A DNA stretch of 64,000 nucleotides from Rothia gullae. GTDB lineage: Bacteria > Actinomycetota > Actinomycetes > Actinomycetales > Micrococcaceae. A program made the translations under genes and the position numbers. The first letter of the stretch is position 1. Each line of letters opens with the position of its first letter. The DNA lies in assembly GCF_024294905.1 (NCBI RefSeq), contig NZ_JANCOC010000002.1, positions 142,277-206,276 on the forward strand, given 5' to 3'. The notes beneath the pieces are model-generated. The model saw only the letters and a program-made list of their open reading frames with translations, was not told the origin of the DNA and did no database searches. This document shows, piece by piece, positions 1-64,000 of the stretch.

Positions 1-130
1 GGGGATCCCCCCCGGGGGGTTTAAGGGCCCCCCCCGCGCCCCAAAAAACCGGGGGGGGGGGGGGGGGGGGCCCCCCCCCCCGCCCCCCCCCCCCCCCCCG
101 CCGGGGGAACCGCTCCACCGGCCCCCCCCG
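1..130. other. Low-complexity G/C homopolymer block, probable contig-end artefact
   Basis: The first ~130 bases are long runs of G and C, including about 20 consecutive G and a C-rich stretch of about 30, with no coding or structural logic. Normal sequence begins around base 130. This looks like poor-quality reads or a misassembled contig end, not a biological repeat. Confidence 0.7.
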
Positions 131-218
131 CTTTTGCGTATCTACTTCTACACCCACCCGGCCCACCCGCGCATCAGATGGGGCAACAATAAAGGCACAA
201 GAAAGATAAAGACGCAAG

Positions 219-262
219 AAACCGCCGCCTAGCCGTGAGAGTTCACGACCGGGCGGCGGTTC
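219..262 (-). terminator. Rho-independent terminator of pyk
   Basis: A 9-bp stem pairs ACCGCCGCC (221-229) with GGGCGGCGGT (251-260). It lies about 65 bases beyond the pyk stop codon. Read on the minus strand, the stem is followed by a T-rich tract (TTTCTTGCGTCTTT). Confidence 0.65.
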
Positions 263-326
263 TATATACCGAGCGTACAGGCTAAGAATTACCCTCAGTA
301 CGCATCGGAAAAGATCGGTGAGCGGC

Positions 327-1790
327 TTAGCGCTTGACCTCGCTCTCCTCGTAAGGACGCAGAGCCTCACGCTCACCCTCAGCACCGGAGACGCGGTGTA
401 CCTGAACCATGTTGGTGGTACCTGCGCGGCCTGCGGGAGCACCGGCAGCAACGACGACCAGGTCGCCAGCTTCTGCCAGACCCTCGCTGAGCAGGTACTC
501 GTCCACGTAGGTGAACAGCGCTTCCTGCTCGGTGATCATCTCAGCGTGCTTAGCCTCAACACCCCAGAGCATGGAGAGGAAGGCGCGTGCCTTAGCGTTC
601 GGGGTGAACGCAACAATCGGGGTCTCGGGGCGCAGACGTGCCAAACGACGTGCCGAGTCACCGGACTGGGTGAAAGTAACGATGAGCTTTGCGTCCAGCT
701 GCTCAGCAATGTTCACTGCTGCGCGGGTGATTGCGCCACCGCGGGTGCGGGGCTTGCGGTCCAGCTCGGGCACGCGGTACAGGCCGCCCTTTTCGGTGTC
801 GCTGACGATTGCTGCCATTGCCTGCAGGGTGATGATCGGGTACTTACCGACCGAAGTCTCACCGGAGAGCATCACTGCGTCTGCACCGTCGAGGATTGCG
901 TTAGCGCAGTCAGAAACCTCTGCACGGGTGGGGACGGGGTTGTCGGTCATGGACTCGAGCACCTGGGTTGCCACAATGACGGGCTTTGCCCAGCGGCGTG
1001 CCATGTCGATAGCCTTCTTCTGGACGAGGGGAACCTCAGAGAAGGGTAGCTCCACACCGAGGTCACCACGAGCGACCATGATGCCGTCGAACTTGTCGAT
1101 GATGTCCTGCAGGTTCTCAACTGCCTGGGGCTTCTCAATCTTGGCAATGACGGGTACGCGGATACCCTCTTCGTCCATGATCTTGTGGACGGGGTCAACG
1201 TCTGCACCGGTACGGACGAAGGAGAGTGCAATGATGTCTGCACCCATCTTCAGTGCGAAGCGCAGGTCGTTCGCGTCCTTCTCGGTCAGCGCGGGCAGGG
1301 AGACTGCTGCGCCGGGCAGGTTGATGCCCTTGTTGTTAGAGATGGGACCACCGACGACCACGCGGGTACGAACGCGGGTGGGAGTTACCTCAATAGCTTC
1401 GAGGCGGATCTTGCCATCGTCGAGCAGGAGCTTGTCGCCAAGCTTTACGTCGCCGGGCAGGCCCTTGTAGGTGGTGCCACAGATTTCTGCGGTACCTTCA
1501 ACGTCTTCGGAGGTGATGGTGAAGTCTGCGCCGGGCTCAAGGTATTCCTTGCCGTTTGCAAAACGCTCGAGGCGAATCTTGGGGCCCTGCAGGTCGGCGA
1601 GGATTGCAACGTCCTTACCGAGCTTTGCAGACTCTTCACGGATGGTGTCATAGCGTGCCTGGTGCTCGGCGTGGTCACCGTGGCTCATGTTCAGACGGGC
1701 GACATTCAGGCCAGCCTTGATTGCCTCGGAAATCTTCTCGGGGGACTCGATTGCCGGACCGATGGTTGCAACGATTTTTGCGCGCCTCAT
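327..1790 (-). CDS. pyk: Pyruvate kinase
   Basis: Catalyses the last step of glycolysis, phosphoenolpyruvate + ADP to pyruvate + ATP, in the cytoplasm. The 487-residue product has the usual bacterial length. The N-terminus has the substrate-binding segment NVARLNMSHG. Residues ~215-245 hold the signature IAKIEKPQAVENL with the catalytic lysine, followed by GIMVARGDLGVE, which binds the divalent metal. MLSGETSVGKYP follows in the barrel, and the C-terminal third is the allosteric domain. The ATG at 1790 is preceded by an AAAGGTTAGG ribosome-binding region. The gene has its own terminator. A 530-bp gap separates it from the divergent flavodoxin gene, so it is probably monocistronic. In related Micrococcaceae pyk lies near trpBA-lgt, as it does here. 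Confidence 0.97.
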   Translation of the reverse strand: MRRAKIVATIGPAIESPEKISEAIKAGLNVARLNMSHGDHAEHQARYDTIREESAKLGKDVAILADLQGPKIRLERFANGKEYLEPGADFTITSEDVEGTAEICGTTYKGLPGDVKLGDKLLLDDGKIRLEAIEVTPTRVRTRVVVGGPISNNKGINLPGAAVSLPALTEKDANDLRFALKMGADIIALSFVRTGADVDPVHKIMDEEGIRVPVIAKIEKPQAVENLQDIIDKFDGIMVARGDLGVELPFSEVPLVQKKAIDMARRWAKPVIVATQVLESMTDNPVPTRAEVSDCANAILDGADAVMLSGETSVGKYPIITLQAMAAIVSDTEKGGLYRVPELDRKPRTRGGAITRAAVNIAEQLDAKLIVTFTQSGDSARRLARLRPETPIVAFTPNAKARAFLSMLWGVEAKHAEMITEQEALFTYVDEYLLSEGLAEAGDLVVVAAGAPAGRAGTTNMVQVHRVSGAEGEREALRPYEESEVKR

Positions 1791-2322
1791 GTACCTAACC
1801 TTTGTGCGTTGTTTTGCGTGATCCCTGGGGGTTCACACTGATTTTCCGGGGAAGACTAACGTCAAATTCCCAATTATTCCCACGCGTTCTAACAGGTAAC
1901 CACATGCTGGATGCGTGGGACTCTTTCTCAATTATAGGGGTTTTACGTCCTCTTGGGTATGCTTCCCCCAACTCTTTCTACCGAAGAAATTATGTTTCAC
2001 GTCGCTTTTTGAATACCACCCCTTCCCCATCCAACGCACCACAGAAAGTCGGTTTTCACCCCACCACCCCCGTCTCCCCCGGAAAGTAAATTAGGGTACT
2101 TTTTACCCATATCTAGCCTCCACTGCACAATATTTAGTCAATATTTAGTCTCGCTCGAGAACATTCGAGCATATTTCAAAAACATAGAGACACTCAGAGT
2201 GGGCTGTGAGAAGATAGATTGGGCATCCAAAAGCTAGGCGATTTCACATTTTCGCGCGCCTAGCCTATATTGGAACCCATAATTAGTATTTGAAATGCGA
2301 AATATATCTGGAAGGTTCACAG
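1791..2322. promoter_or_regulatory. Divergent intergenic region pyk / flavodoxin gene with repeats
   Basis: No gene was seen in this 532-bp gap, which must hold the promoters for both flanking genes. Its right half is AT-rich. It contains two direct copies of AATATTTAGTC (about 2129-2150), an inverted repeat GCTCGA-6 nt-TCGAGC (2153-2170) and a second inverted repeat GCTAGGCG-16 nt-CGCCTAGC (2233-2264). A possible -10 hexamer TATATT lies just after that (~2267-2272). Operator function is inference. Confidence 0.45.
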
Positions 2323-2895
2323 ATGACTACTCGCGTGCTGATTATCTTCGGCTCCACCTACGGCTACACCGAACAGTACGCCACCTGGCTGGCAGAAGAT
2401 TTGCGTGCACTCCCGCAGGCCCCCGAGGTTGAGACTGTCCCCGCCTCCAAGGTCACTCCCGAGCAGGCTGAGGCATTCGACGCTTTCGTCATTGCCGGTA
2501 GCGACTACGGTGGATTCCTCAACGGCGCACCGGCACTTCGCAAGAAGATTCTGCCGATTATTGCGCCCAAGAAGAACCGCACCGCGTTCTTCACCGTCTC
2601 CTTCACCGGTGAATACTCCAAGAAGCTGCTGGACAAGGCTGTCGCCAAGAGCTACACCCCCGAACTGACCGAGGGCCGCCCCGTCTACCACCTGCGTGGC
2701 GGCATCGACTTCGACAAGATTTCGCTGGCTCACAAGACCGCCCTGAAGGGCCCGGTGCGCGCATGGCTCATGGCAAACCCGCACCCGAACGAGGGTATTC
2801 AGCAGATGCTCGAATGCTACAAGACCGGCAAGGCTGAGTATATCGACCGCGAGACTCTCAAGCCGCTGATTGAGGACATCGCGAAGTTCCTCTAA
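2323..2895 (+). CDS. Flavodoxin-domain protein (HemG-like flavodoxin fold)
   Basis: A 190-residue single-domain flavodoxin-like protein expected to bind FMN and carry electrons in the cytoplasm. The N-terminal strand and phosphate loop read VLIIFGSTYGYTEQYA, which fits the FMN phosphate-binding site. A second conserved segment, AFVIAGSDYGGFLNG, corresponds to the 60s isoalloxazine-contact loop. It resembles the flavodoxin/HemG (protoporphyrinogen oxidase) superfamily more than short-chain electron-carrier flavodoxins. The ATG at 2323 is chosen because GGAAGG lies 7-8 bases upstream; an upstream in-frame TTG at 2290 has no such site. No haem genes are adjacent, so the physiological partner is unknown. 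The repeats upstream suggest specific regulation. Confidence 0.75.
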   Translation: MTTRVLIIFGSTYGYTEQYATWLAEDLRALPQAPEVETVPASKVTPEQAEAFDAFVIAGSDYGGFLNGAPALRKKILPIIAPKKNRTAFFTVSFTGEYSKKLLDKAVAKSYTPELTEGRPVYHLRGGIDFDKISLAHKTALKGPVRAWLMANPHPNEGIQQMLECYKTGKAEYIDRETLKPLIEDIAKFL

Positions 2896-2925
2896 ATCCT
2901 TCGGGATTCACTAACTTTCGTTGAC

Positions 2926-3143
2926 CCCCGCCTGCCCCTCTCGGTAGGCACGGCGAGAAGCCGAGAGAACCGGCGGGGCTCACCGAGATAAACGTGCCAA
3001 CAGGCACCATAGTGTGGCCGATGACTCTTCATCTCTCCTGCATCGGCCATATAACTCCGGATGCTAGGTGCGAGGCCGCACCCCAACAGTAGCCGGACAC
3101 GGAGGGGGTGGGTCTTTGTGTGTGCGGCCCACCCCTTTCCTTA
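2926..3143 (+). ncRNA. Candidate structured RNA or leader: four hairpins ending in a terminator
   Basis: The gap after the flavodoxin gene holds consecutive hairpins. The first is compound (2926-2978), pairing CCCCGCC with GGCGGGG and CTCTCGG with CCGAGAG. Next are GTGCC-AACA-GGCAC (2994-3007) and GGCCGATG-17 nt-CATCGGCC (3016-3048). GGTGC-6 nt-GCACC (3067-3082) lies inside a TCCGG/CCGGA stem. A GGGGTGGG/CCCACCCC hairpin (3105-3135) with a following T-rich tract looks like a terminator. This could be the flavodoxin mRNA 3' region, a small RNA, or a riboswitch leader. I could not match it to a known family. Confidence 0.35.
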
Positions 3144-3577
3144 TACCCCAAGAGGTATTCCCTCAGTCCAATCACACTGCGCTAGACTCCTCGGCAGACA
3201 ACCCACAGGCACCTCGACAGTCAGCCCGATAGCGCGGTCCGCACAATGAAATGTGCAACGCCGCAATGTGTCGTGTGCCTAAAATTTTTCCGAAAAAATC
3301 ACCGCCAATAAATGCACCGACAAGCCACAAAACAAAACACCCTCTCCAAAGACACCGATTACTGTGCACTCCGTGAAAATTATGCCGCTAGAAAGGCACC
3401 CCAAAGCATTGCGCACAGCTGTGCAGGTACCGTAGACTGATAGCTGTGTCAGCCGCTTGACATACCCGGCAACCGACACGCACATCACTTCAACTACCCC
3501 ACATATTCACTCGTGTCAAAAGCCCCCCACACAGGGCCACATCGACACATCCACCTCTCAACCACAGGCAAAGATCA
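3144..3577 (+). promoter_or_regulatory. Upstream region of the lysozyme gene
   Basis: No gene is supported in these 430 bases. A TTGACA box at ~3458-3463 could be a -35 element for the lysozyme gene, but the matching -10 is poor. The segment around 3280-3310 is locally AT-rich. Confidence 0.3.
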
Positions 3578-5506
3578 ATGAAGAAACTCCAGACTGCCGC
3601 GCGCTCCGCGGCAGCCCGCTCCATCATGGCGTCCGCAGGTGCACTCTCCCTCGTCGCCGCGTCCCTCACCTCCGTTCCCGCCGTGTTTGCTGCCCCCAGC
3701 GCGAGCACAGCCGCAGAGGTCAACCCCAACGCATCCTACGAGGAGCTCACCTACGCTCCCGCTCCGGATGCATCCCTGGTCGAACGCTCCAACCCCGCTA
3801 TGGGTGCGGGCGAGCGCGAACGCCTGGGCACCGCGAACGCACGCACCGGCGCCACCTCCCCCGCTTCTACCGCAACTCTGAGCGGTATTTCCGCGACCCA
3901 GAGCTCCGCGCAGGGTCCGGGAGCTGGTCGAACTCCGGCAGCCGGTCAGGCGCTGGCGCAGGGCCGCTCCGTGTGGACCCCCTCCGGCGGCACCCTCGGC
4001 ATGGACGTCTCCTCGCACCAGCAGAACGTGAATTGGGCGAGCGCCTACGCCGCAGGTTCCCGCTTCGCTTACGTGAAGGCAACCGAGGGCACCTACTACA
4101 CCAACCCCTACTTCGGTCAGCAGTACAACGGCTCGGCCCAGGTCGGCATGGTGCGCGGCGCCTACCACTTCGCAAACCCCCGCACCTCCTCGGGTGCCAA
4201 TCAGGCACGCTACTTCGTGCAGAATGGTGGCGCGTGGACTGCCGACGGCCAGACCCTGCCCGGTCTGTTGGATATTGAGTTCAATCCCTACCCCGTCTAC
4301 GGCAACACCTGCTTCAACATGACTCCGGCGCAGCTGACCGCCTGGACCCGCGACTTTGTGGATACCTACCGTTCACTGACCGGTCGCGCCCCGATAGTGT
4401 ACACCGCAACCTCCTGGTGGTCGCAGTGCGTGGGTTCGCAGCAGTTCGGTTCTCTGCCGCTGCACCTGGCGAGCTACTCCACCAAGGTCGGTGCAATTCC
4501 GACGGGTTGGAGCGGCTACGACATTTGGCAGTTCACTGATTCCGGTCCGTTCGTGGGTGACTCGAACTTCTTCCCCGGCACCGTGAACGATCTGAAGGTT
4601 CTGGCAAAGAACCCCAACGCGGTGCACCGCAACTGGTCGAACGGCCAGGACCGCGCGGTTGAGAAGCGTGTGGCAAAAGACCGTGCGGCACAGGATTCGA
4701 ACGTGGTGGCCACCGCGACCGGTTCCATTGATATTCGCACCGGCATCGGTAACTTCTGGAATAAGAACCGCTCCTTCTACGGCAACCCGATTGGCACCGA
4801 GTACTCTCTGGGTCACGGAGTGTATGCGCAGAAGTTCACCAACGGCAAGACCATCTACTGGACGAACTCTCACGGTTCGCACTGGCTGGTCACCAACGGC
4901 GGTCTGGATTATAAGTTCCGCTCGGACGTGGCACGATTCCGCGGCCTAACCACCGACGAGGAAACCCGCTCCGACACCATCGCGGTCTCCTTCGCCAACG
5001 GTGAGGGCGCCTACTGGTCTGCCGCTACCGGCACCCACATCATCAATGAGCGCGGCTCCATCTATGCGACCTGGCGTGCAGCTGGCATGAGGGGCGTGCC
5101 CACCACCGATGAGCAGAACCTGGGCTACGGCCTCATCAAGCAGGAATTCACCGGCAGGACCACCTACGTGTGGTCCGCGCAGACCGGCACCCACCGCATG
5201 CACACCGGCGGCGCGTTCTACCACCGCTTCATGCAGCACCGCGGCGCTTGGGGTGCACCGGTGACCGATGAGACTATCATCTCCACGGGCGCTCAGATTC
5301 AGTTCGCCTCGGGTAAGGTACTGCTCTGGTCGGATGCGTACGGTGCGTACGAGACCAACGGTAAGGGCGCGATTTTCAAGCATTGGGAGAAGAATAGCGC
5401 CCGTTACGGTGCGGCACGCGGCAATGAATCCTACGTGAAGGGCGTGTACTACATGTACTTTGAGCGCGGTACGATCCGCTGGACCGCGCAACGTGGAATC
5501 TACTAA
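3578..5506 (+). CDS. Secreted GH25 lysozyme with C-terminal LGFP repeats
   Basis: A 642-residue exported muramidase that should cleave peptidoglycan outside the cell. Residues 1-39 form a Sec signal peptide: a basic start, a hydrophobic core and an AVFA cleavage site. Residues ~40-135 are a Ser/Thr/Pro/Ala-rich linker. Residues ~139-350 are a glycoside hydrolase family 25 domain, with MDVSSHQ (Asp ~143), AYVKATEG, GAYHFA and the catalytic LLDIEF (Glu ~233). The rest (~385-642) has about four LGFP-type repeats, with spaced GNPIGTE, RGLTTDE, RGVPTTDE and GAPVTDE motifs. Such repeats are known to tether proteins to actinobacterial cell envelopes. The N-acetylmuramidase activity and wall anchoring are inferred from the family. 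The gene is flanked by long non-coding gaps and has its own strong terminator. Confidence 0.9.
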   Translation: MKKLQTAARSAAARSIMASAGALSLVAASLTSVPAVFAAPSASTAAEVNPNASYEELTYAPAPDASLVERSNPAMGAGERERLGTANARTGATSPASTATLSGISATQSSAQGPGAGRTPAAGQALAQGRSVWTPSGGTLGMDVSSHQQNVNWASAYAAGSRFAYVKATEGTYYTNPYFGQQYNGSAQVGMVRGAYHFANPRTSSGANQARYFVQNGGAWTADGQTLPGLLDIEFNPYPVYGNTCFNMTPAQLTAWTRDFVDTYRSLTGRAPIVYTATSWWSQCVGSQQFGSLPLHLASYSTKVGAIPTGWSGYDIWQFTDSGPFVGDSNFFPGTVNDLKVLAKNPNAVHRNWSNGQDRAVEKRVAKDRAAQDSNVVATATGSIDIRTGIGNFWNKNRSFYGNPIGTEYSLGHGVYAQKFTNGKTIYWTNSHGSHWLVTNGGLDYKFRSDVARFRGLTTDEETRSDTIAVSFANGEGAYWSAATGTHIINERGSIYATWRAAGMRGVPTTDEQNLGYGLIKQEFTGRTTYVWSAQTGTHRMHTGGAFYHRFMQHRGAWGAPVTDETIISTGAQIQFASGKVLLWSDAYGAYETNGKGAIFKHWEKNSARYGAARGNESYVKGVYYMYFERGTIRWTAQRGIY

Positions 5507-5545
5507 ATAGCGCGGAATCTACTCAACGATAAAACGCGCATATAA

Positions 5546-5585
5546 AAACGAGGGGCACCTGGCAGAGGTGCCCCTCGTTCTTTCG
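5546..5585 (+). terminator. Rho-independent terminator of the lysozyme gene
   Basis: A perfect 12-bp stem pairs CGAGGGGCACCT with AGGTGCCCCTCG around a GGCAG loop. It is followed by TTCTTTC, 40 bases after the stop codon. Confidence 0.85.
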
Positions 5586-5753
5586 CTACAGGGCGCATCT
5601 TCTGAACAACACAAAAATCAAGATGCGTTCTGCAGCGGGTGGGTTACCGAGTGAGTAGAGAACCCGGCTATGTTACCCGTGCCGGCAGGTAAATTTATGG
5701 CGTGGCGGGCGTGCCGCCGCGAAGCGTTATTGCGGAATCGTCCAAGAATTTTG

Positions 5754-5809
5754 GATTAGTGTGGCGGACATAATCCCCATTGACTATGTCCGTGGGGCCC
5801 ACACTAATC
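5754..5809. repeat. Nested inverted repeat, 11-bp plus 8-bp stems
   Basis: GATTAGTGTGG (5754-5764) pairs exactly with CCACACTAATC (5799-5809). Directly inside, CGGACATA (5765-5772) pairs with TATGTCCG (5785-5792). There is a 12-nt loop and a one-sided 6-nt bulge. There is no T-tract, so this is not a simple terminator. It could be a miniature mobile-element remnant, a structured RNA or a protein-binding site. Confidence 0.6.
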
Positions 5810-6257
5810 GTTGGTGAGACCTCAATCCGAAGGTGTCTAGAGGGGCGCCTGACCGGAAGGAAGGGCTCAACGGTGAATAACGGCACGGTACGAAGATGCT
5901 GAAATTCACCCGGGTATAACGTTCCGGGAGAAGGAATCGATATCTAGGAGGGCCGAAACCTTCACACGTTACATCCCGTTACATCAAGGGTATGTGCAGA
6001 GGCGTTCAAAACCTATCTCTTCGGCAAATATTACGCCTCAACCAATAGTTGAATGTTTGCAATACAAATATGCATTTTGAGGTCTATAGATGTCAAACAA
6101 GATGCTCTATTGAACTAATTTAGTGAGAATTTTGAGATATTTCCCGGATATTTCAAAAATAAATTTCTGGATATATTACGTTTAGGTGCCTAGTATTCAC
6201 AGAGATTTTCGGCTCCATAGGATAACGGCCCTCAAAAACCCCACACTAAAATACTAG

Positions 6258-6338
6258 TTTAAAACACTAGGACGCACCCCGCGTCATATGCACAGCAGAA
6301 AGAGTACCCCTACTCCCCACCACACGGGATGCGCCCTA
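6258..6338 (-). terminator. Possible long-range terminator of the alcohol dehydrogenase gene
   Basis: On the minus strand, AGGGCGCATCCCG (right arm) can pair along its whole 13-base length with CGGGGTGCGTCCT (left arm), counting two G-U pairs. A short T-rich stretch (AGTGTTTTAAAC) follows. The loop is long (over 40 nt), so terminator strength is uncertain. Confidence 0.4.
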
Positions 6339-6424
6339 GGCGCTATAACCATCGAAACTACCGTCAGAACCCCAGCCGAGTGAGATCTTGAGGCCTTACC
6401 GGGCGTCTCAACCCATCCGCCAGC

Positions 6425-7465
6425 TTAGAGGCTAGCGAAGTCCAGAACCATACGGCCGGTAATCTTACCCGCCGCCATTTCCTCAAAGACAGCCGGCGCC
6501 TCGTCAACCTCACGCAGCTGAACCACCGGAACCACTATGCCGTCAGCACCGAACTGGAACGCCTCCGCCAGATCCTGACGGGTGCCCACCAGGGAGCCCA
6601 CCACGCGGATACCATCCAGAATAATCTTCACAATGGACAGCTCCATCATCTCCGAGGGCAGACCAACAGCCACCACGGAACCACCCGCACGAACCGACTC
6701 AACAGCCTGGTTGAACGCAACCTTCGACACCGCGGTCACCACAGCAGCGTGAGCGCCACCGCCGGTCAGCTCGCGAATACGAGCCGGAACATTCTCAACT
6801 TCACGGCCATTGATGACGTGATCAGCACCGGTCTCACGAGCCAGAGCCAGCTTATCGTCGTTGATATCAACAGCGATAACCTTGGCGCCGAAAACCTTCT
6901 TAGCGTACTGAACAGCCAGGTTACCCAGACCGCCAGCACCGTAAGCAACCAGCCACTCACCGGGGCGAACCAGCGACTCCTTAATTGCCTTATAGGTGGT
7001 CACACCAGCGCAAGTAATAGAGCTTGCCTGTGCCGGGTCAAGACCCTCGGGAACCTTCACAGCGTAATCAGCGGTCACCAGGGTGTACTCACTCATGCCG
7101 CCATCAACCGAGTAGCCTGCATTCTTCACCGAACGGCACAGGGTTTCACGGCCCGAGGTGCAGTACTCACAGTGGCCGCAGCCCTCGAAGAACCAAGCCA
7201 CCGACACGCGATCGCCTTCCTTCAGGGACTCAACACCCTCACCGACCTTGACGACACGACCGATGCCCTCATGTCCCAGAATACGACCCGGAACCTCACC
7301 GAAATCACCGGAAGCCACGTGCAGGTCAGTGTGGCACACGCCCGAGTACTCAATCTTCACGAGCGCCTGGCCGTGACCGACAGCCGGAACGGGAACCTCG
7401 CGGACAACAACCGAACCGTCAACCTTCTCAGGGACAACAACAGCCTTCATGGTTTCCTTGCACAT
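6425..7465 (-). CDS. adhP: Zinc-dependent alcohol dehydrogenase (AdhP type)
   Basis: An NAD(P)-dependent medium-chain alcohol dehydrogenase of 346 residues, the standard length. The GroES-like N-terminal half has the catalytic zinc ligands in SGVCHTDLH and LGHEG. The structural zinc lobe reads [15 protein letters not shown], with four cysteines. The Rossmann half has the dinucleotide loop [12 protein letters not shown], followed by [11 protein letters not shown], whose acidic residue favours NAD. It probably interconverts ethanol and acetaldehyde during fermentative growth; this role is inferred from the AdhP family. The first ATG (7465) has AAGGAG eight bases upstream; a second ATG five codons in is possible. 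It is an isolated gene. Confidence 0.93.
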
Positions 7466-7913
7466 GACCTAAACTCCTTAGTCATTGGTGGCCGCGCTCA
7501 AGCCGCAACCTGCGCTTTGCAACCTAGCGGGGTAAACGCGCGTATTCTTTACATTTCCACCGTAAAATGATGAGCCGCCAATCTAAAGGTTTACCCCCGA
7601 ATATGACAGAGGGGTTAGATATAGGCATTCTCACGAGCGAGGATGAGCCTTCGATAAGGTCCATTCCGACCAATGCACTAAACTGCCAAAGGTTGATATG
7701 ACGCTATGACGAAGCAACACAGAAGATGAGAATGCCTCCCAAACAAGCGGTTTGGGAGGCACTCAGAAAAAATTTAAATATTAAGTTTGAGGCGCATACC
7801 ACCCTAAAGAAAAGGTTCAATCTACCCCTATACAATTCCTACCGGCACACAGGAACTCTTAGCCGATTAGACTTAGCTGCCTAGAAGCAGACAGCAAGCA
7901 CAAATAGCGGGCA
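7466..7913. other. Gap between adhP and lgt with a perfect hairpin
   Basis: No gene was seen. A perfect 12-bp hairpin (7733-7761) pairs TGCCTCCCAAAC with GTTTGGGAGGCA around a five-base loop. On the plus strand it runs into an A-rich stretch; on the minus strand only a weak T-rich tract follows. It may be a second terminator or a regulatory structure. The part near 7540-7600 should contain the adhP promoter. Confidence 0.4.
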
Positions 7914-7961
7914 TAGAAAAACCGCCGGACGGGGCACTCCTCCATCCGGCGGTTTTTCTAT
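7912..7961 (-). terminator. Terminator of the trpB-trpA-lgt operon
   Basis: A strong hairpin, AAAAACCGCCGGA against TCCGGCGGTTTTT with a loop of about 20 bases, sits 45 bases past the lgt stop. T-runs occur on both sides, so it could act in both directions. Confidence 0.85.
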
Positions 7962-8004
7962 GAAATTTAGATGGAGCTAGAAGATGAAAGCCAGAAGATG
8001 AAAG

Positions 8005-9024
8005 CTAGGAGCCCTTCGTCGAAGATTCAGAAGAGTCAGAATCCTCGGCAGACGCTGCCTTCTCAGGTGCCTTCTCCTCAGCGCCCTCTGCAGGCTCATC
8101 TGCGGCAGGCTTCGGAGCGATCTCCGCCGGAGCGGGCCCAATACCCGCAGCAGCCTTCGCCGCCGCACGACGGCCAGCCACCACAAAACCAACAGCACCC
8201 AGCAGAACCAGCAGCAGAGCAGTCCACACGTGAATACGAACGCCCCAGAGCATCTCCGACGTATCAATACGCAAGAACATCTCAATGAAGAGGCGACCCA
8301 CACCGTAGTAGAACACGTACAACCACAGGGTCTGACCCAGCTTCAGCACGCCCTTACGGCCCAGCCACAGCAGCAACGCCACACCCAGCAGGTTCCACAG
8401 CGACTCGTACAGGAACGTCGGATGGAACAGCGTACCCGCCGGATACTGGGTCGGGAAATTACCGCTCGACGTGCTGATCTCCAAGCCCCACGGCAGAGTC
8501 GTCGGCTTCCCGAACAGCTCCTGGTTGAACCAGTTACCCCAGCGGCCAAACGCCTGAGCCAGCAGAATACCCGGCGCTACCGCATCCGCAAAAGCCGGGA
8601 AATTCATGCCGTAGCGGCGGCAACCATACCAGGCGCCCAACGCACCAACCGACACGGCGCCCATAATGCCGATGCCGCCCTCCCAAATCTTCAGGAAAGC
8701 CCACGGATCAGCGACATTCGGACCGAAATAGCTACCCGGGTCAGTAATCAGCACGTGGTAGGCGCGGGCACCAATAATGCCCGCCGGAATAGCCCACATC
8801 GCCACGTCAAAAACGCGTTCAGGGGTACCACCCGCCGCCTTCCAACGGCGAGAACCCAGCCACAAGCACACCGCCATACCCGCAAGAATACACAGTGCAT
8901 AGAAATGCACACGGAACGGGCCCAGCTGCAGGTACGAAACGCTCGGCGAGGGAATCGAAGCCAGCGGAATCGAAGCCAGCACGTTAGCTACCGGCACGCT
9001 CATCAGCGACAGCACATTAGACAT
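8005..9024 (-). CDS. lgt: Prolipoprotein diacylglyceryl transferase
   Basis: An integral membrane enzyme that transfers diacylglycerol from phosphatidylglycerol to the lipobox cysteine of prolipoproteins, the first step of lipoprotein maturation. The 339-residue product has about seven hydrophobic segments. It has the Lgt signature GRWGNWFNQELFG (~150) and the GARAYHV segment carrying an essential region. The last ~60 residues are an Ala/Glu/Pro-rich cytoplasmic tail, which is common in actinobacterial Lgt. The ATG overlaps the trpA stop codon (TAATG), so the two are translationally coupled. The trp-lgt linkage is seen across Micrococcaceae. The four lipoproteins at 49.9-54 kb are likely substrates. 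Confidence 0.95.
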   Translation of the reverse strand: MSNVLSLMSVPVANVLASIPLASIPSPSVSYLQLGPFRVHFYALCILAGMAVCLWLGSRRWKAAGGTPERVFDVAMWAIPAGIIGARAYHVLITDPGSYFGPNVADPWAFLKIWEGGIGIMGAVSVGALGAWYGCRRYGMNFPAFADAVAPGILLAQAFGRWGNWFNQELFGKPTTLPWGLEISTSSGNFPTQYPAGTLFHPTFLYESLWNLLGVALLLWLGRKGVLKLGQTLWLYVFYYGVGRLFIEMFLRIDTSEMLWGVRIHVWTALLLVLLGAVGFVVAGRRAAAKAAAGIGPAPAEIAPKPAADEPAEGAEEKAPEKAASAEDSDSSESSTKGS

Positions 9025-9878
9025 TAGCTTTCACGTCCCGCCAGCTCACGGGTCAGCTTAGCCACCGCCTCAACACCGCCAGAAGCCAAAGCCTTCACCA
9101 GCGCAGTACCGACAATCACACCGTCCGCATACTCTCCGATCTCCTCAACGTGAGCACGAGTCGAAACGCCCAGGCCCACGCACGCACGAGCGGAACCGGC
9201 AGCCTTAATGTCCGCAACCAGGGTGCGAGCCGCCTCCGACACGGAGGTGCGGGCACCGGTCACGCCCATCACCGACACGGCATACACGAAGCCGCTCGAC
9301 GCCTTCGCAATAGTCGCCAGACGCTCCGGTGAAGAAGACAGAGCAGCCAAGAAAATACGATCCAGACCGTACTCGTCAGAAGCCTCAAACCACGCCGACG
9401 CCTCATCAGGCACCAGGTCCGGGGTGATTATGCCCGCGCCACCGGCAACCGCCAAATCACGCGCAAAATTCTTCACACCGTAGGCCAGAACCGGGTTCCA
9501 GTACGTCATCACAACAACCACCGCGTCGGTCGCCTCGGTAATGCGGCGAACCGCCTCAAACAGCTGAGGAAGCTTGAAACCGTTTTCCAGCGCCACGCCG
9601 GTCGCCTTCTGAATCACCGGACCATCCATGACCGGATCAGAATAAGGAACGCCCAGCTCAATAATGTCCGCGCCGTTATTGCCCAGAGCAATCGCCGCGT
9701 CAATCGACTCATCCAGAGTCGGGAAGCCCACCGGCAGGTAGCCAATCAGCGCCGCACGGCCCTGCTTCTCGCACTCAGCCAGACGAGCCGCCAGAGGCGA
9801 CTGCGCATTCGGGACGGGGAAAGAACCATCCAGCACCGTAAAAGGTGCCGCCTGAGAAATAGCGTCCTGGTAGCTCAT
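9024..9878 (-). CDS. trpA: Tryptophan synthase alpha subunit
   Basis: Cleaves indole-3-glycerol phosphate to indole and glyceraldehyde 3-phosphate, and channels indole to TrpB in the alpha2-beta2 complex. The 284-residue TIM barrel has ALIGYLPVGFP, then ADIIELGVPYSDPVMDGP. That stretch carries the catalytic glutamate and the aspartate of the family signature. The phosphate-binding part near the C-terminus includes VGLGVST and GVIVGTALV. The gene overlaps trpB upstream (TAATG) and lgt downstream (TAATG), so the three form one operon. Confidence 0.97.
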   Translation of the reverse strand: MSYQDAISQAAPFTVLDGSFPVPNAQSPLAARLAECEKQGRAALIGYLPVGFPTLDESIDAAIALGNNGADIIELGVPYSDPVMDGPVIQKATGVALENGFKLPQLFEAVRRITEATDAVVVVMTYWNPVLAYGVKNFARDLAVAGGAGIITPDLVPDEASAWFEASDEYGLDRIFLAALSSSPERLATIAKASSGFVYAVSVMGVTGARTSVSEAARTLVADIKAAGSARACVGLGVSTRAHVEEIGEYADGVIVGTALVKALASGGVEAVAKLTRELAGRES

Positions 9879-11212
9879 TACTTAGCCTCACTTTCAGCCT
9901 GTGCGTTCTGTGCAGCGGATGCGGCAGCTTCCTTATTACCGGTCATCAGGGTCGAGGACGGAATCGCCTTACCCAGGCCGAACCACTTCAGCGCGGTCTC
10001 CATGTCCTTATCGCCACGACCGGACAGGCAGACAATCATCGTCTTCTCCCGTGCCGCCTGCGGATCCTCAGCAGCCCAACGCTGGCACACGCGCAACGCG
10101 CCCGCCAGAGCGTGGGAGGACTCAATCGCCGGGATAATACCCTCGGTGCGGCAGAGCAGACGCAGGGCGTCCATCGCCTCGGTATCAGTCACCGGCTCGT
10201 AGGTCACGCGACCAATATCGGACAGGTAGGAGTGCTCCGGACCCACGCCCGGGTAATCCAGACCAGCAGAAATCGAATGGGACTCAATGGTCTGGCCGTC
10301 CTCATCCTGCATCAGGTAGGTCATCGCGCCGTGCAGCATGCCCGGGCGGCCCAGAGTAATGGTCGCCGCGTGACGGCCGGTCTCCACGCCGTCGCCGCCA
10401 GCCTCAAAACCGTAAATCTCAACCGACGAATCGTCCAAGAACGCGTGGAACAGACCAATCGCGTTCGAACCGCCACCCACGCAGGCAGCAATACCATCGG
10501 GCAGGCGGCCGGTCTCAGCCAGAATCTGCTCGCGCGCCTCCTCACCGATAGCGTCGTGGAAGAAACGCACCATCGCCGGGAACGGGTGCGCACCCGCCGC
10601 AGTACCCAGCAGGTAGTGGGTGTTCTCAACGTTCGAAACCCAGTCGCGCAGTGCCTCATTAATGGCGTCCTTGAGGGTGCGAGAACCGTTCTGAACCGCA
10701 ATCACCTTCGCACCCAGCAGCTGCATACGAGCCACGTTCAGCGACTGACGCTCAGTGTCTTCCTCACCCATGTAGACCACGCACTCCATGCCGAACAGCG
10801 CAGCCGCAGTCGCAGTCGCAACACCGTGCTGACCCGCACCAGTCTCAGCAATCAGACGGGTCTTACCCATACGCTTAGCCAGCAGAGCCTGACCAATCAC
10901 GTTATTAATCTTGTGGCTACCCGTGTGGTTCAGGTCCTCACGCTTGAGGAACACACGCGCACCAGCGTGCTCAGAGAACTTCGGAACCTCAGTCAGCAGC
11001 GACGGACGGTTCGAATACTCAGCAGAAAGACGCTGGAACTCAGCAATGAACTCGGGGTCGTTCTTCGCCTCGTTAAAGGTTGCCTCAAGCTCATCCATGG
11101 CGGCAATCAGCGACTCGGGCATCCACCGCCCGCCGTACTCACCAAAATAGGGGCCGGGGGCATTCTTCAACGACTCGCCGTTGAGGAAAGCATCTGCCAG
11201 GTTCTCGCTCAT
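9878..11212 (-). CDS. trpB: Tryptophan synthase beta subunit
   Basis: A PLP enzyme that condenses indole with L-serine to give tryptophan. The 444-residue product is somewhat longer than usual because of an Ala/Glu-rich tail. The N-terminal [12 protein letters not shown] is typical of TrpB1. The PLP lysine lies in [10 protein letters not shown], the phosphate-binding loop is [10 protein letters not shown], and the catalytic glutamate region follows [10 protein letters not shown]. The ATG at 11212 is preferred over the GTG directly before it, because GAAGGA then has six-base spacing. It is the first gene of the trpB-trpA-lgt operon. trpE and trpC are not in the window, so the rest of the pathway must be encoded elsewhere. 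Confidence 0.97.
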
Positions 11213-11215
11213 CAC

Positions 11216-11540
11216 TATTCCTTCCCTGGATGGTTACCACCGGATGCGCACCGCGGGTAGGGCGGGGCATCAGGCCTGATCACAACGAAACACCACGCCA
11301 ACCGCGAATAGGGTGGGCGGTGTTCGCACATATCCCCCTATAGTACCCGGGCACGGGCAGTGACCTGTACCTTGAGGTGCACATGACCATTCCTAGGACA
11401 TGTGATGTTCGCCAGGGTGAGTGCGCCCGCGGGTATGGACGGCTCGCATGGGAAGGTTTAAACGCTGGGAAGGGGCAGGCGAGGCAGGGGCGCTCGGCAG
11501 GGGTGGGCAGGGTCGGGCAGGGTCTGGCAAGGGCGGCGAG
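11216..11540 (-). promoter_or_regulatory. trpB upstream region with a possible -10 box
   Basis: A TACTAT hexamer (minus strand, 11340-11345) could be the -10 element of trpBA-lgt; the -35 is weak. The only short frame after it has a single Trp codon, so there is no convincing Trp leader peptide. At 11479-11535, just past the smc stop, about five imperfect copies of a 10-base GGCAGGGTCG-like unit form a short tandem repeat. Confidence 0.35.
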
Positions 11541-14500
11541 CTACAGCAGCTCGCGCAACTCCTCCATCTGCTGAGAAAGCACCGTCGACACACCACCGCG
11601 CATCGACACCCCGTACAGAGTCTCCGCAATCTGCATCGTGCGCTTCTGATGCGTCACCACAATCAGCTGCGAACGCTCCCCCAGCTCACCAATCACCTGC
11701 AGCAGGCGCGAGAGGTTGCGGTCATCCAGCGCCGCTTCAACCTCATCGAGGGCGTAGAACGGCGATGGGCGAGACATATAAATCGCAATCAACAGCGCCA
11801 GCGAAGCAAGCGAACGCTCACCACCAGACAGCAGCGACAGGCGCTTAACCTTCTTACCCGCCGGGCGCGCGTGAATCTCCACACCCGAATTCAGCGGATC
11901 GGACGGGTCGTCAAGCTCCAGGTGGCCCTCGCCTCCCGGGAACAGGGTCTCAAAGATGCGGCGGTAGTGGGTGTTAATGTCCTCCATCGCGGCGGTGAAC
12001 ACCTCCGCAATGTGGCTACTGACCTCGTCCATGACCGTGTTCAGGTCGCGGCGGGTCGCCTTCAAATCCTCAATCTGCTGATTCAGGTAGGCGTGGCGTT
12101 CAGATAGCGCCTCGTACTCCTCCAGTGCCAGCGGGTTGATGGCGCCCAGCGCCTCCAGTTCGGCGCGGGTTGCCTTGAGGCGAGCGCGCACGCTCTCGGT
12201 GGAAGCTTCGGTAGTCTCTGATGCCGTTTCGGTAGCAGTATTTTCGGAGGCGGCGTTTTCGGAAGCCTCATCTGCGGGCACGTCAACCGGCAGCTGCTCG
12301 GAGTACTCCTCCTCCAGCTGCTCCAGGGTCAAACCAGTCACCAGGCGGGCACGCTCAGCCAGCGCCTGCACGCGCTCTTGCACGCGTGCCGCCTCCGTCT
12401 GGGTGCGCGCCAGCAGGGTAAGTGCCGCCGCGTGCGCCGCCTGCAAATCCTGCACCTCATCGTTCGTGTTGGTCAGGCCCTCCTGGGCGTTCTTCAGGGC
12501 GCCGCTCAGCTCGTGCAGCTGCTGCTCACGCTCGCTCACCTGCTCGGCAAGCACTTCACCCAGACGCTGGGCGCGGCGCTTAATTGTCGCCGCGGGAGCC
12601 TGCTCCCCCGTGCCCGCCAGGTAGGAATCCTCGCGGGTGCGCGCTGATTCGTAGGCGGTGCGCGCTTCGGCTACGGATTCCTCCGCGGCGGTGAGGCGCT
12701 CGTTCAGGCGGGCGCGCTCATTCTGAATGTTCTGCGCGGAGGCTTCCAGGGACTCCGCCTGGGCGCGGGCGCGGGCATGCTCGGCGCTCGCCACGCCCGC
12801 CGCCTTAGCTGCCTCGCGTTCTGCTTCGACCGCCGATTCTGCCGCGGCCTGAGCCTGCTGAACGGCCTGCTCGGCTTTATCCAGTTCGGAGCGGGTGCGG
12901 GTCACGACCTGGGAGGCGGCGCGGTACGCGGCAGCAAGTTCCAGAGGGCTGGCACCCTCAGCCGGGTAGAGCAAGCTGTAGCGGGTGTGCTCGGTGCCTG
13001 CGGGATCAAAAATACGCCACATAGTGCGCTGACCTGCGAGGGTATTCTCTGCGAGCAGCTGCAGGGCTTGCTCTGCGGAGGCGGCATCCGGCGCGAACAG
13101 CACCCCCGCCAGGCGCTCACCCAGCGCCGCGGTAACGCACGCCAGGGCGTGCTCGTCGATGCCGGCAAGCGCGGCGGCGTCCTCGCTGAGCGGTTCAATC
13201 ATCTCGGTTGCGGGGCAGATACCCAGCTCACGCAGCTCGGCGGCGCAGGATTCGGGCAGGGTGGTTTCGGGCAGGGTGGTTTCGGGCAGTTCTGTTGAAA
13301 GTTCCTTCGCGGCAGATTCGTTGCTTTCGTCCCCCTTATCACCGCGCAGGTGTGACACCTCGGTACCCTCAACCGGCACGCTCAACGCCGCGGTCGCCAG
13401 CGAGGTCAGCGCTGCAGATGCCGCACGCGCGTACTCGGGGTCAATCTGCACGGCATCCAGCACACGCAGCAGGCTCGCGCTCTCGCTTGAAGAATCCATG
13501 AGCTCGCCGGTCTCGGGGTCGAACACCGCCTCAGCAGATTCAGTGTCCAGTTCAGCGGGTGCTTCACCCAGGCTCTGGCCCAGTGCCTCACGCAGGGTTG
13601 CGGCGCGCTCAGCCGCCGCCGCGTAGGCGCGGGTCGCCTCCACCGCAGCGGCGCGGGTGGCATCCAGCTGGGCCTGCGCGCGGGCACGAGACTGCGCCGC
13701 CTCACCCGAGGCGCGCTCAGTCTGCGCCACCTCGGACGCCGCCTTCTCAACGTTCTTCAGCGCCGCATCGTAGCGTTCCTCAAAGCTGGCGTAGCTTTCC
13801 ACCGCGCGCGCTGCCTCTTCGCGGCGTTCCTCCAGCAGTTCCAGGGCGCGTTCGTATCCGGCGCGGGCGGCAGCGGTCGCCTCGGTCAGCTCCACACGGT
13901 AGGTGCGCACGCGCTCGGCTGCAATGGACTGCACGGTGCGCACACGCGCGGCGGACTCGCGCAGGGTCGACACAGCCTTCTGGCAGGCGGTGACCTCGGC
14001 ATTCAGGCGGTTCTGCTCCTGCTGATGCTTCGCGGACGCCGCACGCGCTGCCTCCAGCTGTTCTTTCAGGGTTTCGGCGCGGCGATTACCCTCCGTTTCT
14101 GATGCGAGAGCCTGCGCCTGCTCAGCCTGCAGAACACCCAGCTGACGAGCCAAAAGCACCGCCTCCAGCTGGCGGATGCGCGCCTGCAGCTGGCGTGCAG
14201 TCGCGGCGGATTCCGCTTGCTCGCTCAGCGGCTGCAGCTGCGAATCCAGCTCGGCAACCAGGTCGCTCAGGCGGGTAACGTTCGATGCCACAGACTCCAG
14301 CTTGCGGCTGGTCTTCTCCTGGCGGCGGCGGTACTTGACCACGCCCGCCGCCTGCTCAATCATGTCGCGGCGCTGCTGGGCGGTGGCGTGCAGAACCGCA
14401 TCCAGCTGACCCTGGCCGACGAGCACGTGCATCTGCTGACCCAGACCCGCCTCCGAGAGCAAATCCTGAATATCGGCAAGGCGCGCCGGGGAACCGTTAA

Positions 14501-14864
14501 TCTCGTACTCACTGCCGCCGGAGCGGAACATGGTGCGCGAAATCTGCACCCGATCAGCGGGAATGCTGAGGGTGCCGTCAGAATTATCGAAAGTCAGGGT
14601 GACTTTGGTGCGGCCCAGGGGCGCACGCTGGGCGCCGTCGCCCGAACCAGCCTCGCCGGAGCCCGCGAAGATAACGTCCTTCATGCTGCCGCCGCGCAGG
14701 CTCTTAGCGCCCTGCTCACCCATGACCCAGGCGAGCGCATCCAGCACATTGGATTTGCCGGAGCCGTTGGGGCCGACCACCGCGTTAATGCCGGGGGTGA
14801 ACTCAAAAGTGGTGGCGGAGGCGAAAGACTTGAACCCGCGCAGGGTCAGCGACATCAGATGCAC
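11541..14864 (-). CDS. smc: Chromosome segregation ATPase SMC
   Basis: The SMC subunit of the SMC-ScpAB condensin, which organises and segregates the chromosome. The 1107-residue product is slightly shorter than the usual ~1190. The N-terminal head has Walker A GPNGSGKS (31-38). Long Ala/Glu/Gln-rich coiled coils flank a hinge at about 470-640. The C-terminal head has the ABC signature LSGGERS (~1011) and Walker B FYALDEVEAALDD (~1034). The hinge region contains a 15-bp tandem repeat giving LPETT-LPETT-LPES (13253-13297). The GTG at 14864 is chosen because GAAAGG lies six bases upstream; an ATG three codons in is possible. In related genomes smc follows mutM; here the ole and toxin-antitoxin genes lie between them. 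Confidence 0.95.
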   Translation of the reverse strand: MHLMSLTLRGFKSFASATTFEFTPGINAVVGPNGSGKSNVLDALAWVMGEQGAKSLRGGSMKDVIFAGSGEAGSGDGAQRAPLGRTKVTLTFDNSDGTLSIPADRVQISRTMFRSGGSEYEINGSPARLADIQDLLSEAGLGQQMHVLVGQGQLDAVLHATAQQRRDMIEQAAGVVKYRRRQEKTSRKLESVASNVTRLSDLVAELDSQLQPLSEQAESAATARQLQARIRQLEAVLLARQLGVLQAEQAQALASETEGNRRAETLKEQLEAARAASAKHQQEQNRLNAEVTACQKAVSTLRESAARVRTVQSIAAERVRTYRVELTEATAAARAGYERALELLEERREEAARAVESYASFEERYDAALKNVEKAASEVAQTERASGEAAQSRARAQAQLDATRAAAVEATRAYAAAAERAATLREALGQSLGEAPAELDTESAEAVFDPETGELMDSSSESASLLRVLDAVQIDPEYARAASAALTSLATAALSVPVEGTEVSHLRGDKGDESNESAAKELSTELPETTLPETTLPESCAAELRELGICPATEMIEPLSEDAAALAGIDEHALACVTAALGERLAGVLFAPDAASAEQALQLLAENTLAGQRTMWRIFDPAGTEHTRYSLLYPAEGASPLELAAAYRAASQVVTRTRSELDKAEQAVQQAQAAAESAVEAEREAAKAAGVASAEHARARAQAESLEASAQNIQNERARLNERLTAAEESVAEARTAYESARTREDSYLAGTGEQAPAATIKRRAQRLGEVLAEQVSEREQQLHELSGALKNAQEGLTNTNDEVQDLQAAHAAALTLLARTQTEAARVQERVQALAERARLVTGLTLEQLEEEYSEQLPVDVPADEASENAASENTATETASETTEASTESVRARLKATRAELEALGAINPLALEEYEALSERHAYLNQQIEDLKATRRDLNTVMDEVSSHIAEVFTAAMEDINTHYRRIFETLFPGGEGHLELDDPSDPLNSGVEIHARPAGKKVKRLSLLSGGERSLASLALLIAIYMSRPSPFYALDEVEAALDDRNLSRLLQVIGELGERSQLIVVTHQKRTMQIAETLYGVSMRGGVSTVLSQQMEELRELL

Positions 14865-15173
14865 AAGGGGCCTTTCTGCAGAAGAACTGGTGTGTGCCGG
14901 GCACGTTCTATGGTGCGTGGCGGCATCCCTCTAGTGTACGCGGTGCGGCGGGCGGGCGGCGTGAACGTGCACGGGGTGAAGGGGGTTCAAAGTTCCTCAT
15001 TGTGCATCATCTTACGCGCGGGGTGAACGGGCGCGTTCATATTGGGCCTACGGATACGGGTTCGCCCGACCGGTGGGGTAGATTGGAATGAGCATCACAA
15101 ATTCTGCGGGGCCGCTGTGCGTATCCCCGCCGTCTTTGCATCCCACTGACTTCTATTTCCAAGGGCCACACCA
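14865..15173. promoter_or_regulatory. Divergent promoter region smc / oleA
   Basis: This 309-bp G-rich gap must carry promoters for smc (-) and the ole operon (+). A TAGATT hexamer near 15079 could be an ole -10 element; no clear -35 or operator was recognised. Confidence 0.35.
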
Positions 15174-16229
15174 TTGTTGAATGCACCCGCCGATAAGGTC
15201 GGCACGAACTCTGACATTCGCCACGCTAACGCAGCTCTGCTGTCTATTACCCATGAGCTGCCTCCGGAGGTCGTCACGAGCGACTACTTCGATGAGCAGC
15301 TGGCCCAAACCTATAAGCGTCTGCGCATGCCGAAGGGCCTGCTGGAGCGCCTTGCCGGCATTAGCACTCGCCGCGGCTGGGCTGAGGGCCAGACCTTCGA
15401 GGACGGCGTGGTTGCCGCAGCCGAGAAGGCTATCGAGCAGGCGGGTATTGACCGCTCCCAGATTGGCCTACTGATTAACGCTTCGGTGACTCGAGATAAC
15501 TTTGAGCCCGCCGTTTCGGTGGGTGTGCACGACCGCCTGGAACTACCGCGTCACGCCCTGAACTTCGATATTACGAACGCCTGCCTGGGCTTTGTGAACG
15601 CGATGACTGTCGCCTCCACCATGATTGATGCGGGCGCTATCGACTACGCCCTGATTGTCGCTGGCGAGGACCCCTCCCCGTGGCACCGTACCGCGGTGCG
15701 CATCCTGAACAACCCCGATTCGACCCGCGAGGATGTGCTGGCTCAGTTCGCGACCCTGACCCTCGGTTCGGGTGCGGCGGCGGCTGTGATTGGTCGCGCT
15801 GACCGCCATCCGGAGGGTCACCGCATCGTCGGTTCTGTGTCCCGCGCGGGCACTGAGCACCGTAACCTATGCATCGGTGGCGAGGCTGATCAGGGCATGA
15901 ACACTGACGCCGAGGGCCTGCTTAAGCACGGTCTGGAGCTGGTAGCACAGGCGTGGGAGCAGGCGCATCAGGATGGCTGGGAGTGGAACAATATGACCTC
16001 CTACGTGACCCATCAGATTTCTAACGCCCACACAAACGCCATTATTGAGGCGGTCGGTATTGAGCGTAAGCGTATCCCTATGACTTTCCCGAAGTGGGGC
16101 AATGTGGCTGCGGCGGCTCTGCCGATGACTCTCGCCGAGTGCGCGCCGACCTACACGGAAGGCGACCGTATTCTGTGCATGGGTGTGGGTTCTGGCCTGA
16201 ACACTGCCCTGCTTGAGATTCAGTGGTAA
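15174..16229 (+). CDS. oleA: OleA-type thiolase, head-to-head acyl-CoA condensing enzyme
   Basis: A thiolase-fold enzyme that joins two fatty acyl-CoAs by a non-decarboxylative Claisen condensation to a 2-alkyl-3-ketoacyl intermediate, the first step of bacterial long-chain olefin synthesis. The 351-residue product has the nucleophile Cys137 in FDITNACLGF. A second conserved acidic residue, Glu111, is in NFEPAVSV. The His is in THQISNAHT (His280) and the Asn in KWGNVAAAALP (Asn310). It resembles FabH, but the adjacent oleBC and oleD make OleA the better call. The start is TTG at 15174, with AAGGG eight bases upstream; a second TTG follows directly. It leads an apparent operon, with 57 bases to oleBC. 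Confidence 0.88.
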   Translation: MLNAPADKVGTNSDIRHANAALLSITHELPPEVVTSDYFDEQLAQTYKRLRMPKGLLERLAGISTRRGWAEGQTFEDGVVAAAEKAIEQAGIDRSQIGLLINASVTRDNFEPAVSVGVHDRLELPRHALNFDITNACLGFVNAMTVASTMIDAGAIDYALIVAGEDPSPWHRTAVRILNNPDSTREDVLAQFATLTLGSGAAAAVIGRADRHPEGHRIVGSVSRAGTEHRNLCIGGEADQGMNTDAEGLLKHGLELVAQAWEQAHQDGWEWNNMTSYVTHQISNAHTNAIIEAVGIERKRIPMTFPKWGNVAAAALPMTLAECAPTYTEGDRILCMGVGSGLNTALLEIQW

Positions 16230-16286
16230 CCCGTTAGCTTCTGCGGTAGACATTCACCGATTCGATCCGGAAGGATTCCCCCCAGC

Positions 16287-19200
16287 ATGCGCCATTTGAA
16301 CTTCCCTAAGGCTCAGCCCCCGTATAACCCGGAGGAATGGGCGGGCGTGAACCCGCGCTACTCCCACCTTCTGGAGGTGCCCACCTCCGCCCCCATTGAG
16401 CAGCGGGCGCAGCAGGCTGGCGCGCGCCGCTGGCACTACCTGGATAACCTTCCGGTGCTGGTCGAGCAGGGTTTGGAGCCAATCGGCACGATTCTGTGCG
16501 TACACGGTAACCCAACCTGGTCGTACCTGTGGCGTACCGTGCTGGATGCGGGCGTGAATGAGCGCGCCCCGTGGCGTGTGGTTGCAGTCGATCAGATTGA
16601 TATGGGTTATTCGGAGCGCACCCACCTGGATTTGGAGGGTGAGCGCCGCTCCCTGACCGACCGTATCGCTGACCTGGGTGATTTCACGAAAGAGCTCGGC
16701 CTGGATGAGACCGATAAGCCGCTCGTGACCCTCGCCCATGACTGGGGTGGGCTGGTGTCCTTTGGTTGGGCGCTGGAGCATCGTGAGATTCTTTCGGGCG
16801 TGATGCTGACGAACACCGCGGTCTACCATGACGGCATTGAGAATATCCCTGCCGCTCTGCGCCTGGCGTTGGGTGTACACGAGTGGGGTACTCACGATTC
16901 GACCGCGTTTATTGATGTGACCTTGGGTTTGGCTCAGAATGAGGGCCGCCTGCCCGCGCCGGGTTCTGCCGGTGCCGGGGCGATTGAAGGTGCCCTGCCG
17001 CAGCCGGTGGGTCAGCAGCCCAAACGCCTGTACCCGAGCCCTCTGAACGAGGCGATTTACCGTACGTACCGTGCGCCGTACGCTCATTCGGCGTGGCGTG
17101 AGGGTGTGCGTAATTTTGTGGGCGATATTCCGACCGGCACCGACATTCCTTCCTATACGCCGATGCAGCGTATTGCCGAGCAGATCCGTGACCTGGACGT
17201 GCCCGCGTTCTTCCAGTGGGGTACGAAGGACCCGGTGTTCCAGCGCCGCTACCTGTTTGACCTGATGGAGCGCATGCCGCAGGCGAAGGTGCACCGCTAC
17301 GAGAAGGCCTCGCACCTGGTCATTGAGGATTACGATATTGCCTCCCCCATGATTTCGTGGCTTGCGCAGACTTTCGGCACAAGGGAGGATGGCGCGCTGG
17401 TGCCCCCGCACAACGTTGAGGCGGAGCATCGTGCCGCCCGCGCGCGCCGCCACGGTCTGACTACCGGCGAGGGTACTGCCGCTGAGGGTACTGAAGGCGC
17501 TGAGGGCGCTGTTCCCGCGGCGTTCCGACCCATGCTCGCAGCCCTCACCGAACGCGCCAACGACGCCTCCACCGCCGTGGTGGACATGGACCCCAAGGGT
17601 GACGGCACCTCCGTGGCTGTGACCCTGACCTGGGCTGAGCTGAACCAGCACGTCAACGCCGCAGCGACCCGCCTGCACGCCCTGGGTGTGCGTCCGGGCG
17701 ACCGCGTGAACCTGATGGTGCCTCCGGGTGCCCGTCTGACCACCTTGATTTACGCCTGCATGAAGCTGGGCGCTGTCATTGTGGTGGCTGATACCGGTCT
17801 GGGTATTCCGGGTCTGACTCGCGCGTTGAAGGGCGCTAACCCGAGCTTCCTGGTGGGTATTCCCGCCGCGCTCAGTGCCGCCCGTACCCTGCTGTGGCCG
17901 GGTGTGCGTATTTCTGTGGAGCCGCTGGGTTCGGTGCAGGAGAAGCTGTTGGGCGTTGCCGGTTCGGTGTTTACCGCGCCCGCCGCTGAGGGTACTCCGG
18001 GTGCGCCGGTGCCCACCCCGACCGTGGTGGAGTTCCCCTCCCCTGTACCGGATGCTGATGCGGCGGTGCTGTACACCTCCGGTTCGACCGGCCCGGCTAA
18101 GGGTGTGGTATACACGCAGCGTCAGCTGGCGGGTATGCGTGATGCCATTGCGAATACGTACGGTTTTGCGCCCGGTAGCGGCCTGGTGGCTGGCTTCGCG
18201 CCGTTTGCGCGGTTGGGCCCGGCGCTGGGTGCTACCAGCGTGACCCCGACGATGGATGTGACCCGCCCGAAGACTCTGACGGCTTCGGCTCTGGCATCGG
18301 CTGCGGCGGCTATTGATGCGTCGGTCGTGTTTGCGTCCCCCGCCGCCCTGGTGAATGTGGTGGCGACCGCCGATGAGCTGAACGCTGAGCAGCGTGCGGC
18401 GTTGGCTAAGGTTCAGACCGTGCTGAGTGCTGGCGCGCCGATTCCCGTGCCGCTGCTGGAGGCGCTCTCCGCCCTGGTGCCGAATGCCTCCCTGCACACC
18501 CCGTACGGCATGACCGAGGGTCTGCCGGTGACCGATGTGTCTTTCGAGATGATTCGCCAGGCGATTGCTGAGGGTACCCCGAATGCTGCCGGTGAGGTGC
18601 TTGACCCGTTCGCCCGTGACGGCGTGTGCGTTGGTTTTGCGGTGTACGGTGCGGCGGTGGCTATTGCGCCGCTGCTGCAGGACGGTTCGGTGGCGGATGA
18701 ACTGACCCATGAGCCGGGTGTGACCGGTGAGATTCTGGTGTCGGCACCGCATGTGAAGGACCGCTACGACACCCTGTGGGTGACTGAGGAGCAGTCCATT
18801 AGCACTCCGGGTTGGCATCATACCGGTGACGTCGGACACCTGGACGCTTCGGGTCGCCTGTGGATTGAGGGTCGCCTCGCGCACGTGCTGCTGACTTCGC
18901 AGGGCGTGCTGACCCCGGTTGCGGCTGAGCAGTCCGCCGAGTCCCTACCCGAGGTTCGCCGTGCCGCCCTGGTCGCTGTGGGTCCTGCCGGTACTGCGGC
19001 ACCGGTACTGGTCATTGAGGCTTCCGCGAATACTGCCGCGTTGGAGGCGCGCCAGTCGGCATCGGGTCTCAAGCGTGCCCTGCTCGATCGTGTGCCGGGT
19101 GCTCGCCGCTTCCCCATTGCGGAGGGTGTGGCACCCTTCGAGCTGTCGCAGCTGGTGCGTCAGAAGGTTGCCGAGGATACCGGCGTGGAACTTGCCGCGG

Positions 19201-19301
19201 TGCTGGTGGTGCACGAGCATCCGACCGATATTCGCCATAATTCGAAGATTGACCGCCCCGCCCTGGGTGAGTGGGCGTCGAAGGTCCTGGCGGGGGCGTA
19301 A
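16287..19301 (+). CDS. oleBC: OleBC fusion: beta-lactone decarboxylase plus beta-lactone synthetase
   Basis: A two-domain 1004-residue protein. Residues ~1-380 form an alpha/beta-hydrolase of the haloalkane-dehalogenase type (OleB). It has HGNPTW (73-78, oxyanion hole) and the nucleophile Asp152 in AHDWGG. It should decarboxylate a cis-beta-lactone to the alkene. A linker rich in Ala/Glu/Gly (~385-415) leads to an ANL-superfamily AMP-forming domain (OleC). That domain has the P-loop TSGSTGPAKG (~596-605), YGMTEG and a C-terminal SKIDRPALGEW lysine region. It should close the beta-hydroxy acid to the beta-lactone using ATP. OleB-OleC fusions are known from actinobacteria such as Micrococcus luteus. 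The start ATG has GGAAGGA about 11 bases upstream. The gene is translated between oleA and oleD. Confidence 0.9.
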   Translation: MRHLNFPKAQPPYNPEEWAGVNPRYSHLLEVPTSAPIEQRAQQAGARRWHYLDNLPVLVEQGLEPIGTILCVHGNPTWSYLWRTVLDAGVNERAPWRVVAVDQIDMGYSERTHLDLEGERRSLTDRIADLGDFTKELGLDETDKPLVTLAHDWGGLVSFGWALEHREILSGVMLTNTAVYHDGIENIPAALRLALGVHEWGTHDSTAFIDVTLGLAQNEGRLPAPGSAGAGAIEGALPQPVGQQPKRLYPSPLNEAIYRTYRAPYAHSAWREGVRNFVGDIPTGTDIPSYTPMQRIAEQIRDLDVPAFFQWGTKDPVFQRRYLFDLMERMPQAKVHRYEKASHLVIEDYDIASPMISWLAQTFGTREDGALVPPHNVEAEHRAARARRHGLTTGEGTAAEGTEGAEGAVPAAFRPMLAALTERANDASTAVVDMDPKGDGTSVAVTLTWAELNQHVNAAATRLHALGVRPGDRVNLMVPPGARLTTLIYACMKLGAVIVVADTGLGIPGLTRALKGANPSFLVGIPAALSAARTLLWPGVRISVEPLGSVQEKLLGVAGSVFTAPAAEGTPGAPVPTPTVVEFPSPVPDADAAVLYTSGSTGPAKGVVYTQRQLAGMRDAIANTYGFAPGSGLVAGFAPFARLGPALGATSVTPTMDVTRPKTLTASALASAAAAIDASVVFASPAALVNVVATADELNAEQRAALAKVQTVLSAGAPIPVPLLEALSALVPNASLHTPYGMTEGLPVTDVSFEMIRQAIAEGTPNAAGEVLDPFARDGVCVGFAVYGAAVAIAPLLQDGSVADELTHEPGVTGEILVSAPHVKDRYDTLWVTEEQSISTPGWHHTGDVGHLDASGRLWIEGRLAHVLLTSQGVLTPVAAEQSAESLPEVRRAALVAVGPAGTAAPVLVIEASANTAALEARQSASGLKRALLDRVPGARRFPIAEGVAPFELSQLVRQKVAEDTGVELAAVLVVHEHPTDIRHNSKIDRPALGEWASKVLAGA

Positions 19302-19331
19302 GCACCTGCCGGATCCCTGAGTCTAAGGAGT

Positions 19332-20591
19332 ATGATGTCCCCTCATTCTTCGCGTGAGTCCTCTTCCCACGAGCCCGCACCCCGCTTGTCTGCGTCCCGC
19401 TTGTCTGGACACCGCCTGTCGACTGCGCATGCGGTGGCCTCCCCGACGGCGCGGTTCCGCAAGCCTGCGCAGCCGCTGGCGGCACGCTACACCGACCCCG
19501 CCCCGCGTTCGCTACGCCCGGTTGAGGAGCCTGATTTTGCGCCGCGTATTGGCGAGCGCATCCTCTTTACCGGTGCGAGCGGTCTGCTGGGTCGTGAGAG
19601 CGTTCTGGCGTTGTTGCGTGCCGGCTATGATGTGCGCGTTTTTCAGCGTGGCGATTCGGGTATTGCGGCGCTTCTGCCCGATTCGATTCGCCCGCGTTTT
19701 GAGCAGGTGCGCGGCGATATTACGAACGCGCAGGCTGTGGATCTGGCGATGACCGGTGTGACCGGCGTGGTGCATGCCGCGGCGAAGGTTTCGGTCAGTG
19801 GGGAGTGGGCTGATTATGAGCGCATCAACGTTGAGGGCACCCGCACCCTGTTGCAGGCGGCGCTGAACCATTCGGTGGGTTCGTTCCTGTACATTTCGTC
19901 GCCGTCGGTGGCTCATGCCGGTGCGGCGATTGTGGGTGACGGTGCCGGCGTGGCGTCCCCGGAACATGCGCGCGGTAACTATGCGCGTTCGAAGGCTGCC
20001 GCTGAGCTGCTGGCGCTGGAGGCTAACGGCACTGCCCTGCCCGGTGGCGGGGTTTTGCGTGTGGGTGCGTTGCGTCCTCACCTGATGTGGGGTCCGGGCG
20101 ATACCCAGCTGGTGGAGCGTATTCTGGAGCGTTCCGCCGCGGGCCGCCTTCCGCTGCTCTCCGGCGGTACGGGTCTGATTGACACGCTCTACATTGATAA
20201 CGCCGCGGACGCCGTGGTGCGCGGCTATCAGCGTCTCGACGCTTTTGCGGGCCGGGCGCTGGTGGTGACGAACGGTCAGCCGCGCACTATCGCTGAGCTG
20301 CTGGGCGGTTTCTGTGAGGCGGTGGGCGTTCCCGCCCCGAGTTTCTCGGTTCCGGCGAAGGTTGCGGCCCTGGTGGGTAAGGTCATTGAGCGCGTCTGGG
20401 AGCGTCTGCCGAAGAACGTGACTGCCGGTGATGAGCCACCGATGACGGAGTTCCTTGCCGAGCAGCTGTCGACCGCGCACTGGTTTGATCAGCGCCGCAC
20501 CCGTGAGCTTCTGCAGTGGGAGCCCGCTGTGTCGATTGAGGAAGGCTACGAGCGTCTGGGCTTGTTCTACGGGGACAGGTACAGCCGCTAG
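19332..20591 (+). CDS. oleD: OleD-type NAD(P)-dependent 2-alkyl-3-ketoacid reductase
   Basis: An extended short-chain dehydrogenase that reduces the OleA product to the 2-alkyl-3-hydroxy acid used by OleC. The Rossmann motif GASGLLG is near residue 80. A VTGVVHAAA segment follows, and the catalytic YxxxK is in NYARSKAAAE. LYIDNAADAV is typical of the 3-beta-HSD/epimerase-like group that includes OleD. The 419-residue product is long for the family because about 70 Ser/Ala/Arg/Pro-rich residues precede the fold. The true start may be further downstream: AAGGAG sits only one base before the first ATG and four before the second. It lies 30 bases after oleBC and is the last gene of the operon. 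Confidence 0.87.
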   Translation: MMSPHSSRESSSHEPAPRLSASRLSGHRLSTAHAVASPTARFRKPAQPLAARYTDPAPRSLRPVEEPDFAPRIGERILFTGASGLLGRESVLALLRAGYDVRVFQRGDSGIAALLPDSIRPRFEQVRGDITNAQAVDLAMTGVTGVVHAAAKVSVSGEWADYERINVEGTRTLLQAALNHSVGSFLYISSPSVAHAGAAIVGDGAGVASPEHARGNYARSKAAAELLALEANGTALPGGGVLRVGALRPHLMWGPGDTQLVERILERSAAGRLPLLSGGTGLIDTLYIDNAADAVVRGYQRLDAFAGRALVVTNGQPRTIAELLGGFCEAVGVPAPSFSVPAKVAALVGKVIERVWERLPKNVTAGDEPPMTEFLAEQLSTAHWFDQRRTRELLQWEPAVSIEEGYERLGLFYGDRYSR

Positions 20592-20626
20592 GTGCAGGCG
20601 ATAGGTACAGTCGCGGCTAGCATTGG

Positions 20627-21196
20627 TTAACTCGGGTAGTTTTCTTTACTACCTTCTTCAAGCCTCCGAAGTAGATCCAACACCGCCTCGGTGCTTATCA
20701 CCATGAGTTTCTGGTACCCGTTTCCATCACTTACCGTGCTGAATCCGTAGCGCTCCTCGTAGTACTTTTCGAGTTCCTCGTTCCGCACGTGTAAGCAAAG
20801 GAAGCGGCTTCCAGAGATAGCAACCACATCACGATATTTACGGAAGACCTCCAGCATGAGCAATTCCCCCATGCCTTTACCTTGACCCTCAGTACGTAGG
20901 GCGAATTTTCCTAAAAGGTGTGCGGGATGGGTCTGGCTCGGCTCAATGCCAGAGCGCAGACGCCTCGTGAGAGACTCGCCCGTAATCTGGTAACCGCTCA
21001 ACGTAAAGTACCCAATCACATTCCCCGGATCATCTGCGTCCCCCATAATCCATACGACGCTCCGGTGGAGTTTCTGATACTCCCGAGCTTTGGTTTGCAA
21101 CCATTCGCCTAATTCGGCGCCTTCTCCCGAACTCGTGGTAGTCTCAAAAAATTCCAGGTAGTGCTCTTCATCGAGCTTTCTAACAGAGTAGTTCAC
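20627..21196 (-). CDS. GNAT-fold toxin candidate (TacT-like) of a Panacea toxin-antitoxin pair
   Basis: A 189-residue GCN5-related acetyltransferase. The acetyl-CoA pyrophosphate loop is at Gln105-Gly110 (QGKGMG) in the context LLGKFALRTEGQGKGMG. This strongly resembles the LGRLAVDxxxQGxGLG of TacT/AtaT-type tRNA-acetylating toxins. Upstream is IGYFTLSG, matching the toxin family's GYYTLS strand. The C-terminal KYYEERYGF supplies the tyrosine (Tyr145/146) expected for catalysis. Such toxins acetylate the amino group of charged tRNA and stop translation; applying this here is inference. The GTG start lies 12 bases after the antitoxin stop, with only a weak ribosome-binding site, which suggests coupled translation. 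Usual GNAT toxins pair with RHH/DUF1778 antitoxins; here the partner is a Panacea protein. An ordinary acetyltransferase cannot be excluded. Confidence 0.72.
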   Translation of the reverse strand: MNYSVRKLDEEHYLEFFETTTSSGEGAELGEWLQTKAREYQKLHRSVVWIMGDADDPGNVIGYFTLSGYQITGESLTRRLRSGIEPSQTHPAHLLGKFALRTEGQGKGMGELLMLEVFRKYRDVVAISGSRFLCLHVRNEELEKYYEERYGFSTVSDGNGYQKLMVISTEAVLDLLRRLEEGSKENYPS

Positions 21197-21208
21197 GGCT
21201 CTCGTCCG

Positions 21209-21805
21209 TTAGTTAGCTCGCGCCATGAGACGCTCAAGGAAGGGGGCGTGAGCGACGACAGGAACAGCTTCTAGATGTGCCCATTCACTCTCGGTAAGAC
21301 GTTCAACGAGGGGATCAGGTAGCTGGGCACGCAGAGCTTCAGGAATATCGCGTTTCAATGCAAAGTAATCAATAATATCCGTTGCTTCCAGAGGAGCACG
21401 TCGGGAGCCCTCACGTCGGGAATCCCAAGCGTCCCGCCAAACCTGCTCCTCATGGGTCATATCGACCAGTTGCCAACGCGAAAATTTACCGTAGTACCCC
21501 CAGACGGCCTCAATAATCTGGATGTAGTAGGGATCTTCAGGCTGAGGCTCGTCCTCCAAAAGTTCCCGACCCAGCTCTAAGACATCGCGGTCAACATCGA
21601 GCCGACGAGCGTGAGCGGTCAGCAGCTCACCCACCACGGGCCCCTTAGGCATTGCGTAGAAAGACTGCTCGAAAAGCCGCGAACCGGTCAGGTGAGCGTA
21701 CCACCCGTAGGTGTAGAAGACCAGCTTCTGCAGGGTGAGCGTCGGCAGGCTCTCCTGGCCGGAGACCTTTAGGATGTCGAGTGAGACATCAAAAACAGAG
21801 CGCAT
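21209..21805 (-). CDS. Panacea (SocA/DUF4065) domain antitoxin candidate
   Basis: A 198-residue protein with the Panacea/SocA-like domain at its N-terminus. LTLQKLVFYTYGWYAHLTG and the following AMPKGPVVGEL match the family pattern of KLLYYAQGW then KYGPVV. Panacea domains are known antitoxins that neutralise many unrelated toxins by direct binding, so pairing with the adjacent GNAT protein is meaningful. The C-terminal ~80 residues are charged and specific to this protein, perhaps the toxin-recognition part. The ATG at 21805 is preferred over the GTG at 21814, because AAAGGA then has ten-base spacing. It is the first gene of the pair, as expected for an antitoxin, and a palindromic operator candidate lies upstream. 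Confidence 0.78.
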   Translation of the reverse strand: MRSVFDVSLDILKVSGQESLPTLTLQKLVFYTYGWYAHLTGSRLFEQSFYAMPKGPVVGELLTAHARRLDVDRDVLELGRELLEDEPQPEDPYYIQIIEAVWGYYGKFSRWQLVDMTHEEQVWRDAWDSRREGSRRAPLEATDIIDYFALKRDIPEALRAQLPDPLVERLTESEWAHLEAVPVVAHAPFLERLMARAN

Positions 21806-21892
21806 GGTTTTCACATCCTTTCGGTGCTGAAGTTCAAAAATATCAGATAATCTGGGCGGTATGCTCTGCCAGCCGTCCGTTTATATTCAGCG

Positions 21893-21916
21893 TACACCAA
21901 TTAATATTTTGGTGTA
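21893..21916. promoter_or_regulatory. Palindromic operator candidate of the toxin-antitoxin pair
   Basis: TACACCAA (21893-21900) and TTGGTGTA (21909-21916) form a perfect 8-bp inverted repeat around the AT-only spacer TTAATATT. It lies about 90 bases upstream of the antitoxin start, in the AT-rich gap to mutM, where autoregulatory binding would be expected. DNA binding by this Panacea protein is not shown. Confidence 0.5.
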
Positions 21917-21973
21917 TATGTACTCGTCATTTCCATGTCGTCCGTCTTAGAAAGGACTATCGGACGTGCGGGG

Positions 21974-23056
21974 TTAGCGAGAATGCGGCGCCCGCTGGCA
22001 ACGCGGGCAACGGTAGGACGAACGGTTCTGGAACGGCTCGCGCACCATCAGGGTTGTGCGGCCCGCCTCCGCGCAACGGTGGCAGGGCTCCCCGGCACGA
22101 CCGTAGGCGTTCAGCGAGCGCTCAAAGTAGCCCGACTCCCCGAGCACGTTCACATACAGGGCATCGAAGCTCGTGCCGCCCGCCGCCAGGGACTCGCGCA
22201 GCACCTGCGTGACCGCCTCCAGCAGTTCGCGGGTTTGGGCGGCGCTGAGGGTGCGTGCGGGCTTCGCGTAGTGTAGCCGCGCACGCCACAGCGCCTCGTC
22301 AGCGTAGATATTGCCCACGCCGGAAATCACCGACTGGTCCAGCAGCACCTTCTTAATGCCGCTGGAGGTGCGCAGGAACTTGCGACGCACCGCCGCGAGG
22401 TCGAAGAATTCGTCCAGCGGGTCGCGGGCAATGTGCTTGACCACCTCGGGTACCAGAAAGCGCTCGGGTACTTCACCTTGCGCCACCTCATCCGCCGCTG
22501 ATTTATTCGTTGCAACCGGTGCGGGTACGTCCGGTACCAGCGGGCTGAGGAACATACCGCCGAAGATGCGCTGATCCACGAAGAGCAACCGCTGCCCGGT
22601 TCTTGCCCGGTTGGTGCTCGCCGCACCACCGGTAGCTCCCGCAGCGTTGGTAGCTCCTGCCGATCCTAGTTCTAGCACCACGCGCAGGTGCCGCGGCTGC
22701 TCGTCAAAGGCCGCGCGAGCCTCCGAATCACTACCCGAATCACTACCCGAATCACTGCCCGAGTCGCTATTCGGCTCATCGCGCACGAGCAGCTGACCGC
22801 TCATACCCAGATGCACCACGAGCGCCTCGTCGGCAAGCCTGCCGTCCGCCTCGCTCAGGGTCAGCCACAGGTACTTGCCGCGGCGATAGGCGCCGCGCAG
22901 CGCCCTGCCAGTGAGTGCCGCCTCAAAGTGGGCGGGACCGGGCAGGTGCCTGCGTAGCGAACGGGCATCGACCACGCGCACCGCCCGCACGGGCCGACCC
23001 AACGAATGGTCGGCGATGCCCGCGCGAACGGTTTCCACCTCGGGCAGTTCGGGCAT
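21974..23056 (-). CDS. mutM: Formamidopyrimidine-DNA glycosylase
   Basis: A bifunctional DNA glycosylase/AP lyase that removes 8-oxoguanine and formamidopyrimidines. The start is fixed by the required N-terminal MPELPEVE: Pro2 is the nucleophile and Glu3 is catalytic. It has GGAGGG four bases before the ATG at 23056. Other family features are the conserved lysine in RRGKYLWL, VSGVGNIYADEALW, and a C-terminal zinc finger with C-x2-C ... C-x2-C (CHRC, CPRC). At 360 residues it exceeds the usual 270-300. The excess is an inserted low-complexity loop at about 100-170, including four SDSG units encoded by a 12-bp tandem repeat (about 22720-22770). It is adjacent to rnc, as in other actinobacteria. 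Confidence 0.95.
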   Translation of the reverse strand: MPELPEVETVRAGIADHSLGRPVRAVRVVDARSLRRHLPGPAHFEAALTGRALRGAYRRGKYLWLTLSEADGRLADEALVVHLGMSGQLLVRDEPNSDSGSDSGSDSGSDSEARAAFDEQPRHLRVVLELGSAGATNAAGATGGAASTNRARTGQRLLFVDQRIFGGMFLSPLVPDVPAPVATNKSAADEVAQGEVPERFLVPEVVKHIARDPLDEFFDLAAVRRKFLRTSSGIKKVLLDQSVISGVGNIYADEALWRARLHYAKPARTLSAAQTRELLEAVTQVLRESLAAGGTSFDALYVNVLGESGYFERSLNAYGRAGEPCHRCAEAGRTTLMVREPFQNRSSYRCPRCQRAPHSR

Positions 23057-23131
23057 GATTCCCTCCAATCAGCGGGGTTGCAGAATCAAGAGCCCGCAGA
23101 GCTAACAAATCTGCAGGATGCTTGAATGAAC

Positions 23132-23821
23132 CTAAACCAGAATGCGGTACGCCTGCTCAGCGGCAAGGCGCTCCGCCTCCTTCTTGCTCGGACCCACACC
23201 GGTGCCGGCCTGTTGGTTCGCCACAATAGCGACCGCAGTGTACACGCGCGCATGGTCGGGGCCCTCGCCGGTGACCTCGTAGCGCACATCTCCCCAACCG
23301 CGGGCAGTGGCAAGGTTCAGCAGCTCAGTCTTCCAGTCGCGTCCAGAGTTCAGGACCTTCTCATCGTCGAGCAGTGGCGCGATCAGGCGCAACACCAGGT
23401 CACGAGCCGCCTCGCGACCGCACTCCAGGTAGGTCAGGCCAAAAATCGCTTCCATGGTGTCGGCAAGAATCGAGTCCTTATCGGCGCCGCCGGTGTGAAT
23501 CTCGCCCTTACCGAGCAGGATGTACCTGCCCAGGTCCAGGTCGCGTGCCACCTTCGCCAACGCCACCGTAGACACCACCACGTGGTGCAGCTTTACGAGC
23601 TCACCCTCGGGCAGGTCGGGGTAGCGTCGGTACACTTCTTCAGCGATTGCCAGAGATAGCACCGAATCGCCCAGAAACTCCAGGCGCTCATTATGCTCCA
23701 CCCCGGGATTCTCGAAGGCGTAGGAGCGGTGGGTTAGGGATAGCAAAAACGTCTCGGCGTCGATATCGACCCCGAGACGTTTACGCAACTCCCTAGTATC
23801 AACACTAGGAAATTCAAACAT
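23132..23821 (-). CDS. rnc: Ribonuclease III
   Basis: A double-strand-specific endoribonuclease for rRNA and mRNA processing, 229 residues. The catalytic signature HNERLEFLGDSVL is at ~43-55, and the second metal-binding acidic cluster lies in DSILADTMEAIFG. The C-terminal ~70 residues are a dsRNA-binding domain (DWKTELLNLA ... GPSKKEAERLAAEQAY). It lies 16 bases after rpmF and before mutM, in the conserved yceD-rpmF-rnc-mutM order. Confidence 0.96.
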   Translation of the reverse strand: MFEFPSVDTRELRKRLGVDIDAETFLLSLTHRSYAFENPGVEHNERLEFLGDSVLSLAIAEEVYRRYPDLPEGELVKLHHVVVSTVALAKVARDLDLGRYILLGKGEIHTGGADKDSILADTMEAIFGLTYLECGREAARDLVLRLIAPLLDDEKVLNSGRDWKTELLNLATARGWGDVRYEVTGEGPDHARVYTAVAIVANQQAGTGVGPSKKEAERLAAEQAYRILV

Positions 23822-23837
23822 AAGGATTCACCGCTTC

Positions 23838-24041
23838 TTAGGCGTCTGCAACCTTACGGCCCTTGTACTCCAGGAACAGGGCGTTGCCTGCAGCGTCGGT
23901 TACAACCTTTGCCTGGTGGGGCAGGCTGTAGGTCACGCGACCGTTTTCAACGGTCTTAACCAGCTGGGGCACGGATGCCTTCCACTGGGAACGGCGTGCG
24001 CGGGTGTTAGCGCGGGACATCTTGCGCTTGGGAACAGCCAC
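23838..24041 (-). CDS. rpmF: 50S ribosomal protein bL32
   Basis: A 67-residue ribosomal protein of the large subunit. It has the typical start [20 protein letters not shown]. There is no CxxC zinc pair, so this is the zinc-independent (C-minus) form; such forms are common in actinobacteria, sometimes as Zur-regulated paralogues. It lies directly downstream of the DUF177 gene, the widely conserved yceD-rpmF pairing. Confidence 0.95.
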
Positions 24042-24071
24042 AGCTATCTCACAATCTCTAGTAACAACAAT

Positions 24072-24623
24072 TTAGTTTTCGGTATCTGCACCGAGCAGGC
24101 CCTGTAGGGCCGACCAGCGCGGATCCAACACCTCGTGATGATGCCCGGGGTCATCCTCCAGGCGCGCACCGCAATCGGCGCACAGACCCTGGCAGGTGTC
24201 CCTACAAACAGGCTGGAACGGCAGTTGAAGGATTACTGCGTCCCGCAGAGCCGGTTCAAGGTCGATGGAATCATCCTCAACGGCGTACTGCTCATCTACT
24301 TCGTCTTCGGGGCCGCCAGCCGGGGCCTTCTCAAAGACGAAAAGCTCTTGAATATTGGCCGACATCTCGTAATCAATCGGATCCAAGCAGAGGCTACACT
24401 CGCCGTGTACATCCACAACGACGGAGCCGGTAACTAGGATACCATCAACAACAGACTCCATACGAATATCGAGGTCAATATCCGAACCCTCTTCCACGCC
24501 GATGAGCGTGTTACCCAGGTCTGCCGGTGCGGGCAGAACCTCAGTGAGAGTTTCCATGGTGCCGGGGCGGTGAATCAGGTTAGTAACCGATACCACCAGA
24601 GGCAATGCGTCTGCACGTGAAAT
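24072..24623 (-). CDS. DUF177 / YceD family protein, probable ATT start
   Basis: A YceD-like protein of about 183 residues; the family is almost always next to rpmF and is linked to 23S rRNA/ribosome assembly. The conserved cores IHRPGTMETL ... PAPADLGN, the GECSLCLDPI pair, and the C-terminal VCRDTCQGLCADCGARL all fit. The homologous start would be close to SRADALPLVVSV. The only good ribosome-binding site (AAGGAG, seven-base spacing) points at an ATT codon at 24623. The nearest upstream ATG (about 15 codons earlier) has no such site. The start is therefore probably the rare ATT, unless a base call is wrong. Confidence 0.85.
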   Translation of the reverse strand: MSRADALPLVVSVTNLIHRPGTMETLTEVLPAPADLGNTLIGVEEGSDIDLDIRMESVVDGILVTGSVVVDVHGECSLCLDPIDYEMSANIQELFVFEKAPAGGPEDEVDEQYAVEDDSIDLEPALRDAVILQLPFQPVCRDTCQGLCADCGARLEDDPGHHHEVLDPRWSALQGLLGADTEN

Positions 24624-24917
24624 GGCGTTTCTCCTTACGAAATGTATAAACCAAAGTCCCATTCTAGGGGTCATTCGCATCGTTAATCAAGATTAAGCGC
24701 CTTTTAAATCTCTTTAAGTGGCGCTCACCTCTTAAATATCCCCTTAAGGAGGCGCCGCGCGGCATTTAATCGGTCGGTCGGGGCTACTACTGGGGGAGTT
24801 AAGTACCCGGTCGGCGGTGCGAGTTATTCTGCCGGGGCCCTGCCGGTGGGCGTACCTGGCGTGCCGGGCGTGCCGGGCGTGCCGGGTGGGTGCGCCCCGG
24901 GTGCGCGCCCGGGTCGG
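24624..24917. other. Gap between the DUF177 gene and coaD with short repeats
   Basis: No gene was seen. The left part (24690-24770) has repeated CTTAA/TTTAA motifs that can form two small stems (AGCGCC/GGCGCT, CCTCTTAA/TTAAGGAGG). The right part has a 9-bp tandem unit GCGTGCCGG in about three copies (~24857-24885). It should contain the promoter of the DUF177-rpmF-rnc group. Confidence 0.35.
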
Positions 24918-25394
24918 CTAGGCGTTTTTTAGGGCGCGGGCAACCGCCTCCGGCACGAAGGGAGTCACGTCACCACCCAGCGACGCCACCTCACGAATAA
25001 TCGTGGACGACACCGCACCGTAGCGGTCCTCACCCGCCAAGAACACCGTCTCAACCTGCGCCAGGTGGCGGTTCATGCTCGCCATCGGAGCCTCATAGCT
25101 GTAGTCCGTCGCCGAACGCAGACCCTTCACCAGCACCTTCGCGCCACGCTCCGCCGCGTACTCGGCAAGTAGCACGCCCGGCGGAATCGGCTCCACGTTC
25201 ACGCCCTCAATGCCGCGCTCCTGCAGAGACTCACGCACCAGTTGCACGCGCTCCTCCAGGGAGAAACGGTACTTCTTGGAGCTATTGTGCGCCACGCCCA
25301 CAATCACCTCATCAAAGAGCTGAGCGGCGCGGGCAATGATTTCCAGGTGGCCGTGGTGCACGGGGTCAAAAGATCCGGGGCAGAGGGCAATCAT
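24918..25394 (-). CDS. coaD: Phosphopantetheine adenylyltransferase
   Basis: Converts 4'-phosphopantetheine and ATP to dephospho-CoA, the penultimate step of coenzyme A synthesis. The 158-residue product matches the family length. The nucleotide-binding T/HxGH motif is HHGH (13-16), in PGSFDPVHHGH. The C-terminal motif SSTIIREVA is the ISSTxxR signature, and KGLRSATDYSYE is the substrate loop. The ATG at 25394 has GAAGGGA upstream. A longer frame exists but its extra 48 codons overlap the rsmD gap and lack homology-like content. It follows rsmD, as is common in actinobacteria. Confidence 0.96.
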   Translation of the reverse strand: MIALCPGSFDPVHHGHLEIIARAAQLFDEVIVGVAHNSSKKYRFSLEERVQLVRESLQERGIEGVNVEPIPPGVLLAEYAAERGAKVLVKGLRSATDYSYEAPMASMNRHLAQVETVFLAGEDRYGAVSSTIIREVASLGGDVTPFVPEAVARALKNA

Positions 25395-25540
25395 GGCGGT
25401 CCCTTCAGGAATAAATATCAGACGTTGGAATGAGTAGATGCGGGCGAATTTAAGATGCGGGTTAGCGGTATGCGGGCGAGCGCAGGCTGAGGGCGGAAAG
25501 GTCGGGCGATGAGATGCGGCGGCAATCTCAGACAGCAATC

Positions 25541-26188
25541 TTAGGCGGCGAGCTCTTCAGCGTCCTCGCCGGACTCGTCGCCCGCTTGCTCCTCCACCTC
25601 GTCAGGCTCCACATAGTAAAGAACCGTCTCGCCGTGCTGACGGGTCGAAAAACAGTACAGGCCCTCGCCCCACACCGGTTCGGGGTCGCGCGAAGAACGC
25701 TCCACCACGACCACGGCACCTTCGGCGAGTTTGGGGGTGAGCGCCTCCAGCAGTTCGCTGACCTGCTCATTCGGCACGGCGTAGGGCGGGTCAAGAAACA
25801 CCAGATCCCACGAACCGGAGGCGGACTTCACGTAGGTCAGCGCCTGGGCCTGCTGCACGCGCGCCGCAGAACCGGTAGCGCCAGAAGAACCGGTGCCGTT
25901 GCGACCCATTGCTTTCTCCACCGCGGCAACGTTCTTGCGAATCACCGCAATCGCCTTCGGGTACGTGTCCAGCAGAGTCACAGAGGCGGCCCCGCGTGAG
26001 AGTGCCTCGCAGCCCAGCGCACCCGAACCGCCAAAGGCGTCCAGCACGCGGGCGCCACGGATAATGTCGTAGCTCTCCAACTTGGAGAAGAGGGATTCCT
26101 TCACCCGGTCGGTGGTGGGGCGAGTGTTATCCCCCGGAACCGAGGCAAGGCGAACGCCTCCGGCAGCGCCGGAAATAATACGGCTCAT
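25541..26188 (-). CDS. rsmD: 16S rRNA (guanine-966-N2)-methyltransferase
   Basis: An SAM-dependent methyltransferase acting on G966 of 16S rRNA in the assembled 30S subunit. The N-terminal MSRIISGAAGGVRL and RPTTDRVKESLF are diagnostic. The SAM-binding loop is VLDAFGGSGALGCEALSRGA, and the catalytic DPPY occurs in LVFLDPPYAVP. The 215-residue length is normal, apart from a Gly/Ser/Ala insert at ~95-110 and an acidic tail. It lies between recG and coaD. Confidence 0.95.
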   Translation of the reverse strand: MSRIISGAAGGVRLASVPGDNTRPTTDRVKESLFSKLESYDIIRGARVLDAFGGSGALGCEALSRGAASVTLLDTYPKAIAVIRKNVAAVEKAMGRNGTGSSGATGSAARVQQAQALTYVKSASGSWDLVFLDPPYAVPNEQVSELLEALTPKLAEGAVVVVERSSRDPEPVWGEGLYCFSTRQHGETVLYYVEPDEVEEQAGDESGEDAEELAA

Positions 26189-26297
26189 AGGTCTCTCCTC
26201 TTAACTAGTGCGGTGTGTTGACGTCACGGTTTCAGCGAGTGGCGGGCAAGGTAGGTTGATGAGCGGAGCGGGCAGGGCGTTCTGCCCCGTTGGGCGC

Positions 26298-29200
26298 TTA
26301 TCCCCTGCCGAGGAACGCCTCACGGTCAGCGTCCAGAGCACGGTCAATCGTACGCGCCAAAGACGGATGCTTAGCCAGCGTCGGGTCTTTCTCCACCACC
26401 GAGCGGGCATCCTCACGGGCACGCTCAATAATCTCGGCATCGGCGAGCGCCCGCAAGAACCGCAGGGTACTCTTCGAGCCCGATTGTGCAGCACCCAGAA
26501 TATCACCCTCACGGCGCTGAGCCAGGTCAATGCGGGAAAGCTCAAAGCCGTCCGTGGTGGAGGCGACCGCATCCAGGCGCTCGCGGGACACGCCGCCCTC
26601 CTCCTGGCGGGTAACCAGCAGGCAGGTGCCCGCGTAACCGCCACGACCCACACGACCGCGCAGCTGGTGCAGGCCCGAGATACCGAAGCGGTCGGCGTCC
26701 ATGATAATCATGAGCGTGGCGTTCGGGACGTTCACACCCACCTCAATGACGGTGGTGCTGATGAGCAGGTCAATTTCGCCGCGCTCGAAAGCGGTCATGA
26801 CGGTGGTCTTCTCCGCCGGGTCCATGCGGCCGTGCAGGGTGCCGATACGCACGCCGACGAGGGCGTCCTCAGCGCTCAGGTAGGAGTATATTGAGGCGAC
26901 CGAGGTCAGCTGAACCTTGCCGTCGCTGCTGGCGCTACCGGCCTGACCGAAATAGCCCTGGGCTGAGTTGCCCCCCGCGCCTGCACCGTTCAGGCTGGAT
27001 GCGCCAAAGAACGCGGCGCCCTCCTCCAGGCTATCGCCATCCTCCCCGATTTTGGGTACGACAACATACACCTGGTGCCCCGCGTCGATTTCTTCGCGGG
27101 CGCGCCTCCACAGGCGGGATGCCCAGGCGGGCTTCTCTGCGAGGGGCACCACGTGCGTTGAGATTTTCTGGCGGCCCGCGGGCAGAGTGTTGAGCACGGA
27201 CACGTCCAGGTCACCGAACACGGTCATGGCGACGGTACGCGGAATGGGCGTTGCGGTCATGACCAGGCGGTGCGGCAAGGCGCCGTCAGTGCCGCGCAGG
27301 CCGTCGCGCTGCTCCACGCCAAAGCGGTGCTGCTCGTCCACGACGACCAGACCCAAATCGTGGAAGCTCACCTCGTCGGAGAGCAGGGCGTGGGTGCCAA
27401 TCACGATCTGGGCGGTGCCGTCGGCGAGTTCCTGCAGTATCTTGCGCTTGGCGCGGGTACCCATGGAGGCGGTCAGCAGGCGCACACGCACACGGCCGGG
27501 TTCCTCCCCGCTCCCCGCAGGGGTTCCCTCGGCGGAACCGGCGGCAGAATCGTCAGCATCAGAATATTCGGGCACCGCCATATCCCCCAGAATGTCCAGC
27601 ACCGAACGCAAATGCTGCTCGGCGAGCACCTCGGTCGGGGCGAGCATCGCGGACTGGCCGCCCGCATCGGCAACCTGCAGCATGGCGCGCAGAGCCACCA
27701 CGGTCTTACCGGAACCCACATCACCTTGCAGCAGGCGGTTCATGGGCGATTTATTCGACAGATCTGCGGCAATTTCAGCGCCCACCTTCTGCTGCCCCTC
27801 GGTCAGCTCGTAGGGCAGAACCTGAAGCAGCCGATCGGCGAGGCCGCCCTCCACGGCGGGTCGCGGCTGGGTCAGGTGCGCGGCACGCACTGAATGCAGG
27901 CGGGCGAGCGCGCTCTGCAGCACGAACGCCTCGCGGTAACGCATCTGCGCCTGCGCGACACGCCAAGTGTCCTCAGAGTCCGGGGTGTGCAGGGCTCGGT
28001 ACGTCCACTCCAGCGAGGGCACCTTACGGGCGCGACGAATCGTGTAGGGCACCGGGTCTTCAAGTTCTTTGAGCGGAACCTTTTCGAGCAGCTGCGCCAT
28101 GTAGCCGCTAATGCGGTCGGTGGGCAGCTTCACGGGGGCACGGTAGACGGGCACGGGGGCGGTTGCGGCGTCGGTGACGTCCGCACCGGAGGCGTCCTTC
28201 GAGAGCAGGGCGTAGTGCGGGTTGGTGAGAGTGTATTCGCCGCGGTAGATGCCAACCCTGCCGGAGAACATCATGGTTTCACCCTCGCGGATTTCGCGGG
28301 CGGCGGTCCAGGCGTTGAAGAAGGAAAGCTTCATCTGCGAGCCAATGAGCACACCGGGGTTCGTCATGCTGGGCGCGGGCACGCCAAAGAGGCCTCCCTG
28401 CGAGAAATTATCCTGCGCAAAACTGTCCTGCGCGAACGAATCTTGGCCGTAGCTGTCTGCGTAGCCGCTGTAGGAGGCGGGTTGCGCTCCCCTGCCCTGT
28501 ACACTGAGATTCTGCGCCGCGGGGTTCTGAGCTGCGAGAATCTGGGTAGCTGGATTCTGCGTGGAGTTAGCGAGCGCGTTAATGCGCGGGTTGTGCATCC
28601 CGGTCGCCTGCCAGTTCTGCGCGGGCGCACCGGATACGCTGGATGCGCCGGGGCGGTTAGCGCGCCCGGGCACCACGGATACAGGACCGCCAGCATTGAG
28701 GCCAGCGGCACTAAAACCTGTAGCACCAAAACCTGCGGGTGCATCCTGCCCGGTGGCGTCGGAGAGCCGGTCGGTGATGGTCACTTCCGTGATTTTGCCG
28801 CGGCGCGCCGCCATGGTTCGAGTGCTCACGTACACCACGCGGGCAATAATGGTGACGTCCTGGCCCTCAACGAGTTCGGCGAAGGAGCTGAGCTCACCGC
28901 GAGGCAGGTATTTGCGCGGGAAGTATTCGAGCATTTCCCCGACGGTGTGCAGGTCCAGATGCGTGGAGATTGCCTTGGCGCTGGCCGCTGGCAGGTACTT
29001 TTTGAGCGGCGCATTTTCGATGCGGTCTTCGGAGGCGTAGCGCGCCAGGGCACGGCTCTTAGCCTCCGCGGCGGCTGATGCGGGCTTCTCAGCCGCGACC
29101 CTCTCAGCGGTTGCCTTCTTCGCGGAAGCTTTCTGGGCGGGCGCTTTCTTTGCGGGAGATGCCTTCTTCGCTACAACCTTTTTAGGTGCAGGCTTTTTGA

Positions 29201-30089
29201 GGGCGGGCTTTTCAGCTTCTGCCTCGGGCGCGTTCTTCTTCAGCGCAGGCTTTTTAGCTTCCGCCTCGGGCTCAATCTTCTTCGGCGCATTCTTCTGAGG
29301 CGTGCTCTTCTGTTCGCCCCCTTCGCTTGCCTTCGTTACCTTTTGCGGGCGCGCTGAAGTAGCCCGCGTAGCAGTTTCGCTCTCCTGCGGGCTCGGTTCG
29401 TTCTGAGTTAGTTCGTTCTGAGTTAGTTTGTTCTGGGCAGGTTCCTTCTGAACTGTTTTCTTCTGGGCCGGCTTCTTCTGGGCCGACTTCTTCTGGACGG
29501 GTGCTTTCTGGGCAGGTGCTTTCCGGGCAGGTTCCCCTGGCAGATGTGATTCCGGCTGTTTTAAATCCGGTTGCGTTGCCTGCCGCACCGCCAACGCAAT
29601 ATCGACCAGCTCGTAGATAGCGTCGTCGGTCATGGTGTACGCGGCGGGGCCCAGCGAATGCTTGAGCGTCTTGAGCGCCTTACGGTAGGGGGTGCTGGCA
29701 CGCTGTGCCGCGCGTTCACTCAGCTCGGTGCGGCTCACCTCGCCTCGAGCGTAGGCGGCAAGATCGCGCACGGTCAGCTCGGCGGTGGTGCGGAGCTGCT
29801 CATCGCTCAGTAGCGGCGCATCCTTTTTCCGCGGCCGGGCTCGGGCCGCGGAATCAGCAGGGGTCGCGGAATCAGCTCGGGTCGCGGAATCAGCTCGGGT
29901 CGCAGAACCAGCACGGGCAGGCTCCACAACCGTTGAATCTACGGGCTCAGAATCTACGGGCTCACCCTGCGCTGCCTCAACCTTCGCGGGCTTAGTATTT
30001 GTCGGCTTAGTTTTGGCGGGTGCAGGCTCAGGAAGCCCCAAGTCCAGGGCTTCTTGCTGCGGGTTCACGGAACGTCGGGCGGGACTCAT
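26298..30089 (-). CDS. recG: ATP-dependent DNA helicase RecG with a basic N-terminal extension
   Basis: A branched-DNA translocase that reverses stalled forks. The core begins near residue 345 (LKKYLPAASAKAISTHL) with the wedge/OB domain. Helicase motifs follow: GDVGSGKT (~791), DEQH (~913), TATPIPRT, and the C-terminal TRG region. The protein has 1263 residues against ~700-750 normally, for two reasons. First, a ~345-residue N-terminal extension has a possible helical domain (~95-175) and then a Lys/Ala/Pro/Gln-rich region (~195-330) with repeats such as AQKKPAQKK and PAPKKVVAKK, like histone H1 tails. Second, a ~130-residue Gly/Ser/Asn/Gln-rich insert (~443-573) lies in the OB domain. The ATG at 30089 has GGAGGG upstream and overlaps the preceding stop (ATGA). 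Confidence 0.93.
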   Translation of the reverse strand: MSPARRSVNPQQEALDLGLPEPAPAKTKPTNTKPAKVEAAQGEPVDSEPVDSTVVEPARAGSATRADSATRADSATPADSAARARPRKKDAPLLSDEQLRTTAELTVRDLAAYARGEVSRTELSERAAQRASTPYRKALKTLKHSLGPAAYTMTDDAIYELVDIALAVRQATQPDLKQPESHLPGEPARKAPAQKAPVQKKSAQKKPAQKKTVQKEPAQNKLTQNELTQNEPSPQESETATRATSARPQKVTKASEGGEQKSTPQKNAPKKIEPEAEAKKPALKKNAPEAEAEKPALKKPAPKKVVAKKASPAKKAPAQKASAKKATAERVAAEKPASAAAEAKSRALARYASEDRIENAPLKKYLPAASAKAISTHLDLHTVGEMLEYFPRKYLPRGELSSFAELVEGQDVTIIARVVYVSTRTMAARRGKITEVTITDRLSDATGQDAPAGFGATGFSAAGLNAGGPVSVVPGRANRPGASSVSGAPAQNWQATGMHNPRINALANSTQNPATQILAAQNPAAQNLSVQGRGAQPASYSGYADSYGQDSFAQDSFAQDNFSQGGLFGVPAPSMTNPGVLIGSQMKLSFFNAWTAAREIREGETMMFSGRVGIYRGEYTLTNPHYALLSKDASGADVTDAATAPVPVYRAPVKLPTDRISGYMAQLLEKVPLKELEDPVPYTIRRARKVPSLEWTYRALHTPDSEDTWRVAQAQMRYREAFVLQSALARLHSVRAAHLTQPRPAVEGGLADRLLQVLPYELTEGQQKVGAEIAADLSNKSPMNRLLQGDVGSGKTVVALRAMLQVADAGGQSAMLAPTEVLAEQHLRSVLDILGDMAVPEYSDADDSAAGSAEGTPAGSGEEPGRVRVRLLTASMGTRAKRKILQELADGTAQIVIGTHALLSDEVSFHDLGLVVVDEQHRFGVEQRDGLRGTDGALPHRLVMTATPIPRTVAMTVFGDLDVSVLNTLPAGRQKISTHVVPLAEKPAWASRLWRRAREEIDAGHQVYVVVPKIGEDGDSLEEGAAFFGASSLNGAGAGGNSAQGYFGQAGSASSDGKVQLTSVASIYSYLSAEDALVGVRIGTLHGRMDPAEKTTVMTAFERGEIDLLISTTVIEVGVNVPNATLMIIMDADRFGISGLHQLRGRVGRGGYAGTCLLVTRQEEGGVSRERLDAVASTTDGFELSRIDLAQRREGDILGAAQSGSKSTLRFLRALADAEIIERAREDARSVVEKDPTLAKHPSLARTIDRALDADREAFLGRG

Positions 30090-31426
30090 GCGCCACCCTC
30101 CGCACCGCACGCGTGGTCATCGTGACGACCATCCGCCAGGGAGGAAATACGCTCATCCGACCACTGACCGTAGCCCATAATCAGCTCGCGGGCGGGGTCG
30201 ATGTCGGGCACGTGCACGTGCAGCGCCCAGAGTCCAGCCGCCATGTCCAGGGGCGTAATGAGCAGGCTGTCGCCCATGGCTTCAAGCTCGGGACGCAACT
30301 GCGCCAGGGCGAGGGGCTCGCAGGTCAGCGTACCCATGAGCTCCCAGCCGCTCTGCTCCGCGTGTTCTGCGTGCCCACCTTCTGCGTGCTCGGCAGGTTC
30401 AGCGCCCGCCTGTTCAGAATCCACTCGTGCCGCAGAACCGGCTATAGAAGTCACACCGGCAGAGGGTGCACGCAGCATGGACTCCACCTGCGCCTCGTTC
30501 AGGGTCGCACCTTCCCAACACGGGTTGGAGTGCACCACGGCAAGGTAGAAGCCGAGCGCGCCGGCATCCACGAAACCGGCAAGCTCGGGCGAGGGCGGGA
30601 ACTGCGCGGTACGTTCCAGAGCGGCACGCATCAGCGCACGTCGACGCTCTTTCAGCACCTCATCAGCAGCTTCTGCGTCCTGCGATGCATCATAGTGTGC
30701 GTCCAGGCGGGCGAGCTCCACCATGACCGACAGCATCGTGGAGGGGACCATCTGCTCCCCCACGCTAGCGCGAATACGCTCAGCCGCGAACGCCATCGCA
30801 CGCGCCTCCGCGTGGGCGTACTCCAGCTTCACTTCGCGGTGCTTCGGTAGGGAACCTCCAGCCAGCACACGCTCGTAGTCTGATTCCAGGGTGCGCACGA
30901 GCGGCAGCGCATCGCCCGCGTCGCCGAGCTCCTGAGCGATGTTTCCGGGCAGGAACCAGTAGCTACGCACCGCCTCCAGCGCCCAGGCACAGAGCAGGGT
31001 ACCGGAGTTACCGCGTGCCGCGCGGGATGCGCGCATAATCGCGTGCTCGTAGATTCCGCCCAGCTGAATCCACAGGTGGTCGAGGGTTTCCTCTTCGGAG
31101 GCGCCCGCCGCCTCGGGCACGCCTGTGCCCTCCCCGCCGGGAATTTCGCCAGCGGGAAGAACCTTACTGGGCAGAACCTCGCTGGGCAGAACCTGTTCCA
31201 TGCCCCGCTCAAACTCTTCGGTCAGGGTCAGCAGGGTGTGGGCGATATTGGAGCCGGTGTCCTTATCGGGCACGGGGAACCCGTTGAGTTCGTTGAGCGC
31301 CTCGCGGTAGCGTTCGATGGTGGTGCGGGCGGCGGTGGACCACGCTACGCCGAAGCGGTAGGCGCGCACGCAGGCGCGGCGGTAAATCTCGCGTTCTTCG
31401 GTGCGCTGGTTCTGTTCTGCGTTCAC
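30086..31426 (-). CDS. DAK2/FakA-like kinase-domain protein
   Basis: A 446-residue protein with an N-terminal DAK2 (DhaL-like) domain. LNGFPVPDKDTGSNIAHT matches the Mg-ATP-binding FPVPDGDTGTNM motif, with Lys in place of Gly. ASRAARGNSGTLL matches the second motif, ARGNSG. The family includes the fatty-acid kinase FakA and the actinobacterial gene next to recG. The function here is inferred only, perhaps phosphorylation of exogenous fatty acids with a separate FakB. The middle and C-terminal parts are Ala/Glu-rich and there is no DegV domain. The stop overlaps the recG start (ATGA), so the two are co-translated. Confidence 0.85.
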   Translation of the reverse strand: MNAEQNQRTEEREIYRRACVRAYRFGVAWSTAARTTIERYREALNELNGFPVPDKDTGSNIAHTLLTLTEEFERGMEQVLPSEVLPSKVLPAGEIPGGEGTGVPEAAGASEEETLDHLWIQLGGIYEHAIMRASRAARGNSGTLLCAWALEAVRSYWFLPGNIAQELGDAGDALPLVRTLESDYERVLAGGSLPKHREVKLEYAHAEARAMAFAAERIRASVGEQMVPSTMLSVMVELARLDAHYDASQDAEAADEVLKERRRALMRAALERTAQFPPSPELAGFVDAGALGFYLAVVHSNPCWEGATLNEAQVESMLRAPSAGVTSIAGSAARVDSEQAGAEPAEHAEGGHAEHAEQSGWELMGTLTCEPLALAQLRPELEAMGDSLLITPLDMAAGLWALHVHVPDIDPARELIMGYGQWSDERISSLADGRHDDHACGAEGGA

Positions 31427-31687
31427 GCTACCCTCCTTGTCAGTTTTCGTCGATTTCGTCAGTTTCGCGCGGTTCTCGGCTGAGTTTGTGGCTGGTTCCC
31501 GACTGTTTTCTCGGCACCTGCGGCACTGGCGGAATCCAGCCTATTTCGTACCTCTATTCTAGGTAATTTCGGTTAAATGTACGGTATTGCCCGTCGTCTA
31601 TCCCGCGGGATGAAAGCACGGACTAAACATACAAACCACACGCACCTCGCGGCACTCGGCAACATTCGGCAACACTCGGCGGAGCTC

Positions 31688-33079
31688 CTACGCGGAAGCC
31701 CCATAGTGTTCCCAGCCCATGCCGTCCAGAGAGCGACCGTCCATCACGACCGCCGCACCGGTCACCGCATTGTGGCGGCGCTCGGCACCGTAGAGTTCGG
31801 CGCTCAGACCGCGTTCCGGGGCGTCCGTAACGCAGGTTCCCAGGGGCATAAACTCTTCGGGCACCTCACCGGGGAAGGTCGCCAGCAGGCCGTGGTCCTC
31901 TCCGCCAACCAGCACGAAGGTGCGCGCCAGGGATGCGGGGCTCTCCCCCGCCTCGTTGCACTCACCAATCGCCAGCAGCAGGCGCGCCAACGGTAGCAAC
32001 GGCTCGGCAAACGCATCCACGGCGGCACGGTCGAGGCGCATCTGCACCCCGGAGGCGGCGGCAACTCGCCCGGCGTCCTTTACAAGCCCGTCGGAAAGAT
32101 CCAGCATGGAGCTTGCCTGATGCTGGCGCGCCACCTCACCGGCGGGGATGGGGCTGACCGGGTGGTGCTGCGATTCGACGGCGCGCTCGCAGGCCACAAT
32201 CATGTGCGCGGCATCTTCCGGGGTGAGGGTGCGGGCGAGCTCGATGAGCCCCTCGGGAAGAGCGCCAGAGCCTTCAGCTTGCTTCTCAACATGCTTCTTT
32301 TCCCACGCCTGAGCCACCGAGCCCAGCGCCGACTCAGCATCCTGACCTGCGGCAATGGCACGCAACAGTGCCGTGGCGGGCAGGGAGAGCGGGTTGAGCA
32401 GCAGGCGCAGACCGGCATCGGACCAGGCGGTACGCCCCGCCAGGGCGATAGTGTCACCGGGGCGCGCGCCGGAGCGCAGCACGGCGCGATCCGTGTAGCC
32501 GAGGGCGGTGACGGTCACCGATATTTCGGTGGAGTCGCCAATATCGCCACCACCAATCACGCATTCGGTGGCTCGGCAGGCGTTGATTCCGTCCACAATG
32601 CCGTGGGCGAAGCCGTCAATCCAGCCGTAAGGCGTGCTACCGGGCAGACTCAAGGAGATGAAGAGGCTCGCCGGGCGCGCACCCATGGCGGCAACGTCGG
32701 CGAGGTTCTGGGTCGCGGCTTTGCGCCCCACATCGTAGCCGCTACTGCGGGCGGGATCCAGAATGAACTCACCGGCATCCCCCACCCGTGCGATACCGCC
32801 GGGCCAGAGGTTCATGAAGTCCTGGTCCTCAACGAGAGTGTCGGTGGTAACCACGGTACGCTGACCGGGCGCAGGCGTGGCGAGGACGGCACAGTCGTCA
32901 CCGGGGCCCACCTCGAGGGGTTCAATGTGCCCTGCCTGGCGTGCCGCTGCGGCAACCTGCTCATTGTGGGCGTTGATAATCGGCATGAAAGCGCGCAGAA
33001 CGCGGGACTCCCCCAGCTTTGAGAGAGGTGTCTCTCGCATGGGGTTGTCCCGCGTTTCGCTAAAAGTCTGAGGATTCAC
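31688..33079 (-). CDS. thiL: Thiamine-monophosphate kinase
   Basis: Phosphorylates thiamine monophosphate to the active cofactor thiamine diphosphate. The AIR-synthase-like fold shows GPGDDCAVLATP, VVTTDTLVEDQDF, ATQNLADVAAMGARP, SMLDLSDGLVKDAGR and VGGEDHGLLATF, all ThiL motifs. At 463 residues it is longer than the usual ~320-340, with inserts at about 245-300. The GTG at 33079 has a -10-like ATAATA just upstream and no well-spaced ribosome-binding site, which suggests leaderless translation. An ATG 13 codons later (33040) gives the more usual N-terminus and is a fair alternative. The product would serve the thiamine-diphosphate enzyme AceE encoded at 58.7 kb. Confidence 0.92.
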   Translation of the reverse strand: MNPQTFSETRDNPMRETPLSKLGESRVLRAFMPIINAHNEQVAAAARQAGHIEPLEVGPGDDCAVLATPAPGQRTVVTTDTLVEDQDFMNLWPGGIARVGDAGEFILDPARSSGYDVGRKAATQNLADVAAMGARPASLFISLSLPGSTPYGWIDGFAHGIVDGINACRATECVIGGGDIGDSTEISVTVTALGYTDRAVLRSGARPGDTIALAGRTAWSDAGLRLLLNPLSLPATALLRAIAAGQDAESALGSVAQAWEKKHVEKQAEGSGALPEGLIELARTLTPEDAAHMIVACERAVESQHHPVSPIPAGEVARQHQASSMLDLSDGLVKDAGRVAAASGVQMRLDRAAVDAFAEPLLPLARLLLAIGECNEAGESPASLARTFVLVGGEDHGLLATFPGEVPEEFMPLGTCVTDAPERGLSAELYGAERRHNAVTGAAVVMDGRSLDGMGWEHYGASA

Positions 33080-33118
33080 ATCCTCTATTATCGCGTATTC
33101 TTACGCGTTATGTTCACC

Positions 33119-34567
33119 TTAGGCTCCGCGGCTGAAGTAGCGGATTGCCAAAGCAATCAGCACCAGACCGATGAGTGAGAAGAGGATCAGCGGTGCAATG
33201 CCGGAAAGTCCAGAATCGTCCGCGTCCGCATTCTTCACGGCCTGCTCCTGGGTTGCCTTCGCGCCGTCAGCTTTTGCCACGCTCTTTCCGGAGCGGCTGG
33301 CGCTAGCCGAGGTGGAGGAGCTAGGCGGCTTCGAAGCCGATGCCGAGCTTGAGGAGCTCGAGGGGCTTGTCTCCTGGGAGTGGTCCTCGTCGGTCTTATT
33401 ACGCGAGAGGTATCCGGCAACCCAGTCTGCCGCGCCGGGGATGGAGTCATTCGAGCCGTTATTGGCTGCGATTCGTCCGAGGGCGGTGCCGCCAGAACGC
33501 AACGGATCGTCGTCATCGTCATTAAGCTTGTCGCTCGAGGAGCTACCGCTCGGAGAAGAGCTAGAAGAACTCGACGAGGAACTGGAGGATTCGCTCGGGC
33601 GGGGCAGCCCAATGGAGATGATGACATCTTCCTCCGAGGCTTCCTGACGGTTGCCGGGGACGGCCACCGGGTTGTTCGCCGGAGGAATCGGAGCAATAGG
33701 TTCGGTCTCATTCGGGGTAACCGATTTGGAGTCCGAGCTGTCCTTGTTATTCTCTACCGGAACCACCGGATCTGCCGGAACCACGGGGATGACCGCATCC
33801 TTGGTCGGCTCATTAGTCGGCTCCGGGGTGGGCGCCGGACTAGGTTCAGGGGTAGGCTCCGGGGTCGGCTCGGGAGTTACGTCTTTCGTCGGCTCGGGAG
33901 TAGGTTCAGGAGTCGGATCCTGAGTAGGTTCGGGAGTTGCATCCTTGGTGGGTTCCGCGGTGGGCTCTACAGTAGGCGCAACGGTCGGCTCCAGAGTGGG
34001 AGCAACAGTAGGTTCTGCCGTCGGCTGGACCGTAGGCTCCGCAGTCGGAGCTACAGTCGGCTCAACCGTCGGAGTTGAGATAGGAGCAAGACTCGGTTCG
34101 GCACTTGCGCTAGGAGCGACGGTCGGCGTAGCGGTAGCCCTCGGACTTGCAGTCGCACTAGCAGAAGCTGTGGGCTCGTCAGTAGGCTGCACAGTAGCAT
34201 CCGGGCTGGGCGTAGCATCCTGAGTGGGTGTAGCACTCGCGAAAGGCTCGGCGATAGCGGTGGGCTGAGCACTCGAAGAAGCGCTAGGCTGAGCGGTGGT
34301 CTCTGCCTGCGCATTGTCAGTCTTACTCTCCCCCTGAGCGGTTGGCCATGCGCTCACGGTTGCGAGTGTGGGCACTGCCGTCGGAGAGGAAGATGCCGCG
34401 TTTGCGGTGGGGTCCAGGGTTTGGCTTGCGGTGCCGACAGGGTTGGATTGAACCTGAGACGCGGCCTCCTGCACATCTTGAGCAAATGAGGCTACGTATG
34501 GGCTTCCGGAAGCAACCAGTGCTGTCGCCAGACTCGCAGAAACCACCTTACGGTTTCGTTTTCCCAA
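33119..34567 (-). CDS. Membrane-anchored surface protein with Pro/Thr/Glu repeats
   Basis: A 482-residue protein I do not recognise beyond its architecture. Residues ~1-30 are a Sec signal peptide (Lys/Arg-rich start, hydrophobic core, FAQ). Residues ~40-280 are a Pro/Thr/Ala/Glu-rich stalk built of EPT-V/A-x-PT units, typical of extended, often glycosylated, wall-spanning stalks. A Ser-run followed by Asp-run lies at ~340-365, and more Ser-rich linker at ~410-440. The C-terminus is a single hydrophobic helix, IAPLILFSLIGLVLIALAI, followed by RYFSRGA. There is no LPXTG sortase motif, so anchoring is by the membrane helix. The start is TTG at 34567 with AAGGA upstream. It lies between thiL and ddl, where related genomes often carry a DUF3515 gene. 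Confidence 0.8.
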   Translation of the reverse strand: MGKRNRKVVSASLATALVASGSPYVASFAQDVQEAASQVQSNPVGTASQTLDPTANAASSSPTAVPTLATVSAWPTAQGESKTDNAQAETTAQPSASSSAQPTAIAEPFASATPTQDATPSPDATVQPTDEPTASASATASPRATATPTVAPSASAEPSLAPISTPTVEPTVAPTAEPTVQPTAEPTVAPTLEPTVAPTVEPTAEPTKDATPEPTQDPTPEPTPEPTKDVTPEPTPEPTPEPSPAPTPEPTNEPTKDAVIPVVPADPVVPVENNKDSSDSKSVTPNETEPIAPIPPANNPVAVPGNRQEASEEDVIISIGLPRPSESSSSSSSSSSSSPSGSSSSDKLNDDDDDPLRSGGTALGRIAANNGSNDSIPGAADWVAGYLSRNKTDEDHSQETSPSSSSSSASASKPPSSSTSASASRSGKSVAKADGAKATQEQAVKNADADDSGLSGIAPLILFSLIGLVLIALAIRYFSRGA

Positions 34568-34955
34568 AGGTTGTCCTTGACTTCCTGATATGTTGTGAAT
34601 GAATATATACCCAATCGCTAGGGCAGATTGGATGTGCCTTTATTTATTCTATCGAATCGGCTTTTTCTTCATTACTCATTTTAGCGCTTTCATGCCGATC
34701 TTTAAGCTTCAAGATGTGCAACGACCCTTAACAACATCTTTTCATTACCTAGAAGCATCATTTCATACACTTATGAGCAGAATTACGTTTTACCTTATCA
34801 ATACCGCTTTAAAACTCGCTTTCCACCATCCAGGTAGCCCTGAGGCAAGTATGAGTGATTTTTCTCATGGGTTAAATTCGAGCGATTCTCATCAAGATTT
34901 AGAGGCTGATACGTACCAATTACCCCTCTCAAACAGACATCAACTTGCCCATCGC
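34568..34955. other. AT-rich gap upstream of the surface-protein gene
   Basis: About 390 bases, clearly richer in A+T than the neighbours, hold no gene I can support. Frames that cross it run into the ddl terminator. The right-hand start of the surface-protein transcript is presumably near 34580-34640. Confidence 0.4.
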
Positions 34956-35005
34956 GCAAAAAGCGCCCCGGTGCGATTCCCTCAAGAATCCGCACCGGGG
35001 CGCCT
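34956..35005 (-). terminator. Terminator of the leuC-to-ddl direction genes, after ddl
   Basis: GCGCCCCGGTGCG (34963-34975) pairs with CGCACCGGGGCGC (34991-35003). Read on the minus strand, it is followed by TTTTTGCG. It lies about 110 bases past the ddl stop. Confidence 0.85.
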
Positions 35006-35077
35006 TACAACAGGGGCTATTCCCCCGCCGTTACGTATTCAATAACTGAGCGCAGTCAAAACGACAGCACGCCCAAA

Positions 35078-35131
35078 AACTAACGCAGCCTTAAGAACTA
35101 ACGCAGCCTCAAGAACTAGCGCAGACCCAGG
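35078..35131. repeat. Three 18-bp tandem units at the 3' end of ddl
   Basis: Units start at 35078, 35096 and 35114 (AACTAACGCAGCCT-like). The third contains the ddl stop codon and its last codons. Units one and two are nearly identical; unit three diverges. This looks like a recent short duplication of the gene's tail. Confidence 0.6.
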
Positions 35132-36234
35132 GGGCGTTCCATCGCCAGGGTCAGCAGTTCGCTAATCAGATCAGTGTAAGAGATGCCGGTGTTCTCCCAC
35201 ATGGTCTTGTACATCGAAATCGGGGTGAAGCCGGGCATCGTGTTCACCTCGTTGATGACCAGGCGGCCATCCTCGGTGTAGAAGAAGTCCGCACGAGAGA
35301 GACCCTCACCGTCCAGCGCCAGGAACGCCTTCACAGCCAGCTCACGCAGACGATTCTGCACATCCTGCGGCAGGTTCGCCGGGCACACGGTCACAGCTGA
35401 AGACTCAGAAACGTACTTCGCCTCAAAGTCGTAGAAGCCGTGGTCCTCATCCACAACCTCAATCTCGCCGGGATAGGATGCGCGGGGCATCTCGCCGTGG
35501 TGGCCATCGAGCACAGCACACTCGATTTCGCGGCCCACAATACCCGCCTCAATAATGATCTTCGGGTCGTGGTGGCGTGCCTCTTCAATCGCGGGCACGA
35601 GCTCCTCCACCGAATCCACCTTGGTAATACCGAAGGAAGAACCTGCGCGGGTCGGCTTCACGAACAGGGGGAAGCCCAGCTTCAGCACGCGCTCCAGAAT
35701 CTGCTCGCGGTCCTCGTGCTCCCACTGGCGGTTGGTGACAACCTCGTAGGGGCCGACCTCCAGGCCAGCAGACTCGAAAGCAACCTTCATGAAATGCTTA
35801 TCCATACCCACAGCGGATGCGGTCACACCGCAACCCACGTAGTGCAGGTCAGCCATTTCCAGCAGACCCTGCACGGTGCCGTCCTCACCGAAGGGGCCGT
35901 GCAGCAGCGGGAATACAACGTCCACCGGTGCGGTGCGGGTAACGTTACCCTCAGCATCCACCAGGGTCAGACGGGAATCGCCGGCGCCCATCGGCAGGAA
36001 CACCTGCTGGGTACCCTCGGGGAACTCTGCGGTACCGCGAGTGCCAGCGGTCAGCTCAGCAAGCTGCTGCTCATCGGACAGGTACCAGCGGCCGTCACGG
36101 GTAATACCGATAGTGATGACGTCGTAGGCGGTGCGGTCAATAGCGCCCAGAACGCCGGCAGCGGTAATGAGCGAAATCGGGTGCTCGGAGGAGCGGCCAC
36201 CGCACAGCAGAGCGACGGTCTTCTTCTCGGTCAT
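35116..36234 (-). CDS. ddl: D-alanine--D-alanine ligase
   Basis: An ATP-grasp enzyme that makes the D-Ala-D-Ala dipeptide for peptidoglycan. The 372-residue product has the N-terminal VALLCGGRSSEHPISLITA. It also has GPFGEDGTVQGLLEM with YVGCGVTASAVGMDK, and FVKPTRAGSSFGITKV. The metal-binding C-terminal segment is VINEVNTMPGFTPISMY. Ser/Tyr of the substrate pocket are present, consistent with the D-Ala rather than D-Lac type, but the assignment of specificity is inference. It is downstream of gpsA in a cluster of envelope genes (murA-plsC-gpsA-ddl) and has a strong terminator. Confidence 0.96.
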   Translation of the reverse strand: MTEKKTVALLCGGRSSEHPISLITAAGVLGAIDRTAYDVITIGITRDGRWYLSDEQQLAELTAGTRGTAEFPEGTQQVFLPMGAGDSRLTLVDAEGNVTRTAPVDVVFPLLHGPFGEDGTVQGLLEMADLHYVGCGVTASAVGMDKHFMKVAFESAGLEVGPYEVVTNRQWEHEDREQILERVLKLGFPLFVKPTRAGSSFGITKVDSVEELVPAIEEARHHDPKIIIEAGIVGREIECAVLDGHHGEMPRASYPGEIEVVDEDHGFYDFEAKYVSESSAVTVCPANLPQDVQNRLRELAVKAFLALDGEGLSRADFFYTEDGRLVINEVNTMPGFTPISMYKTMWENTGISYTDLISELLTLAMERPLGLR

Positions 36235-36456
36235 ATATTTCTCCTAGTCAATGTTCCCCTACCCTTAGGCCGGAAGGTGGAACGGCAATGCGTCAATAAT
36301 CCTAACGCATGAATACCATCGCGGTCACTGATGCATTTCTCACGCACCGGTTTTCCGCAACGATATCCGTCCTTGGATGTTTACATTCAATCTTCTTCTA
36401 GTATGTCCTGGCACACAACCCGGATCAGGGGGGCAGCACATCAGAAAGCTTTAACC

Positions 36457-37575
36457 TTAGTGGCCCTCATGCTTGAGGCGGCGACCCAGCAACTGAGGCG
36501 CCAACTCCTCAATACCAATACGGCCCGAAAGCACAGCCACCACAGCCTCAACAATGGGCATCTCCACCCCGTGACGACGAGCCAACTCAGCCACCACCGG
36601 CGCCGACTTAATCGACTCAGCGGTCTGGCTCATATGCTCGTGCAGGCGGTCAGGGGTAATACCCTGAGCCAGCAGGCGGCCCGCCGTGTGGTTACGAGAC
36701 AGTGGCGAAGAGCAGGTCGCAATCAAGTCGCCCATACCTGCAAGACCGCTCATCGTCGCAGCATCGCCGCCCAACGCCACCGCCAGGCGAGTAATCTCCG
36801 CCAGACCGCGCGTCATAATGGACGCCTTCGAGTTATCGCCGTAATTGCGGCCCTCGCAAATACCCACGCAAAGGGCAATTACGTTCTTCACCAGACCGCC
36901 AATTTCGGTACCCACCACATCCGTGTTGGTGTACGGGCGGAAGTACGCACACGCAATCGCGTGAGCAACAGACTCAGCCACCGGCCGGGTACGAGCCGCA
37001 ACCACGGAGGCGGTAGGCTCCTCCCCCATGATTTCCTTCGCCAGGTTCGGACCCGAGAGCACGCACACGCGGTGCGGAATATGGCCGATTGCGCGCACAT
37101 CAGCGCCGCGCAGAGCCATGGATTCTTCCAGCTCCTCGGTAATGACCTGCGACATACGCAGACCCGTACCGGTCTCCAGGCCCTTCGCCAAAGAAACCAG
37201 CATGGCGTTCGGCTCAATATAGCGGGCGAAGCTCTGCAACTGCGAACGCAGAACCTGCGCGGGCAAGGCAAGAACCACAATATCGGCACCGGTCAGCGCC
37301 GTGGGGGCATCCGCCGTAAAGTGCATGTTATCCGGCAGCTTCATTCCCGGAAAATAGCGGGCATTCTCGCGGATGCGCTCGCACTCAGTCATCGCCTGCT
37401 CATCACGACCGATGAGGGTCACGCGGGTGTCATCACCGCGCTCGCGGGCAGCGTCCGCCGCAATCTTAGCGAAAGCGGTGCCCCAGCTACCGGCGCCGAG
37501 CACCGCAATAGACTGTACGGTTGCCGGAGGGGTAAATTCAGGGCTTGCTGCGGGGGTGCGTCCAAAGAAGGTCAC
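36457..37575 (-). CDS. gpsA: NAD(P)-dependent glycerol-3-phosphate dehydrogenase
   Basis: Reduces dihydroxyacetone phosphate to sn-glycerol 3-phosphate, the backbone for phospholipids, so it feeds PlsC next door. The Rossmann loop is IAVLGAGSWGTAFA. The active-site lysine lies in GGLVKNVIALCVGICEG, and NDKASIMTRGLAEI-like sequence (NSKASIMTRGL) follows. The start is uncertain. GTG at 37575 has AGAGG about 11 bases upstream and gives a 372-residue protein. An upstream TTG (37638) with AGGAG ten bases away would add 21 residues. About 110 bases separate it from plsC. Confidence 0.93.
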   Translation of the reverse strand: MTFFGRTPAASPEFTPPATVQSIAVLGAGSWGTAFAKIAADAARERGDDTRVTLIGRDEQAMTECERIRENARYFPGMKLPDNMHFTADAPTALTGADIVVLALPAQVLRSQLQSFARYIEPNAMLVSLAKGLETGTGLRMSQVITEELEESMALRGADVRAIGHIPHRVCVLSGPNLAKEIMGEEPTASVVAARTRPVAESVAHAIACAYFRPYTNTDVVGTEIGGLVKNVIALCVGICEGRNYGDNSKASIMTRGLAEITRLAVALGGDAATMSGLAGMGDLIATCSSPLSRNHTAGRLLAQGITPDRLHEHMSQTAESIKSAPVVAELARRHGVEMPIVEAVVAVLSGRIGIEELAPQLLGRRLKHEGH

Positions 37576-37686
37576 GAAAACACCAGCCTCTCTTCCTTGC
37601 GAGGTTATTGTGCGAGTCCCTGACAGACGCCTCAGCAAATAGCCGCGGCTCCTGTCAGGGCCTCTACGATTTTCCCAGCTGGGATG

Positions 37687-38544
37687 CTACTTTTCGTCCG
37701 GTTCGCCGAGCGCGCCACCAACCGGACCCGAAGGGGTACCGGGTGCTTCACGACGCTTCGTGCGGGGGTTCCAACGACCCTCAGGAGCCTTCTCGCCGCG
37801 GATCTTCTCCAGCTCGGCGGTAATAGCGTCCAGCATAGCGTCGGTGACCACGCCCAGTTCGGTGCGGGTGTGCTTAGCCTCGGGGCTGGCGTCCTCAACG
37901 AGGGAGGCAATATCCAGCGCCTTACCAACCCTCACGCGAACGGTCTTGCGCGGGAACAGCGAAATCTTACGCTTCTCCTTGATGCGGCCGTCCTCGCCGG
38001 CCTCATCCACGTAACCGAGAATCTGCTCGTCACCCCAGTGCGCCACCGGGTAGACGGGTGCGCCGGTCGCAAGAGCCAGACGAGCCGCGCCGGTACGCGC
38101 CTGCATGGGCCACAGCTGCGGATCGTGGGTGGTGGTGCCCTCCGGGAAAATCACGACGGCACCGCCAGCCTCAACAATCTTGCGGGCAGTAATCAGGGAT
38201 TTACGCGCATCCACCGAACCGCGAACCACAGGAATATGCGCGAGCTTGCGCATAATGTAGCCGAGCACGGGGGCGCGGAACAGCGAGTCCTTCGCCAAGA
38301 AGCGCGGCAGGGCGCCCTCATCGAAAGCAGGGAAAGCCACGGTCACCGGGTCAAGCTCGGTGGTGTGGTTAGCCACGATAATGTACCCGCCGTTCTTGGG
38401 CAGGTTCTCACAGCCGGTAATCTCAACGCGCGCGATGAGCTTATACAGCCCGCGCGCAGCATTACCGAGCACCTTATACAGAGCATCGCCGGAGGCGGTG
38501 GGCTCAATCTCAGGCAGAGCCTGCTTTCCCTGCTGTCCGCTCAC
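37687..38544 (-). CDS. plsC: 1-acyl-sn-glycerol-3-phosphate acyltransferase
   Basis: Acylates lysophosphatidic acid to phosphatidic acid at the membrane. The 285-residue product has the acyltransferase motifs in order: NHTTELDPVTV (NHx4D), VVRGSVDARKSL, VIFPEGTTTHD (FPEGT) and TGAPVYPVAHWG. The last ~40 residues are a basic, disordered tail. It lacks a clear N-terminal membrane helix, so association is probably peripheral. The GTG start overlaps the murA stop by one base (TAGTG), so it is translationally coupled to murA. Confidence 0.92.
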   Translation of the reverse strand: MSGQQGKQALPEIEPTASGDALYKVLGNAARGLYKLIARVEITGCENLPKNGGYIIVANHTTELDPVTVAFPAFDEGALPRFLAKDSLFRAPVLGYIMRKLAHIPVVRGSVDARKSLITARKIVEAGGAVVIFPEGTTTHDPQLWPMQARTGAARLALATGAPVYPVAHWGDEQILGYVDEAGEDGRIKEKRKISLFPRKTVRVRVGKALDIASLVEDASPEAKHTRTELGVVTDAMLDAITAELEKIRGEKAPEGRWNPRTKRREAPGTPSGPVGGALGEPDEK

Positions 38545-39977
38545 TAGCCCTGAACCTCAACTTCCTCGGGCTCAACAACGACGATTGCTGCATCGGGCTT
38601 GGGAGCCTTCGACGCCTTGCGTGCCAGCACCTCAAAGTTGGCACCCAGGCCCTTGAGCTTCTCCTCGAAGTTCTCGTAGCCGCGAGCAATCAGCTCAACA
38701 CCGCTCACGTGAGAGGTGCCCTTAGCAGCCAGAGCAGCAATAATGTGGGAGAAGCCGCCGCGTAGGTCCGGAACCTCAATGTCGGCACCGGTCAGCGGGG
38801 TGGGGCCAGAAATAATAGCGGAGTGGCCGTAGCCCTTACCCTCGAAACGGCAGGGTGCGCCGCCCACGCAGTCACGCATGACGACAATATCTGCACCCAT
38901 CTGCTTCAGGGCGTTGGTGAAACCGAAACGCTCCTCGTACACAGTCTCGTGCACGATGGACGCGCCCTTAGCCTGGGTCAGTGCCACAACGAGGGGCTGC
39001 TGCCAGTCGGTCATGAAGCCGGGATGCACGTTGGTCTCAAAGACGATGGGCTTCAGCTGAGCACCGGCGGTGCGCTGAGCCGGGTGGGCGAAGCGGATAC
39101 CGTCAGCGGTCACCTCGTACAGGCCGCCCATCTTGCGGAACTGGTTCAGGAACGCGGTCATATCCTTCTGGTCTGCGCCGCGCACGAAAATGTCGCCGCC
39201 CGTAGCCAGAGCCGCAGAAGCCCAGGAAGCGGACTCGTTACGGTCGGGCAGGGATGCGTGATCGTAGCCGGTCAGCTCATCCACGCCCTCAATGACGATG
39301 GTGCGGTCCTCGCTGACGAAGATGATCGCGCCCATCTTCTGCAGAACAGCAATCAGGTCAATAATTTCGGGCTCAATCGCTGCGTTGCGCAGGATAGTCT
39401 TACCCTTAGCGCGCACACCGGTGAGCAGAACCTGCTCGGTAGCGCCCACGGAGGGGTAGTTCAGCACAATCTCTGCACCCTTCAGACCCTCTTCGGGAAC
39501 AATCAGGGTGGTGCCGGTTTCGTCGTCCTTCTCAACGACTGCGCCGAACTTGCGCAGTGCAGACATGTGGTAGTCGATGGGGCGGTCACCGATCTTGCAG
39601 CCACCCAGGTTGGGGATGCGTGCGGTACCGAGGGTGTGCAGCAGCGGGCCCACCATCAGAATCGGGATACGGGAGTTACCGCCGAAGAGCTGAATCTCCT
39701 CTGCGTTCTTTGCGGCGGTGGTTGCATCCTGTGCGGGGTTAAGGGTCAGAACACCAGCTTCGCGGTCGTAGTCGACCTTTGCACCGTGCAACTCCACGAG
39801 GGTGGTAACGATTTCGACATCGCTCAGGTCGGGGACGTTACGCAGGGTCGAGGGGGTCGAACCGTGCAGTGCTGCGACCATCGCCTTGGGCACCAGATTC
39901 TTGGCGCCTCGAACGTGGACCTCACCAACGAGCGGAGTGCCACCTTCAATGCGAAGCTTGCTGATGTTCTCAGTCAT
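38544..39977 (-). CDS. murA: UDP-N-acetylglucosamine 1-carboxyvinyltransferase
   Basis: Transfers enolpyruvate from PEP to UDP-GlcNAc, the first committed step of peptidoglycan synthesis. The 477-residue product has the substrate lysine in RGAKN (Lys26) and the active-site cysteine, Cys127, in NLGGCKIGDRP. With Cys rather than the Asp seen in mycobacteria, the enzyme should be alkylated by fosfomycin; that is inference from the family. The C-terminal ~30 residues are a Lys/Pro/Glu-rich tail not found in the core family. It leads the murA-plsC-gpsA-ddl series. Confidence 0.96.
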   Translation of the reverse strand: MTENISKLRIEGGTPLVGEVHVRGAKNLVPKAMVAALHGSTPSTLRNVPDLSDVEIVTTLVELHGAKVDYDREAGVLTLNPAQDATTAAKNAEEIQLFGGNSRIPILMVGPLLHTLGTARIPNLGGCKIGDRPIDYHMSALRKFGAVVEKDDETGTTLIVPEEGLKGAEIVLNYPSVGATEQVLLTGVRAKGKTILRNAAIEPEIIDLIAVLQKMGAIIFVSEDRTIVIEGVDELTGYDHASLPDRNESASWASAALATGGDIFVRGADQKDMTAFLNQFRKMGGLYEVTADGIRFAHPAQRTAGAQLKPIVFETNVHPGFMTDWQQPLVVALTQAKGASIVHETVYEERFGFTNALKQMGADIVVMRDCVGGAPCRFEGKGYGHSAIISGPTPLTGADIEVPDLRGGFSHIIAALAAKGTSHVSGVELIARGYENFEEKLKGLGANFEVLARKASKAPKPDAAIVVVEPEEVEVQG

Positions 39978-40690
39978 TAAAAATCCTTTGTGGAGTCGAC
40001 GGGTGTGTGTCGAACTTTATTTAACAGTATGCAGATGCGCCATAATCTCATACGTGCCGCACCCTGTCGGTAGCAGGGTGAAACGGGCGCATATATTCAT
40101 CATTATTCTAAGCCCTGTGTATAGGTGCTCCAAACGACAAAGAGCTGTTGGAACTCATGACTGGAATTTTGCCCTGTTGTGCATCTGAAAACCTCCCTGA
40201 GCCCGAAGCTTCAGAGGCAAAAAACAAAAAGATACATAAACATTCATACTAATGCAAACATATTCAGTATCTTCGTCAGATTTTGACGTTAGTTTCGTAT
40301 TTTTACGTCCCAACTTGATTTGGAGAGCACCCTCACCCCTACAACAGCATGCATACTCATGTCCACTGAACGGCACCTCCACTCTCAGGGGGGGAGCCAA
40401 TCAAATCTGTACTGCAGTATCGGCGCAGGCATCACCGCTGCTCCCACGCAGCACAGAGCCTCACAGCAGGGCGCGGGTGTGCATTCACTGCATACAACCT
40501 TGCAATGATGCCCAGCTACAAAGGTTCGGCTTCCTGATTCATTTCAACTTCAAAAATTCACATTAACATCACCGTAAATATTCGACAGTCAACTAAAAGA
40601 TCAGGGTACATCGCAACCAACCACAGGTTATTTCGCGGTTGCATCACGCATCTCACGCCGCCGCCTTGTACAGGGTGCAGCATGGAGCAC
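39978..40690. other. Gap upstream of murA, no supported gene
   Basis: About 700 bases of mixed composition. The first ~150 should include the murA promoter. Several short open frames on both strands lack ribosome-binding sites and recognisable sequence; none is annotated. Confidence 0.4.
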
Positions 40691-40699
40691 CCCCATTAT

Positions 40700-41032
40700 C
40701 CTCGCCACCGCGACCATCCCTGTATGGGCAGCAAGCGGTGAACCTACCTGTCCCCCCTGCCCTCATTCTCAAACCGGCCGCAACCGGCTACGAAGATAAG
40801 GCCGGGGCTTATACCGAATGGCTCGTTCTCGAAGGCGGTGGACGAGTACGATTCGACCTCGTAGGCGGTGCCGGTGGCGCCGTTTCTTCCTTCGCCCCCC
40901 AGCTATCTGACCGAAGTCACCGATGCGTCACTGGCTGGCGGCGGTACCGGCGCACAGCCCGCGTTCGGCGGCGCTGTACAGCTGCACCGAGAACGCAACT
41001 TTGGAAACCCCCATCACCGAGGGCGCCTAAGC
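40700..41032 (+). pseudogene. Decayed coding sequence with two apparent frameshifts
   Basis: Codon use looks coding but switches frame twice. One frame gives LPVPPALILKPAATGYED and on to VRFDLVGGAGGAVSSFAP. At a run of six C (~40899) the coding sense moves to another frame, SYLTEVTDASLAGGGTGA and on to GGAVQLHRE. It then moves again to NATLETPITEGA before a stop at ~41030. A terminator hairpin follows immediately. No family was recognised. Sequencing errors in homopolymers are an alternative to true decay. Confidence 0.5.
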
Positions 41033-41047
41033 TCTAGGTATTGAATA

Positions 41048-41090
41048 AATACGCCCCCCGGAAGCTGATGCTCCGGGGAGGCGCTTTTAT
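41048..41090 (+). terminator. Terminator after the decayed reading frame
   Basis: The stem ACGCCCCCCGGAAGC pairs with GCTCCGGGGAGGCGC around a short TGAT loop, followed by TTTTAT. Its position right after the stop at ~41030 supports a former plus-strand gene here. Confidence 0.7.
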
Positions 41091-41115
41091 CCGTGTGCCA
41101 AGGTTTTGGACGCAG

Positions 41116-41160
41116 AAAAGCTCGAAGGCGGCGACTGATTCAGTCGTAGCCTTCGAGCTT
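41116..41160 (-). terminator. Terminator of leuCD
   Basis: GCTCGAAGGC (41120-41129) pairs with GCCTTCGAGC (41149-41158), with an inner CGACTGATTCAGTCG hairpin. On the minus strand it is followed by TTTTCTG. It lies 15 bases after the leuD stop. Confidence 0.8.
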
Positions 41161-41174
41161 CATATATCTACGGC

Positions 41175-41768
41175 TTAGAGTTCCTGAGTGCGAGGCATCC
41201 AGGAGGGGCGCTTCGCCTCGTACGCCTCAATAGCATCCAGGTTCTGCAGGGTCAGACCAATGTCGTCCAGGCCCTCCATGAGACGCCAACGCACGTAGTC
41301 GTCAATCTCGAAGGGAACAACCAGCGCACCTGCGGTTACGGTCTTGGATTCCAGGTCAACGGTGATTTCGGTGCCGGGCTCGTGCTCCAGCACCTTCCAA
41401 ATCAGCTCGATATCGTCCTGCGCAACCTGTGCGGTGACCAGACCCTGCTTACCGGAGTTGCCGCGGAAAATATCGGCAAAACGAGCGGAAATAACGACCT
41501 TGAAACCGTAGTCCTTCAGCGCCCACACGGCGTGCTCACGGGAAGAACCGGTACCGAAGTCCGGGCCCGCCACCAGCACGCTACCGTGCTTGTAGGGCTC
41601 CTGGTTCAGGATGAACTCGGGGTCCTTACGCCAGTTAGCGAAGAGGGCATCGTCGAAGCCTGTCTTGGTCACTCGCTTGAGGTAGACGGCGGGAATGATC
41701 TGGTCGGTGTCAACATTCGAAGAACGCAGCGGCACGCCAATGCCGGTGTGCTTAATAATGGGTTCCAT
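41175..41768 (-). CDS. leuD: 3-isopropylmalate dehydratase small subunit
   Basis: The small (swivel-domain) subunit of isopropylmalate isomerase in leucine synthesis. The 197-residue product shows the family start [26 protein letters not shown]. The substrate loop is [22 protein letters not shown], and [10 protein letters not shown] follows. It lies 26 bases downstream of leuC in a two-gene operon with its own terminator. Confidence 0.97.
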
Positions 41769-41794
41769 AATGGCTCCTTAGCTATAGCGGCGTG

Positions 41795-43237
41795 CTAGGC
41801 CACGACGTCGGACGGGGCGGACAGGGTACCGCGTACAGCGGTTGCGGCGGCAACCACCGGGGAGACCAGGTGGGTGCGGCCGCCCTTACCCTGGCGACCC
41901 TCAAAATTACGGTTCGAGGTGGAGGCGCAACGCTCACCGGGTGCCAGCTGGTCGGGGTTCATGCCCAGGCACATGGAGCAGCCAGCGAAGCGCCAGTCGG
42001 CACCGAACTCCTTGAAGACCTTGTCCAGGCCTTCTGCTTCTGCCTGCGCGCGGACCTTCTGGGAGCCGGGTACGACCATCATGCGCACGTTCTCGGCGAT
42101 GGTGCGGCCACGCACGATGTCTGCGGCGGCGCGCAGGTCCTCGATGCGGGAGTTGGTGCAGGAGCCCAGGAAGACGACGTCCACGGGGATTTCCTTCATG
42201 GGGGTGCCAGCCGCCAGGCCCATGTATTCGAGGGCGCGTTCTGCTGCGACCTTGTCGTTCTCGTCCTCGAAGTCATCCGGGGAGGGAACGGCGTGGCTCA
42301 GCTGAATACCCTGACCGGGGTTGGTACCCCAGGTGACGAAGGGTTCGAGCTCGTCAGCGTTGATGAAGATTTCCTTATCGAAGACGGCGCCTTCGTCGGT
42401 GGGCAGGGTCTTCCAGTACTCGACTGCCTTGTCCCACTCTTCGCCCTTGGGTGCGTGCTGGCGGCCCTTGACGTACTCGAAGGTGGTCTCGTCGGGGGCA
42501 ACCATGCCGGCGCGTGCGCCTGCCTCAATGGACATGTTGCACATGGTCATACGACCCTCCATGGAGAGGGAGCGGATTGCGGAGCCGCGGTATTCGAGCA
42601 CGTAGCCCTGACCGCCGCCGGTGCCAATCTGCGCGATGACGGCGAGGATGATGTCCTTCGCGGTCACGCCGGGCTTGAGGGTGCCTTCAACGTTGATTGC
42701 CATGGTCTTAAAGCGTGCCAGGGGCAGGGTCTGGGTTGCCATGACGTGCTCCACCTCGGAGGTGCCGATGCCGAATGCGAGAGCGCCAAACGCACCGTGG
42801 GTGGAGGTGTGGGAGTCGCCGCAGACCGCGGTCATGCCGGGCATGGTCAGACCCAGCTGCGGGCCGACCACGTGTACGATGCCCTGTTCCTCGTCGCCGA
42901 GGGAGTGGATGCGCACGCCGAACTCTGCGGCGTTGCGGCGCAGAGTCTCGATCTGGGTGCGGCTGGTCAGGTCGGCAATGGTGCCGAAGATGTTGTCGGT
43001 GGGGGTGTTGTGATCCTCGGTGGCGATGGTCAGGTCGAGGCGGCGCAGGGGGCGGTTCTCGATGCGCAGGCCTTCGAATGCCTGGGGGGAGGTCACTTCG
43101 TGCAGTAGCTGCAGGTCAATGTAGAGCAGGTCGGGCTTGCCGTTTTCACCGGGGACGACAACGTGTGCGTCCCAGACTTTTTCTGCCAGGGTGCGCGGAC
43201 GGGTGCCCGCAGTGGTTGCGTTCTGTTCGCTAGTCAT
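41795..43237 (-). CDS. leuC: 3-isopropylmalate dehydratase large subunit
   Basis: The aconitase-family subunit that binds the [4Fe-4S] cluster and isomerises 2- to 3-isopropylmalate. The 480-residue product has [13 protein letters not shown] early. The cluster cysteines lie in [13 protein letters not shown] and [11 protein letters not shown]. The ATG at 43237 has AGGAG upstream. It is divergent from an IclR-type regulator with a 410-bp gap, the arrangement known for NdgR/LtbR regulation of leuCD in actinobacteria. Confidence 0.97.
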
Positions 43238-43647
43238 GCTTTCTCCTGCTTGATGCGTTCCTACGGTGGATGCGTTCGGGGTGGTGCGTGCCGCTGATTT
43301 TGGGATTGAGAGGCGGATTATGTACCCGATGGGACCCTCAAACCGGTATTTCTCTGCGGCGTGTCGCGTATTTTTTCACGGATTCTTAGACTGTGAGACA
43401 GACTGGAATCACCCCGAGATGGCGGGTGATTTATTGTGGGTTTACACTCTGACTCCACGGTGATTTTGCGGGATTGCACGCATTTTCCTGCGGCTTTTTC
43501 GCATATTTTCACCCATAAACCCACATAAACACTTATTATGAAAAATTCATAATTTATCCCGTAGGGGGTGATTCTATATTCAGCTCTGCACCCCAAAGAG
43601 TCCACGAACTCCGGGGCATCTTTCATATTCTGAGATAGAATATAAGA
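43238..43647. promoter_or_regulatory. leuCD / IclR-regulator divergent control region
   Basis: No gene was seen in this gap. It contains a perfect inverted repeat, AATCACCC (43407-43414) and GGGTGATT (43424-43431), with a 9-base spacer. This is a plausible binding site for the adjacent regulator or a leader hairpin for leuC. At the right end a TAGAAT box (43636-43641) sits six bases before the regulator ATG, as in leaderless promoters. No leucine-rich leader peptide was found. Confidence 0.45.
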
Positions 43648-44535
43648 ATGACTCCTTCCGCCTCACGTTTTAACGCACACGGAATGCGTCGCCCCAACGC
43701 ATCCACACACCACAACGCACCGATTGTCGACCCCGTCAAGCCGCCCGAACAGATGGCTGCCGACGAGCAGATGGTAGAGGTAAACTCCCACGGCTCCTCC
43801 GGCGTTGGCGTGCTCGACAAGGCGACCCTCATTCTTGATTGCCTCGAGGCAGGACCCGTATCCCTGGGTGACCTCGTCAAGACAACCGGTCTGGCGCGCC
43901 CCACCGCACACCGCCTCGCCGTGGCGTTGGCACACCACCGCCTCGTAGCCCGCGACGTGCAGGGACGCTTCATACTCGGACCCCGCCTGACCGAACTCGC
44001 ATCCGCGACCATTGCTGACGAGCTCATCACCGTAGCAGACCCGATTCTGCAGAAACTCAGCCTCGAAGCTGACGAGTCCACCCAGCTGTACCGCCGCCAG
44101 GGTGACTGGCGCGTGTGCGCTGCGACCGCGGCACGCCCCTCCGGCATGCACGAATCCATTCCGGTCGGTACTCAGCTATCCATGCAGGCTGGCTCCGCCG
44201 CCCAGGTCCTGCTGGCTTGGGAAGATCAGAACCGCATTATTGAAGGCCTGCGCGATGCGCACTTCAGCGCCGCCATGCTCGCCGCTGTGCGCCGCATCGG
44301 CTGGGCGCAGTCCATGGGTGAGCGCGAGCGCGGTACTGCCTCGGTGTCCGCTCCGGTGCGCGCTCCCGGTGGCAAGGTGATTGCGGCTGTGTCTATCTCG
44401 GGTCCGATGGATCGTATGACCCGCCAGCCGAACCGCAACTACCCCGAGCTGGTCGTCAAGGCTGCTCAGGCGATTACTGACGGTTTGCGTGAGCTCTCTG
44501 CCTCTCACTCGGCATCGGATGCTGAGGAAAGCTAA
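43648..44535 (+). CDS. IclR-family regulator (NdgR/LtbR type)
   Basis: A DNA-binding regulator of 295 residues. A ~50-residue disordered N-terminus precedes a winged helix (GVGVLDKATLILDCLEAGPVSLGDL, then TTGLARPTAHRLAVAL). The IclR effector-binding domain begins at ~115, with ESTQLYRRQGDWRVCAAT and SVSAPVRAPGGKVIAAVSISGP. Location divergent to leuCD fits NdgR/LtbR, which is known to control leuCD and amino-acid metabolism. The ATG at 43648 has no ribosome-binding site but a -10-like TAGAAT six bases upstream, so the mRNA may be leaderless. A later ATG at residue 36 or 42 cannot be excluded. Confidence 0.88.
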   Translation: MTPSASRFNAHGMRRPNASTHHNAPIVDPVKPPEQMAADEQMVEVNSHGSSGVGVLDKATLILDCLEAGPVSLGDLVKTTGLARPTAHRLAVALAHHRLVARDVQGRFILGPRLTELASATIADELITVADPILQKLSLEADESTQLYRRQGDWRVCAATAARPSGMHESIPVGTQLSMQAGSAAQVLLAWEDQNRIIEGLRDAHFSAAMLAAVRRIGWAQSMGERERGTASVSAPVRAPGGKVIAAVSISGPMDRMTRQPNRNYPELVVKAAQAITDGLRELSASHSASDAEES

Positions 44536-44559
44536 GGCTCTGTTATAGATAGTTTTAAT

Positions 44560-44608
44560 GACAAGAATCCCTCCCCGCCTCGCTTGAGGTGGGGAGGGAT
44601 TCTTTTGT
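44560..44608. terminator. Bidirectional terminator between the regulator and the GTPase gene
   Basis: AATCCCTCCCCGCCT pairs with AGGTGGGGAGGGATT around a six-base loop, followed by TCTTTTG on the plus strand. It serves the regulator gene and probably the convergent GTPase gene. Confidence 0.8.
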
Positions 44609-44677
44609 GTGCTCTTAGTCTGATTCGGCTTATCCCGATGAGGCTTATCCTGATGCGGTTTCGCAGGTGATATGCCG

Positions 44678-46576
44678 CTATATGTCCAGCGCCTTGCGGT
44701 AGGAGGTGAGGCGCTTAGCTTCCAGCTGCACCGGGGCGACCACGCAGGACTGCACTGCCTTCTCCACGCCGGTCTGCAGACGACCCCGCAGCTTACCCGC
44801 GTAGTAGCGTGAGCCCATGGCGGTGAGCAACCTGCCCACACCCGCCGAGGCGATACCGAGCAGTACACCCAGCAGCAGAAGCAGGGTCGGCAGGGGCACC
44901 GGGGAGCCTTCGGGGGTCGGGGCGGGCGGCAGTTGAATCTGCAGGTACGCCATGCCGGAGATGAGGGTCAGCCAGCCGACACCTACCAGGGCGCTCAGTA
45001 GCGCGATCCACTGCAGGGTGTTGAAGATGACCCAGGGGGCGCGGGTGCGGCTCAGACCGTAGTCGATGCGCATCATGTCGCGTTCGAGCAGTTCGGGTAG
45101 CTCCGCCTCGCGGGATAGGGCAGCTTCCTTCATGCTGCGCTTCCACGGTTCGTCGATGAGGACCGCCATCTGCTTGCTGTATTGGCGCACAGCGTTTGCC
45201 ATGCCAGCCCTCTGCGCGGCGCTCAGCGGGGGCAGCGAGGAGGCCACCAGCTCGGGTGCGTTCTCGCTATCGGGACCGAGCATACCTGCAGACTTTTCAG
45301 CCTTAGATGCGCTCTTCGTTTCCTCTTGCTGCCCCAGGTGCAGGCGGCGCAGGGGGTCAGCTTTCAGGCGACTCATCCAGCGAGTGAGGATCCAACCGGT
45401 GTGCTGACCCGCGGCGCGACGGTAGGAGGCGGTTGCCGCCTCCAGAACCTGCTCTGCCTGGCTGGATGCGTAGCATGCCTTCACGAGCTTCTGTTCCGCT
45501 TCGAGGGCGTAGGCTCCGGCGAGCACGGTCCCCTCTCCCCCGGCGTAGGTACGCAGCTGGGAGGCGGTGGCGTGCAGCTGCGCGTCGGTTCGTTGCAGGG
45601 ACAGGCTCTTGGCGGCGGCTACCTGGGCGAGCAGGTCGCGGAGCACGTCGACGCCCTCACCGGTTCGCGCGGAGACGGCGATGGGTGCGGCGAGCAGGTG
45701 CGCTTCGGTGCCCTCAGCCTGGAGCAGGCGGGTGAGGGATGCGAGCACGGCGGGCACCTCGGCGGGTGCGAGTTTGTCCGCCTGGTTGAGCACGCAGAGC
45801 GCCTGCGCACCGGATGCGGCAAGCGGCACCATGAAGTCGCGGTGGATGACGGCGTCGGCGTACTTTTGGGGGTCGACAACCCAGAAGAGTACGTCCACGT
45901 AGCGCATCATGCGGGCGGCGAGGTCGCGGTTGGTGGTGGTGACCGAGTCGAAGTCGGGCATGTCCAGCAGGATGAGGCCGCCGGTGCGGGTGAGCATTTC
46001 GCCGCGTCCGCCTATTGCGCGGCGGATGCGGTTGAAGAGTCCGGGTGCCGGTTCGGTGACGGCGTTGGGTGCCGCCGCACTCCCGCTTGCTTTATTGTTT
46101 CCGTCTGCTTCGTTGCTCTCGGTTGCGTCTCCTTCGGCGGCGAGCGCCTGAGTTTGCGGGTAGACACGCTTGTCGATGCCGAGCCAGTCAAGTAGCTCTT
46201 CGCTGCCTTCTGCCTCCCAGATTGCCGCCTGCACGGTGGAGGTGGTCGGGCGTGTGGGAGCGGAGAGGGCAATGTTCTGCCCGGCGATGGCGTTGAAGAG
46301 CGTGGATTTGCCGCTGCCGGTCGCACCGAAGAAGCCGATGACGGTGTGTTCGGTGGAGAGTTCGCGGCGTTGGCTGAGGCGTTCGAGGGTTTCGGCGGCG
46401 TCGAGTAGCACGGTTTCGGGGACTCGTCCTTCGCCGTAGCTGATGGCGTCCTTGAGGGATGCTACGGAGCGCGCGAAGGGCGAGGTCGCCACGGCGGGTG
46501 TGGCGCCTCGCTCGGTATGACGCTCAGCGGCTTTGTTCTCGAGTGTGTTCTTGAGTTTCTTCTCGGGGGTAGTCAT
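44678..46576 (-). CDS. Dynamin-like membrane GTPase (second of a pair)
   Basis: A 632-residue GTPase. G1 is GFFGATGSGKST (~83-94), the switch region has RPTTSTVQA, G3 is LLDMPDFDS, and G4 is VLNQADKL. A helical middle section follows. The C-terminus has two hydrophobic hairpin-like segments: IFNTLQWIALLSALVGVGWL with LISGMAYLQI, and PTLLLLLGVLLGIASAGVGRLL. This fits the tandem dynamin-like / YfjP-type GTPases of actinobacteria, such as the Streptomyces DynA/DynB pair involved in septation. Function here is inferred from architecture. It lies 47 bases after a paralogous GTPase gene, and the two probably form a hetero-oligomer. The upstream ribosome-binding site is weak. Confidence 0.8.
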   Translation of the reverse strand: MTTPEKKLKNTLENKAAERHTERGATPAVATSPFARSVASLKDAISYGEGRVPETVLLDAAETLERLSQRRELSTEHTVIGFFGATGSGKSTLFNAIAGQNIALSAPTRPTTSTVQAAIWEAEGSEELLDWLGIDKRVYPQTQALAAEGDATESNEADGNNKASGSAAAPNAVTEPAPGLFNRIRRAIGGRGEMLTRTGGLILLDMPDFDSVTTTNRDLAARMMRYVDVLFWVVDPQKYADAVIHRDFMVPLAASGAQALCVLNQADKLAPAEVPAVLASLTRLLQAEGTEAHLLAAPIAVSARTGEGVDVLRDLLAQVAAAKSLSLQRTDAQLHATASQLRTYAGGEGTVLAGAYALEAEQKLVKACYASSQAEQVLEAATASYRRAAGQHTGWILTRWMSRLKADPLRRLHLGQQEETKSASKAEKSAGMLGPDSENAPELVASSLPPLSAAQRAGMANAVRQYSKQMAVLIDEPWKRSMKEAALSREAELPELLERDMMRIDYGLSRTRAPWVIFNTLQWIALLSALVGVGWLTLISGMAYLQIQLPPAPTPEGSPVPLPTLLLLLGVLLGIASAGVGRLLTAMGSRYYAGKLRGRLQTGVEKAVQSCVVAPVQLEAKRLTSYRKALDI

Positions 46577-46623
46577 AGTGCGTTTTTCTTCGTCTGTGGT
46601 GCGGGGTTCCTGTCCGGAGTGGT

Positions 46624-48516
46624 TTAGCGGGCAACCGTGCCGTTAGTGTGGGCAGTTTGGCTCTGCGCGCTCATTTCTGCGGCGATCGCCTGTACCTGCT
46701 CGGCGGCGCGATGAATGTCCTCGGCATCAGCCTGCGGGTCGGTTTCTTCGAGTACCACGGTGAAGGGCTGAGCGTGCTCGGTGAGCAGATCCGCCATGCG
46801 TTCGAGCAGGTCGGTGCGGGCGCGGGTTGCCATGCGGCGCACCGCGTCTTCACCGAAGATGGACTCGAGCAGTTTGGTGCCGACCACGCCGCTACCGCCG
46901 GCAATACCCACCTCAATACCGGTAATGCCGCCGGTGAGGCTGAACGCGGCGACCATGAGCATCACGGCGGCGGCGTTCACGCTCAGGGAGAGGAAGCGGG
47001 CGCGTTTGCGCTTGTCGGCGCCTTCTTCGCGGATCATTTCGAGGACGGAGCCCTGCCAGAGGCGAATCTGCTCGGCAACGGCTGCGGAGAAGATGTCCTC
47101 GGCGGACTGCACCTCACCCTTCACATCACCGTTTGCGCCTGCATTCTTTTCGGGCGCGGCGGAGGCAGTCTGCGGCACGTCCAGGCGCGCCAGCAGGGAG
47201 CGTCCGGCGCGGCTGGCACGCCAGCTGGTGCGGGTATTTTCGGAGGCGCGGGCAGCCGCATCCAGCACGACGGCGTGGACGCCGCTTTCGAGGGCGTCTT
47301 CTACCTTCTGTGCGGCGGCAGGCTGACCGCGCAAGGCGGAGCCGACGCGGTCGCGCAGGCGACCGATGGTGCTGTCGAGGGAGCGGAAGAAGTCGCCGGT
47401 TCCCACGAAGTCGTGCCAGCGCGAGAGCACTTCGCCGCGTAGCAGGGAGCCGTCGGAGAGGGCGCCGTCAATAGTGGTCAGTGCGTCCTTGTATTCTTCG
47501 GCAGCGATGGTGGCAAGCGACTGGTGCGCCGCCTGCTGGCGTGCCTGTTCGGCGGCGAGCACCTGCAGGTTTCCGGCGAGGGTTTCGACGGCACCGGCGA
47601 GGGTCTGCCGGGCGATGGCGGCGCGGGCGGGTGCGTCGGCGCCGAGTTCGCGAATCCACAGGGTCAGCGGGGCGAGGCTGACGGGGGCGAGCATGCCACT
47701 TTCGTCGCGCGGCTGTTCGGTGACGGTGTGAATCAGTACGGCGTGGATTCCGGCTTCGTCAAGCATGCGTCGCAGGTCGTTTTCGATAGCCTCTTCGTCG
47801 CCTTCGGGCACGCGGTTGAGCACCACGGCGATGGCAATGGAGCGTGCGGCTGCTTCGTGGAGCATTTCCCAGGGCACGGCGTCGGCGTAGCGGTTGGCGG
47901 TGGTGACGAAGAGCCACAGGTCTGCGGCGGAGAGCAGTTCCTTGGCGAGGGTGCGGTTTTCCTCGGAGACGGAGTCGATATCGGGTGCGTCAATGAGCGC
48001 GATGCCCTGCGGTAGCGCCGAGGTAGTAATAGGAATGAGGGCGCGCGCAATTTTCGGGTCGAGGCCGGGTAGTGCCTGCGATCCGGCGTTCATGCCGGAG
48101 GTTCGGGTGCGCGGCAGGGTGGGCAGGAAGCGTTCGGGCGACAGAGCCACCTCGTCTTCTGCGCGGTGCAGGAGTACGGGGTGGCGGGTGGTGGGTCGAA
48201 TCGCGCCGGACTGGGTGAGAGGTTCGCCAAGTAGGGTGTTGACGAGGGTGGATTTACCGGCGCCGGTGGAGCCTCCGACCACGATGGTGAGGGGGTTGTC
48301 AACGCTGGCACTGCGCGGCAGGATGTAGTCGTCGAGTTGGCGTGCCATGGCGGCGAGCAGGGTGCGCGCGGTGGCGGTGCCGTGCTCGGCGGTGCCGTCG
48401 TGTGTGACGGTGTAGGGGGTGCCGGGGGTTTCTCCAGCCTCTACGTCGAGCGGTAGGGGGATTCGAGTGAGCAGTTCGCGAGCTGCTTTGAGCTGCGCAT
48501 AGTCGGTGGTAGTCAC
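46624..48516 (-). CDS. Dynamin-like membrane GTPase (first of a pair)
   Basis: A 630-residue partner of the neighbouring GTPase. G1 is VVGGSTGAGKSTLVN (~77-91), a GAIRPTTRHPVLL switch follows, G3 is LIDAPDIDS, and the G4-like sequence is VLNRVPEGD, which lacks the canonical NKxD Asp position. Long Ala/Glu/Gln helices follow. One hydrophobic region (FLSLSVNAAAVMLMVAAFSL then GIEVGIAGGSGVVGTKLL) near residue 520-560 could contact the membrane. The two proteins are diverged paralogues of nearly equal length. The asymmetry of the G4 motif suggests this subunit may bind nucleotide differently. Confidence 0.78.
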   Translation of the reverse strand: MTTTDYAQLKAARELLTRIPLPLDVEAGETPGTPYTVTHDGTAEHGTATARTLLAAMARQLDDYILPRSASVDNPLTIVVGGSTGAGKSTLVNTLLGEPLTQSGAIRPTTRHPVLLHRAEDEVALSPERFLPTLPRTRTSGMNAGSQALPGLDPKIARALIPITTSALPQGIALIDAPDIDSVSEENRTLAKELLSAADLWLFVTTANRYADAVPWEMLHEAAARSIAIAVVLNRVPEGDEEAIENDLRRMLDEAGIHAVLIHTVTEQPRDESGMLAPVSLAPLTLWIRELGADAPARAAIARQTLAGAVETLAGNLQVLAAEQARQQAAHQSLATIAAEEYKDALTTIDGALSDGSLLRGEVLSRWHDFVGTGDFFRSLDSTIGRLRDRVGSALRGQPAAAQKVEDALESGVHAVVLDAAARASENTRTSWRASRAGRSLLARLDVPQTASAAPEKNAGANGDVKGEVQSAEDIFSAAVAEQIRLWQGSVLEMIREEGADKRKRARFLSLSVNAAAVMLMVAAFSLTGGITGIEVGIAGGSGVVGTKLLESIFGEDAVRRMATRARTDLLERMADLLTEHAQPFTVVLEETDPQADAEDIHRAAEQVQAIAAEMSAQSQTAHTNGTVAR

Positions 48517-49129
48517 AGCGCTATTGTCCCATAGGGTGTACCTGCTTCATGCCATGTGTGGGAGTTGGCGCGGTCGCGTTGTGGCTAGGTTGTGCGGATG
48601 GGGGTGCCAAGGCTGTGTGAGGGGCTGTTTTTGATAGGTGTTTGGACAACCTGAAGAGGTTGAGATACTACTTGTACATCGGGTGCAACAACTTCAATTT
48701 ATGATTTATTCACAAGAAGAACAGGTAAGAAAATCCTTGATTTTCCGCAGGAAAGCGGCACATTTCAATGCGGTTATCCAGAACACATTGGTACGTTTTA
48801 TAACCCACATAAAACGGGCAAATATTAAGATTTGAGAACTTTTTACCTTTGTGTGCATATATGGTTATTTTGAACCTGAAAGTACGCCTAGAATCTTTGA
48901 GCACGACAACCAGGCAGGTTATAACCCACACAGATTCCTTCAGGCGGCTTCTGACCTGCCTTTTCTATCGCATCCGTACTGCATCCGTACTCACCGCGGT
49001 ATGCCACACCATCGGAAACGCTCACCGACCCCTCACGCAGTTGCAATCAAGAGTTACTGCTGTTGAGGTTCACTGCATCCGAGCTCCCCGTTACTGCCTG
49101 CCCGTCTTTACTCTTGCGAAAGGTTGCGT
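48517..49129. other. Gap upstream of the lipoprotein array, no supported gene
   Basis: About 610 bases, AT-rich from 48650 onward. Short frames here lack ribosome-binding sites and recognisable sequence. The motif TATAACCCACA occurs twice (~48799 and ~48920). It should contain the promoter of the dynamin-like pair at its left end. Confidence 0.4.
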
Positions 49130-49639
49130 ATGTTCGGTTCGCTGTCACGTCGCCATCTTCTTGCTCTTTCTTCCGGAGCAGCATTGAGTACATTCACAAG
49201 CGTCTGCAGTCCCAGCGCAGTTTCTCGCATTCAACCACTCGCTAACCCTTCCCTGCTAAGACTGGTCCTCAGAGCCCCCAGACCAAATCTGCAACCACCA
49301 CGGGCAGCATTACGTACGCCGAGCCTCTACCCGCATCGGCTCTGGACGGTCACGGACCGGCTCTTCTGCCGGATCAGTTCTTTGAACGTTCCAGAAATTT
49401 CTCGACGGCGCCCTGAGCCATCGAGCCGTCAATGTCCCCCGCCCCACCATGCCCCCGCATGCCCCCCCCGGAAGCTAAAGAGGGTTGGCAGATGCTGGAG
49501 GAGCCGCAGTCTTCCCCGAGTGCTACCGCCACCCCTGCGGCTACCGCTGAACCGTCCGCGAATATTCCGAGCGCGCACCCGACCCCGAATGAGAGCACCT
49601 CTTCTAAGGCGGGTCGTTATATTCGAGGGTCAGCCTAAA
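49130..49639 (+). pseudogene. Decayed member of the twin-arginine lipoprotein family
   Basis: The start resembles the four genes downstream. AAAGG is six bases before an ATG, and the signal FGSLSRRHLLALSSGAAL has a twin-arginine motif and a Cys (SVCSP). After ~40 codons coding sense moves to another frame (SATTTGSITYAEPLPASAL, then FFERSRNFSTAP and a stop at ~49410). It then moves again to SSPSATATPAATAEPSA and on to AGRYIRGSA before the stop at 49639. At least two frameshifts therefore separate the signal, body and Ser/Pro-rich tail. The conserved FAAAxxYLxxTGD core of the intact copies is missing. Confidence 0.6.
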
Positions 49640-49906
49640 GCTTCTTTACATCCATGCTTCAAAGAACCCGTCATATTGGGTGATATGAGGCACGGATGAG
49701 GGCTTTTATTTGTGCGCCACGCTTGAAATCTATAGGCTAGAGCTAGATGAGGTTCACCTATTTTTGTCTCAATACTCGTCTACCCACCCTGCGGGTGACT
49801 GCTTCGCGCCCTCTTGTAGGGGCGTGATGCTAGGCTGAAAATTGAAGCGAGAGCTCTTCACTTATCACTGACACTTCCGCATCACAGCACATTCAAGGGG
49901 ATCCCT

Positions 49907-50977
49907 ATGATTCACAGCCGCCGCCACTTTATTGCGCTTACGGGCACCGCCGCCCTGGGTGCGATGCTTGCCGCTTGCGGTTCAAAAAAGACTGCGGAGG
50001 CGACCGCCTCCCCCACTGCTTCCGCTTCGATTGCGGGCCCCTACGACAACCTGTCGGGCGAGCTGAAGTGGACTAAGTACGTTCCGGGCAACGGTGCATC
50101 CCCGATGAGTAGCATCGACCCGGAAACCGGTCAGGTGTACACGATTGAGCCGGCTGCCGGCCCGGCAAGCATTGATTCTAAGGCGAGTGCCGTGCCCATC
50201 CCCATTGAGGATGAGAGCATGTACGAGAAGAACGCCCGTAGCCTGCGCGCCACCTTCGCGTATTTTGCGGCGGCGGTGAACTATGCCCGCATGACCGGTG
50301 ACCCCGGTCCTGCTCTGCAGGTGGTTCAGGCTCAGAACTCTACTGACCGTGCGGCGCTGGAGAAGCTGCGGGTGTTCTACGCGACCGGCACGAACTGGCT
50401 GGTGGGCGGCGAGTGGACGTTCCGTCTGACCGATAAGCAGCCGACGACCCGCGGCACTAAGTATACGTGGGCGTGTTCTGTTACTCAGGCGCACGGTATG
50501 CAGGTTGAGAAGGCGACTAATACGACCAAGCCTCTGGAAGACACTGAGGCCCCGGAGATTAAGGCTCTCTACGCTGAGTACGATGAGGAGGCGAAGCGCT
50601 GGGTCGTCATCTCGCCTCAGCAGTACGATCCCGCGTTGACCCCGAAGCCAACGCAGACTCCGCGTACACGTCCTTCCTCGACCTATACCCCGACGGTGAC
50701 TGATGACAGCACCGTGGCAGCTAATGCTGGCGCGCGCACCGGCGCGAATACTTCGGGTAACGGCGCGGCTCAGGGCACTGGTTCCCAGAATGGTGGTGCC
50801 GGTCAGGGTTCTGCTGGTCAGGGTGGCGTTACCCAGGCGCCTGCGGCTACCACGCGGCCTGTGGCGACTCAGCCGAGCGTAGCGCCCGGTGCCCCTGATG
50901 CGGGCGGTCCAGCTGGCGGTGTAAATGCTCCCGGCGCTGAGGCACCCGGCGGTATTCCTGGTGAAGGCGCACAGTAG
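49907..50977 (+). CDS. Twin-arginine lipoprotein, DUF6318-like (copy A)
   Basis: A 356-residue exported lipoprotein. The signal has a full Tat consensus, HSRRHFIAL, and a lipobox LAAC (Cys ~24). A short Ala/Ser/Thr linker leads to the conserved core at ~45-245. The core has YDNLSGELKWTKYVPGNG and the family hallmark FAYFAAAVNYARMTGDPG. The last ~110 residues are a Pro/Thr/Gly/Ala-rich tail absent from the other copies. It resembles the DUF6318 family of Micrococcaceae; no molecular function is known to me. It is the first intact gene of four related genes on the same strand. Confidence 0.78.
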   Translation: MIHSRRHFIALTGTAALGAMLAACGSKKTAEATASPTASASIAGPYDNLSGELKWTKYVPGNGASPMSSIDPETGQVYTIEPAAGPASIDSKASAVPIPIEDESMYEKNARSLRATFAYFAAAVNYARMTGDPGPALQVVQAQNSTDRAALEKLRVFYATGTNWLVGGEWTFRLTDKQPTTRGTKYTWACSVTQAHGMQVEKATNTTKPLEDTEAPEIKALYAEYDEEAKRWVVISPQQYDPALTPKPTQTPRTRPSSTYTPTVTDDSTVAANAGARTGANTSGNGAAQGTGSQNGGAGQGSAGQGGVTQAPAATTRPVATQPSVAPGAPDAGGPAGGVNAPGAEAPGGIPGEGAQ

Positions 50978-51239
50978 CCTATCCTCTAACAGATAATGAA
51001 CGCGTCCTCTCCTTCACTATTCCCTGTGCCCCCTTTCGGTGCGCTGTTGCCGCTGATTGCGGTAAATTCGCTGGTAGGCGGTATATCACGCTCGTTTGAG
51101 CGGTGGTACACCCGGGTGTGATGGCGGGGGCGCGTTATACTTAGGACTGTCTCTAGAGGGATATCCGCGTGTGATATTCGCTCGTCGAGGCGCACTCTCA
51201 CTCGTCTCTCACCTGAGATTCTCACTCGAAAGGTACTCC

Positions 51240-52067
51240 GTGGCGCTTTTCCCCATGACATCCGGGCTTCCCAGTTCCACTACCGGCATCAGCCGCCGTT
51301 CTGCTATGCGTTACGTGGGTGCGGGCATTGTGGGCGTGTCTTTGAGCGCCCTACTGGTTGCGTGCGGTGGTTCTTCTTCCACCAGCGAAAACACTGATGC
51401 GGATACCCCTCAGATTTCCCCTTCGGCTTCTTCGCGTACTGATTTTAGCGGCGAGGTCACCTTCGATAGCTACGAGAAGAAAGGTAATTTCGTTCCGGCG
51501 ACCGAGTCTGCTCCCGCGCAGAACGTGCCGCTCCCGAAGCGCCCGGCGAGCGCTTCGGAGAACTCGGTGCAGGGTCTGTACGATTCTATTGCGTTCGTGT
51601 ATGCGGCGATTAACTACCTGGTGCTGACCGGTGATGCGGCTCCGCTGCGTGAGTCGAAGGCTGATGAGAAGTTCGTTGCTTCGTTCTCTTCGTTCATGGA
51701 TGAGTCGGATGAGAGCTCGCAGGTGCGTAACTGGTTTGTGTCGCCGAAGGTGACGATGTCTGCGTTCACTGCTGTTCCGACTCAGGTGAAGAAGAGCGTG
51801 CAGTGGACTTTTGATTTGGTGATTGATTTGGGTCCGACCGTTGTGGTTGAGGGCGCTCCTGCGGAGATGTCTGAGAAGGTTCGCCACACTGAGCGTGGCC
51901 TGGTGGTTACCGGTGTGCGCCACGATAATGATTGGACTCTGACGATTCAGGATGAGTATGAGGCACAGGCTTCGGCTCATCCTGAGATTGATGGCGCTAA
52001 CGGTGGTAATGCTGGCAATTCCGGTGACTCCGGTAATGACGCCAATTCTAGTGGTGATAACCTTTAA
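51240..52067 (+). CDS. Twin-arginine lipoprotein, DUF6318-like (copy B)
   Basis: A 275-residue lipoprotein. The GTG at 51240 is chosen because AAAGG lies six bases upstream. The signal has ISRRSAMRYVGAG and the lipobox LLVAC. The core reads DFSGEVTFDSYEKKGNFVPA, QNVPLPKRP and the hallmark FVYAAINYLVLTGDAAPLRE. NWFVSPKVTM and a beta-rich end (VQWTFDLVIDLGPTV) follow. The C-terminal tail is Gly/Asn/Asp/Ser-rich. The gene ends in a clear terminator. Its function is unknown. Confidence 0.78.
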   Translation: MALFPMTSGLPSSTTGISRRSAMRYVGAGIVGVSLSALLVACGGSSSTSENTDADTPQISPSASSRTDFSGEVTFDSYEKKGNFVPATESAPAQNVPLPKRPASASENSVQGLYDSIAFVYAAINYLVLTGDAAPLRESKADEKFVASFSSFMDESDESSQVRNWFVSPKVTMSAFTAVPTQVKKSVQWTFDLVIDLGPTVVVEGAPAEMSEKVRHTERGLVVTGVRHDNDWTLTIQDEYEAQASAHPEIDGANGGNAGNSGDSGNDANSSGDNL

Positions 52068-52085
52068 GCCCTCAGATGGATGAGG

Positions 52086-52128
52086 CATCATGCCCTAACT
52101 CACACTCAGGTTAGGGCATGATTTGTTT
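52086..52128 (+). terminator. Terminator after lipoprotein copy B
   Basis: CATGCCCTAAC pairs with GTTAGGGCATG around an eight-base loop and is followed by ATTTGTTTTA. Confidence 0.85.
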
Positions 52129-52173
52129 TACTCTGGTAGTAACGAGCTTTCCTGGATTCAAGGTTTTTCTCTT

Positions 52174-53106
52174 ATGTCTTCTTTTTCTCAGTCTTTCTCT
52201 CGCCGCTCCCTGCTGCGTTTGGGCTTGGGCGCATCTGCTGTCGCCGGTTCTGCGGCGCTGTTGAGTGCGTGCGGTTCGGGCGGCTCTAGCCAGAAGTCGG
52301 GTTCTCAGGGTGGTACCCTGAACGGTTCGAAGTCGAGCGCTAACCCGAATGGGTACAGTGATGATGGTCAGAACTATTCGGGTTTGGTGGAGTACACCCA
52401 CTATGAGGGCACGTTGAAATATGAGCAGGGCACGGTGGAGCATCCGCCGCGTAATGCTCCGAAGCCGAAGGTGACTGATGCTCTGTCCGCGAATACGGTG
52501 ACGGGTTTCCATGAGGCGATTGCTTATTTTGCGGCGGCTATGGATTATCTGGCGAAGACTGGTAGCACGGATGCGTTCTCGACCGGCATTCAGCTGTCGT
52601 CTAAGACTCGCTCGGAAGTGGATGCCCTGTCGGCTTCTATTCTTGCGGGTGTGGAGAAGGGTTCCTGGTATGTGAATCCGTCGGCTTCCTATGCGCTTTC
52701 GAGTGCGCAGCCGTCCATTATGAGTGATGGCAATCTGCTGTTTAAGGGCCGGTACACTCTGGACTTCGGTACGGAGGCAGTGGCTGAGGGTAAGATTCAG
52801 CCTGTGGTCGCCTCTGCGAGTGCTTCTGCTGAGCCTACTGAGCCGTCTGAGGATGCGCTGGTGTATGACGCGGCGTCCCCCACTGCTTCGGCTGCTGCGG
52901 GTCCGGCTTCTCAGGTGACGGTTCAGGAGTGCGATTTCCGCGGCCGCTACCACGCTGATTCTAAGATGTGGGAGCTGAACGTGGCGTACGGTGCCACTGT
53001 TCAAGGTGGTGTTTCCACCGCGAGCGCGGCAGCATCCGGTTCGGCTTCTGTACCCTCTTCTGCCGCCTCTTCTGCTGAGGCATCCGCCGCTTCTGCAGCG
53101 TCATAG
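52174..53106 (+). CDS. Twin-arginine lipoprotein, DUF6318-like (copy C)
   Basis: A 310-residue lipoprotein starting at the ATG at 52174. The signal has FSRRSLLRLGLG and the lipobox LLSAC. The core has NYSGLVEYTHYEGTLKYEQG, EHPPRNAPKPK, and IAYFAAAMDYLAKTGSTDAF, then SWYVNPSASYALSS. EHPPxNxPxP is shared with copy D, so C and D are the closest pair. An Ala/Ser-rich segment sits inside the core (~220-260), and another at the C-terminus is encoded by simple GC-rich repeats. Confidence 0.78.
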   Translation: MSSFSQSFSRRSLLRLGLGASAVAGSAALLSACGSGGSSQKSGSQGGTLNGSKSSANPNGYSDDGQNYSGLVEYTHYEGTLKYEQGTVEHPPRNAPKPKVTDALSANTVTGFHEAIAYFAAAMDYLAKTGSTDAFSTGIQLSSKTRSEVDALSASILAGVEKGSWYVNPSASYALSSAQPSIMSDGNLLFKGRYTLDFGTEAVAEGKIQPVVASASASAEPTEPSEDALVYDAASPTASAAAGPASQVTVQECDFRGRYHADSKMWELNVAYGATVQGGVSTASAAASGSASVPSSAASSAEASAASAAS

Positions 53107-53223
53107 TTCGTCATAACGCTTTTATCTGCGAGGCGCTTCTCACTCTTCGTCCACTCAACTCTGTATCCTGTTGGGTTTGCGGCTAAACTGGTTGCAATCA
53201 CCGACTGACTGAAAGGTATCACT

Positions 53224-53988
53224 ATGTCCGAGAACCTGACCCGCCGCGCGGCGCTGGGTGTACTGGGCGTCAGCTCCATGGCTTTGCTGGCGGCTTGTGG
53301 CTCCAAGGCTACTTCTGAGGCGTCTGCTTCCGCTTCTGGCTCTGAGAGCGCTTCTGCTGCTGCTTCTGGGTCTGCTACCGCCTCGCCTTCTGCGTCGGCT
53401 TCGGCGTCGGCTTCCGCTTCTGCTTCGGCTACCGCTGCAAGTTCTCCGCGACCTAACGACGATAAGGATTACAGCGGCGTAGCGAAGCTGGAGAAGATGG
53501 AGAAGCACGGCGAGTACCAGCCGGGTAACGCTGAGCACCCGCCGCAGAATGTTCCTTCCCCGATTGTTCCGGAGGCCATGCACCAGAACTCGGTGGCTGG
53601 CTTTGCGGTGGCTTTGGCGTACTTCGGTGCGGCGTTTGAGTACCTGCTGCGTACCGGCGATATGCACTACATGAACGAGGTCAGCACCGACCAGGAGACT
53701 CTGGGGGCGATGAAGAAGTACGCGGACTCCACCAAGGCAGGTATTGACGAGAAGAAGACCTGGTACGTGAACCCGACCGCTACCTTGACTATTGACACCA
53801 AGCAGCCGGTTCTGGCGCAGGGTGCGTACAACTGGACTGTGACTCTGAACGTGGATCTGGGCGAGAAGCTGTTCAAGGACGGCAAGGAGCAGACCGTGGC
53901 GGCTGATAAGCGTCACGTGAAGATGTTTGGTGAGGCTGTTGGCCGTTACCTGAACAACAAGTGGGACCTGCACATGGACATCAACTAG
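53224..53988 (+). CDS. Twin-arginine lipoprotein, DUF6318-like (copy D)
   Basis: A 254-residue lipoprotein, the most compact of the four. The signal has LTRRAALGVLG and the lipobox LLAAC. A ~45-residue Ser/Ala microsatellite linker follows. The core has DYSGVAKLEKMEKHGEYQPG, EHPPQNVPSPIVP, the hallmark LAYFGAAFEYLLRTGD, and TWYVNPTATLTIDTKQP. It ends in a beta-rich segment without a long tail. GAAAGG lies seven bases before the ATG. Its function is unknown. Confidence 0.8.
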   Translation: MSENLTRRAALGVLGVSSMALLAACGSKATSEASASASGSESASAAASGSATASPSASASASASASASATAASSPRPNDDKDYSGVAKLEKMEKHGEYQPGNAEHPPQNVPSPIVPEAMHQNSVAGFAVALAYFGAAFEYLLRTGDMHYMNEVSTDQETLGAMKKYADSTKAGIDEKKTWYVNPTATLTIDTKQPVLAQGAYNWTVTLNVDLGEKLFKDGKEQTVAADKRHVKMFGEAVGRYLNNKWDLHMDIN

Positions 53989-54113
53989 TCCTCTGGGCTG
54001 GTTTTCTCCCCCGCTTTTGCGTCTTTCCATCTCAGGATGCGATTTTTTACTGTTTTTTCCATACAGCAATAAAATTTGTGGCTCCAGCTTACGGTGAACA
54101 GAGTTCATCACTA

Positions 54114-54224
54114 CTGTATATATACAGATATATACAGAGGTTGTCTTTTGGGTTACATAATGTTTCTAGAGAGCGCCGCACATTCATCATCCTTTGTCGA
54201 GCAAGGGTTTGTGCGGCGCTTTTC
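54114..54224 (+). ncRNA. Possible small RNA: palindromic AT promoter followed by terminator
   Basis: The gap between copy D and cysK holds a perfect 14-bp palindrome CTGTATATATACAG (54114-54127) and a second ATATATACAG. About 35 bases later comes a strong terminator hairpin, AGCGCCGCACA (54172-54182) against TGTGCGGCGCT (54210-54220), with TTTCT after it. If the TATACA boxes are a -10 element, a transcript of about 80 bases would result. The hairpin could instead end the copy D mRNA. Confidence 0.35.
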
Positions 54225-54397
54225 TGTATTCTCTTTCTAAACCTCGTTCCTTGAGGTTTTTCTCTGGCATTATTACGAACTGTGACAGCAGGCTTACCCC
54301 CGCGTCCTGTGCGTAGTAGAGTTGCCACGTAACGGATTATTCATTGCGGAGACCCCATCGCGGTTGGCCTCCCCCCAAGCTCATGAAGGAGCACCCC

Positions 54398-55333
54398 ATG
54401 GCAAAGATTCTCAACAGCATTGTTGAAGCAACCGGCCAGACCCCCCTGGTTAAGCTGAACCGACTGGACGAGGGTCTTCCCGGTAACGTAGCGGTGAAGC
54501 TTGAGTTCTACAACCCCGCTGGTTCGGTTAAGGACCGTATTGGTCGCGCCATCATTGACGCTGCTGAGAAGTCGGGTGCGCTGAAGCCTGGCGGCACCAT
54601 TGTTGAGGGAACTTCCGGTAACACCGGTATTGCGCTGGCTATGGTGGGTGCTGCTCGCGGTTACCGCGTCATCCTGACCATGCCGGAGACCATGTCTGCT
54701 GAGCGTCGCGTGCTGTTGCGCGCTTACGGTGCTCAGATTGTGCTGACCCCCGGTACCGAGGGTATGCGCGGTGCGGTGGAGAAGGCTAAGGAAATCGTTG
54801 CAACCACCGAGAACGCTATCCTGGCGTCCCAGTTCTCCAACGAGGCGAACCCCACCATTCACTACAACACCACCGGCCCCGAGATTTGGGAAGCAACCGA
54901 CGGTAAGGTCGACATTTTCGTGGCGGGTATTGGCACCGGCGGCACCATCTCCGGTACCGGTAAGTACCTGAAGGAGCAGAACCCGGACGTGAAGGTTGTT
55001 GCGGTTGAGCCGAAGGACTCCCCGCTGCTCTCCGAGGGTCGCGTTGGCCCCCACAAGATTCAGGGCCTGGGCGCTAACTTCGTTCCTGAAACCCTGGACC
55101 GCGGCATCTACGATTCGGTGACTCCGGTCAGCGCTGATGATGCTATGCGCACCTCCCGCCTGCTGGCTACCCAGGAAGGTATTCTGGGCGGTATTTCTTC
55201 CGGTGCGGCTGTGTGGGCTGCTCTGGAGGAGGCTAAGAAGTCTGAGAACAAGGACAAGCTGATTGTAGCTATCGTTCCCGACTTCGGTGAGCGTTACATC
55301 TCTACCGCTCTGTACGAGGATATCCGCGGCTAA
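54398..55333 (+). CDS. cysK: Cysteine synthase A (O-acetylserine sulfhydrylase)
   Basis: A PLP enzyme making cysteine from O-acetylserine and sulfide. The 311-residue product has the PLP lysine in NPAGSVKDRIG. It also has the Asn loop EGTSGNTGIALA, the phosphate-binding GIGTGGTISGTGKYL, and the C-terminal GGISSGAAVWAAL. The ATG at 54398 has AAGGAG seven bases upstream; an in-frame extension of 18 codons is not credible. It is paired with cysE downstream, so O-acetylserine production and use are neighbours, although a terminator lies between. Confidence 0.97.
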   Translation: MAKILNSIVEATGQTPLVKLNRLDEGLPGNVAVKLEFYNPAGSVKDRIGRAIIDAAEKSGALKPGGTIVEGTSGNTGIALAMVGAARGYRVILTMPETMSAERRVLLRAYGAQIVLTPGTEGMRGAVEKAKEIVATTENAILASQFSNEANPTIHYNTTGPEIWEATDGKVDIFVAGIGTGGTISGTGKYLKEQNPDVKVVAVEPKDSPLLSEGRVGPHKIQGLGANFVPETLDRGIYDSVTPVSADDAMRTSRLLATQEGILGGISSGAAVWAALEEAKKSENKDKLIVAIVPDFGERYISTALYEDIRG

Positions 55334-55374
55334 TTGAGCTTCTGAGCCCCCGTTATCAGGATGGGCTTATAGCG

Positions 55375-55424
55375 CTACGCCCCGTCTGCCGGTTGCATAC
55401 ACGGCGGGTGGGGCGTTTCTATAC
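55375..55424 (+). terminator. Terminator of cysK
   Basis: ACGCCCCGTCTGCCG pairs with CGGCGGGTGGGGCGT around a small loop and is followed by TTCTA, about 45 bases past the stop. Confidence 0.8.
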
Positions 55425-55671
55425 CCCCTGCGAAATTAGAGACTCTGCGAACTGTACGGAGAGGAGCGGAACTGTTCCGCCGCTCCCCTGTTGGTCCCGG
55501 GCTGGTCTTTTCTGCTGTCCCGTGTGCATCCACCGCGGTTGAGCAGAGTGATACGGGCGGATGCGTCCATCATGTTGCTGATTGCGGTGGGAATAGCCGA
55601 AAGGGCACCGTTGTTGGTACCTTTGGAAAGGTCGCATACACAGAGCACGACCGATGAGGGAAAGGGAACCC
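55425..55671 (+). promoter_or_regulatory. cysE leader with possible pseudoknot
   Basis: About 245 bases of G+C-rich sequence before cysE. A small hairpin, GAGCGG against CCGCCGCTC, lies near 55465-55490. Further on, CCCGT (55519-55523) complements ACGGG (55553-55557), and GCATCC (55526-55531) complements GGATGC (55559-55564). This is the crossing order of an H-type pseudoknot. No known cysteine or T-box motif was recognised. Confidence 0.3.
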
Positions 55672-56256
55672 ATGAGTTTTATTGCGCGTCTGCGTGAAGA
55701 TATTGAGAACGTCCGCCAGCACGACCCTGCTGCACGCGGCGCTGTCGAGATTGCGCTGAACTATTCGGGTATGCACGCCATTTGGGTTCACCGTCTGACC
55801 CATAAGCTCTGGCAGAAGGATGAGACGAAGGCTCTGGCTCGTACTCTCTCGCAGTTTGCTCGTTTTCTGACCGGTGTGGAGATTCATCCCGGCGCGACCA
55901 TTGGCCGCCGTTTCTTCATTGATCACGGCATGGGCATTGTCATTGGTGAGACCGCTGAGGTTGGTGACGACGTGATGCTGTACCACGGCGTGACCCTGGG
56001 CGGTCGCTCCCTGGAGAAGGTGAAGCGTCACCCCACCATTGGTGACCGTGTGACCATTGGTGCCGGTGCTAAGGTGCTGGGTCCGGTGGTTATTGGCGCC
56101 GATAGCGCTATTGGCGCGAACGCTGTGGTGGTCAATGATCATCCGGCTGATTCGATTATTACCGGAATTCCGGCGAAGCACCGCCCGCGTACCCCGGAGA
56201 AGAAGAAGCCGCTGGTGGACGCTGTGGAGTACATTGACCCCGCCATGTGGATTTAG
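55672..56256 (+). CDS. cysE: Serine O-acetyltransferase
   Basis: Acetylates L-serine with acetyl-CoA to give O-acetylserine for CysK. The 194-residue product is the short form: a helical N-terminus ([20 protein letters not shown]) then left-handed beta-helix hexapeptide repeats. Catalytic residues lie in [32 protein letters not shown] and LYHGVTLGG. The ATG at 55672 has GAAAGGGA upstream; an in-frame ATG six codons earlier is less likely. Feedback inhibition by cysteine is a family property. Confidence 0.95.
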
Positions 56257-56419
56257 CGCTTGGCAAGCGTTTTGAGGCGGTAGAGGCGCGCCTGGTGGCT
56301 CCTCGCAAGGCTCCGCACTCCTCACCGGGCTCCGCAGGTCTTCTCCCCTGCTATGCCCCTCAAGATACCCCTGAGGCATCTCGGGGGTGCCCCATCAAGA
56401 CATAACGCACAAGACATAA

Positions 56420-56471
56420 CGAAAGCCCGCCTTCGGCTGGATGAGAATCCAACCGAAGGCGGGCTTTTACA
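56420..56471. terminator. Bidirectional terminator between cysE and gnd
   Basis: AAAGCCCGCCTTCGG pairs with CCGAAGGCGGGCTTT, with an additional inner stem. It lies between the convergent cysE and gnd genes, with T-runs on both strands. Confidence 0.88.
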
Positions 56472-56488
56472 TATTCAGCTACGTGAGC

Positions 56489-57961
56489 TTAGTGAACGTG
56501 AATGTCCGCTGCGTTCACCTCGGAACGGTCACCGCTCCACATGGTGTGGAAGGCGCCCTCTTCGTCAATACGACCGTAGGTGTGTGCACCGAAGAAGTCA
56601 CGCTGACCCTGAATCAGTGATGCGGGCAGGCGGTCGCGGCGCAGGCCGTCGTAGTAGGACAGTGCGGAAGCGAACACCGGTACGGGGATGCCCAGTGCGG
56701 TTGCCTTAGCCACCACGCGACGCCAGGAAGGAACGAGCTCCTCCATGAGGTTCTTGAATGCGGGTGCCAGCAGCATGTTCGCGGGTGCTTCGCCTGCGTA
56801 GGCAGCCATGATATCGCCCAGCAGCTCGGCGCGGATGATGCAGCCTGCACGCCACAGCGATGCGATGGTGTCCAGCTTCAGGTCCCAACCGTATTCCTTG
56901 CCTGCGCGGGTGAGCAGGTCCATGCCCTGTGCGTACGCAACGAGCTTGGAGGCGAAGAGTGCGCGGCGCACATCCTCAACGAACTCGGGGTCGCCTGCAC
57001 CGATACCGGTGGTTGCGATCAGACCTGCGGGCAGTTCGCGCTGTGCCTGCTCGCGCTGCTCACGCTCGGAGGAGGAGAGGGCGCGTGCGAATACGGACTC
57101 TGCGATAGCGGAGACGGGGGAACCGAGGTCCAGGCCAGCCTTAGCGGTCCACAGGCCGGTACCCTTCTGGCCCGCTGCGTCAACGATAACGTCAACCAGG
57201 GGCTTGCCGGTCTTTGCGTCTACCTGTGCGAGCACCTCTGCGGTGATTTCGATCAGGTAGGAGCTCAGGTCGCCTTCGTTCCAGGTCTTGAAGATTTCTG
57301 CCTGCTGTGCCGGCTCAATGCCTGCAATGGAGCGCAGGATGTCGTAAGCTTCGCCGATCACCTGCATGTCGGCGTACTCGATGCCGTTGTGGACCATCTT
57401 CACGAAGTGACCCGCACCGTCGGTGGAAATCCATGCGCAGCAGGGTGCGCCGTCCTGCGGTGCCTTCGCTGCGATCTTTTCGAGCAGCGGGCCCAGGTGC
57501 TTGTAGGACTCTGCGGAGCCGCCGGGCATCATGGAGGGGCCCCAGAGAGCGCCCTCTTCGCCGCCGGAGACGCCAACGCCCACGAAGTGCAGACCCTTTT
57601 TAGCCAGGGCGTGCTCACGACGAATGGTGTCGGGGAAGTGGGAGTTGCCGCCGTCGATGATGATGTCGCCCTCATCGAGCATGGGGGTGAGCTGCTCGAT
57701 AACTGCGTCGACGGGTGCGCCCGCCTTGACCATAATCAGGATGCGGCGGGGAGACTCGAGGGAGTCAACGAGTTCCTGCAGGGACTCGGTACGGATGAAG
57801 TCGCCGTCTGCGCCGTGCTCCGCCAGCAGTGCGTCGGTCTTCTCTACGGAACGGTTGTGCAGTGCCACGGTGTAGCCGTTACGTGCCAGGTTGCGGGCGA
57901 GGTTTGCGCCCATGACAGCAAGGCCGGTGACACCAATCTGTGCCTTCTTGTTTTCAGTCAT
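56489..57961 (-). CDS. gnd: 6-phosphogluconate dehydrogenase, decarboxylating
   Basis: The oxidative pentose-phosphate enzyme that converts 6-phosphogluconate to ribulose 5-phosphate and CO2 with reduction of NADP. The 490-residue product is the long (decameric-family) form. The nucleotide loop is GLAVMGANLARNLARNGY. The active site includes GVGVSGGEEGALWGPSMMPGG and HFVKMVHNGIEYADM, and the C-terminal domain has DFFGAHTYGRIDEEG. The ATG at 57961 follows a short AT-rich promoter-like stretch. It is convergent with cysE. Confidence 0.97.
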   Translation of the reverse strand: MTENKKAQIGVTGLAVMGANLARNLARNGYTVALHNRSVEKTDALLAEHGADGDFIRTESLQELVDSLESPRRILIMVKAGAPVDAVIEQLTPMLDEGDIIIDGGNSHFPDTIRREHALAKKGLHFVGVGVSGGEEGALWGPSMMPGGSAESYKHLGPLLEKIAAKAPQDGAPCCAWISTDGAGHFVKMVHNGIEYADMQVIGEAYDILRSIAGIEPAQQAEIFKTWNEGDLSSYLIEITAEVLAQVDAKTGKPLVDVIVDAAGQKGTGLWTAKAGLDLGSPVSAIAESVFARALSSSEREQREQAQRELPAGLIATTGIGAGDPEFVEDVRRALFASKLVAYAQGMDLLTRAGKEYGWDLKLDTIASLWRAGCIIRAELLGDIMAAYAGEAPANMLLAPAFKNLMEELVPSWRRVVAKATALGIPVPVFASALSYYDGLRRDRLPASLIQGQRDFFGAHTYGRIDEEGAFHTMWSGDRSEVNAADIHVH

Positions 57962-58139
57962 GTATATAAGGATACGCGCTTAGGGCAGGCTATATATAGG
58001 TGGGCGGCAGTTTTATGCCCCGGGGACTGGCACTTCTGGCCGAATTTTCTTCTGAACCCTTGAGTGAGGCGTTTCTAGACCTTTGAGTGAAGCGTTTTTA
58101 AACCCTGAGCGAACCATTCTGGGAGCCGATACGAGGGTA

Positions 58140-58174
58140 AACAAAAACCCCGGCACCTTGCGGTACCGGGGTTA
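58140..58174 (-). terminator. Terminator of tRNA-Val
   Basis: ACCCCGGCACC and GGTACCGGGGT can pair around a short loop. Read on the minus strand the hairpin is followed by TTTTTG. It begins five bases after the tRNA 3' end. Confidence 0.8.
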
Positions 58175-58178
58175 GCGG

Positions 58179-58251
58179 TGGGTCCTACCGGGATCGAACC
58201 GATGACATCCACGGTGTAAACGTGGCGCTCTACCAGCTGAGCTAAAGACCC
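58179..58251 (-). tRNA. tRNA-Val (anticodon TAC)
   Basis: A 73-base cloverleaf on the minus strand. The acceptor stem pairs GGGTCTT with the GGACCC side. The D-arm has AGCTCAGCTGGTAGAGC. The anticodon stem CCACG/CGTGG encloses the loop TTTACAC, giving anticodon TAC (Val). The T-arm has GGTTCGATCC. CCA is not encoded. Confidence 0.95.
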
Positions 58252-58729
58252 GTAGTTCTCACTGATTCGTTTTCGTTTCAGTGGCGAACACAAGAGAAAA
58301 CTATACGGGCTTCTGGGGTGGCATGCAAATCGAAAACATATGTTCTATGTCTCAATATTTTTTCCTTTTCGCAACCCACCCCACAGCAAGCCACATCAAG
58401 CCATGTTGGTTCTTGATCTTTTAGGTAGACCATACCCTTTTATTCCGCGCCATTCCGCCAACCCCACCATTCCGCGTTATTTAGGTACAAAAAGACTCTA
58501 ACTAGTACTTTTGATGCGCATATTTTTTGCTTAGAGAGCTAAGCCGCGAAACCCACATCACAAAAACCTTCGTTTGATGCCAAGGAGCCCACATTTAGGT
58601 CTAAGATAGTAGAGATAAGTAGCGAAGTAGACCCCACGGATCTATGGCGCTTAAACACAGAGGTTGTTCGACAACGCAACATCGCGGCGAGCAATCTACA
58701 CAACCGCACAGAAGAGAGGTTGGATTAGT
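58252..58729. promoter_or_regulatory. tRNA-Val / aceE upstream region
   Basis: No gene in about 480 bases. The motif TTTAGGT occurs three times (58420-58426, 58480-58486, 58594-58600), and AT-rich sequence at ~58490-58540 could carry the aceE promoter. An upstream in-frame extension of aceE crosses part of this gap but lacks a ribosome-binding site. Confidence 0.35.
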
Positions 58730-61462
58730 TTGGCTAACGTACCGAACGAGCACTCCCTGAGCACCCTTCTTGATGGCCTGAAGGACATCGACGTAGAAGA
58801 GACCCAGGAATGGGCTGAGTCCCTCGAGGACCTTATCAAGACTCACGGCACCGAGCGTGCAGAGTACATCCTTCGCGCACTGCTCAAGGAGGCTGGCGCA
58901 AAGGGCGTAAAGGTCCCCACTCTGGTCAAGACCGACTACATCAACACCATCCCCGCAGACCAGCAGCCCGAGTACCCCGGTGATGAGGAACTCGAGCGCC
59001 AGTACCGCGCATGGATTCGCTGGAACGCAGCAATTATGGTTCAGCGTGCCCAGAAGAAGGGCATCGGCGTTGGCGGTCACATCTCCACCTTCGCAGGTGT
59101 GGCTGACCTCTACGAAATGGGCCAGAACCACTTCTTCCGCGGCCGCAACCACCCCGGTGGCGGTGACCAGGTCTTCTTCCAGGGTCACTCCTCCCCCGGT
59201 GTCTACTCCCGCGCATTCGTTGAGGGCGTCCTGACCGAAGACCAGATGGACGGCTTCCGTCAGGAGAAGACCAAGGGCGCAGACGGTATTCCTTCGTACC
59301 CGCACCCCCGTTGCATGCCCGAGTTCTGGCAGTTCCCGACCGTTTCCATGGGTCTGGGCCCCCTGAACGCAATCCACCAGGCATCCTTCAACAAGTACCT
59401 GCACAACCGCAAGGTCAAGGACACCTCCGAGCAGCACGTCTGGGCATTCCTGGGCGACGGCGAGATGGACGAGCCCGAGTCGCGTGGTGCACTGCAGCTG
59501 GCTGCAAACGAGCACCTGGACAACCTGACCTTCGTCGTCAACTGCAACCTGCAGCGTCTGGACGGCCCCGTTCGCGGTAACGGCAAGATTATTCAGGAGC
59601 TCGAGGCATTCTTCCGCGGCGCAGGCTGGCACGTCATCAAGGTCCTGTGGGGCTCCGACTACGACGCACTGCTCCAGAAGGACAAGAGCGGCAAGCTCAT
59701 CCAGCTGATGAACGAAACCCTCGACGGTGACTACCAGACTTTCCGCGGTGCAGACGGCGGCTACATCCGCGAGCACTTCTTCGGCAAGTACCCCGAGACC
59801 AAGGAACTGGTTGCAGACCTGACCGACGAGCAGATCTTCAACCTGCGTCTGGGTGGCCACGACGACAAGAAGATCTACGCAGCCTACAAGGAAGCTATGG
59901 AGACCAAGGGCAAGCCCACCGTCATCCTGGCACAGTCCATTAAGGGTGCGGAGCTCGGCCCGTTCTTCGAGGCACGTAACTCCACCCACCAGATCAAGAA
60001 GTTCACCATGGAAGCACTGAAGGGCTTCCGTGACCACCTGAACATCCCCATCTCCGACGAGGAGCTGGAGAAGGATCTGTACAACCCGCCGTACTACCTG
60101 CCCGAGGCAAGCCACCCGGCACTGCAGTACATGCAGGCACGCCGTAAGGAACTCGGCGGCTACGTCCCCGGTCGTCCGAACGTCCAGCCCGAGATTACCC
60201 TGCCCGACGCTAAGGCATACGCCGCAGCCAAGAAGGGTTCCGGCAAGCAGACCGCCGCAAGCACCATGGCCTTCGTCCGCCTGATGAAGGATCTCATGCG
60301 TGTGAAGGGCTTCGGTCACCGTATCGCTCCCATCACCCCCGATGAGGCACGTACCTTCGGTATGGAAGCATTCTTCCCCTCGGCTAAGCTGTACAACCCC
60401 AACGGTCAGAACTACGTGCCCGTTGACCACGAGCTCATGCTCTCCTACACCGAGTCCCCCGAGGGCCAGATCGTTCACGTTGGTATTAACGAGGCAGGCG
60501 CAACCGCAGCGTTCACCGCTATCGGTACCTCGTACGACACCCACGGCGAGCCGATGATCCCGATTTACATCTTCTACTCGATGTTCGGTTTCCAGCGCAC
60601 CGGCGACGGCTTCTGGGCAGCTTCCGACCAGATGTGCCGCGGCTTCGTCATCGGTGCAACTGCCGGTCGTACCACCCTGTCCGGTGAGGGCCTGCAGCAC
60701 AACGACGGCCACTCCCCCATCCTGGCCTCCACCAACCCGGCGTTCAAGATCTACGACCCGGCCTACTCCTACGAGATTGCCCACATTGTGGAGCGCGGTA
60801 TCGAGCAGATGTACGGCACCAAGGACGAAGATCACAACGTCATGTACTACCTGACCGTGTACAACGAGCCGATTCACCAGCCTGCTGAGCCGGCAAACGT
60901 TGACGTTGATGGCATCATCAAGGGTATCCACAAGATCAGTGAGTCCCCGCTGACCTCCGGCCCCAAGGCACAGCTGCTCGCTTCGGGTATCGCTGTTCCG
61001 TGGGCTGAGAAGGCTCAGCAGCTGCTGGCTGAGGACTGGGGCGTCTCCGCAGACGTCTGGTCTGTCACCTCGTGGACCGAGCTGCGCCGCGACGGCATTG
61101 CCGCTGAGGAAGAGGCTCTGCTGAACCCGAACCAGCCCGCTCGCGTTCCTTACGTGACCCAGAAGCTGGCTGGCGCTGCTGGCCCGATCGTCGCGACCAC
61201 CGACTTCGCTTCGGAGGTTCCCGACCAGATTCGCCAGTTCGTTCCGAACGACTTCGCAACCCTGGGTGCTGACGGCTTCGGCTTCGCAGACACCCGCCCG
61301 GGTGCACGTCGCTTCTTCCACATCGATGCAGAGTCGGTTGTTGTCCGCACCCTGCAGATGCTGGCAAAGCGCGGCGAGGTTGCAGCAGACGTTCCCGCGA
61401 AGGCATTCGCTAAGTACGACCTGCTGAACGTGAACGCTAACTCCGAGCTGGAGCAGCACTAA
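58730..61462 (+). CDS. aceE: Pyruvate dehydrogenase E1 component, homodimeric type
   Basis: A thiamine-diphosphate enzyme that decarboxylates pyruvate and acetylates the lipoyl group of E2. The ~910-residue single-chain form is typical of actinobacteria. The N-terminal domain holds [22 protein letters not shown]. The ThDP motif is [17 protein letters not shown] ... [15 protein letters not shown], matching GDG-x(~26)-NN. The middle domain carries [18 protein letters not shown] and MYYLTVYNE. The TTG at 58730 is favoured: AGAGAGG lies ~10 bases upstream and [10 protein letters not shown] fits known N-termini. E2 and E3 genes are not in the window. A strong terminator follows. Confidence 0.96.
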
Positions 61463-61502
61463 GCATTTGGCGGTAGAACCTCGGTTCTGCGTTAGACGCT
61501 AA

Positions 61503-61551
61503 ACGATGCCCCCGGTTGATGATTTATCAACCGGGGGCATTCGTGTTTTAA
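61503..61551 (+). terminator. aceE terminator (copy 1 of a duplicated hairpin block)
   Basis: ATGCCCCCGGTTGAT pairs with ATCAACCGGGGGCAT, followed by TCGTGTTTTAA. The same hairpin, together with the next one, is repeated at 62910-63035. Confidence 0.88.
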
Positions 61552-61562
61552 CTCAACTGCAT

Positions 61563-61612
61563 ATTTTAACCGATGTAGCCCGCAGGTAACGACTATTACC
61601 TCCGGGCTACAT
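61563..61612. repeat. Duplicated hairpin, copy 1
   Basis: GTAGCCCGCAGGTAA ... TTACCTCCGGGCTAC forms a long stem with one mismatch around CGACTA. A near-identical element lies at 62992-63028 downstream of the NRPS gene, in the same orientation. Confidence 0.75.
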
Positions 61613-61626
61613 CAGTTATAGGGGGT

Positions 61627-61662
61627 AGCTGGCGGAGGTGACCGGCCACTTCGCCAATTAGC
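61627..61662 (+). pseudogene. Orphan C-terminal remnant of the NRPS thioesterase gene
   Basis: This plus-strand stretch reads LAEVTGHFAN and a stop. It is the inverted copy of the last codons of the gene ending at 63056 (LAEVTGHFAG). The preceding codons are not conserved. It suggests that the end of that gene was duplicated and inverted here together with its flanking hairpins. Confidence 0.6.
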
Positions 61663-61693
61663 CCGCTCTATCTGTAGAGTAATTAATAAATAT

Positions 61694-61736
61694 AAAGGTC
61701 CCCGATTGATGATTTATCAATCGGGGACCTTCTTAT
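61694..61736. terminator. Bidirectional terminator next to the lipoprotein gene
   Basis: GGTCCCCGATTGAT pairs with ATCAATCGGGGACC, with T-rich sequence on both sides (TTCTTATTT on the plus strand). It shares the TGATGATTTATCA centre with the aceE terminator, so it looks like a third relative of that hairpin. Confidence 0.8.
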
Positions 61737-62606
61737 TTATTGGTTTTTGAGAACCCACTCTTTATATCGGAGATAAACTTCTGATAGCTGCCGTCGCTGT
61801 TCTTCTAGTTTTGTTTCGTTATCTCGAATGAGCGGTTTTTGATACGAAGCTACAAGATTGGCAAGACCTTGAGCCATTCCTGTATCTTTACTGCATTGTG
61901 TTTCAATGACACTGAGTCGAATTTCTTCTTCCGATGCTGGGGAATTACTAGCACCGTCACTGCGGGTTACATTTGATAGTTCTTTTGTACCCCATTCTTG
62001 GTCGCCCCTTCGTGGCGTTAGACCTTTATCCGATAGGCATTTCCACCATGCTTCACGGTATTTTTTCCATTCAGGATGATTCATGGCAGCTGCATAGGAT
62101 TGGCCGTGGATTCGACGATAGGCTTCTGTGAGGCCACTTTGCTCTTCGAGGCTGATGCCCGCAATCTCTTTCAACGTGGCTAAGATTTCAGGCATGCACT
62201 GTTCCATAATTTTTGTGTCATATCCCGCGGATGATGGTGCATTCCCGGATCGTTTGTAGCTTCCATATTTGGCGGCGTATTCGGGGTTCCAGCGACCAAA
62301 CTCGCGACCGGACGAAACGAATTCCCTATCTTCTACATCCGGGATATATATTTCATAGGACTGGCCGTGTTTTGCGAAACAGCGCTGCCTAAGAATTTCC
62401 AAGGCTCGACCGTAATACTGGGAATTTTCATCTAAAAGGTCATTGTATTCTTCGAGCGGAGTAATGATTCGGTTGTTTTTATAGTCTAGAGTTGCTTGGG
62501 CCGTTTCATCACGTTCTAGTTGCGGGCCTGTAGAACAGGATGTGCACGCTAGCGTGAATGCAAACGTTAAAGCCATTGCGGGCTGAAAGAATTTCTTGAG
62601 GTTCAT
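61737..62606 (-). CDS. Hypothetical exported lipoprotein, cysteine-containing
   Basis: A 289-residue protein of no family I can name. The N-terminus MNLKKFFQPAMALTFAF followed by TLACTSCSTG looks like a lipoprotein signal, with the lipidated Cys either in LAC or TSC; neither is a perfect lipobox. The mature part is hydrophilic, with four spaced cysteines in RQRCFAKHG, MEQCMPEI, WWKCLSDKG and ETQCSKDTG. This is a pattern seen in many actinobacterial lipoproteins of unknown role. The ATG at 62606 has AAAGGA upstream; a longer frame is not supported. Base composition is clearly more AT-rich than its neighbours. It sits between duplicated hairpin blocks, which suggests acquisition or rearrangement. 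Confidence 0.7.
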   Translation of the reverse strand: MNLKKFFQPAMALTFAFTLACTSCSTGPQLERDETAQATLDYKNNRIITPLEEYNDLLDENSQYYGRALEILRQRCFAKHGQSYEIYIPDVEDREFVSSGREFGRWNPEYAAKYGSYKRSGNAPSSAGYDTKIMEQCMPEILATLKEIAGISLEEQSGLTEAYRRIHGQSYAAAMNHPEWKKYREAWWKCLSDKGLTPRRGDQEWGTKELSNVTRSDGASNSPASEEEIRLSVIETQCSKDTGMAQGLANLVASYQKPLIRDNETKLEEQRRQLSEVYLRYKEWVLKNQ

Positions 62607-62907
62607 GATTTTTCCTTTCAAGAACAACAAGGGGATATATTTTACGGCCTGGTGTATACCAAGTCGTTCTCTTAGATACAATCCCAATCTATGTAATCGG
62701 AATCATATTTAAGAGGTGGCTACAATCTAGCACTCATTAAGGAGCCTTTTCAAGCAATGAGTGAGGTATGTGTCACAAAATTTAAGAGTGTATGTATAAT
62801 AAGGGCTGTAAAATTTGGTATTTTACACCATTTGCGTACTGATAATTTTTTACACAAATATATTATGTGACTAAAATCATCTAAAAGATACTCTTTGCGA
62901 TAATAAA
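62607..62907. other. AT-rich gap upstream of the lipoprotein gene
   Basis: About 300 bases with no gene. It is AT-rich throughout and should contain the lipoprotein promoter at its left end. Confidence 0.4.
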
Positions 62908-63036
62908 GCAATGCCCCCGGCTGGTGATTCATCAACCGGGGGCATTCGTGTTTTAACTTTGTGCTGTAGCTGGACTGCATGTTTTAACTGATGTAGCCCG
63001 GAGGTAACGACTATTACCTCCGGGCTAATTCAGTTA
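62908..63036. repeat. Duplicated hairpin block, copy 2 (NRPS terminator)
   Basis: AATGCCCCCGG ... CCGGGGGCATT, followed by TCGTGTTTTAAC, repeats the aceE terminator. After about 40 bases, GTAGCCCGGAGGTAA ... TTACCTCCGGGCTA repeats the second hairpin. The block lies immediately downstream of the NRPS gene on the minus strand and probably ends it. Confidence 0.8.
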
Positions 63037-63055
63037 CTTGTGTGCGTTGGCGAGT

Positions 63056-64000
63056 TTAGCCAGCGAAGTGGCCGGTCACCTCCGCCAAACGCGCCGGATT
63101 CACCAAATCAGGGTGCGTACCCTCCAGCAGCACCGCACGGAACGACGACGCATGCGCCGACCAACCCGCCGCATCCAAATACGGCTGATCCTCATGCGGC
63201 ACACCCACCAGCAACACGTCCCCTTCAAAGAACGCCTGCTCAGCACCACGCATCAACGCCGCCGAAGCACGCATACTACCCAGGCACACGCCCAACTTCT
63301 CCTCCGGCAGGTAACCCATCGCCGAACCCGCCCGCTGCAAACGCTCCAACGTACCCGGCAGGTCAAGCTGCTCATCAGCGGCAGGCTCCGGCAAACCGCC
63401 CATACGCAACAGCGCACGGAAGCTCTCCTGCTCATCCGGCGCAGGCACACCCTGCCACTGCTCCGAAGGATACGCATCCAACAGGATGACGCGCTCAACC
63501 TGCGCACCCGCAGCCTGCGCCAAAGCCGCCACCTGCACCGCGGCAGTACCACCCACAGACCAGCCCATCAACGCAAAACGACGCGGCAACGAACGCTCCG
63601 CCAGGGTCTTCTCAATCAGCTTCAGGTAGCCCTCAGCCAACTCCTGCAGGCTCGACGCGAACCCAGCCTGCGGGTCAGAGAACGCCTCAGCCTGCACAGC
63701 ATACACACCCTGCTGAGCCGGAAGATGCGAGAGATACCCCGCATAGCACCAGCCCAAACCGCCCGCAGGCGGCAGAATAAACAGCGGCGCGGGGGCCTCG
63801 GTAGCGTCATGCGCGGTAGGTTGTTCTCGTAGCGGCAGAACCGGCGCGAACTCCGCACCCTCGCCACGCTCGCCCGCAATGGACGCCGCCAAAGCCTGCA
63901 CCGTCGGATGCGCAAACAGCGCACCAATGCTCACGCTCAGACCCAGCTGCTCCTCCACCGCGGCAATCACCTCAAGAGCCGCCAGCGAATGACCGCCCGA
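63056..64000 (-). CDS. C-terminal end of a non-ribosomal peptide synthetase: PCP plus thioesterase (partial)
   Basis: The reading frame is open to the window edge, so only the last ~314 residues are seen. It begins inside a peptidyl carrier domain: GGHSLAALEVIAAVEEQLG includes the phosphopantetheine serine. A type I thioesterase follows, with FILPPAGGLGWCYAGYL, the nucleophile in GWSVGG (GxSxG), ILLDAYPSEQW with the acidic residue, and the catalytic His in EGTHPDLV. The PCP-TE order matches EntF/DhbF-like siderophore synthetases. Rothia mucilaginosa is reported to make enterobactin, so an EntF-like role is a fair inference. The condensation and adenylation domains needed to confirm it lie outside the window. 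Confidence 0.88.
   Translation of the reverse strand, partial: SGGHSLAALEVIAAVEEQLGLSVSIGALFAHPTVQALAASIAGERGEGAEFAPVLPLREQPTAHDATEAPAPLFILPPAGGLGWCYAGYLSHLPAQQGVYAVQAEAFSDPQAGFASSLQELAEGYLKLIEKTLAERSLPRRFALMGWSVGGTAAVQVAALAQAAGAQVERVILLDAYPSEQWQGVPAPDEQESFRALLRMGGLPEPAADEQLDLPGTLERLQRAGSAMGYLPEEKLGVCLGSMRASAALMRGAEQAFFEGDVLLVGVPHEDQPYLDAAGWSAHASSFRAVLLEGTHPDLVNPARLAEVTGHFAG

Follow-up and report, generated by a model that had tools for sequence, protein, structure and literature searches.

A Panacea–GNAT gene pair in Rothia as a candidate toxin–antitoxin module of an already validated kind

Introduction

The closest described counterpart of the gene pair reported here is VcaA–VcaT of Varibaculum cambriense. 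In the 2022 study (PMC9177977), a clade of GNAT proteins ("clade C") is encoded adjacent to DUF4065 genes; VcaT inhibits growth, VcaA relieves this inhibition, and VcaT acetylates mainly Gly-tRNA. Other GNAT toxins, those of the TacAT, AtaRT, KacAT and GmvAT systems, are paired with DUF1778-RHH antitoxins. The Panacea (DUF4065/SocA-like) domain is found as the antitoxin (PanA) of the PanAT systems (Kurata 2022, PMC8832971; Ernits 2023, PMC10440598), in which Panacea directly upstream of the toxin gene is the commoner order. N-terminal HTH domains occur in some PanAs only (PMC8832971), and both papers support direct neutralisation, through the Panacea core or through added domains. For one PanA, the prediction is that a pair of C-terminal helices touches the Doc toxin (PMC8832971/PMC10440598), and Panacea itself has been proposed as a trigger sensor (PMC10440598). 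The main texts of both papers, their datasets lying outside this count, contain the terms "acetyl", "GNAT" and "GCN5" 0 times. The same antitoxin domain also occurs in SocAB, a type VI system of Caulobacter.

Here, we describe a Panacea–GNAT pair in a Rothia, found in a 64 kb stretch of DNA that we call the window. The combination itself is not new, and the window pair is a new example of an already validated one. Since VcaA–VcaT has already been described and validated (PMC9177977), we regard the pair as a further example of the DUF4065–GNAT kind; in both, a Panacea/DUF4065 antitoxin gene adjoins a GNAT toxin gene, a likeness of gene make-up. A search of titles and abstracts, with incomplete coverage of the literature, found no paper describing this pair in Rothia. 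A validated and little-studied antitoxin–toxin combination is thereby placed in this genus. Several actinobacterial families carry the combination, which behaves like inserted cargo; one relative lies beside a prophage integrase.

Results and Discussion

The gene pair

The two genes lie between mutM (formamidopyrimidine-DNA glycosylase; ends at 21974) and a convergent oleD-like gene (ends at 20591), with panA first and the GNAT gene 12 bp downstream (Table 1). Opened at a GTG, the panA reading frame covers 21209–21814 and encodes 201 aa; an ATG at 21805, preceded by AAAGGA as judged by eye, gives 198 aa. The ATG is the likelier start, and the GTG is also possible. The GNAT gene encodes 189 aa from a GTG start; the R. 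mucilaginosa homologue (L001) has an ATG there.

Table 1. Positions of the pair and associated features in the window.
Feature	Coordinates	Strand	Basis or remarks
panA-like antitoxin gene (Panacea/DUF4065/SocA-like)	21209..21805	-	PF13274; homologue P0012; predicted model, pLDDT 93.5
Candidate GNAT acetyltransferase toxin gene (TacT/AtaT/KacT-like)	20627..21196	-	PF00583; PDB and Foldseek matches; Y146
Perfect inverted repeat TACACCAA-8-TTGGTGTA	21893..21916		no mismatch; 87 bp from the panA ATG; weak operator candidate
Accessory insertion	20601..21974		1374 bp relative to G022; 52.6% G+C; flanked by mutM and the oleD-like gene; ends approximate

An earlier note on this DNA had described two minus-strand genes 12 bp apart, the first with a SocA/Panacea domain and the second encoding a GNAT protein, and each part of that description held. 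PanA matched the Pfam model PF13274 at 55.3 bits against a cut-off of 25.7 (E = 1.5e-14), with the domain at residues about 25–123 and 75 residues beyond W123. Its homologue P0012 has 198 residues and is 97% identical. In the predicted structure, a core of mixed helices and strands is accompanied by C-terminal helices. Pfam at E up to 1 found nothing besides Panacea in PanA, and no DNA-binding domain; neither an N-terminal HTH nor PAD1 was evident in the protein, which lacks an N-terminal extension. As in other PanAT pairs, a Panacea domain above the cut-off is combined with conserved adjacency to a putative toxin gene, and the order is the commoner PanAT one. The difference is that, where an N-terminal HTH or PAD1 is not evident, the window PanA carries a C-terminal tail. 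The second protein matched PF00583 at 21.8, barely over the cut-off of 20.7, and the motifs named in the earlier note, including KYYEERYGF, are present.

Likeness of the GNAT protein to tRNA-acetylating toxins

A PDB sequence search with the GNAT protein gave 16 rows at E up to 1, the last of them (E = 0.66) a non-GNAT protein, and the best matches were 9ilr (GmvT), KacT, TacT and the AtaT group. A six-sequence profile (A3) gave 15 rows, headed by 9ilr (GmvT–GmvA), 7f37 (AtaT2–AtaR2) and KacT. When the AlphaFold2 model (pLDDT 90.2) was compared by Foldseek, rows 1–38 of the best 50 of 1306 matches were toxin entries with E from 2.7e-13 to 8.2e-9, namely AtaT, TacT, TacT2, TacT3, KacT, AtaT2 and GmvT, together with four rows of 7byy ("bacterial toxin"). 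Identity to these PDB toxins was 13–24%. The first non-toxin GNAT among those best 50 of 1306 matches appeared at E = 9.6e-8.

The residues expected of such an enzyme can also be located. By hand count on the profile alignment, Y146 aligns with Y145 of KacT, and it is invariant in all 57 of the 57 aligned sequences. We take Y145 of KacT and Y144 of AtaT to be the catalytic tyrosine; Y145F and Y144F entries are among the Foldseek matches. The acetyl-CoA loop, Q105-G-K-G-M-G110, presumably corresponds to the usual Q/RxxGxG/A motif and is less strict among relatives (Q105 in 44/57, G108 in 43/57 and G110 in 43/57). By sequence and predicted fold, the GNAT protein is closest to the aminoacyl-tRNA-acetylating toxins AtaT, TacT, KacT and GmvT. 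It shares with the TacAT, AtaRT, KacAT and GmvAT systems the toxin fold, the acetyl-CoA loop (QGKGMG), the active-site tyrosine and an antitoxin gene that comes first, and differs from them in that its antitoxin is Panacea where theirs is DUF1778-RHH. Because the partner is Panacea, and nothing else by Pfam, the pair is not of the DUF1778-paired, classical TacAT type.

GNATs are abundant, and the protein could be a common acetyltransferase acting on proteins or small molecules, with a regulatory Panacea neighbour and no toxin involved. The weak Pfam score, a weak RimI match and the loose acetyl-CoA loop of relatives would all suit such an enzyme. We consider this very improbable, since both sequence and fold lie nearer to toxins than to other GNATs among the matches listed, and a TacA or Panacea gene is directly upstream in most sampled relatives.

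Proposed mechanism

By analogy with these relatives, we propose that the genes form a bicistronic toxin–antitoxin module, in which the GNAT would stop translation through charged tRNA and PanA would restrain it; we put the probability of this reading at roughly 0.87. The hybrid toxin–antitoxin pair suggested in the earlier note is likewise supported by sequence, predicted fold and conserved adjacency. Free GNAT would acetylate the amino group of charged tRNA, bringing translation to a stop. PanA, encoded first in the transcription unit, would bind the GNAT and keep it off, and growth arrest would follow when PanA is released or lost. Toxicity, the tRNA target and rescue by direct binding are all features that we infer from the relatives, and the target is probably Gly-tRNA, as in VcaT. 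More speculatively, panA and the GNAT gene might share a transcript, and the module might bring a benefit in phage defense or stability.

How PanA would restrain its partner is a separate matter. Panacea is the domain of SocA, and the SocA model NF047745 matches PanA with E = 1.4e-9, so PanA could act like SocA and hand the GNAT to ClpXP for degradation, as in type VI systems. The authors of PMC9177977 leave such a mechanism open for VcaA–VcaT. We nevertheless think it improbable here. PanA scores only 37.9 bits on the SocA equivalog, far under its cut-off of 190, and its partner is a GNAT, not SocB. VcaT levels were comparable with and without VcaA in PMC9177977, and the authors of PMC8832971 regard direct, type II neutralisation as the best fit to their results.

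Pairing among relatives

A GNAT match was obtained in 54/396 genomes of the order. The four strongest (E ≤ 1.5e-27; L002, L011, L012 and L013, from three families) all have an upstream Panacea gene whose product is close to PanA (E 1e-66 to 1e-88) and which lies anywhere from a 4 bp overlap to 11 bp upstream. For 65 GNAT loci (L002–L036 and L069–L098), the neighbour was defined as the longest same-strand ORF just upstream; one was found for 63/65, and 62 went to Pfam after one duplicate place was dropped. Pfam assigned 37 of these 62 to TacA1/DUF1778 and 8 to Panacea. Profile-chosen neighbours of the 65 loci were TacA in 46, Panacea in 8 and neither in 11, labels for which the home-made TacA profile was contaminated, 28/101 of its rows being GNAT ORFs. 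On recheck, all TacA labels on which the trees below draw were recovered by a clean profile (55/55) and by Pfam TacA1 (55/55). DUF1778 is thus the usual partner in the wider GNAT family, as the earlier note had stated. That note had also named rare co-occurrence of the homologues as a reason to doubt the pair; this was not seen among close relatives and is true of the wider GNAT family.

Of the 65 GNAT loci, 30 stem from 394 sampled genomes of the class; the Panacea label was given to 0/30 of these, and the pairing as sampled is therefore confined to the order and one viral contig. Within the family of Arcanobacterium, 55/213 genomes had a GNAT match, and the 30 loci examined there, two of which (L209 and L210) repeat L011 and L012, comprised 13 with Panacea, 12 with TacA and 5 with neither. 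One locus labelled neither (L220) has a Panacea ORF that overlaps the called GNAT start; the labelling thus missed at least one Panacea pair, and at least 14/30 are Panacea-linked.

Approached from the Panacea side alone, 27/297 genomes of the order had a match. Among 30 Panacea loci, two matched at E below 1e-80; both coincide with GNAT loci already named (L012 and L011) and are followed by a GNAT gene, as are 3 of the other 28. Panacea also has other partners: 53 neighbour ORFs were found, and Fic was present in 3 of the 30 scanned. A GNAT gene adjoins 1 of 80 viral Panacea loci, taken from 252 relatives, and that one is the best match, L129. Most rows of the window's group were ascertained through the GNAT; through Panacea alone came also L099/L100 (identical to L012/L011) and L129. 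Judging by the sizes of the two protein clusters, 335 member sequences for P0001 and 320 for P0012, sequenced samples seem to contain the pair commonly.

Trees and the origin of the pairing

The GNAT tree comprised 77 sequences, 22 Panacea-linked and 55 TacA-linked. The window's group (n = 15, support 100/100) is entirely Panacea-linked, and a second set holds the remaining seven Panacea-linked sequences; we call these groups I and II, names given after the trees were seen. A single Panacea clade was recovered in 0% of 200 bootstrap trees of this first GNAT tree. That tree suggested two separate Panacea groups. Two origins of the Panacea–GNAT pairing are nevertheless retained here as the less likely reading, since the AU test did not reject one Panacea clade (p-AU 0.471) and a second tree, with four long-branch rows dropped (L107, L129, L089 and L031) and L239 added, had one such clade (83/86). 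In the Panacea tree, group I is one clade (support 100, and 100/100 after L239 was added), and group II is split over two places. AU tests rejected neither I and II together (p-AU 0.084) nor II together (p-AU 0.143), in trees built without two thirds of the viral rows and without L111, L122, L128 and L187, whose branches are very long.

Both trees place the window copy with that of G035, and they agree on the near kin L011, L012 and L211, on L212–L214 and on L217/L218/L221/L226. In the GNAT tree, L219 falls among the window's kin, and in the Panacea tree it joins L013 and L212–L214; L239 is sister to the window sequence in the GNAT tree (98/86) and nearest to L011 by path in the Panacea tree. 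The pair likely descends as a unit, though not strictly, because the two trees disagree on L219 and L239.

A more elaborate history, in which Panacea took over GNAT toxins more than once, with cores of separate descent in the window's group and in one or two others, each acquiring a new C-terminal tail that neutralises the same toxin fold and the core still acting as trigger sensor, is conceivable, and we hold it to be rather unlikely. If it were true, genome G954, which has both main types, would need insulation between its pairs. This genome carries two Panacea–GNAT pairs, one per group (L239, 1923–3037; L216, 913–2016). Very diverged pairs of the second group also occur in the same genus as the window (L007, 812–1938, in G024; L008, 1486–2793, in G018), with 20–22% GNAT identity to the window protein.

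The C-terminal tail of PanA

Direct neutralisation is supported by PMC8832971 and PMC10440598, and tail lengths were therefore measured, the tail being the residues after a conserved H118–W123 motif. Both letters of the motif are kept in 21/22 GNAT-linked PanAs (in L217, Q replaces H; the set does not include L220 and L239), and the tail is 59–91 residues long in 22/22. Among other Panaceas, a set without L112 and near-identical viral copies, the motif is kept in 67/71; the median tail is 31 residues, and 60 or more are reached in 4/67. The rows are related to one another, and rank tests on them are not independent evidence.

We propose a division of labor, wholly conjectural, in which the long C-terminal tail would neutralise the GNAT and the globular Panacea core would act as the sensor of the trigger. 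The tail may also be incidental, because 4/67 other Panaceas have 60 or more residues and the tails share no detectable homology. Comparisons by hhalign detected no homology between the tails of the groups, or to TacA, a weak test with n = 3 for IIa and n = 2 for IIb. The first 21 columns of the IIa tail match the tails of other Panaceas with an hhalign probability of 78.5, so part of the counted tail is common Panacea sequence. That a long tail is common to GNAT-linked Panaceas and absent from most other Panaceas sampled makes the idea testable. Neutralisation by the tail alone, if true, would go some way towards explaining why so many unrelated toxins can be served by a single antitoxin domain.

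The upstream inverted repeat

The perfect palindrome that the earlier note had placed upstream of the pair is there exactly as given (Table 1), whereas its role as an operator, also proposed in that note, finds little support. In such an autoregulated operon, PanA, alone or with the GNAT, would bind the repeat. The arms are perfect over 8 bp and lie upstream, and the 7-bp core occurs in 2/35 genomes of the genus: G035 has it at this locus, and G002 has it once, within an ORF. Arms of this length are common by shuffling, however: arms of 8 bp arose in 88/3000 shuffles of the 168-bp intergenic stretch when spacers up to 20 were allowed, and in 40/3000 when the limit was 10. The 64 kb window has 113 such inverted-repeat sites. 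One inner arm base is changed in the L001/G035 copy, and the palindrome was found upstream of 0/17 distant Panacea–GNAT pairs, with start codons called mechanically. Pfam found no DNA-binding domain in PanA, and PMC10440598 argues that Panacea itself is probably no transcriptional autoregulator. We thus regard autoregulation through this repeat as quite unlikely. A sigma-70-type promoter was not found.

Other perfect inverted repeats lie upstream of panA in L221, L226 and L239, with arms of 11, 13 and 10 bp, respectively, 113–135 bp from the called start. None of 200 shuffles gave one as long in any of the three, and they have no sequence in common with the window palindrome. These repeats may be terminators or operators.

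The accessory insertion and its possible role

The insertion has 52.6% G+C, compared with 65.7% and 62.0% in the flanking 2.5–2.6 kb. Among 35 genomes of the genus, a close copy was found only in G035; three more have distant GNATs, two Panacea-linked and of the second set (L007 in G024 and L008 in G018) and one TacA-linked (L003 in G002). The mutM query matched in 35/35 genomes, and of 30 mutM loci examined, 21 have an oleD relative in the same stretch, with the pair present only at the G035 locus. The empty site measures 169 bp in G022, 204 bp in G001 and 177 bp in G020, and an inverted-repeat spacer can be seen in it by eye.

Relative to L001, panA has a dS of 0.09 and the GNAT gene one of 0.17, as against 0.37 (mutM), 0.51 (rnc) and 0.60 (oleD). 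Such values fit an exchange of the module that postdates the divergence of the strains, although a nearby gene (24072–24635) also has a low dS (0.06). Around it, positions 23600–24600 are 95–100% identical to L001, between stretches of about 85–86%; this may be a separate exchange tract or strongly conserved genes. In the same comparison with the L001 copy, dN/dS is 0.10 for panA and 0.19 for the GNAT gene, values that indicate purifying selection on both.

In named plasmid and phage collections, no close copy of the GNAT or PanA was found. Distant matches, all under 60% identity, numbered 452 plasmid records and 1 phage record for the GNAT, and 18 phage and 3 plasmid records for PanA. A scan of viral contigs with the GNAT profile gave no match; L129 surfaced through the Panacea profile. 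On this contig, the pair lies between an integrase gene and genes for a metalloprotease, a repressor and an antirepressor. The stretch at 1292–6001 of L129 is prophage-like and places a Panacea–GNAT pair in a lysogeny region; it encodes an integrase, the Panacea and GNAT proteins, a metalloprotease, an antirepressor and repressor-like HTH proteins.

This context bears on what the module might be for. It could serve phage defense by abortive infection, or superinfection exclusion, rather than stress response or stability. The relative in L129, between integrase and lysogeny genes, speaks for such a role, as does PMC10440598, which ties toxin–antitoxin systems, Panacea ones included, to phage defense. 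Against it, the checked genes near the window copy are housekeeping or metabolic (smc, ole, mutM and rnc), no phage gene was recognised among them, and PADLOC models matched neither PanA nor the GNAT. We rate a defense role as a serious but tentative prospect, somewhat short of even odds.

Next to the pair, positions 15174–20591 of the window (plus strand) hold a set of genes resembling those of olefin (hydrocarbon) biosynthesis, with matches to olefin-specific NCBIfam models below their cut-offs. The set encodes an OleA-like ketosynthase, a 1004-aa fusion and an OleD-like reductase; in the 1004-aa protein, an OleB-like alpha/beta hydrolase is joined to an OleC-like AMP-binding enzyme.
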